Source of the DNA: Anaerolineae bacterium
Lineage (GTDB): Bacteria > Chloroflexota > Anaerolineae > S016-19
Length of the DNA: 36,813 nucleotides
Assembly (NCBI GenBank): GCA_027016315.1
Contig: JALWAP010000084.1
Location: 1 to 36,813 of the forward strand
Direction of reading: 5' to 3'
The position numbers and the translations under genes are program-made. Below, one piece after another: positions 1 to 36,813 of this stretch. Within the stretch, counting starts at the first letter, position 1. Every line of letters begins with the position of its first letter. The notes under the pieces were generated by a model. It did no database searches and was not told the DNA's origin. It saw only the letters and a program-made list of their open reading frames with translations.

Positions 1-2043
1 GTCGCTGGCGGCAAGGTAAGCGGCGTTGACCAGGACGTTCCGGATGTTGCCGCCCGAAAGTTTGAATCGCCTCGCCAGCATCTCCAGGTCGATCTCCTCG
101 TCACGTGGAACTTTCGGTGGAAAAAGCATGCGCCAGATGCGCAGCCTCCCTTCTTCGTCAGGGAACGGGAAGTCCACGACGAAATGTAGCCGTCTTGTGA
201 AAGCCTCGTCCAGGTTCGCCCGGAGGTTCGTGGCGAGTATGGCGACGCCGTCGTACATCTCCATGCGCTGCAAAAGGTAGCTGATTTCGATGTTGGCGTA
301 GCGATCGTGGGAATCCCGAACCTCGGAGCGTTTGCCGAAGAGTGCATCAGCCTCGTCGAAGAAAAGGACGGCGTTGCTGGTCTGCGCTTCGGTGAAAATC
401 CGCTCGAGGTTCTTCTCCGTTTCGCCAACGTACTTGCTGACCACGGTGGAGAGGTCGATTTTGTACAGATCGAGCTTCAACTCGTTGGCGATGACTTCCG
501 CCGCCATGGTCTTACCGGTGCCGGAAGGCCCGGCGAAGAGCGCAGTCACCCCTGCGCTGGATGCCAGCTTCTTCCCTACCTCCCATTTCTCCAGCACGAT
601 AGGGCGCCCTCGGACCATGTTCACGATCTCCCGTAGCAGCGACATCTGATCATCTGGTAGGACGAGGTCGTCCCAGATGTAGCGTGGAGAAATCTTGCGT
701 GCCATGCCGGAGAGGAGTGGGTTGGAATGCACCCTGGCTGCCTCGAAAAGGTCGGATTCCTGAACTTCCGTGCCGCGCTGCGCCGCGATGTCCCTGGCGG
801 CTGCCACTGCATCTCGAATCTGGCCCGTCGTCAGTGCAAATTGCCCGGCCAGCGCCGAGACGTCGATCCGCTCGTCCCCCAGATACCGGCGCCAGATGGT
901 CGCTCGCTGGACGTACCCCGGCACAGGGAACTCGAACCAGATCAGGTTTCGATCGCGCTCCACGTCGCCGGGACGCCACGAAGACCTGCCGCCGAGGATT
1001 ATCAGTTCCGGGTACGAAAGGACCTCTCGGAGCAACTCAGGGGCGGGCGACCCATCGGCAAGGCACGCATCCCAGCCGTAGAGGAACGGGATCGCGCCGT
1101 TGAGGCGAGCGTCCCGCAGCGCCAGCCGAACCGCATCCAGTGGCGGGGTTCCCTTTTCCACTACCGCGCCGACGTCCACGGTCAGGATGACCCTGCCGCG
1201 GGCTTTCGCGGCGAAATGCGCGGCCGCCATCTGCGCAGTCCGGTCCGGACCGTGGAAAACGAGCACCGGCATGGGCGAGCTCGATGCTACCCTCTTGAGG
1301 GCGGCGGATACCTCGGTCGGGAGCATCCAGGGCGCCTCTTTGTCGCTGGGCAGGGAGAGCCTGGCACTGGAGCCGAGGGCGGCATGAGGGCGGTAGGTTC
1401 CCATGAGCCACAGGACGACGGTATCATCCACGCGAAGGGATCGCCTCAAAAGTGGCGGATGGCTGGAATCGCGCGGACTGACCGGCTCCACCAAGTGGTT
1501 TCTGAAAAGCGGAGCTTCCGGCGCGAACCTGGGGAGCAACGCCAGGCGATCGGAGCCGGGCGGCGAGAGCAGGCTGAGCACCAGGTTCACGGTTGGCAGC
1601 TTCTGCGTGACGTCGTCCTGCAGGTAGCCGTAGAGCTTTTCGTAGCGCAAATCGAGCGAAGGGGCCAGGCAGATCAGGAACGCGTCGAGGTCGAATCTGT
1701 CCAGCCCGAACACGTGCGCCAGGTGCAGCAACCGCAGCGGGACATTGCGCTGTTCGGCTTCTTCTATCAGAGATCGTGCGCGTTGGGATGCCCGGGCCAG
1801 CTCGTCGGCAAAAGATCGCTCCTCTTCCGCGCTTAGCGTTACGGTGTCCCCCCAGCTCCCGGCAAAAGGCCGTTCGAGCAAAGCGTTGGCTTCCTGGTCG
1901 GAGACGTACAGGCCGCGGAAAGCATCGCTTTGATCCTGCCCCGCCGCCTGCCACCGACGGACGGCGCGTCTGAGCAGAACGTCGATGCGGGCCAGCTCTG
2001 CCTGAATGTGTCGAAGGTTCAGGTCTGACTTGGTGGAGTTCAT
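1..2043 (-). CDS. AAA+ ATPase with N-terminal winged-helix-variant region, eCIS (Afp15-like) type; 3' end truncated by the window edge
   Basis: Hand translation from ATG at 2043 (SD GGAGG just upstream) stays open for 681 codons to base 1: MNSTKSDLNLRHIQAELARIDVLLRR...LLHLAHVFGLDRFDLDAFLICLAPSLDLRYEKLYGYLQDDVTQKLPTVNLVLSLL...; Walker A LFAGPSGTGKTMAAEVIANEL; Walker B AVLFFDEADALFGKRSEV; ATNLRANLDEAFTRRLHFVVDFPFP. Absent from the ORF track because it has no stop inside the window. Confidence 0.9.
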   Translation of the reverse strand, partial: MNSTKSDLNLRHIQAELARIDVLLRRAVRRWQAAGQDQSDAFRGLYVSDQEANALLERPFAGSWGDTVTLSAEEERSFADELARASQRARSLIEEAEQRNVPLRLLHLAHVFGLDRFDLDAFLICLAPSLDLRYEKLYGYLQDDVTQKLPTVNLVLSLLSPPGSDRLALLPRFAPEAPLFRNHLVEPVSPRDSSHPPLLRRSLRVDDTVVLWLMGTYRPHAALGSSARLSLPSDKEAPWMLPTEVSAALKRVASSSPMPVLVFHGPDRTAQMAAAHFAAKARGRVILTVDVGAVVEKGTPPLDAVRLALRDARLNGAIPFLYGWDACLADGSPAPELLREVLSYPELIILGGRSSWRPGDVERDRNLIWFEFPVPGYVQRATIWRRYLGDERIDVSALAGQFALTTGQIRDAVAAARDIAAQRGTEVQESDLFEAARVHSNPLLSGMARKISPRYIWDDLVLPDDQMSLLREIVNMVRGRPIVLEKWEVGKKLASSAGVTALFAGPSGTGKTMAAEVIANELKLDLYKIDLSTVVSKYVGETEKNLERIFTEAQTSNAVLFFDEADALFGKRSEVRDSHDRYANIEISYLLQRMEMYDGVAILATNLRANLDEAFTRRLHFVVDFPFPDEEGRLRIWRMLFPPKVPRDEEIDLEMLARRFKLSGGNIRNVLVNAAYLAASD

Positions 2044-2560
2044 GGGCCCACCTCCTTGAAACAAAGACCTGAGGGCAACGAAGTGGAAAACGTGAGCAGA
2101 GGCCAAATCTTGGGGGGATCGAAGATCGTGCGCTCTCTAAACTGTTCGAAAACGGACGGGGTTGGCGGCGAGCTGTCCGATCGCTTCAGTTCACAGCCGA
2201 GGCGCTGCTTCCAGGACTCCATCTGTGGCCAGAGAAATTCCTTCGGGAAAAGGTGAAGACACACAGATGGACGTCCTCCCAGAGGTGCAGCAAAGCTACG
2301 GCCAGCGCCACCAAATCCGTGCCTGCCTGATCGTGGATGCAAAGCGTACGAACTGATTGTCACCTTCGTCCAAGGCACACTTGCTCTCGGCAGCGAACCT
2401 TCGGGCGAAGGAACTTCAGAACCGAAATTCACTTCACAACCCCTTCCGTACCTGCATTGAGCCTCTGGCTCTGTGACAACACTGTCGGCATGGAAGGCAA
2501 TCTGTAAAAGGGCTACAGAGAACCGAGCCTACATTGTTGGGAGCCCATCAACCATTTTCA

Positions 2561-2590
2561 ATGATACCAAATAAACTCTCTTCTTGTCAA
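2561..2590 (-). promoter_or_regulatory. Candidate sigma70-type promoter for the AAA ATPase gene (TTGACA-N18-TATCAT)
   Basis: Reverse complement reads TTGACA AGAAGAGAGTTTATTTGG TATCAT; predicts a leader of about 500 nt. Confidence 0.55.
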
Positions 2591-2757
2591 ACTTCGCATT
2601 TTTGATAATCGCTATACGAGTCAAATCAGCGTGCAAAAACTCCTTCAGCCCGGTTCAAGGGAACACGGCACACTTTAGGCTTATCCGTTACAGTGCCACG
2701 GTTTGATGTGAAGCTTCTTGGCTCGTGTGTGGAAGCTCCTGGATCGTCAGAGAGCTT

Positions 2758-3858
2758 TCACCAGTGGATCACGACGAGCGTCCCTTTCGGCGCCCAGTTG
2801 TAGAGCCAGTGTGCATCGGGTATCGTCATGTTTATGCACCCGTGGCTCATGGGATGCCCAAAGTTGTGGTGCCAGTAGGTTCCGTGAATTGCGTAACCGT
2901 CGTAGAAATACATCACCCACGGTACATTGGGCAAATTGTACCCCGGTCCTACCATTCGCTGAGATCGAAGTTTCAGGTAAATCCTGAACCTGCCGATCAC
3001 CGTTGGGTGCGACGGAACGCCGGAGCTGATTAGGACGGAGAGCACCGGTTTGTTGCCTTCGTAAGCGATAAGCCGCTGGTGCGAAAGGCTGATGTCTATC
3101 CACTTGGTAGCCGAGGAAGGCGATGGGGTAGGCGTCGGAGGGCGCGGGGTGGCCGTGGCAGACGGAGTATGCGTAGGCGCAGGAGTCGCCGTAACGTGAG
3201 GAGTCTGCGTTGGCGCAGGAGTATTAGTTGGGTGAGGAGTAGGGGTCGGCGTTGGGGTTCCCCAAACCGGAACTTTCAGCAACTGTCCCACGAAAATAAG
3301 ATTCGGAGAGGCCAGGTGGTTGAGGCTCACCAGCTTCCAGATGCTCGTGTGGTAGCGTGCTGCTATCAGGTAGAGGGTGTCGCCCCGTTTGACCCGATAG
3401 GTGCCGATGGCCGGTTTAGCGCCGTTGTGCCCGTTTCCGGGTATCAGCAGAACCTGCCCCACCCAGAGGAGGTTTGGGTTCCTTATACCGTTCAGTTGGA
3501 TCAGATCATAGACGGAGACGTTGAACTTCGCGGCTATGGTGGTCAGCGTGTCTCCAAAGTGGACGACGTATTTCTGCCCTGCGGAAGGTTTGGGTGTGCT
3601 GCCAGGAATGACCAGACGTTGACCGGCGTAGATGAAGTTCGGGTTCCGAAGGTGGTTTGCCCGGATGAGAGCGGTTACCGTGACCCCGTACTTCGCGGCA
3701 ATGCTGCTCAGCGTCTCCCCCCACCGGACCACGTGTACGGTTCCGGAAAATGTGTTGGCAGCAGAAGCACCGGCTGGCACACCAGAGACCGTTAATGAGA
3801 TCAAGAGCAACGCCAGCAGGGCGATGTACTTTGCTTTACCAAACTGGTTCTTCTTCAT
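2758..3858 (-). CDS. Secreted L,D-transpeptidase (YkuD) with three LysM domains and a Thr/Pro-rich linker
   Basis: Signal-like N-terminus MKKNQFGKAKYIALLALLLISLTVSGVPAGASA; three LysM repeats (VVRWGETLSSIAAKYGV, VVHFGDTLTTIAAKFNV, VKRGDTLYLIAARYHT); catalytic HGTYWHHNFGHPMSHGCINM. Start moved inward from 3963 to 3858 because of SD AAGGAGAGTACC-ATG. Confidence 0.95.
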   Translation of the reverse strand: MKKNQFGKAKYIALLALLLISLTVSGVPAGASAANTFSGTVHVVRWGETLSSIAAKYGVTVTALIRANHLRNPNFIYAGQRLVIPGSTPKPSAGQKYVVHFGDTLTTIAAKFNVSVYDLIQLNGIRNPNLLWVGQVLLIPGNGHNGAKPAIGTYRVKRGDTLYLIAARYHTSIWKLVSLNHLASPNLIFVGQLLKVPVWGTPTPTPTPHPTNTPAPTQTPHVTATPAPTHTPSATATPRPPTPTPSPSSATKWIDISLSHQRLIAYEGNKPVLSVLISSGVPSHPTVIGRFRIYLKLRSQRMVGPGYNLPNVPWVMYFYDGYAIHGTYWHHNFGHPMSHGCINMTIPDAHWLYNWAPKGTLVVIHW

Positions 3859-3970
3859 GGTACTCTCCTTGAAAAGCTGCTGAAAGTTCCGCTTTAGAAC
3901 GTCGCAAAACACAATCCCCTTCCCCAACGGAACCAAAGACTTGCTTCGGTTATCCCATTCCACGACTCAC

Positions 3971-3999
3971 ATTATAGCATCACTTTTCGAGGGAGACAA
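3971..3999 (-). promoter_or_regulatory. Candidate promoter TTGTCT-N17-TATAAT for the L,D-transpeptidase
   Basis: Consensus -10 and a near-consensus -35 at 17-bp spacing, about 105 nt upstream of the start. Confidence 0.6.
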
Positions 4000-4162
4000 A
4001 ATCCAGCGACTACCAGACTTTGCAAATACACGTTAGCCGTCCCACGCGGCCATATCTGAGCCGAAATGAATAAATACATCAACTCATTTTAACAAGCTGA
4101 AGGGCGATGAATCCGTTTCTGTCCACACACGTTCCTGAATACCTCCAGGTTAACACCAAAGC

Positions 4163-4192
4163 TTACTCTATAAGAAGCGTCTGTGGTAAAAT
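4163..4192 (+). promoter_or_regulatory. Candidate promoter TTACTC-N18-TAAAAT upstream of the DUF2723 gene
   Basis: Hexamer match and spacing only. Confidence 0.35.
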
Positions 4193-4274
4193 GTGGATTC
4201 AAGGCCGGAGGTGGTCCAAGCCCGGCCACGAAAGCCGGTTTTGACGACAATGGCGGCAATCGGATAATCTTCGC

Positions 4275-7091
4275 ATGGCTAAAATCCATAAACTATCGAT
4301 CCGTGAGATGGCGTCAGGGTTGCGTCGTTTGGGGTCTACCCCGACCGGCACGGCTATTGCCATGGGCTCGATAGCCTTTCTCCTGTACCTCCGCACCCTT
4401 GCTCCGGACGTTTTCGTCTCCGATTTCGCCGAGTTCCAGTACCTTCCATATCGGCTTGGGCTCGCCCACCCAAACGGATTCCCTTTTTACATGCTCCTTG
4501 GATGGGTGTGGTCTCATGTGATTCCTCACGGGAATGTGGCATGGCGCATGAACCTGCTTTCGGCCGTTGGAGGGGCGCTGGCAGTGGGGGCTACCGCCGG
4601 GTTCGCACACGATCTCGGCCGGAACAGGTGGGTCGGTGTGTTCTCCGGAGGTCTGGTCGCGCTGACCCCCACTTTCTGGGGCTACAGTCTGGTCGCGGAG
4701 CGTTACACGCTGAACCTCTTCCTCCTGGTGTGCTCGTTGTGGCTCGTGCGACGGGCTGGAGATCCTTTGGAGAAGCAGCGTTCCAGGCTGCTGGTTCTCG
4801 CGGCTTTCATGCTTGGGTCGGGGTTCGCCACGCATCCCAGCGATACGCTGTTCGTGCCATTCTGGGCAGTGTACGCACTCCTGAAAGTGAAAGGCCTGTA
4901 TCGAAGGCCGAAGCTGTGGGTGATCATGGCCGCTGCCTGGGCCTTGCCGCTTTTGTTCTTCCTCTACGTGCCGTGGAGATGGAGCCATTACTCCGCCTAC
5001 CAGCTCGTGCCTGGAATCGGGAGGTCGGAAGCCGTGTACCGGGGGCTGGTTCACGTCTGGTACACGCCCGGGACGAGCTGGCAGAAAGTTCGGGATTACG
5101 TTTTGGGGCTGAGGGGAGCTGCATTCGGTTTCGCCGAGGGCGGTTGGCGATACGCTTTGAAAAACTTGAAATGGCTGAGTCCATCGTGGCAGAACGAAAT
5201 TCCCATCGCGCTGGCGATTGTCGGTTTTCTCGGGCTCGCGCGCCTGGTTTTCTACGACGTCTCTCTGGCGAGCCTGATGGTAGGGTTTGCCGTTTTCCTC
5301 ACTTTGATGGTGGCGTACATCCGGCAGGGGAAGAACGATGCTTACCTCTTGCCTGCTTTCTGGGTCGTGTTGTTCTCTGCCGGTTTTTCCATCGATTGGC
5401 TCGTTGCGCTGCCGAAAACGAAGCGCCTGGAGCGGGTCGAGAGATACGTTTCTGCGTTCCTCGTGATCGCGTCTCTGCTTTACATTGCCGCTTCACGGTA
5501 CGCGGCGAGGGACATGAGCCGACGCTCGGACATCCGACGGTGGTGGCTGGAAACCCTTGACGTGCCTATGGAGAAGGACGCGGCCTTGCTTGGGCACTGG
5601 AGCGATCTGACTGCATTCTGGTATCTGCAGGAAATCGACGATGTGCGCCCGGGGGTGCTTGGACTCTTTCCGCCGGACGAGAGGGACGTGATTGATCCGT
5701 GGGTGAAAGCAGGCAGGCCGCTTTATCTGGCTGCTCCAACCCACGGTTGGGCCAGGAACCTTGGACGGGACTACAGATTGGTCCCGTGGGGAAGGCTAGT
5801 GCGCATCCTGCCCAAAGACACTCGCTTCGAACTCCCATTTTCCGATGGCCGGCGGCATCGGACGAACGGCCTTTCCCTGGCGGTGGTCGAGTATCCCAGG
5901 AAGATACTGCCGGAAACCCCTCGGTCTATCGTGGTCAGGTGGAAGGCGGAAAGAGACCTGCCAAAAGATCTGTTCCTCGGGCTCCGGCTCGAGCCGCCGC
6001 ATGGAGAGTACATCGGGGTCAACGCTCCTTTGGTGATAGCGTGGTTGCCGGGGCAGGTGGTGCGCGCCGGAACAGAGGGGTTCTCCATCGTTCCGGTGAG
6101 GCTGCCCATTGGGGCTCCGCCGGGCAATTACCGCGCAACCCTCGGAATCTTTCACCTTCACGGAAGTTACGTAAAATCGTTTTCCGACCTCGTGATCCCT
6201 GTGGGCGAAGTGGAAGTCCTGCCCACAAAGGAGTTTCACAGAAGCCTCTTGAGTGCAGGGGAGACATCCCCGCTCGTCAAACCGAGGGTCGGTGGGCTAA
6301 CGCTCCTTGCCTACAAACTGTCTCGCCAGACTGTGCGCCCTGGGGACCCCGTGCAGATACAGTTCGTGTGGCGGGTGAACCGGAAACTCGACAAAAGAAT
6401 GGAAGTGCGGATCAGATTCTGGGGGTGGAGCGGTGGGAAGCTCACTCCGCCGGTGCCGCTGTTCCAGGGAGTAAGCCTGGACGACCTTGTTCCAGGAACC
6501 GTGGTACGGACTGTTCACGTCTTCAGGGCCCCGAAAGGCCTTGGCGACCGCACGTTCCTCGCGGAAGTGAGGATCTACGGGAATGGGAAGCGCATTCACT
6601 GGCTTCCGCTCGACCGGATGCTCCTCGGGATTGTGCACGTCAAGGACAGGCCGCACGTCTGGGCGCTAAAGGCCCAGCACGAACCGGTGCACGCCGCGTT
6701 CGACCATCTAGCCGACTTGGAAGGGTACGAGGCGCCGGAGTCGATCGAGACCGGAAATGATGTTCGGGTGCGGCTTTACTGGCACGTGACAGGTGAGACC
6801 GAAAAGTCGTACAAGGTGTTCGTACACCTGCTGGACAAGCGAGGGCGAATAGTTGCTCAGCACGACTCTCCACCAGCCAACGGCAGACTTCCGACCGACA
6901 TCTGGATCAAGGGGGAGTATGTGGAGGACGAACATGTGTTTCGTATCCCTCCCGATCTGCCTCCGGGCGCTTACATGCTGACGGTTGGACTGTACGATCC
7001 GTCTACCGGAGCCCGTCTGCCCGTTTCTTCCGAACTGCCGTCTAAGGGTAACGCCCTCGAGCTTACCACGATACACGTGGAGAGGCGGTGA
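4275..7091 (+). CDS. DUF2723-family multi-TM GT-C glycosyltransferase-like protein (TMEM260-related) with a large C-terminal region
   Basis: 938 aa; N-terminal motif DVFVSDFAEFQYLPYRLGLAHPNGFPFYMLLGWVWSH corresponds to the DUF2723 signature D(S)GEFQ...AHPTGYPL; multiple hydrophobic segments, then a likely extracytoplasmic beta-rich C-terminus. Confidence 0.85.
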   Translation: MAKIHKLSIREMASGLRRLGSTPTGTAIAMGSIAFLLYLRTLAPDVFVSDFAEFQYLPYRLGLAHPNGFPFYMLLGWVWSHVIPHGNVAWRMNLLSAVGGALAVGATAGFAHDLGRNRWVGVFSGGLVALTPTFWGYSLVAERYTLNLFLLVCSLWLVRRAGDPLEKQRSRLLVLAAFMLGSGFATHPSDTLFVPFWAVYALLKVKGLYRRPKLWVIMAAAWALPLLFFLYVPWRWSHYSAYQLVPGIGRSEAVYRGLVHVWYTPGTSWQKVRDYVLGLRGAAFGFAEGGWRYALKNLKWLSPSWQNEIPIALAIVGFLGLARLVFYDVSLASLMVGFAVFLTLMVAYIRQGKNDAYLLPAFWVVLFSAGFSIDWLVALPKTKRLERVERYVSAFLVIASLLYIAASRYAARDMSRRSDIRRWWLETLDVPMEKDAALLGHWSDLTAFWYLQEIDDVRPGVLGLFPPDERDVIDPWVKAGRPLYLAAPTHGWARNLGRDYRLVPWGRLVRILPKDTRFELPFSDGRRHRTNGLSLAVVEYPRKILPETPRSIVVRWKAERDLPKDLFLGLRLEPPHGEYIGVNAPLVIAWLPGQVVRAGTEGFSIVPVRLPIGAPPGNYRATLGIFHLHGSYVKSFSDLVIPVGEVEVLPTKEFHRSLLSAGETSPLVKPRVGGLTLLAYKLSRQTVRPGDPVQIQFVWRVNRKLDKRMEVRIRFWGWSGGKLTPPVPLFQGVSLDDLVPGTVVRTVHVFRAPKGLGDRTFLAEVRIYGNGKRIHWLPLDRMLLGIVHVKDRPHVWALKAQHEPVHAAFDHLADLEGYEAPESIETGNDVRVRLYWHVTGETEKSYKVFVHLLDKRGRIVAQHDSPPANGRLPTDIWIKGEYVEDEHVFRIPPDLPPGAYMLTVGLYDPSTGARLPVSSELPSKGNALELTTIHVERR

Positions 7092-7131
7092 TGGCAGGCT
7101 TTGGCACCTGTTAGCCTGAACGGGTGGAAGC

Positions 7132-7809
7132 TTATTTCTTCACCACGAGCCTGTAATGTGGCACGATGCCGACGTATTTCGGAGGCCAGTAGGAAAGCAG
7201 CGCCTTCCCGATTATGTACCTATCCTGCAGGGGGCCCCATTCGTGCGAGTCGCTGGAGAATGGCCGATTGTCCCCCAGGACGTAGTATTCGTGCGGCCCT
7301 AATTTCACCGGCCCGGCATTGTAATGGGCATGGTGGTATCGGAAGTTCTCCACCAGCCGATGTCCGTTGATGTACACCACGCCATTCCTGATGCTCACGG
7401 TCTCGCCCGGAAGGCCTATCACCCGTTTTATGTAGTCACGGCGAGGATTGTAAGGGTACCTGAAGACGATCACATCGCCACGCTGGGGCTTCCATTTGCA
7501 AACGTGGCGATCCACATGCCACGAAGCCAGTGCCCTTCCCTGCCAGGAGATATCGAGGTCGACGTAAAGGCCAGGACAGTACGCCCACCGGTTCACCATC
7601 AGATACTGGCCGTTGTGAAAATTCGGCTCCATGCTCTCCCCTTCTATCCGGAAGTTCTGGACGACCGACCGGATGGCAAGGAAGAGAATCGCGCTCAGCA
7701 GTATGACCTCGAGCACTTCGAACAGGAAGGAGAAAAAGCTCTCCCCAGAATCGTTCCCGAAAAGGCCCGGTTTTCGGCGTTTGTATGTGGGATCCGAAGC
7801 GTTTTCCAT
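7132..7809 (-). CDS. lepB: Signal peptidase I
   Basis: N-terminal TM; EGESMEPNFHNGQYLMVNRW (catalytic Ser), RRDYIKRVIGLPGETVSI (catalytic Lys), YVLGDNRPFSSDSHEWGPL. Start chosen at 7809 (SD GGGGG) rather than 7821. Confidence 0.95.
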   Translation of the reverse strand: MENASDPTYKRRKPGLFGNDSGESFFSFLFEVLEVILLSAILFLAIRSVVQNFRIEGESMEPNFHNGQYLMVNRWAYCPGLYVDLDISWQGRALASWHVDRHVCKWKPQRGDVIVFRYPYNPRRDYIKRVIGLPGETVSIRNGVVYINGHRLVENFRYHHAHYNAGPVKLGPHEYYVLGDNRPFSSDSHEWGPLQDRYIIGKALLSYWPPKYVGIVPHYRLVVKK

Positions 7810-7836
7810 GTTTACCCCCATTCGATGGGATTGCTG

Positions 7837-8787
7837 TCAAACGGCGTGGCACAACTGCAGGAAAGCACCCGGCTCGGGTTCGGGGTGCAGCATCGGGTAT
7901 TCGAGGAACCCGCAGACCCTGAACCCGGCCTTGAGGTACACCACTATGCCTGGGTTCGTGGCGCCAGCCTCGGCTCGCACGAGCGCAACGGACTTGTCCC
8001 TGGCCCATCCCATCGCCTCCCGGAGCAACCTGGAACCAATCCCCCACCTGCGGTAGTTTGGCTTGACGAAGAGCTTGGTGATCAACGCCGAATCGATGTG
8101 CTCTTCCAGCCGGATGCCGCACACGCCCACCACAGAGCCCTGATCCATTGCAACAAGCAGTTCCGATCCGCTCAAGGTAGCAAGCGATACGAAGTCGCAG
8201 TCCTTTCCTTCGTACCTTTTGTACAGTTCCTCGGCCTCCCTCGCCTCGGCTTCCGTGGCAGGCTTGTAAACCATCATGCGCGCCCGGAGCCATTCTCGGA
8301 GCGCCATCTTGCTCGTCTCGAAAGCGATTTTGTCCATCGGGAGCTCGTGCGGCGCAAACAGCCTCACGTCCTGGGCATCGTCTCCGGCCCTTAGCTCACC
8401 GCCGATTTTCTTGGCGGAATAGAGGATCAGCACTCCGTGTTGTTCGCCGGGGGATCCAAAGGAATAGACTCCAAGCAGGTCTTCCACTTTCACTTCGAGC
8501 CCGATCTCCTCCCGTGTTTCCCTGGCCGCGGCGTCCTCCGCCGTTTCGTCCGCCTCCACGTAGCCAGAAGGCAACGCCCAGAGCCCTTTGCCTGGCTCCA
8601 CGCCACGCTTGACCAGCGCCACTTTGCCATCGACCTCCACCAGTGCCCCGGCTGCCACCACGGGGTTCAGGTAGAAGACGTACCCGCACTTGGGGCACAC
8701 GTATCTGATTTTATCGCCTACCAGCTTCTTTTCGAGCTTTGCTCCACATCTCGGACAATATTTCGGTTCTTCCAACGGACTCTCCAA
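7837..8787 (-). CDS. Zinc-ribbon/Nudix hydrolase fused to a GNAT acetyltransferase
   Basis: YCPRCGAKLEKKLVGDKIRYVCPKCGYVFYLNP; Nudix box GYVEADETAEDAAARETREEIGLEV; C-terminal GNAT motif ITKLFVKPNYRRWGIGSRLLREAMGWA...YLKAGFRVCGFLEYPM. Confidence 0.9.
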   Translation of the reverse strand: MESPLEEPKYCPRCGAKLEKKLVGDKIRYVCPKCGYVFYLNPVVAAGALVEVDGKVALVKRGVEPGKGLWALPSGYVEADETAEDAAARETREEIGLEVKVEDLLGVYSFGSPGEQHGVLILYSAKKIGGELRAGDDAQDVRLFAPHELPMDKIAFETSKMALREWLRARMMVYKPATEAEAREAEELYKRYEGKDCDFVSLATLSGSELLVAMDQGSVVGVCGIRLEEHIDSALITKLFVKPNYRRWGIGSRLLREAMGWARDKSVALVRAEAGATNPGIVVYLKAGFRVCGFLEYPMLHPEPEPGAFLQLCHAV

Positions 8788-8869
8788 TACGACAAATTCC
8801 CGGCTTCACGTCGGCTTTTACGCAGTTTAGCACCCTTTGGCTCGAAACGTGAAATAGGCAAAGGTGGAA

Positions 8870-10060
8870 CTACCGCCGGGACGCCTCTTCCAGCCACCGC
8901 ACCGCCAGATGGGAGAGGAGAGCAGCCCCAAGCGGCAGGGCGTTTTCGTCCAGGTCGAACGTGTCGGTGTGCAACGGCCGCACCCTTTCTCCCGGCGCTC
9001 TAACCCCAAGCCTGACGAAAGCGCCGGGCACTTTCTGTGCGTAGAAGGCGAAATCTTCGCCGCCCATGCGCATCTGCGCCTCGAAGACGTTTTCCGTGCC
9101 GAGGAGCCTTTGCGCTTCTTCCATGACGAATTCGGTCAGTTCGGGATCGTTCACCAGAGGCGGCGTTCCATGCTGGAAATCGACGGCATAGTCTCCCCCA
9201 AGGCTCTTGGCGATGCTCCCCGCTTTCTCGATCTCCTTTTCGATCACATCCCGATCTTCCGTGCTGAAAGTGCGGATGGTTCCGGTCATTGCCACTTCCC
9301 CGGCCAGCACATTCGGCTTGGTGCCGCCGTGGATTTCCCCAATGGTCACCACAGCAGGATTTACCGGGTTGACTCTTCTCGAAACCACCTGGTGGACGGC
9401 GCTCACCACGTGGGCGGAGATGGCGATTGCATCCACTCCCTGGTGGGGGTATGCCGCATGGCTCTGCCTTCCCTTGACGGTCAGCCGGAACACATCGGCT
9501 TCCGCCATCATCGGCCCGGGTCGTGTTGCAGCCGTTCCCACGTACAGTTCCGGATCCACGTGCTGCCCGAAGATGGCTTCCACGCCGTCCAAAACACCAT
9601 CCCTGATCATCAGGAGCGCACCGCCTCCTTGCTCCTGGCCTTCTTCGTTTGGCTGAAAGAGGAACCTTACCCGCCCCGGAAGCTTGCCTTCATGGTGCAT
9701 CTCCGAGATTATTTTCACCGCTCCCAGGAGCATGGCAGTGTGCGCATCGTGGCCGCACGCGTGCATCCGCCCTTCGTTCAGCGACCGGTATGGCACGTCG
9801 TTCTTCTCCAGGATTGGGAGCGCGTCCATGTCCGCCCGCAGCGCAACCATGTGCTCGCCTTCGCCCACGTCCACCGTGATACCGCTGATGCCGACCCCCG
9901 TGTGCGGCGAAACGCCCATCTTCCTGAGTTCCCCGGCCACGTATGCCGCCGTCCAGTCCAGGTCGAACCCGAGTTCAGGGTGCTGGTGGAGGGTGCGCCT
10001 CCATTCCTGCAGCCTGGGGAATAGCTCCAACGCCCGATCCTTGATCTCCTCGGGCGTCAT
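8870..10060 (-). CDS. M20 family metallopeptidase/amidohydrolase (hippurate hydrolase-like)
   Basis: 396 aa; GRMHACGHDAHTAMLLGA, FLFQPNEEGQEQGGGALLMI, FGQHVDPEL, MGGEDFAFYAQKVPGAFVRLG. Confidence 0.95.
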   Translation of the reverse strand: MTPEEIKDRALELFPRLQEWRRTLHQHPELGFDLDWTAAYVAGELRKMGVSPHTGVGISGITVDVGEGEHMVALRADMDALPILEKNDVPYRSLNEGRMHACGHDAHTAMLLGAVKIISEMHHEGKLPGRVRFLFQPNEEGQEQGGGALLMIRDGVLDGVEAIFGQHVDPELYVGTAATRPGPMMAEADVFRLTVKGRQSHAAYPHQGVDAIAISAHVVSAVHQVVSRRVNPVNPAVVTIGEIHGGTKPNVLAGEVAMTGTIRTFSTEDRDVIEKEIEKAGSIAKSLGGDYAVDFQHGTPPLVNDPELTEFVMEEAQRLLGTENVFEAQMRMGGEDFAFYAQKVPGAFVRLGVRAPGERVRPLHTDTFDLDENALPLGAALLSHLAVRWLEEASRR

Positions 10061-10869
10061 TTGTACTCCTCGCGGGGCGGCGAGAACGAATCGAGTACCA
10101 CGGATTCTTCCAGTGCCTCGCCGGTGTGAACAGCGTTCCCGGGCACGGCGATGCTATCGCCCGGTTCCATCAGGAACTCCTTCCCGGCCACCACCAGCTT
10201 GAGCCTGCCGCGCAGCAGATAGGTCACCTGCTCGTGCGGATGCTTGTGCTCCGGAATCTTCGCTCCTTTGTCGATCTTCGTCTCCACGAGCATCACTTTG
10301 CTCCCGTAGGCAAGGGTCTTCCGCACGATGCCCGGCACCACGTCGACCCAGTCCAGTTCGCTTTCCCTGACCAGTTCGAGCCCTCCGGCGGGGTTCAGCT
10401 CCCGGAGCTTCTCCAGCACTTCCTCCACGTGCCCTCGTACCTTGACTTTCCTCCAGATCGCTGCGATCTTGCCTTCGGGGTCGATGAGGAAAGTCGACCT
10501 GACCACGCCCATGTACTCTTTGCCGTACATTTTCTTGAGCTGCCAGACGCCATAAGCTTCCATGACTTTGTGTTCCTGGTCGCTCAAGAGCGTGATCTTC
10601 AGGTCTCTTTTCACGATGAAATTGGTGTGGCTCTTGGGCGAATCCGGGCTGACGCCGAGGATCACAGCGCCGAACTTTTCGAATTCGCTGCGGTACGAGG
10701 AGAAATCCTGCGCCTCGCGGGTGCATCCGGACGTGTTGTCCTTCGGGTAGAAATAGAGCACCACCCATTTCCCGCGGAACTGCTCCAGGCACACCTCTTC
10801 CCCGGCCTGATTCGGCAGGCAGAAATCCGGTGCCCTGCTACCGACATCGAGGGTCATCTCCTGCGACAT
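10057..10869 (-). CDS. Bcp-type peroxiredoxin fused to a C-terminal cupin domain
   Basis: YFYPKDNTSGCTREAQDF peroxiredoxin active site; C-terminal cupin KIPEHKHPHEQVTYLLRGRLKLVVAGKEFLMEPGDSIAVPGNAVHTGEAL. 4-bp overlap with the M20 gene. Confidence 0.93.
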   Translation of the reverse strand: MSQEMTLDVGSRAPDFCLPNQAGEEVCLEQFRGKWVVLYFYPKDNTSGCTREAQDFSSYRSEFEKFGAVILGVSPDSPKSHTNFIVKRDLKITLLSDQEHKVMEAYGVWQLKKMYGKEYMGVVRSTFLIDPEGKIAAIWRKVKVRGHVEEVLEKLRELNPAGGLELVRESELDWVDVVPGIVRKTLAYGSKVMLVETKIDKGAKIPEHKHPHEQVTYLLRGRLKLVVAGKEFLMEPGDSIAVPGNAVHTGEALEESVVLDSFSPPREEYK

Positions 10870-12767
10870 AGTTCACCTCCGTTCAGTTTCACTTCGATCG
10901 GTTTACCGAGCTGATGGGCTTTAGTATACCACCCCATCAGCAGGAAGCCGCAATTGGACACGCCGTCAAGCGGAATCTCCTGGGAGACCCGCACCGTCTC
11001 GCCCCGATTCCACATTTCGGGTGGGTAGTACGGGTAGCCGGGCACGTAGTCCTGCCCCTGGGAGACTTTCTCCCCTTTCTGATCCAGAAGGTGGATGTAC
11101 GCCACGGCTTTCGGTTCCATCTTCCCGACGGCCCGCCAGTAGGCGGCTACGTGAAGCTTCCCCTCTTTGCTCCTCACATCCACTCCGACCAACCGCAACA
11201 CATTGCCGAAATCGACGCCGACCTTCGTCATGGTCTGGGGCAGGTGCATCGGCTGCACCTGCTGCGTGCCATCCGGCCCATCGACCATGTCGAACTCCAC
11301 ACGCATCTGGGGCATCTTCTTGATCGTGTACACAGTCCTGCCGGAACTCAGGGCCTTGCGAAACACCTTCGCCACATCGTCCCACTCGGTCGAGGGAATT
11401 ATCAGCGGATACAGCGGCTGCCAGCCGGTTCGGCGGTGTTCCACAAGCTGGTAGTAGTAGAGCGGGACCATCTCGTCCCGGTCGTTCGTGACCACGATGG
11501 AATCTTCGGGGAGGGGGAGGGAAAGCAGCTTCTCCCATCGCCGGGCGGTCTGGTCGCTGGTGTGGTAGTCGAGCATGGAAGGTGGATGGAACGCCACGAG
11601 AACCGTCGCCGCTGCAACCACGGAGAGAACCCGCAGCCATGCTTTCACAGGCACGCTCGCCGCCCGATACACCCCGTACCCGACGATGGCCGCCAGGAAG
11701 ACCATAGGCGGGCCGTAGAAATCCCGTATGTCGCCGATACCGTAAAAGAGATCGAATCCAAGGAGCGCTGCCAGCCCGATGAGCAGGATGCTCGCCGTTG
11801 CCCATTTTCTGCGCGCCAGCAGAAGCAGAGCGCCAGCGCACGCCAGGATCAACCCTCCGATCCCCACCTGAGCCGTCAGGATCTTCCACGCAGAGGGAAT
11901 CCTCTCCAGCGCCTGGGCAGGAGAGAGCAAATTGCCGGAGAACCTCGCCCCGGAAACGAACCTGAGGAATCCGGCGACGGTCGGATCGTACAGGCTCCAG
12001 CTACCGGCCTTCCCCAGGTCGACTTTGAAATAGGAAAGGTGGGGGGCACGCAACGGGATGTAGAGGTACAGGCCCAGCGGCGCGAGAAAAGCGATCGCAG
12101 GCCAGAGCCATCTCCGAATGGGCGGCTTCTCTGGGCTGCGGAGGAACGCTATCAGCGCCGCGAGCACGAGCCCGGGCACGAGCAAGAGGACGGTTCTGTG
12201 GTGCGCCAGGCCGAGGCCCAGGAGCAGCATCGACCAGAAAGCGAATCTCCCATCGCCACGTTCCAGCCACGCCACGGAGAAGATGAGCAGAGCGGCGAGG
12301 ATGGCGGCGTGCATGGTGTAGACCTCGGCCACCATCGACTCTCGCTGGAACACCGGCGAGAAGAGCACCACGTACACCGCGGCCAGCCCACCTGCGGCTC
12401 TCCACAGGTTCTTGCGCCTTGCGGCAGCATCTCCGAGATCGCTTTGGGCGAGCAGCACCGTGAGCAGGTAGACCTCCCCGGCTGCAACCGCGCCCCACAG
12501 CGCAGAAAACAGGTTCATCCTGCGCGCCACGCTGCCCAAAGGCAAGGCATGAGACCACACTCCGCCGAGGATGGTGTACAGCGGGTAGCCGGTGGGGTGT
12601 GCTACGCCCCAGACGTAAGGCACGAACTGGAATTCCCCGCTATCTCCGGGTAGAACCCCGGGAGCGGCTCTCAGTGCGAAAACGATCAGGCTCGCGACGG
12701 AGATCGCCAGCGCCAGAAGGAGGTCGAATGTGGAGAAGATGCGGCTTTCCGACTTACTGCTGTTCAT
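10854..12767 (-). CDS. DUF2723-family multi-TM GT-C glycosyltransferase-like protein (TMEM260-related)
   Basis: 637 aa; APGVLPGDSGEFQFVPYVWGVAHPTGYPLYTILGGVWSHALPLGSVARRMNLFSAL signature; overlaps both neighbours by about 14-16 bp. Confidence 0.92.
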   Translation of the reverse strand: MNSSKSESRIFSTFDLLLALAISVASLIVFALRAAPGVLPGDSGEFQFVPYVWGVAHPTGYPLYTILGGVWSHALPLGSVARRMNLFSALWGAVAAGEVYLLTVLLAQSDLGDAAARRKNLWRAAGGLAAVYVVLFSPVFQRESMVAEVYTMHAAILAALLIFSVAWLERGDGRFAFWSMLLLGLGLAHHRTVLLLVPGLVLAALIAFLRSPEKPPIRRWLWPAIAFLAPLGLYLYIPLRAPHLSYFKVDLGKAGSWSLYDPTVAGFLRFVSGARFSGNLLSPAQALERIPSAWKILTAQVGIGGLILACAGALLLLARRKWATASILLIGLAALLGFDLFYGIGDIRDFYGPPMVFLAAIVGYGVYRAASVPVKAWLRVLSVVAAATVLVAFHPPSMLDYHTSDQTARRWEKLLSLPLPEDSIVVTNDRDEMVPLYYYQLVEHRRTGWQPLYPLIIPSTEWDDVAKVFRKALSSGRTVYTIKKMPQMRVEFDMVDGPDGTQQVQPMHLPQTMTKVGVDFGNVLRLVGVDVRSKEGKLHVAAYWRAVGKMEPKAVAYIHLLDQKGEKVSQGQDYVPGYPYYPPEMWNRGETVRVSQEIPLDGVSNCGFLLMGWYTKAHQLGKPIEVKLNGGELCRRR

Positions 12768-13674
12768 TGTTCGATGCGTGCGGCTTGAAGAGATGGGCTT
12801 TGGGATCGCTCTTTTTCAGCGTGTTCGAAATCAGGTTGAGCGGCTTGGATACGGCGTAGTTTATGTGCCAGAACACTTTCCCTATCGCGACGAGCACCGG
12901 ACGGGTCTTCTGCAGCACTGGCACATGGGCGTAGGCAAGCGTGATCAGGACGGTCAGGACGGAAATGGTGAATTTCTTCACGTCGCCGATCTCGATGTGG
13001 GCAAAATCCTCCACGATCAGCTCGATTCCGATGTTCATGATTAGGATGTAAGCGGAATTGATGAGTATCGGCTCTTTCTCCACCAGCAGGGCGAATATTC
13101 CGGCGGCGAACCGCATGATCAGTATCCCGATCGCCACCCCGATGAACACCACCCAGAACTCATCGGAAATCGCAACCGCGGCCACCACGTTGTCCAGGCT
13201 GAAGATCAGGTCGGAGAGTTCCACCACCAACACCACCGACCAGAAGCCTTTTTGCGCTTTGCTGGCAAGTTTTTCCGAAAGACCGCTTTCGTGCTCGCCG
13301 TCCACGCCATGATGCTGAGGCCCCATGCTCGCTTCCCCCAGGTTCTCGAAAGCGATCTTCAACAGGTAGAGCGCGCCAAGGAGCTTGAGCCATGGGTTTT
13401 CGACGATGAAAGTCGCGAGGAAGAGCATCAATCCTCTGCCCACGTAAGCGCCGAAAAGCCCCACTTTCAGCGCTGCCTGCTGTTGGTTGCCGAGGAGCCT
13501 GTGGGCGTGGATGTGGACGTGCTTCTTCAGGAACGCTGGCCACGGTATGGGATCGTCCTTTGGTAGGTGCGAAACCAAAGCTCCCAGCACCACGGCATTG
13601 TCGATCGAAAGAATTCCCTCCAGAAAAATCAGCTGGAGGATTATGGATATTATCCGGACGAACTGGGCGTTCAT
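12754..13674 (-). CDS. TerC/DUF475-type integral membrane protein
   Basis: 306 aa; LEGILSIDNAVVLGALVSHLP and LVVELSDLIFSLDNVVAAVAISDEFWVVFIGV motifs; SD GAGGA upstream. Confidence 0.88.
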   Translation of the reverse strand: MNAQFVRIISIILQLIFLEGILSIDNAVVLGALVSHLPKDDPIPWPAFLKKHVHIHAHRLLGNQQQAALKVGLFGAYVGRGLMLFLATFIVENPWLKLLGALYLLKIAFENLGEASMGPQHHGVDGEHESGLSEKLASKAQKGFWSVVLVVELSDLIFSLDNVVAAVAISDEFWVVFIGVAIGILIMRFAAGIFALLVEKEPILINSAYILIMNIGIELIVEDFAHIEIGDVKKFTISVLTVLITLAYAHVPVLQKTRPVLVAIGKVFWHINYAVSKPLNLISNTLKKSDPKAHLFKPHASNNEQQ

Positions 13675-13716
13675 CGACGCAGTCCTCTAAAGTCAATTTT
13701 TGGAACGTACGGCAAC

Positions 13717-13745
13717 AAAATACCCGATTGGCGGGGTTTTGTCAA
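13717..13745 (-). promoter_or_regulatory. Strong candidate promoter TTGACA-N17-TATTTT overlapping an inverted repeat, driving the TerC operon
   Basis: Minus strand reads TTGACA AAACCCCGCCAATCGGG TATTTT; inverted repeat ACAAAACCCCG-ccaat-CGGGTATTTTGT (13715-13742) covers the spacer and both hexamers; TSS predicted about 36 nt before the terC ATG. Confidence 0.6.
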
Positions 13746-13910
13746 CAAAGTGGGTTCTGAACGCCTGTTGCGCGGAGCAGAACGGCTTTCGTTTGGTGAA
13801 CAGGCAACGTAACCCAAGAGGATTCCATTATAAAACCTAAACAGCTATAGCCCGATACTTCGAGCTCTGACAGTCCAGTATCGACCAACTCGTGCACATT
13901 ACGCCTTGCT

Positions 13911-14708
13911 TCACCCGCGTAAATCTTTACGTGCCTTGGCTATTCCCCGCAGCAAGGCATCGTGAATCAGCCCGTTGCTTGCCACCACCTGGGAAACGCC
14001 AGGAACCCACCGGTTTCCTTCGTAGTCCGTGAACCGTCCTCCTGCTTCTTCCACCAGGACGCTCCCGGCTGCCCAATCCCACGGTTTCAGCTTCTGTTCC
14101 CAGTAGCCATCGAGCCTGCCTTCTGCGAGCCAGGCCATGTCCAGCGTGGCAGCACCCGCCCTCCGCACGCCCTGCACGCGTGGCATGAAATAAGCGAACT
14201 CCAGCAGGTTGTTGTCCCTGGATTCGGCCCTGTCGTAAGGGAACCCGGTGGCAAGCAGGCTCGAACCGAGATCGCTCACGTCAGACACCTTCAACCGTTC
14301 GCCATCCCTGAAAGCGCCCTTGCCCCGTTCCGCGGAGTAGCACCTGTTCCGCACCACGTCGCACACCACACCCAGCAGAACGCGCTCGCCGTCCCAGAAC
14401 GCGACCGTGATCCCAACCACGGGGAATCCATGTGCGTAATTGGTGGTCCCGTCCAGCGGGTCGACGAACCACACAGGACCTTCCAGAGAGATCTCCCCTG
14501 CGCTCTCTTCTGCCAGCACCTGCTCGCCGGGGAAATAGCTCCCGATTGAGCTTGTCAGAAAGTCGTTGATCTCCTCATCCGCCAGCGTCACTAAGTCGAT
14601 CCCGGAGCTTTTCGTCTTGAACGATATGTCCCTGCTCCATCGGGAGATAGCGATCTCCCGTGCGACCCTGCTGATAGATATCGCAAATTCCAGGCGGTTC
14701 ACATTCAC
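13911..14708 (-). CDS. Inositol monophosphatase family protein
   Basis: WFVDPLDGTTNYAHGFPVVGITVAF and WDWAAGSVLVEEAGGRFTDYEG motifs; GTG start at 14708 after SD AAGGAGA (the ORF track start at 14873 is too far upstream). Confidence 0.93.
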   Translation of the reverse strand: MNVNRLEFAISISRVAREIAISRWSRDISFKTKSSGIDLVTLADEEINDFLTSSIGSYFPGEQVLAEESAGEISLEGPVWFVDPLDGTTNYAHGFPVVGITVAFWDGERVLLGVVCDVVRNRCYSAERGKGAFRDGERLKVSDVSDLGSSLLATGFPYDRAESRDNNLLEFAYFMPRVQGVRRAGAATLDMAWLAEGRLDGYWEQKLKPWDWAAGSVLVEEAGGRFTDYEGNRWVPGVSQVVASNGLIHDALLRGIAKARKDLRG

Positions 14709-14737
14709 GATGTATTCTCCTTGCGTCGAAGATGTGT

Positions 14738-15268
14738 TCACCGGTACAAAGCAAGCCCAAGCACAGCCCCGATGACGATCAAGATCGCCGGATGAACGCC
14801 GAGAAACTCCCCTGCAACGAACGAAACGATCACCACGGCGACCCCGTCGATCCCCTTCACCGACTTGGGCCACACATCGTACACCACCATGGCGAGAAGC
14901 GCCACCACCACGGGTCTGACCACGCGCAAAGCCCTGGAAGCGTAAACCGTGCTCCTGAACCTGTAGAAGAAAACCACCACCAGCCCCATCAGCAACAGCG
15001 AAGGGAGCAAGATGCCGGTGACGGCCACGACCACTCCCCAGAATCCAGCCACCCTGTACCCGACGAGCAAAGCGAGCTTCGGGGCGATCGGGCCGGGCAG
15101 GCTGTTCCCGATGCCGATGCCGTCCACGAACTCCTCGGCGCTCAGCAAATGGTGGTAGTCCACCACCTCCCTCTGGATCAGAGGTATCATCGCGGGGCCG
15201 CCGCCGAAGCCGACCGTCCCGATCTTCACGAACATGAGGAACAGCTCGAGCAGCTTGCTCATCAACAT
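14738..15268 (-). CDS. Short-chain (single-domain) chromate transporter family protein
   Basis: 176 aa; KIGTVGFGGGPAMIPLIQREVVD and GIGNSLPGPIAPKLALLVGYRVAGFWGVVVAVTGILLPS are CHR-family signatures. Confidence 0.9.
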   Translation of the reverse strand: MLMSKLLELFLMFVKIGTVGFGGGPAMIPLIQREVVDYHHLLSAEEFVDGIGIGNSLPGPIAPKLALLVGYRVAGFWGVVVAVTGILLPSLLLMGLVVVFFYRFRSTVYASRALRVVRPVVVALLAMVVYDVWPKSVKGIDGVAVVIVSFVAGEFLGVHPAILIVIGAVLGLALYR

Positions 15269-15290
15269 CCTCTCAAGCGCCGGGGGCAGG

Positions 15291-16082
15291 TCAGATGGTC
15301 TCCCAGAAGTCCCTCAGCGCTCCGCTCACCGTGGCAGGCGCTTCCACGGTGGCAAAATGTCCCACCTCCGGCAAAACCAGCTTCCGGGAATTCGGAATCC
15401 CCCGGTGCAGCTCTTCGGTCCTCTCCTCGGGCGTCACCACGTCCTTTTCACCGACGATCAGCAACGTCGGGGTAGAAATTTCGCCGAGGCGATCCAGGAA
15501 GTTCGGCCGAGTGAAGACCGCTTCTGCGGTGTAATGGAGGCCATCAGCATCGAGCTTCAGGAAATCCGACGTAAACGCCGCCATCGCCTCGTGCCTGTAC
15601 CCCCTGCTGGTCTCGCTGAAAAAGAGCCCCAGCAGCTTCTCGACCACCGCCGCCCGCTGACCTGCCCTGACCGCCGCAACGAGTTGCCTGTAACCGGCCA
15701 GCTTCTCCTCGCTCTCTGCAATCGCCGAACCTCCGATCAGGGTCATGGAAAGAAGAGCATCCGGGTGGTTCAGCGCAAACATCGGCCCCATCATCGCTCC
15801 CATGGAATGGCCGACGTAGTGCACGGGCCCAACCCCGAGCTCCTGCACCAGCAGGAAAAGGTCTTCCGCCATATCCTCCAACGAATAAGGCTCTTGCGGA
15901 TACTTGGTCTTGCCATGCCCGCGCAGGTCCGGCAGGACGAGACGATATGAATCCTTCAGGTTCTCCACCTGGTAATCGTAATCGTGGTGATTCCAGGTGA
16001 GGCAGTGGGCAAAGAGAACAGGCTCGCCGTCGCCGACGACTTCGTAGTAATACTCGATCCCACGGATTTCTGTTACGGCCAT
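15291..16082 (-). CDS. Alpha/beta hydrolase
   Basis: 263 aa; LPDLRGHGKTKYPQ, YVGHSMGAMMG nucleophile elbow, C-terminal LPEVGHFATVEAP; SD GGAG before the ATG. Confidence 0.93.
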   Translation of the reverse strand: MAVTEIRGIEYYYEVVGDGEPVLFAHCLTWNHHDYDYQVENLKDSYRLVLPDLRGHGKTKYPQEPYSLEDMAEDLFLLVQELGVGPVHYVGHSMGAMMGPMFALNHPDALLSMTLIGGSAIAESEEKLAGYRQLVAAVRAGQRAAVVEKLLGLFFSETSRGYRHEAMAAFTSDFLKLDADGLHYTAEAVFTRPNFLDRLGEISTPTLLIVGEKDVVTPEERTEELHRGIPNSRKLVLPEVGHFATVEAPATVSGALRDFWETI

Positions 16083-16119
16083 TTGATCACTCCTTCGTCG
16101 AAACGGGGGCTGTCTGGAA

Positions 16120-16461
16120 TCAAATCAGCAGCCTGGCGAAAATCCAAAACCCATAGAGGAACAACAGCACGCCCGCGACCGCCAGAACTTTGACAATCGT
16201 TCGATCCACGTCTTCCGAGATCCCCGTGTCGAGCAGAATCGATCTGATCCCGGCGAACGCGTGGAAGATAACGGCACCAAGGAACATGATCTCCAGCACG
16301 AGGATGAATGGGTTCGAAAGGCGGTGCACGACCTGATCGTAGGAAAGCAACCCTCCTTCCGAAAAATGGTTGGCTACGATGTGCAAGCCGAGAAGCACCA
16401 CCAGAAGGAGTCCGGTCGCTGCCTGCCATATCCATGTTGTCGAGCCTCGTTCGTCTGGCAT
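16120..16461 (-). CDS. Succinate dehydrogenase membrane-anchor (SdhC/SdhD)-like protein
   Basis: About 113 aa with three hydrophobic segments; LLGLHIVANHF and VIFHAFAGIRSILLDTG resemble haem-ligand/anchor motifs; start at MPDERGS after SD GGAGGGG. Confidence 0.75.
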   Translation of the reverse strand: MPDERGSTTWIWQAATGLLLVVLLGLHIVANHFSEGGLLSYDQVVHRLSNPFILVLEIMFLGAVIFHAFAGIRSILLDTGISEDVDRTIVKVLAVAGVLLFLYGFWIFARLLI

Positions 16462-16637
16462 GTCATTCCCCTCCGGTCGCAAAGATGGAACTCCGCGTGG
16501 AGCTTCCCGCGGAGCGCCTCGATCTTTCGTATTCTACACCAATCCGCCCTTTTGTGCGTACTCCCCGCAACGTCCGAAACCGCTCGACCCAATCACCAAT
16601 CCTCCGGAAAGCAGGGCGATGCCCAGTACCATCTTTA

Positions 16638-16666
16638 TTTCCATCCTGTGTTGGCTGTGATAGAAT
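16638..16666 (+). promoter_or_regulatory. Candidate promoter TTTCCA-N17-TAGAAT upstream of mreB
   Basis: Hexamers and spacing only. Confidence 0.35.
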
Positions 16667-16717
16667 TATGAAGCAGTCTTTTGGAAAGAAAACCTGTTTG
16701 CGAGGTGTATTGCCATA

Positions 16718-17734
16718 ATGTTAGAAAAGCTCATAGGGATAGATCTCGGTACGGTCAACGTGCTGGTGTACGTCAAGGGTAGGGGCATTGTCTTGCAGGA
16801 ACCTTCCGTGGTGGCCGTCGATGTGAGGGAGAACAAAATCGTCGCCGTCGGGAAGGAAGCACGGGAGATGCTCGGCAAAAGCCCCGAGAGCATCGAGGTT
16901 TCGAGGCCTCTGCGCAACGGAGTCATCGCCGATTACATGGTGACCGAGGCGATGCTCCGTTATTTCATCTCCAAGATTTCCGGCAGGCTCAGGTTTTTCA
17001 AGCCCAAAGTGATGCTGAGCATCCCGAAAGGCGTCACCAGCGTGGAAAGCCGCGCCGTCCACGATGCGGCGATCCAGGCGGGAGCGAAGGAAGCATACCT
17101 GATTCCGGAGCCGCTTGCGGCAGCTTACGGGGCGGGGATGCCTATCAGCAGCAGCATCGGGAACATGGTGGTTGATATGGGCGGCGGCACGACGGAAGCG
17201 GCGATCATCTCGCTGAACGAGATCGTGGTTTGGAGCTCCGTGCGGGTGGGCGGAAACCGCCTGGACGAGGCGATCAGCACCTACATTCGCAAGAAATACA
17301 ACCTGCTCATCGGAGATCAGACCGCCGAGGCCATCAAGATACAGATCGGCAGCGCTCTCCCGCTGGAGGAGAAGCTGGAAATGGAGGTCCGCGGTAGGGA
17401 TCAGGTGGCCGGGCTGCCGAAGACCATAACCGTCAACTCCGACGAGGTCACAGAAGCCATCACGGATCCGCTCGCCGCCATAGTCGGAACCGTGAAAGCG
17501 ACCCTGGAGAAGACCCCTCCGGAGCTGGCGGCCGACATAATCGAGCGGGGGATGGTCATCACCGGCGGCGGAGCGATGCTCAGGAACATAGACAAGCTGC
17601 TCACCAAGGAAGCGGGCGTGCCGGCGTACGTCGCGGAAAACCCGATCGCCTGCGTCGCCCTGGGAGCGGGCAAGGCGCTGGAGAATTTCGACATCATGCG
17701 GAAGAGCCTGGCGCCGGTCGGGGTCAGCGACTGA
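16718..17734 (+). CDS. mreB: Rod shape-determining protein MreB
   Basis: [72 protein letters not shown]. Confidence 0.97.
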
Positions 17735-17761
17735 TCCAGTCGCTTACCTCTGGAGAACACC

Positions 17762-18739
17762 ATGATTGCTTTCGGACCTGTGCCGTCCAGAAGGCTCGGT
17801 AGGAGCCTGGGGATCAACAACATTCCGGCCAAGATCTGCACTTTCGCCTGCGTCTACTGCCAGCTCGGAAACACCATCAAGATGCAGGTGAAAAGGGAAG
17901 CGTTCTATCTGCCCGAAAGGATCTTCGCGGAAGTCCGGGACAAAGTGGCAGAATTGCGGGCTCGCGGCGAGCGCATCGATTACCTCACTTTCGTGCCGGA
18001 CGGCGAGCCTACCCTTGATCTGAACCTCGGGAAAGAGATCGAACTCCTCCGCCCTCTCGGCATCCCGATCGCCGTCATCACCAACGCCTCGTTGATCCAT
18101 CTGCCCGAAGTCCGATCGGCGCTCGAGTTGGCCGATTGGGTCTCCCTGAAAGTGGACGCCGTCACCGAAAGCGTGTGGCACAAAGTCGATAGGGCGCATG
18201 GATCGCTGAGCCTGCAGGAGATACACCGGGGAATGGCGAAATTCACCGGTGAGTTCGACGGCTTCCTGGCCACGGAGACGATGCTGGTTCGCGGCGTCAA
18301 CGACAGCGAACAGGAGTTCGAGCTCGTGGCGGATTTCCTGGCAGCCTTGCCGAGAAAGCACGGCGGGCGCGGCCCCGACAAAGCCTACATTTCCATACCC
18401 ACCCGCCCGCCAGCAGAGGATTGGTGCCAGCCAGCCGAGGAAGGCGCGATAGCGAGTGCGTACCACATCTTCGCGGAGAAGCTCGGCGAGGGTAGGGTGG
18501 AGTACCTTATAGGCTACGAGGGAGATGCGTTCGCGTCCACGGGCAATGCCGCGGAAGACCTGCTGAGCATCACCGCAGTTCACCCGATGCGTAGGGAAGC
18601 GGTTCAGAAATTCCTGGAAAGGGCGGGAGCCGATTGGAGCCTTGTGGACGAATTGCTGAGATCCGGAGCCATGATCAGGCTCGAGTACCGGGGACACGAA
18701 TTCTACATGCGGAAGCTGCCCGGGAGGAAGGCCTCGTAG
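17762..18739 (+). CDS. Radical SAM protein (COG0731-like Fe-S oxidoreductase)
   Basis: ICTFACVYCQLG (CxxxCxxC), FVPDGEPTLDLNLGKEIELLR, ITNASLI. Confidence 0.92.
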   Translation: MIAFGPVPSRRLGRSLGINNIPAKICTFACVYCQLGNTIKMQVKREAFYLPERIFAEVRDKVAELRARGERIDYLTFVPDGEPTLDLNLGKEIELLRPLGIPIAVITNASLIHLPEVRSALELADWVSLKVDAVTESVWHKVDRAHGSLSLQEIHRGMAKFTGEFDGFLATETMLVRGVNDSEQEFELVADFLAALPRKHGGRGPDKAYISIPTRPPAEDWCQPAEEGAIASAYHIFAEKLGEGRVEYLIGYEGDAFASTGNAAEDLLSITAVHPMRREAVQKFLERAGADWSLVDELLRSGAMIRLEYRGHEFYMRKLPGRKAS

Positions 18740-18850
18740 GGAAATATCCAGAATACCTCAACCTTTGCCACCTGGGAGCGGAATAATGCGAAGGGGGGAG
18801 TGAGAAAGAGCCACAAGCCATGGCGTGGCCAAAGGCAAAACGAACGAAAC

Positions 18851-18879
18851 TTGACGGCAGAAGGAGTTTGTGGTATCTA
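18851..18879 (+). promoter_or_regulatory. Promoter for the tRNA pair (TTGACG-N17-TATCTA)
   Basis: Good hexamers at 17-bp spacing; -10 ends 11 bp before the tRNA-Gly 5' end. Confidence 0.65.
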
Positions 18880-18889
18880 AATAAAGCAA

Positions 18890-18961
18890 GCGGGTGTAGT
18901 TCAGTGGTAGAACGTCAGCTTCCCAAGCTGAATGTCGTGGGTTCGAATCCCATCACCCGCT
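18890..18961 (+). tRNA. tRNA-Gly (anticodon CCC)
   Basis: Acceptor GCGGGTG/CACCCGC; anticodon stem-loop TCAGC-TTCCCAA-GCTGA; T-arm GTGGG-TTCGAAT-CCCAT. Confidence 0.95.
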
Positions 18962-18969
18962 CTCTGCGT

Positions 18970-19043
<74 letters not shown>

Positions 19044-19061
19044 CCTTTTTCGTCTTCGCGA

Positions 19062-19742
19062 CTACCAGTAGGCACTGTGATGCCAGCGTCTCCTTCTAAA
19101 CAGAGGCCCCAAAAGCATCCCTGTCACGAACCCTCCTATGTGCGCCCACCACGCTATCCCGCCGGTGACCGCTGCCCCCGTGGATATGGATAGCGTGCCG
19201 TTCAGGAGTTGCTCCAGGAACCATGTCCCCAGCACGAACACGGCAGGCAACGTGACGACCTCAATGTAAAAGAAGATCGGCACAATGACCGTAACGCCTC
19301 CCCTCGGGAAGTACACTAAGTACGCTCCCAGCACCGCAGCAATCGCCCCGCTGGCTCCCAACGTCGGCACCGTGGAATGGGGATGAGATAGGATCTGCGC
19401 CATGGAAGCCACGATCCCGCCGAAAAGATAGAAGATCAGGTACTTGAAATGCCCCATCTCTTCTTCCACATTGTCCCCGAAAATCCACAGGTACAGCATG
19501 TTGCCGCCCACGTGCAACCAGCCGCCGTGCAAGAACTGTGCCGTTATCAACGTCACAAGCACCAAGGGGTCTCTATGCCAGTTGATGATCCTTTCAGGAA
19601 CCACCGCCCAGACCGAGATGAAATCCCGAAGGTGGGGCCCTAATGACACCTCGAAGAGGAACACCAGGATGTTCAATATTATGATCGTGTAATTCACGAC
19701 CGGAAACGTGCGGGTAGGTGTTGTATCTTTGATAGGAATCAT
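19062..19742 (-). CDS. Rhomboid family intramembrane serine protease
   Basis: MIPIKDTTPTRTFPVVNYTIIILNILVFLFE N-terminus; FLHGGWLHVGGNMLYLWIFGDNVEE; catalytic TLGASGAIAAVLGAY; WWAHIGGFVTGML. Start placed at 19742; the ORF track extends to 19850. Confidence 0.93.
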   Translation of the reverse strand: MIPIKDTTPTRTFPVVNYTIIILNILVFLFEVSLGPHLRDFISVWAVVPERIINWHRDPLVLVTLITAQFLHGGWLHVGGNMLYLWIFGDNVEEEMGHFKYLIFYLFGGIVASMAQILSHPHSTVPTLGASGAIAAVLGAYLVYFPRGGVTVIVPIFFYIEVVTLPAVFVLGTWFLEQLLNGTLSISTGAAVTGGIAWWAHIGGFVTGMLLGPLFRRRRWHHSAYW

Positions 19743-19952
19743 CTCTTCCTCATTGCGATGTATGGCCACATAGTAGGTTGGAGGACGCTCTGGTTTGCGG
19801 TAAACACGCCAAACTTCCCCTTTCGCCAGGCAGTCTACGACTGCCTGCATCGTGAACGGCGGGCATGTCTGCTCGCAAGTATGTGCGCCAACCGGACGCC
19901 GTTCGAACCTCCCCAGGCATGCAGCTTTGCAAGCCCAGGGGGCGCAGGGAGG

Positions 19953-20249
19953 TCAGCTTTCGACTGGTTCACCTTCCTTGCACGGATCACATCGCGGTTC
20001 CACGGTGATCCGAATCGCTGTCCGCTCCTGGCCGTTGATATCGACCTCTATGAACTTCGGCATGGACACGATGTCGATCCCATCTTGCTGCAGGTAACCT
20101 CGAGCGATTGCGATGGCCTTGACCGCCTGATTCACGGCGCTGGCTCCGATTGCCTGAACTTCTGCGTGTCGGTGTTCCCTGATTACACCGGCAATAGCGC
20201 CAGCCACAGCAGTGGAGCGAGAGCTTGCGGAAACCTTAATGATGTCCAT
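19953..20249 (-). CDS. spoVS: Stage V sporulation protein S (SpoVS)
   Basis: MDIIKVSASSRSTAVAGAIAGVIREHRHAEVQAIGASAVNQAVKAIAIARGYL...IDIVSMPKFIEVDINGQERTAIRITVEPR; SD GGAGGG. Confidence 0.95.
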   Translation of the reverse strand: MDIIKVSASSRSTAVAGAIAGVIREHRHAEVQAIGASAVNQAVKAIAIARGYLQQDGIDIVSMPKFIEVDINGQERTAIRITVEPRCDPCKEGEPVES

Positions 20250-20316
20250 AGCGTCCCTCCGTCTTCGTGCTATGTGGATGTCTTGACTCCACCGGGCCTG
20301 TACGACAATGTACCGA

Positions 20317-20342
20317 AAGGGGCGTGAGCTCTCACGCCCCTT
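20317..20342 (-). terminator. Perfect hairpin between rny and spoVS (possible terminator, attenuator or processing site)
   Basis: AAGGGGCGTGAG-CT-CTCACGCCCCTT, 12-bp arms; only a short T-run follows on the minus strand. Confidence 0.55.
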
Positions 20343-20345
20343 CTC

Positions 20346-21884
20346 TCACTTGGCGAACTCGACTGCTCGGGATTCCCTGATGACCATCACTTTGATCTGT
20401 CCGGGGTACTCCAGGTTCTCCTCGACTTTGCTTGCGATCTCCTTGGAAAGCTGAATGATCCCGTAATCGTCGATCTTGTCGGGCTTGACGATGATGCGCA
20501 ATTCCCGACCGGCCTGGATCGCGAACGCCTCCTGCACCCCACGGAAGGACTTCGCTATTTCCTCCAGCGCAGTGATCCTCTTGATATAGCTTTCCAGCGA
20601 TTCCCGCCTGGCGCCAGGGCGAGCGCCCGAGATGGCATCCGCCGCAGCCACGATCACCGCTTCCAGGGTCTGCGGCTCCACTTCATGGTGGTGGGCTTCG
20701 ATACAGTGCACGACCGGTTCCGGCACCTTGTACCTGCGTGCTATCTCCGCGCCGACCTTTGCGTGGGGCCCGTCGTTTTCATGGCTCACCGCTTTCCCTA
20801 TATCGTGCAGCAACCCGCCCATCTTGGCGATTTTGACGTTCGCCCCCAGCTCTGCTGCCAGCATCCCGGCGATGTAGCCGGTCTCGATGGAGTGGGCGAG
20901 CTGGTTCTGGCCGTAGCTGGTGCGGTACTTGAGCCGCCCGAGCAATTTGACGATCTCAGGGTGCAGCCTCTGTATTCCCAGCTCCACCAAAGCGTTCTCG
21001 CCGGCTTCGATGATGGTGGCTTCGACCTCGCTCTTTGCCCGCTTGACCTCTTTCTCGATCCTGGCCGGGTGGATGCGCCCATCCTGAACCAGCCTACCGA
21101 TGGCAATCCGGGCGATCTCCCGTCGGACGGGATCGAAGCTGGATATGGTGATCGCCTCAGGGGTATCGTCGACGATGAGGTCGACCCCCGTTGCCTCTTC
21201 GATCGCTCTGATGTTCCGCCCTTGCCTGCCGATGATTCGGCCTTTCATTTCGTCGTTCGGCAGTGGCACGGTGCTGACCGTGGACTCCGAGACGTAATCC
21301 GAGGCAATGCGCTCTATCACGGTGGCTATGATCTTGCTCGCCCGCCGATTGGCCTCGGCCTCGGCCTCGGCCTCCACCTCCCGGATGACCCGTGCCATGT
21401 CCTGCCTTGATTCTCTGGCCACCTCCTCCAAGAGCAGTTGTTTCGCTTCCTCGGAGCTGAGGCCGGAGATCTTCTCCAGCTCCTCTTTCCGCTGCTTCAG
21501 GAGCTCCTCAGCCTCCGCTGCTTCCTTCTCCAACTTGGACTGGAGCTGGTTGATCTTCTTCTCCTTGTTGTCCAGCCGCTCCAGTTTTTTGTCGAGGTTC
21601 TCCAACCTCCGTTGTATTCTCTCCTCCTGACGCTGTAGATCGCGTCGGCGGCGCTCGATCTCCTTTTCCGCTGCGTCCTTTATCCTGATGGCCTCGTCTT
21701 TGGCTGCCAAAACGATATCTTTTGCCTTGGCTCTGCTTTCGGCCAGGATTTTCTCGGCCTCTTTCTGAGCCGAAGCCCTTTCACGTTTCTCGGATACCTT
21801 GTTGAATAAATATCCCAGGACAAAGGAGAGAGCACCGACCCCTACCGCTACGATAATTTCTACGATGATTCTCCCTCCGTGCAT
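20346..21884 (-). CDS. rny: Ribonuclease Y
   Basis: N-terminal TM, long coiled coil, KH region ([46 protein letters not shown]), HD motif [13 protein letters not shown]-terminal [26 protein letters not shown]. Confidence 0.97.
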
Positions 21885-21936
21885 TTCAATTCACCTTAAC
21901 CGAGTGTGTTGAAACAGGCATACCGCCCGCATGATG

Positions 21937-22584
21937 TTACTCCGCGCTCTGGGAATTCGCTCTCTCATCCCAGATGCGGCGAATGACTTTCCGGACGACT
22001 TGGTAGTCGAAGCCCCGTCGTTGCAGGAAACCTCCCAGCTTCCTGGCGAACGCCGGATAATCGATCTCTTTCCACGCTTCCGATTTTGCCTTCGCCAGCC
22101 CGTATGCGATCGACTCCTCGTCTTCCTGCGGGTGGCCGTCGAGCACCCGGCGTATCACCTGCTCATCGACCCCCTTGCTCCGGAGCTCGTATTCCAGAGC
22201 CCTGCGCCCACGGGGAGAAAACTGCATTCGATTGTCCACCCAGAACCTGGCGAAAGCCTCGTCGTCCAGATACCCGGCATCATCCAGACGCCGGATCACC
22301 ACCCCAATCGTCTCCGGGGCGGCTTTCTTCTTTTTAAGGTACCTTTCTACTTCCGACTTGCTGCGTGGTCTGTAACCCAGAAATCTGACGGCCTGCTCGT
22401 AGGCTTTTTCTTCCGCCTGCAGCCTGAGAAAGCCCTCGATTTCACCGTCCGTCAGGTACTGCCCCACGTGGAGGCTCACCGCTTTGACCGCAGGGAGCGA
22501 AAAGGCGTATTCTCCCTCCACGTAGACGCTCACCCAATCGCGCTTTTTCTTCTGGAAACGTAGTCCAGAGATTTTGCCGGCCAC
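21937..22584 (-). CDS. recX: Regulatory protein RecX
   Basis: GYRPRSKSEVERYLKKK, DAGYLDDEAFARFWVDNRMQFSPRGRRALEYELRSKGV; 6 nt downstream of recA. Confidence 0.92.
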   Translation of the reverse strand: MAGKISGLRFQKKKRDWVSVYVEGEYAFSLPAVKAVSLHVGQYLTDGEIEGFLRLQAEEKAYEQAVRFLGYRPRSKSEVERYLKKKKAAPETIGVVIRRLDDAGYLDDEAFARFWVDNRMQFSPRGRRALEYELRSKGVDEQVIRRVLDGHPQEDEESIAYGLAKAKSEAWKEIDYPAFARKLGGFLQRRGFDYQVVRKVIRRIWDERANSQSAE

Positions 22585-22590
22585 CCGATG

Positions 22591-23637
22591 TTACCCTTCG
22601 GCCTCCCCGGGGGCGTCCTCGTAGGCTTGAAGCGGGGGAAGCCCGGCCTCCACACGGATCTTGTTTTCGATCTCCCGCATCAGGGCAGGGTGTTCCCGCA
22701 AGAACGCTTTCACGTTCTCCCGACCCTGCCCGAGCCTCTCGCCCTGATAGGAGTAGAAGGAGCCCCGCTTTTCCACGATGCCCATCTCCACCCCGAGGTC
22801 GAGCACCTCTCCGCTCCTCGATATGCCTTCGTTGTAGATGATATCGAACTCCGCAACGCGGAACGGAGGGGCGACTTTGTTCTTCTTGATGGTGACCTTA
22901 GTCCGGTTTCCTATGACCGTCCCTTTGTCCTTGATCGCTTCGATACGCCTGACGTCCATCCGAACCGAGGCGTAGAACCGCAACGCAAGGCCTCCGGTGG
23001 TGGTCTCCGGGCTGCCGAAGAACACGCCGATTTTGTGCCTGATCTGGTTCGTGAAGATCATAGCGGTGTTGGAGGTCTTGATCGCCCCCGCGAGCTTCCT
23101 GAGAGCCTGGCTCATCAACCTTGCCTGAAGGCCGACGTGTGCATCGCCCATGTCGCCTTCTATCTCCGCCCTCGGCACCAGCGCCGCGACGGAATCGATC
23201 ACCACCACATCCACCGCACCAGATCGAACCAGCGATTCTGCAATCTCCAGCGCCTGCTCGCCGGTGTCAGGCTGCGAGATGTACAGATCGTCCACGTTCA
23301 CGCCACATTTCTGGGCGTAGAACGGATCCAGGGCGTGCTCCACGTCGATGAACGCCGCGACGCCGCCCATTTTCTGTGCTTCTGCGATGATATGCTGGCA
23401 AATGGTGGTCTTTCCAGAAGATTCCGGGCCGTAGATTTCCGTGACCCTGCCTCTGGGCACACCCCCTATCCCGAGGGCTATGTCCAGGGACAAAGAGCCT
23501 GTCGGGATTGCCTCGACCTGCATGTGCGGGGCTTCACCAAGGCGCATGATGGCGCTTTCGCCAAACCGCTTCCGAACGTTCGCTACGGCTATCTCCAATG
23601 CCTTTTTCTTATTCTCTGAGACTCTGCTGTTTGCCAT
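22591..23637 (-). CDS. recA: Recombinase RecA
   Basis: [84 protein letters not shown]. Start at [15 protein letters not shown] (SD GAGGAA); the longer ORF to 23976 is an upstream artefact. Confidence 0.98.
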
Positions 23638-23725
23638 TTCCTCAAACCTTTTCCGCCGTTGTTTGTTCGACACCCCGCCGGGAAGGAATTTTTTCTTAGC
23701 GAAGTGTCTAAAAATCCTGCTACAT

Positions 23726-23753
23726 TCTATAACAAAAAATCCACTATTGGCAA
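23726..23753 (-). promoter_or_regulatory. Candidate recA promoter (TTGCCA-N16-TATAGA)
   Basis: Minus strand TTGCCAATAGTGGATTTTTTGTTATAGAAT, in an A/T-rich region about 90 nt upstream of recA. Confidence 0.5.
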
Positions 23754-23865
23754 GCATATGCCGTCGCGGTAATCGACATCTCATTCGTGTAAACGGTAGA
23801 GAAAGTCGACAGGGAAATACCTGCAGGAATGGAATAAAGGGTGACGCAAAAGAGCGAGAACGAAA

Positions 23866-23902
23866 AGCGGGTAGGCGAGGGCAGTGCCTTCGCCTACCCG
23901 CT
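23866..23902 (-). terminator. Intrinsic terminator downstream of the PMT/DUF2298 gene
   Basis: Perfect 13-bp arms AGCGGGTAGGCGA...TCGCCTACCCGCT followed by TTTTCGTTCTCGCTCTTTT on the minus strand. Confidence 0.8.
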
Positions 23903-24061
23903 AACTGAAATATGCTCGACAACCAACTGGGGATGCAACGAACCAGCCAAGCGAAAAACCTTGCATGCCCGTGCAATCAAAGTCTCCCGACGCAAAGACA
24001 AAGAGAGGTTACAATCCGCGCAATCTGCGGAATCTGTGGATCGAACCATTGGGGCGCCGGT

Positions 24062-27000
24062 TCACTTTTCCAGCACCTCGAAAAGCTCCGTACCGTCGTT
24101 GTCGTACACTTTGCGGAAGAGCTTGGGCGTCCTTTCGAACTTGGCAAGCCCTTGCGGGGAGTAGAAGGCGCGTTCCAAAGCGCCGACCACCACATACCTG
24201 ATCCTGTAGTACCTGGCAAGATCCATGAACCTGTTCAGGTCGACCGTGTTGTACATCTCGGTCACCTCCCGCGCCCTCTGGTCTATCACCTCGCCCGGGA
24301 TCACCGACCGCTGTTGCTTCTCATGCCAATCCCATCCCAGTGGCACGGGCAGGCCCGTGTAAACCGAAATCCTGCTGCCCCAATGGTACAGCGGCGCACG
24401 CGCTTCCAGAATCACCGGCGTCCCGACCACATGAGCACGCATCCATCGGATCAGTTCCAGGTCTCCCTCCAGGCTGAACCCTTTTCCACGCTCCGAATAC
24501 CTGGCGTAGCGCATGTACGCCTCCCCGTTCAGCGTGTGAAGGGCGTGCACGTCGAACCTGTCGTGCACGCGGGCCGGGGTCGCGAAAACGGGATAGGCAA
24601 GCCCCGCCAGGAACAGCACCGAAACCAGCACCGCTACGAACCACCTCACAGGCCGGTCGAGCCTCGCGTTCATCTCTCGCCATGCCCTTGGGGCATAGGC
24701 CGCCAGCGCCACGCTCCACAGCACCCAGACCTGCAGGTAGAATTTGAACACCGTGTTCATCCTCCCCACGTCGCCCTTGAGCCTGACGATCTCCACCGAG
24801 ACCAGCAGGAAACCTCCCCACGCCGCCATCGCCAGCGCAAACACGCGCTCTACCGACGCATTCCGATCGAACAGCGGCACAAGGAGAGCGGCGAGGATAG
24901 GGACGCTGAACAACCACGATTGCACGCCCATCAGCGCCATCCCAAGGCCGACGGCCAGGGACGAAATCAGAAACGATGCGGCATTTTCACGCACAACTGC
25001 TGGCAGGCCGCCCGTCCTTTCAAGCCTCGACAACTCCGACCACAGCACCACCACCATGGAGAGGACGAAAAATCCCCACACCGTCAGGAACTCCGACAGC
25101 TTCGTGAACTTCCCCTTCCAGAGCTGGATTCCAGTGTAAGCCGTGGCATAGTGCCTGACGAACGGAAAGAACAGGAAAGTGCTCAAAGCCGCAAGCCCGA
25201 TTGCGCCCCAGACCACATCCAGCCATCCGTAGTAATCGAGCCCTTTGCGCCTTTTCACGTAAAGAGCAAGCCCCACCACTCCCAACAGAAGATACGTCGG
25301 GTAATCCCAGGTGTTCATCGCCCTGAGAGCGCCGATGGAAAGGGATAGCGCCAGAGCCAGACCGACAAAGGCAGGAACCGATTTCTGCCTGGATTTCGCC
25401 AGTGCAACCGCAAGCCCCAGCGCCAGCAAAGTAAACGGCAGCGCCATCACGTGCGCATGGAGGTCGGCAAACAGGAAGGAGAAATACGGGAACTCATTGA
25501 TCGTATCCTTCACGATCCTGGTTGCATTCCAGAACCACCAGTCGTTCGGATAGGGGATGTGGCCGCCGTGCAGCCAGACCCAAAAGCCGGAGGCCGCCCT
25601 TTCCACCGATGAAAGCACCGGGAACGAGTTTCGAGCTGCGGGCGTTTTCGACAGCTTCTGCCATCCTGACCAGAGAAGCGAAAATTCGCCCAGGTTGCCC
25701 ATGAAAAGGAGCATGGCTGGTGAAAGCAGCGCCGCCAGCAGTTTCTTCCCCCTCGGGAAGCTTTCCGGCATGAGCGCCAGAGCGACGGAATAAGCCCCGA
25801 CTCCGGTTATCGCCGCCAGAGATGGAACGGCGAGGTTGTACGAAACGGCCGGCACGATGCCCGAAAGCTTCGTCAGCATCCCCACCAGCACGAATCCGAA
25901 ATAGTAGTAGTTGACGTAGCCTCCGGAAAACCACGGATCGTAAGGCGGGAAGCGCCTGCTCTTGATCACGGCGTTCAAGAACGCAAAATCCATCGGCTTT
26001 TCGCCGCCCCTTGCCGGATGCCACAGGTCGGGGTTCAGCCACCGCAGCCAGAGGAAGAAGAGGAAGATCGCCAAAAACAGCGCTTCTTCGGCCAGCATCG
26101 ACTTCCATGAATCCTCCAGCCTGCGCAGGCCATCGGAGCGAACCCACACGACGCCCGCCAGAGCGACGACGACCGCCATCGTGCCCCATAGCGCAGCCCT
26201 GGTCGCCGGGAACGCGCCTACGCTTGCCCCAAGCCACACAAGATACCCCCACACCAGCCAGCCAAATGCCTTCGAAAGCCCCCAGCCGCTGTCCGGAAGA
26301 TCGACCACAGAGGACAACAGGCCGAACCCGACCAGCCCGAGCAATTCCAGCAGCAGGAGCCACACGAGCACGGGAATCCTGTTGACCAGGTCACGGGGAT
26401 GGAAGATGGAACTCCACGTCCCGGCGCTTTCCTGCTCCTTCACCCTTCTCGACGATAGCAAAAGCGCATCCGGTGCCGCAGAAACCTGCTTCGGCCACAT
26501 CCGGTACACGTGGCTCAAATCGACGGAACCGAGGGTCTCCCGAACCCGTTTCTCGGAGTAATCGCTGCCTTTCTTGAAAATCCGCACGTAAGGGTGATCG
26601 TAGACGTGGAACGCTTCTTCGGCGCTTTCGTCGTTGAACACCAGGCCGAAAATCCCCGGCGGGGAAGTGAATTCGACAGCGAGGTGGAATCCCAGGCTTC
26701 CATCGAACAAAGCCTGATAGTAGAGAGTGGTCATCGGGTAGCGCATCGGCAGCCGTGGGATCGACTTGCACAACCTATCGCTGGAAAGGACGATGTAATC
26801 CGCCTGGTTCAGCCACCCGATCATTTTCTCCCGCTTCTTCGGGGTGTCCTCGTCGTAATTGGCCATCATGATCCCTTTGTACGTCGACCAGAAAGGATCG
26901 TGACCATCTATCCGGAGCGGCAGGGGATCGTCCCAGTGTTCGTTGGCGATGACACTACCTTTCGGGATGTTGCGAAACATCCATCTGGACGCCGCAATGC

Positions 27001-28327
27001 GGGTGAGGGGCCTGCGGTAGACACGCATGAAAGCCATCGCCCAAAGGAACGTGAAGAGCAGGATCGCAAACACGAGTGCCTTCGACAGCTTCGGGGAGAA
27101 CCTCGCCAGCACCGAACCGTCCCACAGGCTCCATCTTTGCGCTTGATCCACGAGCCACAGAAGGAACCAGCTCCCGAGAAGGATCAGGATCGGGTAGATC
27201 GGCAGCAGGTACCGCATCGATTCGACGAACTGGAGCCCCTGGTAGAAGAAAAGCCCTCCAGCCCACGCCACCGGAAGCAGGTGCTCGATCTGCCTGCGGT
27301 AGAGCAGCCTGTAAGCTGCCACCAGCCACCCGAGCCACACTGTCAGCCCCAGGGATATTCCCATACCCCAGATCACCATGTTCTTCCAGGGGAACCAGAA
27401 ATGGGTTCGTCTGGCCCACTGATGTCCGGGAGGATAGTCTATGTCGCCCGCCATCAGCTTCTTGACGAATTTCATGTTGTCGATCCAATGGCGGGAAGGC
27501 TTGAAATCCAGGAAGCTATGGGCGTCGAACGCGTACGGCTGGAAAGTACGGAAGGTCAAAGCCGCCACGAAGAGCATGAACACGGTCAGGATTATCTGCC
27601 GCTGAGTCACCAGCTTCAGTTCCAAAGGATCATCGCCACGCTTGTAAGAACGCCAGATCGGCACAGCGGCGGCCAGCAGGAGGACGCCGATCTCCGTGGC
27701 AAGGTTGATCTTGCATGCGGCGGCCGCGCCGTAGGAGAGTCCGGCGAGCACGTAGTAGAGCCAGCTTCTCCGTTCGGAAACGAAAATCGCCAGATAGAAC
27801 GTGAGCAGAGCGAAGAAAGTGCCGAAGTTGTCCACAGTGAAGAAATGGGATTGCTGAATCGGCATGACGGCCATGGCGTAGAGAGCGGCGGCAAGGAGCC
27901 CGACCCTGCGCCGGTACAGCTTCGCCCCGATGAGGAACACCAGCACCACCGAAAGCAGATCGAACGTGCCCGATGCAGCCCGCCCTACCAGATAAATCCC
28001 GCCGTAATAGTCCCTGTGCAGCCGTATGCCGAGCCATTTGACGATGAAAAGCGGAAGGGTGCCGTAGGCAAAGAAATTGAACCCCTTGTTGTAAGGGCTC
28101 AAGGGGGATTTGGACGAGTCGAAGAACTGAGAAAGGCTCTTAGGCCAGGAAAGCGCCGTCTCCACCATAGTCAGGAACCGCTCGTCCGGGTGGATATGCT
28201 GGCCTTCGTCCCAGTTCAGGTTGTAATATCGGAAGGCCGCCGCCAGCAGAAGTATTGCAAGAAGCGCTGCCGCCGTCGCCAGTCGGCTCCTCAGCCCACG
28301 AGACGTGGTCGAATGGCGATTCTCCAT
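24062..28327 (-). CDS. Giant membrane protein: N-terminal PMT-like GT-C glycosyltransferase region fused to a DUF2298 (Chlor_Arch_YYY-type) region
   Basis: About 1421 aa; N-half YYNLNWDEGQHIHPDERFLTMVETALSWP (GT-C acidic loop); C-half LNAVIKSRRFPPYDPWFSGGYVNYYYFGFVLVGML (DUF2298 signature). Start at MENRHST (SD GGAGGGGAG). Confidence 0.9.
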   Translation of the reverse strand: MENRHSTTSRGLRSRLATAAALLAILLLAAAFRYYNLNWDEGQHIHPDERFLTMVETALSWPKSLSQFFDSSKSPLSPYNKGFNFFAYGTLPLFIVKWLGIRLHRDYYGGIYLVGRAASGTFDLLSVVLVFLIGAKLYRRRVGLLAAALYAMAVMPIQQSHFFTVDNFGTFFALLTFYLAIFVSERRSWLYYVLAGLSYGAAAACKINLATEIGVLLLAAAVPIWRSYKRGDDPLELKLVTQRQIILTVFMLFVAALTFRTFQPYAFDAHSFLDFKPSRHWIDNMKFVKKLMAGDIDYPPGHQWARRTHFWFPWKNMVIWGMGISLGLTVWLGWLVAAYRLLYRRQIEHLLPVAWAGGLFFYQGLQFVESMRYLLPIYPILILLGSWFLLWLVDQAQRWSLWDGSVLARFSPKLSKALVFAILLFTFLWAMAFMRVYRRPLTRIAASRWMFRNIPKGSVIANEHWDDPLPLRIDGHDPFWSTYKGIMMANYDEDTPKKREKMIGWLNQADYIVLSSDRLCKSIPRLPMRYPMTTLYYQALFDGSLGFHLAVEFTSPPGIFGLVFNDESAEEAFHVYDHPYVRIFKKGSDYSEKRVRETLGSVDLSHVYRMWPKQVSAAPDALLLSSRRVKEQESAGTWSSIFHPRDLVNRIPVLVWLLLLELLGLVGFGLLSSVVDLPDSGWGLSKAFGWLVWGYLVWLGASVGAFPATRAALWGTMAVVVALAGVVWVRSDGLRRLEDSWKSMLAEEALFLAIFLFFLWLRWLNPDLWHPARGGEKPMDFAFLNAVIKSRRFPPYDPWFSGGYVNYYYFGFVLVGMLTKLSGIVPAVSYNLAVPSLAAITGVGAYSVALALMPESFPRGKKLLAALLSPAMLLFMGNLGEFSLLWSGWQKLSKTPAARNSFPVLSSVERAASGFWVWLHGGHIPYPNDWWFWNATRIVKDTINEFPYFSFLFADLHAHVMALPFTLLALGLAVALAKSRQKSVPAFVGLALALSLSIGALRAMNTWDYPTYLLLGVVGLALYVKRRKGLDYYGWLDVVWGAIGLAALSTFLFFPFVRHYATAYTGIQLWKGKFTKLSEFLTVWGFFVLSMVVVLWSELSRLERTGGLPAVVRENAASFLISSLAVGLGMALMGVQSWLFSVPILAALLVPLFDRNASVERVFALAMAAWGGFLLVSVEIVRLKGDVGRMNTVFKFYLQVWVLWSVALAAYAPRAWREMNARLDRPVRWFVAVLVSVLFLAGLAYPVFATPARVHDRFDVHALHTLNGEAYMRYARYSERGKGFSLEGDLELIRWMRAHVVGTPVILEARAPLYHWGSRISVYTGLPVPLGWDWHEKQQRSVIPGEVIDQRAREVTEMYNTVDLNRFMDLARYYRIRYVVVGALERAFYSPQGLAKFERTPKLFRKVYDNDGTELFEVLEK

Positions 28328-28587
28328 CTCCCCTCCGAATCGAACGCCCGTCCGGCAAGCCCACGGGCGCACGTTGCCAATATTTATTCCACAGTTTTAG
28401 GTTTTTGACAAATGCCGCACGGCGAAGAACCGCAGCTCGTTAAGCTTCTGGACCAAGAACCGATGGTTAGCTTTGCTGTTACAAGCCTTTCACGACCTCA
28501 CGCCGAAGCTCAGCACATTTATTGACGTTTGCGGAGAAGCATACCGTGAGGTACACTCTCTTCGAAATCGATGGCAGGAGCTGCATA

Positions 28588-28761
28588 ATGAGCGCGTTGA
28601 AAGAGCGGATATCTGACTCCATCGGAAAGGTTCGGAAGTTCCTGGAAGACTTCTATTTCATATCGGACAGGCCGAATTGCTTGAAAATGACTGAGCAAGA
28701 CTTCAGGGAAGCCCTGAGGTCGGTCAAGAACCCTCCCAAAGAAAGGGAAAAGGATGGCTGA
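28588..28761 (+). CDS. Small uncharacterised protein (57 aa) overlapping the MFS gene
   Basis: MSALKERISDSIGKVRKFLEDFYFISDRPNCLKMTEQDFREALRSVKNPPKEREKDG; good SD GGCAGGAG; 8-bp overlap with the MFS start. Confidence 0.6.
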   Translation: MSALKERISDSIGKVRKFLEDFYFISDRPNCLKMTEQDFREALRSVKNPPKEREKDG

Positions 28762-30010
28762 AGCTGGCATCGAAGCGACTGCGACATCGACCGAGGAGAG
28801 ATTCCTCGTTAGGAACTTTTTCGGTGGCATCTGGCACGGAGCATTCCTGGCCCTCGGCAACTCTCTCACGCACCCCGGAACCGTGCTCGCGGGGTTCATC
28901 GCCATACTTACCGGCTCCACCGTATGGGTGGGCGGGCTGACCACTGTGCTGCAGGTGGCGAACGTTCTACCGCAGACCCTGGCAGCCCGCTACATCGAGC
29001 CGAAGAAATACAAAATGCCGTTTCTCCTTGCGGCGATATACATCCGCGTTGCTTCCTGGGGGCTGCTCGCGTGGTTGATATACGTCATAGGCAAAGGAAA
29101 TCCACGGCTGCTCGAATGGGTCCTGGTCGTATTGCTCGCTGTCTTCTACGCCGGAGGGGGCTTCGGTGGCCTTCCCTACACCGACATCATCGGGAAGGTA
29201 ATCCCCTTGAACAAACGAGGCGCGTTTTTCGCCACCCGGGCTGCGGTGGGGGGAACTCTGGCGTTTTCCAGCATGGCTCTGGTCCGGTACGTCCTCAAGA
29301 GCAAACCCTATCCGACCAATTACGCCATGCTCTTTGGTCTGGCGGCGGTGTCCCTTTTCATCGCATCGTTTGGGTTCCTGATCATCAAAGAACCTCCCAG
29401 ACCCGAGGGGGATTCGCCCGTTCCGCCGTGGAGTGAGTACGTCGCTCAGCTGAAACGGGCCAGCAAAGACCTGGCAGACCTGGTAGCCGTACAGATGCTC
29501 ACCAGCTTCAGCCTTGCGGTGATACCTTTCTACACGGTCTACGGATTGAAAGTAATGCACGCTCCAGTCGCCGCCGTCGCCAGGTTCGGAGCGGCGATGC
29601 TTTTGGGCGTGTTGCTGGCGAATTTCGCCTGGGGATGGCTGGTGGACGCCGTCGGTTCCAGGGAAATGCTCCTGGCATACGGAATCGTTTCGGTCGCCGC
29701 CCCGATTCTGGCAATTCTCCTTGCCCCGATGGGCTGGCAGTGGCTATACGTCCCACTCTTTCTATCCGGCGCAGCTACCTCCGGCAGCTCCGTAGGGTTT
29801 TCGAGCGCTTTGCTGGAGCTCGCCCCGGTCAACCTGCGTGCGACCTACACAGGCGTCATATCGACCCTTACCCTGCCGCAAGCCGCCGTCCCGCTGCTGG
29901 CCGGAATCCTGCTGAAAGTGATGAGCTACGATCAGGTGTTCTTGCTGGCCGCGGCTGTCACGGCGATCGGTGGGGTGTGGACGCTGCGATTGCCCAAGCG
30001 GGATCGATAA
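28754..30010 (+). CDS. MFS-type transporter
   Basis: 418 aa with about 12 hydrophobic segments; NKRGAFFATRAAVGG, LLEWVLVVLLAVFYAGGGFGGLPYTDIIGKVIP. Confidence 0.85.
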   Translation: MAEAGIEATATSTEERFLVRNFFGGIWHGAFLALGNSLTHPGTVLAGFIAILTGSTVWVGGLTTVLQVANVLPQTLAARYIEPKKYKMPFLLAAIYIRVASWGLLAWLIYVIGKGNPRLLEWVLVVLLAVFYAGGGFGGLPYTDIIGKVIPLNKRGAFFATRAAVGGTLAFSSMALVRYVLKSKPYPTNYAMLFGLAAVSLFIASFGFLIIKEPPRPEGDSPVPPWSEYVAQLKRASKDLADLVAVQMLTSFSLAVIPFYTVYGLKVMHAPVAAVARFGAAMLLGVLLANFAWGWLVDAVGSREMLLAYGIVSVAAPILAILLAPMGWQWLYVPLFLSGAATSGSSVGFSSALLELAPVNLRATYTGVISTLTLPQAAVPLLAGILLKVMSYDQVFLLAAAVTAIGGVWTLRLPKRDR

Positions 30011-30014
30011 AGCC

Positions 30015-30629
30015 ATGGAACCCAGGCTGGAAAGAGTGGCTGAGAAGCTGTCGGCGTTCTTCGAAAAGCACTGGCTTGCCCTGTTCAACCTGGGGTTTGG
30101 GCTGTACGTCGCCCTGGCGGTTCTTGCGCCTGTGATGATGCACCTGGGGCACCCCGAAGCTGCAAGGCCTATCTACAAACTCTACAGCTTCCTGTGTCAC
30201 CAGTTGCCGGAGCGATCCTATTTCCTTTTCGGTAAAAGGCATTTCGTAAACGTGTACAGCCTCTCCTGGCTCGAGGATTCCGGCTACATTCGCACGTCCT
30301 CGATCCTCGCAAGGAGGGCTTTCGTCGGGAATGGCGAGATCGGATACAAGATGGCTTTCTGTCAGCGGTGTTTCGCCATCTACTCCACTTTCTTCCTGTC
30401 AGGCATCGCATTCGGCCTCACGGGGCGCCGGTGGAGGAGGCTTTCGCTGAAGACGTATCTCCTCTTCCTGCTGCCGCTCGGGATAGACGGGGGGCTGCAA
30501 GCGATCGGCCTGCACCAAAGCACCTGGCTGTTGCGGACGATCACGGGCGCGATGTTCGCCGTTGCAACGGTTTGGCTGGTCTACCCGGTGCTCCAGCAGG
30601 GCACGATGGAGGCATCCCGCGCCCGCTGA
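30015..30629 (+). CDS. DUF2085 family membrane protein
   Basis: YSFLCHQLPERSYFLFGKR and MAFCQRCFAIYSTFFLSGIAFGL Cys/His motifs typical of DUF2085; ATG at 30015, 4 nt after the MFS stop. Confidence 0.85.
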   Translation: MEPRLERVAEKLSAFFEKHWLALFNLGFGLYVALAVLAPVMMHLGHPEAARPIYKLYSFLCHQLPERSYFLFGKRHFVNVYSLSWLEDSGYIRTSSILARRAFVGNGEIGYKMAFCQRCFAIYSTFFLSGIAFGLTGRRWRRLSLKTYLLFLLPLGIDGGLQAIGLHQSTWLLRTITGAMFAVATVWLVYPVLQQGTMEASRAR

Positions 30630-30666
30630 TTGCCGTAACATACGATCGATTCGAAGGGAGGGAATC

Positions 30667-31230
30667 TTGGGCAAGTTGTTTCTCGTCATCGGAGGAGCCC
30701 GCAGCGGCAAGAGCGATTTCGCCCAGGCGCTTGCCGAAAGGCTCTCTCCGGATGGGAAAGTGCTGTTCGTCGCCACAGCGGAGGCGCTCGATCAGGAAAT
30801 GGAGCGAAGAATAGAAGCCCACAAAGCCTCCAGGCCTCCCCAGTGGGAGACTTTGGAAGCCTCGACGAACGTCGGGAAGGCGCTGATGGGAAAGGAACTG
30901 CCGCCGGTGGTCGTCCTGGATTGCATCACCATGCTCGTGAGCAATGTGCTCCTGGCCGGAGGAGAATCGGAGCCGACCGAAAAGGCGCTTTCCAGGGTTG
31001 ACGAGGAGATCGAGTCGCTGCTGGAAACATGCCGCCGAAGCGATTCCACATGGATCGTCGTGACCAACGAAGTTGGGCTTGGTGTTGTGCCTGCGTCCAG
31101 ACTCGGGAGGCTTTTCCGGGACATGCTTGGGCGCGCCAACAAAATGCTCGCTGCCGAGGCGGATTCGGTGTTGTGGATGGTCGCGGGAATCCCCGTTGAC
31201 GTCAAGCGGCTCAAGTGGGAGCCGGACTGA
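30667..31230 (+). CDS. cobU: Adenosylcobinamide kinase/adenosylcobinamide-phosphate guanylyltransferase
   Basis: LFLVIGGARSGKSDFAQALAERLS P-loop, VVLDCITMLVSNVLL, WIVVTNEVGLGVVPASRLGRLFRDMLGRANKMLAAEADSVLWMVAGIPVDVK; TTG start at 30667 after SD GGGAGGG. Confidence 0.95.
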   Translation: MGKLFLVIGGARSGKSDFAQALAERLSPDGKVLFVATAEALDQEMERRIEAHKASRPPQWETLEASTNVGKALMGKELPPVVVLDCITMLVSNVLLAGGESEPTEKALSRVDEEIESLLETCRRSDSTWIVVTNEVGLGVVPASRLGRLFRDMLGRANKMLAAEADSVLWMVAGIPVDVKRLKWEPD

Positions 31231-31239
31231 TCTCCGCCG

Positions 31240-32247
31240 TTACTCCTCCTTCAAAGGCTTCACGAGTACCTTTGAGGCGAGATCGTTTCGGAGGGAGAGG
31301 GAGGAGTTCATGACCCTGTACTCCACGGGATCTCCCAGCGGAGCTTTCCTAGCGACTTCCACCACGGTGCCAGGAACGAGCCCCATGTCCAGCATCCTTC
31401 GAAGCATCTTCCCGCTTTCCTTTATCTCCTGGACGACACCCTTTTCCCCCACATTCAGCTCGCTCAGAGGAACGAGCTCCGCCGGGGCCTTCTCCACGAG
31501 CATTTTGTCCGCCAGCGAGGTGGCAAGCACGTGTCGCCTCCCGGCGCTCTCCACGAGCATCCTATCCGGCGTTCTGTGAACCACCTCCAGGTGGCTCCCC
31601 GGGGTCAGTTCCATGGCTACCAACTGGTCCACCAGCGTCTTCGGCTCGTCCTCGATCTGCACTACCTCGGCCTGCTCCCCGATCGGCCACTCGCTGAGTG
31701 GGATCCCGACTGGCGCTTCCAGGTGTCCATTCTCATCTGGAATAGGTGCGCCGTGGGGATCGTGGGTGGGGTTACCGAGCACCTCTGCGATGCGCTCCAC
31801 CTCGTCCTTGGAGACCTCGTGCTCCCGAAGGTCGGCCAGTTCGTGGACTTTGTTCAGCGGCAGATTCTCTTCCTCGGCCAGGTACTGCTCCAGTAACCGG
31901 TGCGCCCGAATGAGCTCGAGGGCGTGCCGAACGCCTCCGTCGGTTAGACGCACGCCGCCGCCTTGCCCTTCCTGCACCAGGCCCTTTTCCTTCAGCGACT
32001 CGATGGCCGGGTAAAGCAGGTAGAGGGGAACGCCGGAGACCCTGGAGAGATCGGAGACGTCCACGAACTCCCTGTCCCCATGGATGGAGTACAGGTTCTT
32101 GAGTGCGTCTTCCATGGCCACTTTGTGCGCCCTGGATATTCGCCTGCGCGCCGACCACAGCCCCTTGCCAGGCCAGAATATCCAGAGCAACAGCCCGGCG
32201 GAAAGCGCAGCCAGCGCGAGAATCAACAAGACTCCCCAATTCGGCAT
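31240..32247 (-). CDS. Membrane-anchored DtxR-like metal-responsive regulator with FeoA/SH3-like domains
   Basis: N-terminal TM MPNWGVLLILALAALSAGLLLWIFW; HTH-like region EDALKNLYSIHGDREFVDVSDLSRVSGVPLYLLYPAIESLKEKGLVQ; DtxR dimerisation/metal region HELADLREHEVSKDEVERIAEVLGNPTHDPHGAPIP; two FeoA-like segments (IPLSEWPIGEQAEVVQIED..., VPLSELNVGEKGVVQEIKESGKMLRRMLDMGLVPGTVVEVARKAPLGDPVEYRV). Confidence 0.85.
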   Translation of the reverse strand: MPNWGVLLILALAALSAGLLLWIFWPGKGLWSARRRISRAHKVAMEDALKNLYSIHGDREFVDVSDLSRVSGVPLYLLYPAIESLKEKGLVQEGQGGGVRLTDGGVRHALELIRAHRLLEQYLAEEENLPLNKVHELADLREHEVSKDEVERIAEVLGNPTHDPHGAPIPDENGHLEAPVGIPLSEWPIGEQAEVVQIEDEPKTLVDQLVAMELTPGSHLEVVHRTPDRMLVESAGRRHVLATSLADKMLVEKAPAELVPLSELNVGEKGVVQEIKESGKMLRRMLDMGLVPGTVVEVARKAPLGDPVEYRVMNSSLSLRNDLASKVLVKPLKEE

Positions 32248-32290
32248 CTTACCATCCCTTTTTCTGAATAATAGCTCTACACCTACAACG

Positions 32291-32319
32291 ATTTTATCAC
32301 ACCGCGCCACACGTCAGAA
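32291..32319 (-). promoter_or_regulatory. Candidate promoter TTCTGA-N17-TAAAAT for the DtxR-like regulator
   Basis: Hexamers and spacing only. Confidence 0.4.
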
Positions 32320-32388
32320 AACCCCAAGCGGATAGAAATTCCCCATAAACACACCCTGAGGACAGTTTGTTATTTTTCACATCGAAAT

Positions 32389-32417
32389 TTGCCATGCCTC
32401 TAAAGACGTGGTATAGT
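32389..32417 (+). promoter_or_regulatory. Candidate rpoBC promoter TTGCCA-N17-TATAGT
   Basis: Near-consensus hexamers with 17-bp spacer, in the divergent intergenic region. Confidence 0.6.
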
Positions 32418-32473
32418 TCGCTCGTGAAATTTGCATTCTCTGTGAGAGATTGTTAAAATCAAAACTTGCGATG

Positions 32474-32505
32474 AAAGCCCCGCCTACGGTGGGTGGGGGC
32501 TTTTT
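32474..32505 (+). terminator. Intrinsic terminator/attenuator hairpin in the rpoB leader
   Basis: AAAGCCCCGCCTACGGTGGGTGGGGGCTTTTT followed by GTCGCGTTTTT; about 80 nt after the predicted TSS and 285 nt before rpoB. Confidence 0.7.
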
Positions 32506-32790
32506 GTCGCGTTTTTGCGCATTAGAAAAGAGAAGCTGAACTCTAAAATTAAAAATTTAGAGAGAGTCTATTGCCTTTGACGCACCACGTGAACGAATCG
32601 AAGGTCGGTGTTTCAAGTGGGAGGTTGCACTGCAGCAACATCTTGCTTTTCCCCAAAGAGTCTTTCTACCGTGTAGTTACTTTTGGGTATTTTGTGGCCA
32701 AGTGTGCGGGCACTCGCGTCGCCCGTAGGTACGGTGCTGTCAGATTTGTCGTTTGAGAAACTTGTATCCCCAGGGAGTGAGTGAAGGAAG

Positions 32791-36672
<3,882 letters not shown>

Positions 36673-36753
36673 CGACGTCCTCCATAGGCGTGCGTTTAGG
36701 CATTTCGGAATAGCAACAGCGTGAAATTTCAATAGATTCAAGTGGGGTGAGCT

Positions 36754-36813
36754 GTGGAAGTAAACGATTTTGCTGCCATTCGCATAAGTTTGGCTTCACC
36801 GGAGCAGATACTT
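36754..36813 (+). CDS. rpoC: DNA-directed RNA polymerase subunit beta' (N-terminal 20 codons only)
   Basis: GTG start after GTGGGGTGA; VEVNDFAAIRISLASPEQIL matches the RpoC N-terminus; runs off the right edge and is absent from the ORF track. Confidence 0.88.
   Translation, partial: MEVNDFAAIRISLASPEQIL

Follow-up and report, generated by a model that had tools for sequence, protein, structure and literature searches.

PgMntR (PG1044) of Porphyromonas gingivalis carries two FeoA domains and is encoded in the same operon as the Mn importer FeoB2 (PMC4805248). It forms dimers, binds three Mn(II) and two Fe(II), and requires its second FeoA domain for function; in vitro it is reported to bind its own promoter at 750-1000 nM with Mn at pH 7.5, as is the apo form, and its authors proposed a subfamily of twin-FeoA repressors (PMC4805248). 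FeoA itself interacts with the G-domain of FeoB in a nucleotide-dependent manner, stabilising the GTP state (PMC8980893), and is required for formation of the Feo complex (introduction of PMC8749426). In a survey of Feo architectures from 2022, FeoA domains joined to DtxR-type domains were taken out manually (PMC8980893).

Here we describe P0001, an intact ORF of 335 aa with the SD-like sequence AAAGGGATGG immediately 5′ of its ATG, found in a DNA stretch of 36,813 nucleotides (the window; Table 1). P0001 is probably a membrane-tethered FeoA subunit with a DtxR-derived Mn/Fe sensor, which would regulate FeoB (or Nramp) post-translationally.

Domain architecture and membrane anchor

Pfam detects the metal-binding/dimerisation domain of P0001 (Fe_dep_repr_C, 73 bits over residues 102-171, cut-off 27) and two FeoA domains (PF04023, 128 bits in all), while the N-terminal HTH (Fe_dep_repress, PF01325) stays below its cut-off of 26 with 16.7 bits. 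The NCBIfam MntR equivalog gives 125 bits against a cut-off of 350, so P0001 is a relative of MntR and not a recognised MntR. An AlphaFold2 model built with 98 family members is confident (mean pLDDT 95.7, pTM 0.83) and consists of a helix at 4-23, a long helix at 30-56, the winged helix, the dimerisation domain and two small beta barrels. Searched with Foldseek, the model matched three-domain Mn/Fe repressors (5zr6, E 1e-16).

The first-pass annotation had described the two FeoA-like domains as a duplication. Both domains stand, but not as a simple duplication. The first is the SH3-like third domain of DtxR proteins and the second alone is similar to stand-alone FeoA, which makes P0001 a DtxR protein with a fused FeoA. 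Among solved structures, the second domain is best matched by the FeoA domain of Bacteroides fragilis FeoAB (7r7b). M281, M285, M288, L317 and L319 of P0001 stand where BfFeoA has its hydrophobic clamp; the family residue at 281 is mostly E/Q.

A TM helix ahead of the HTH, also proposed at first pass, is supported by prediction. Hydropathy in P0001 peaks at 2.71 (19-residue Kyte-Doolittle mean), the helix at 4-23 is modelled with pLDDT >90, and 94 of 98 family members exceed 1.5 in their N-terminal 70 residues, compared to a maximum of at most 1.42 within the first 70 residues of the soluble DtxR relatives (n=45). More K/R follow the helix than precede it in 88 of these 94 members, and this positive-inside pattern predicts that the remaining domains face the cytoplasm, in agreement with the topology given in Table 1. 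These results support the view that P0001 has a predicted N-terminal TM helix and hence is not like the soluble DtxR proteins. Only about three residues lie N-terminal to the helix in P0001, leaving no extracytoplasmic sensor domain; a CadC/ToxR-type topology was rejected, as there is no outer domain beyond the TM helix. Membership of the family does not require the anchor, since a few relatives do without it: TM-less forms are found in L174-L178, and a TM-less homolog lies right upstream of feoB in Prevotella sp. oral taxon 299 (L196).

Table 1. Features of P0001, of the window and of loci with relatives (window positions unless a locus is named)
Feature	Residues of P0001	Position	Strand	Basis
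Whole gene P0001: TM, winged helix, metal/dimerisation, SH3/FeoA, FeoA		31240..32247	-	ORF, Pfam, AlphaFold2
TM helix, predicted N-out/C-in	4-23	32179..32238	-	hydropathy, family, AlphaFold2, charge pattern
Degenerate winged helix	42-101	31945..32124	-	Pfam score, conservation
Recognition helix and wing; soluble-DtxR-type conservation gone	75-87 and 91-100
Metal-binding/dimerisation domain	102-171	31735..31944	-	Pfam, ligand conservation
Metal ligands	H116, E120, H135, D139, E142, H143; D47 in first helix of winged helix
First FeoA domain (SH3-like third domain of DtxR proteins)		31489..31704	-	Pfam, structure match
Family-specific H-x-E-D-E-P motif (Q-I-E-D-E-P in P0001)	197-202	31642..31659	-	alignment
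Second FeoA domain, resembling stand-alone FeoA		31255..31473	-	Pfam, solved-structure match
rpoB		32791..36672	+
Element between P0001 and rpoB		32389..32498	+
Terminator-like hairpin and T run within this element		32478..32498
Two tandem tRNA genes		18890..19043	+
TM-DtxR-FeoA-FeoA-Nramp single ORF		L039:6514..8787	-
TM-DtxR-FeoA-FeoA-Nramp single ORF		L171:854..3148	+
TM-DtxR-FeoA-FeoA-Nramp single ORF		L172:1521..3854	+
Split feoB, example		L037:8968..11579
Split feoB, example		L041:134..2532
Second twin-FeoA DtxR group		L045:2683..3630
Second twin-FeoA DtxR group		L048:7794..8777
Second twin-FeoA DtxR group		L049:6081..7079

Metal site and winged helix

Five core ligands of P0001, H116, E120, H135, E142 and H143 (H79, E83, H98, E105 and H106 in DtxR), are invariant in all 98 aligned members. 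D47 is kept in 95 of 98; at position 139, 67 members have E and 18 have D. The combination of D as first ligand and D/E as second resembles the Mn-type site of BsMntR (ligands given in PMC4805248), which makes Mn(II) at least as likely as Fe(II). A lysine at the equivalent of BsMntR E11 was considered as a lost ligand and rejected, because soluble relatives carry K there too. The metal-region signature noted at first pass is indeed kept: DPHG is present, with the departure that P0001 has A167 where 97 of 98 members have D. The family has also gained the H-x-E-D-E-P motif in its first FeoA-type domain, with Q for H in P0001 only (1/98). The motif lies in the region from which the SH3 domain of DtxR contributes metal ligands.

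We compared conservation (mean Jensen-Shannon) between the family (98) and soluble DtxR relatives (45). It is alike in the metal/dimer domain (0.58 versus 0.61, p=0.15) and lower in the family for both the recognition helix (0.30 versus 0.57, p=0.0007) and the wing (0.27 versus 0.54, p=0.008). S/T occupies position 79, and K/R position 83 or 84, in all soluble proteins; in the family this holds for 19 and 44, respectively, of the 98 members. Summed over recognition helix and wing, the net charge averages +1.8 in the soluble proteins and is reversed to -0.9 in the family, and Pfam detects the HTH in 45/45 soluble relatives and 16/98 family members. The winged-helix fold itself is retained in P0001 according to the AlphaFold2 model and Foldseek. 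The loss of conservation is no proof of lost DNA binding, as operators could differ between lineages.

These data bear on the first-pass proposal of a one-component membrane transcription factor. Such a protein would still bind DNA in a metal-dependent manner and repress feoB or other metal genes, as the retained fold would allow and as the reported binding of PgMntR to promoter DNA in vitro suggests; the latter is the main evidence against the reading that we prefer. Nonetheless we consider a membrane-bound repressor quite unlikely, given a recognition helix and wing that are unconserved and on average negative, the few members with a Pfam HTH, the lack of an outer sensor domain, and the soluble DtxR protein with intact HTH that is often encoded directly upstream (see below). 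The other first-pass suggestion, a repurposed FeoA-like partner that no longer binds DNA, fits best, with relatives upstream of feoB and metal ligands kept; the first-pass reading as a whole is partly supported.

Linkage of the family to feoB and Nramp

The survey for the TM-DtxR-FeoA2 architecture established a family, with 121 distinct relatives collected from the class of P0001 and about ten other phyla, many of them from MAGs. A profile search matched about 96 of 396 sampled genomes of the class at 300 bits or more; below this score came partial copies at contig ends, and soluble relatives at about 235 bits and lower. When named genomes were scanned with the family alignment as query, this architecture turned up in records labelled Chloroflexota/Anaerolineae, Ignavibacteria, Calditrichaeota, Acidobacteriota and Gemmatimonadetes, in Verrucomicrobiota, Planctomycetota and a Myxococcales MAG, and in the Bacteroidota Maribacter, Allomuricauda, Tamlana, Arenibacter and Cyclobacterium. 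Maribacter polysiphoniae (L098) and Cyclobacterium qasimii (L121) are culturable hosts of an anchored member, from the Flavobacteriia/Cytophagia.

Automatic scoring gives feoB as the next same-strand gene for 118 of the 121 relatives. Reading of the gene listing adds L122 and L163, where feoB lies in an overlapping longer ORF, giving 120/121 in a set that, being gathered by similarity, leans to the initial feoB-linked members. P0001 is the only one without feoB next to it. The relative and feoB overlap in 77 of the 118 cases, with 4 nt as the commonest overlap; this points to translational coupling. The adjoining feoB ORF is shorter than 400 aa in 89/118, for the most part owing to a split of feoB, with separate genes for the GTPase and the channel (Table 1). 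In 34 cases the relative is immediately preceded by a gene for a soluble DtxR protein with an ordinary HTH; we count this in favour of a non-transcriptional role.

Three genomes (G031, G111 and G091) encode this N-terminal architecture in one ORF with a complete Nramp transporter, the fusion proteins being 757-777 aa long. G031 contains ambiguous bases; an assembly artefact was rejected because two further genomes show the fusion.

We also noted another group of DtxR proteins, which likewise have two FeoA domains and lack both the TM helix and the H-x-E-D-E-P motif (L045, L048 and L049). This group adjoins another feoB in L045 and L048, including in a genome of the same genus (G001). ABC-3 permeases in L044 were considered as carrying a fused winged helix and rejected, as Pfam gave ABC-3 and FecCD only.

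The feoB adjacency, the Nramp fusions, the invariant ligands, the lost conservation of recognition helix and wing and the reversed charge lead us to propose, tentatively, that this widespread family represents a DtxR fold that has left DNA and now serves as a membrane-tethered allosteric metal gauge on FeoB (via FeoA) or on Nramp (by fusion), providing immediate feedback on import. An anchored dimer would sit beside FeoB and bind Mn(II)/Fe(II) on the cytoplasmic side. Its metal state would then be passed via the FeoA domain to the FeoB GTPase, so that transport would be changed as feedback instead of transcription being repressed. Feedback inhibition of FeoB is the simplest guess for the direction of the effect.

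The same feoB linkage, together with the reported need for FeoA in forming the Feo complex, would also suit a membrane-bound FeoA protein that serves FeoB as a scaffold or in its assembly; its DtxR core would then be structural, and metal binding would have no regulatory role. We regard this as unlikely, because the five core ligands are invariant in 98/98 members across many phyla and a new acidic/His motif has been added.

A metal-gauge role would touch on two open questions, namely what FeoA does for FeoB and how FeoB shuts off at metal sufficiency. A metal sensor that is joined to FeoA and anchored, with its gene next to feoB in many phyla, provides a direct and testable answer. Where such proteins carry the annotation of metal-dependent transcriptional regulator, they may not control transcription.

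P0001 in its own genome

P0001 is the sole FeoA-domain protein and the sole DtxR-dimerisation-domain protein found in the assembly, whose completeness is estimated at 92%. The genome has one true FeoB, of 691 aa with FeoB_N, Gate and FeoB_C domains, on contig C207, where no feoA adjoins it. Mis-binning of the window was considered; C207 and the window look like the same organism in composition (tetranucleotide profile correlation 0.975, GC 0.584 and 0.588). In a tree, this FeoB (G000) clusters with feoB genes that adjoin members of the P0001 family in other genomes. The place of P0001 in the protein tree corresponds to this, although its branch is long and the fork in question has modest support. 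From the trees, and from P0001 being the only FeoA-domain protein found, we infer that it serves the FeoB of C207, its likely partner even though the two genes are unlinked here. Three Fur-family genes and one separate Nramp are also present, so other metal regulators and importers exist in the genome.

The separation from feoB, the long branch and the changes H197Q and D167A count against our preferred reading. They could mean that P0001 is decaying or neofunctionalised in its own genome and no longer does the family's job, as it alone is altered at the near-invariant H197 and D167. We judge this very improbable: the ORF, the TM helix and all core metal ligands are intact, and P0001 is the only FeoA-domain protein of a genome with an intact feoB.

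As first noted, P0001 is divergent from rpoB. A functional link was dropped because the relatives lie at feoB and not at rpoB, which makes the neighbourhood incidental. The element between the two genes holds a promoter-like site of the extended -10 type (TTGCCA-17-TATAGT with TG), and about 60 nt beyond it comes a strong hairpin that resembles a terminator. Judged by these motifs, it might produce a short transcript or an rpoB leader; it had no Rfam match and no DNA match in 20 relatives. The window also carries two tandem tRNA genes.

Comparison with known systems

P0001 shares the fold and the metal/dimer domain, ligands included, with DtxR/MntR/IdeR proteins (e.g. 5zr6, 8pvt). It differs from them in its TM helix and extra FeoA domain, and it lacks their solubility and their conserved recognition helix and wing. 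It ends in a FeoA domain, and its relatives are encoded beside feoB. However, FeoA is usually stand-alone, at about 8 kDa, or fused to FeoB, whereas P0001 combines it with an anchored DtxR-type sensor. FeoC also has a winged-helix fold. Like P0001, it is a small accessory thought to regulate Feo, and it carries a C-terminal cysteine-rich motif, both according to PMC8749426. We rejected a FeoC identity for P0001, which belongs to a different family, is without any cysteine and has DtxR-type metal sites instead.

In the literature searched (most subscription journals fell outside the search), no membrane-anchored DtxR-FeoA protein was found; neither the Nramp fusions nor an anchored form with degenerate HTH and coupling to feoB appeared there.

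PgMntR has the HTH, the metal/dimer domain and two FeoA domains in the same order as P0001. Compared by published residue numbers and spacing, 11 PgMntR ligand candidates (H85, E89, H104, C108, E111, H112, D132, H134, H166, D169 and E170) map to P0001 with a constant offset of 31. The residue is identical in P0001 at 9/11 and in the family majority at 10/11, and H166, D169 and E170 fall on the H-x-E-D-E-P motif. By this measure PgMntR seems to be a relative that lacks the TM helix, with only 18 residues before its ligand D19. It differs further in C108 versus D139 and H166 versus Q197, and it has been studied as a DNA-binding repressor. Like 120 of the 121 relatives, it is linked to feoB, sharing an operon with it, unlike P0001 in its own genome. 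The PgMntR data support the metal-binding half of our reading and speak against DNA binding having been lost altogether, at any rate in that lineage. PgMntR in turn deserves a second look as a partner of FeoB2.
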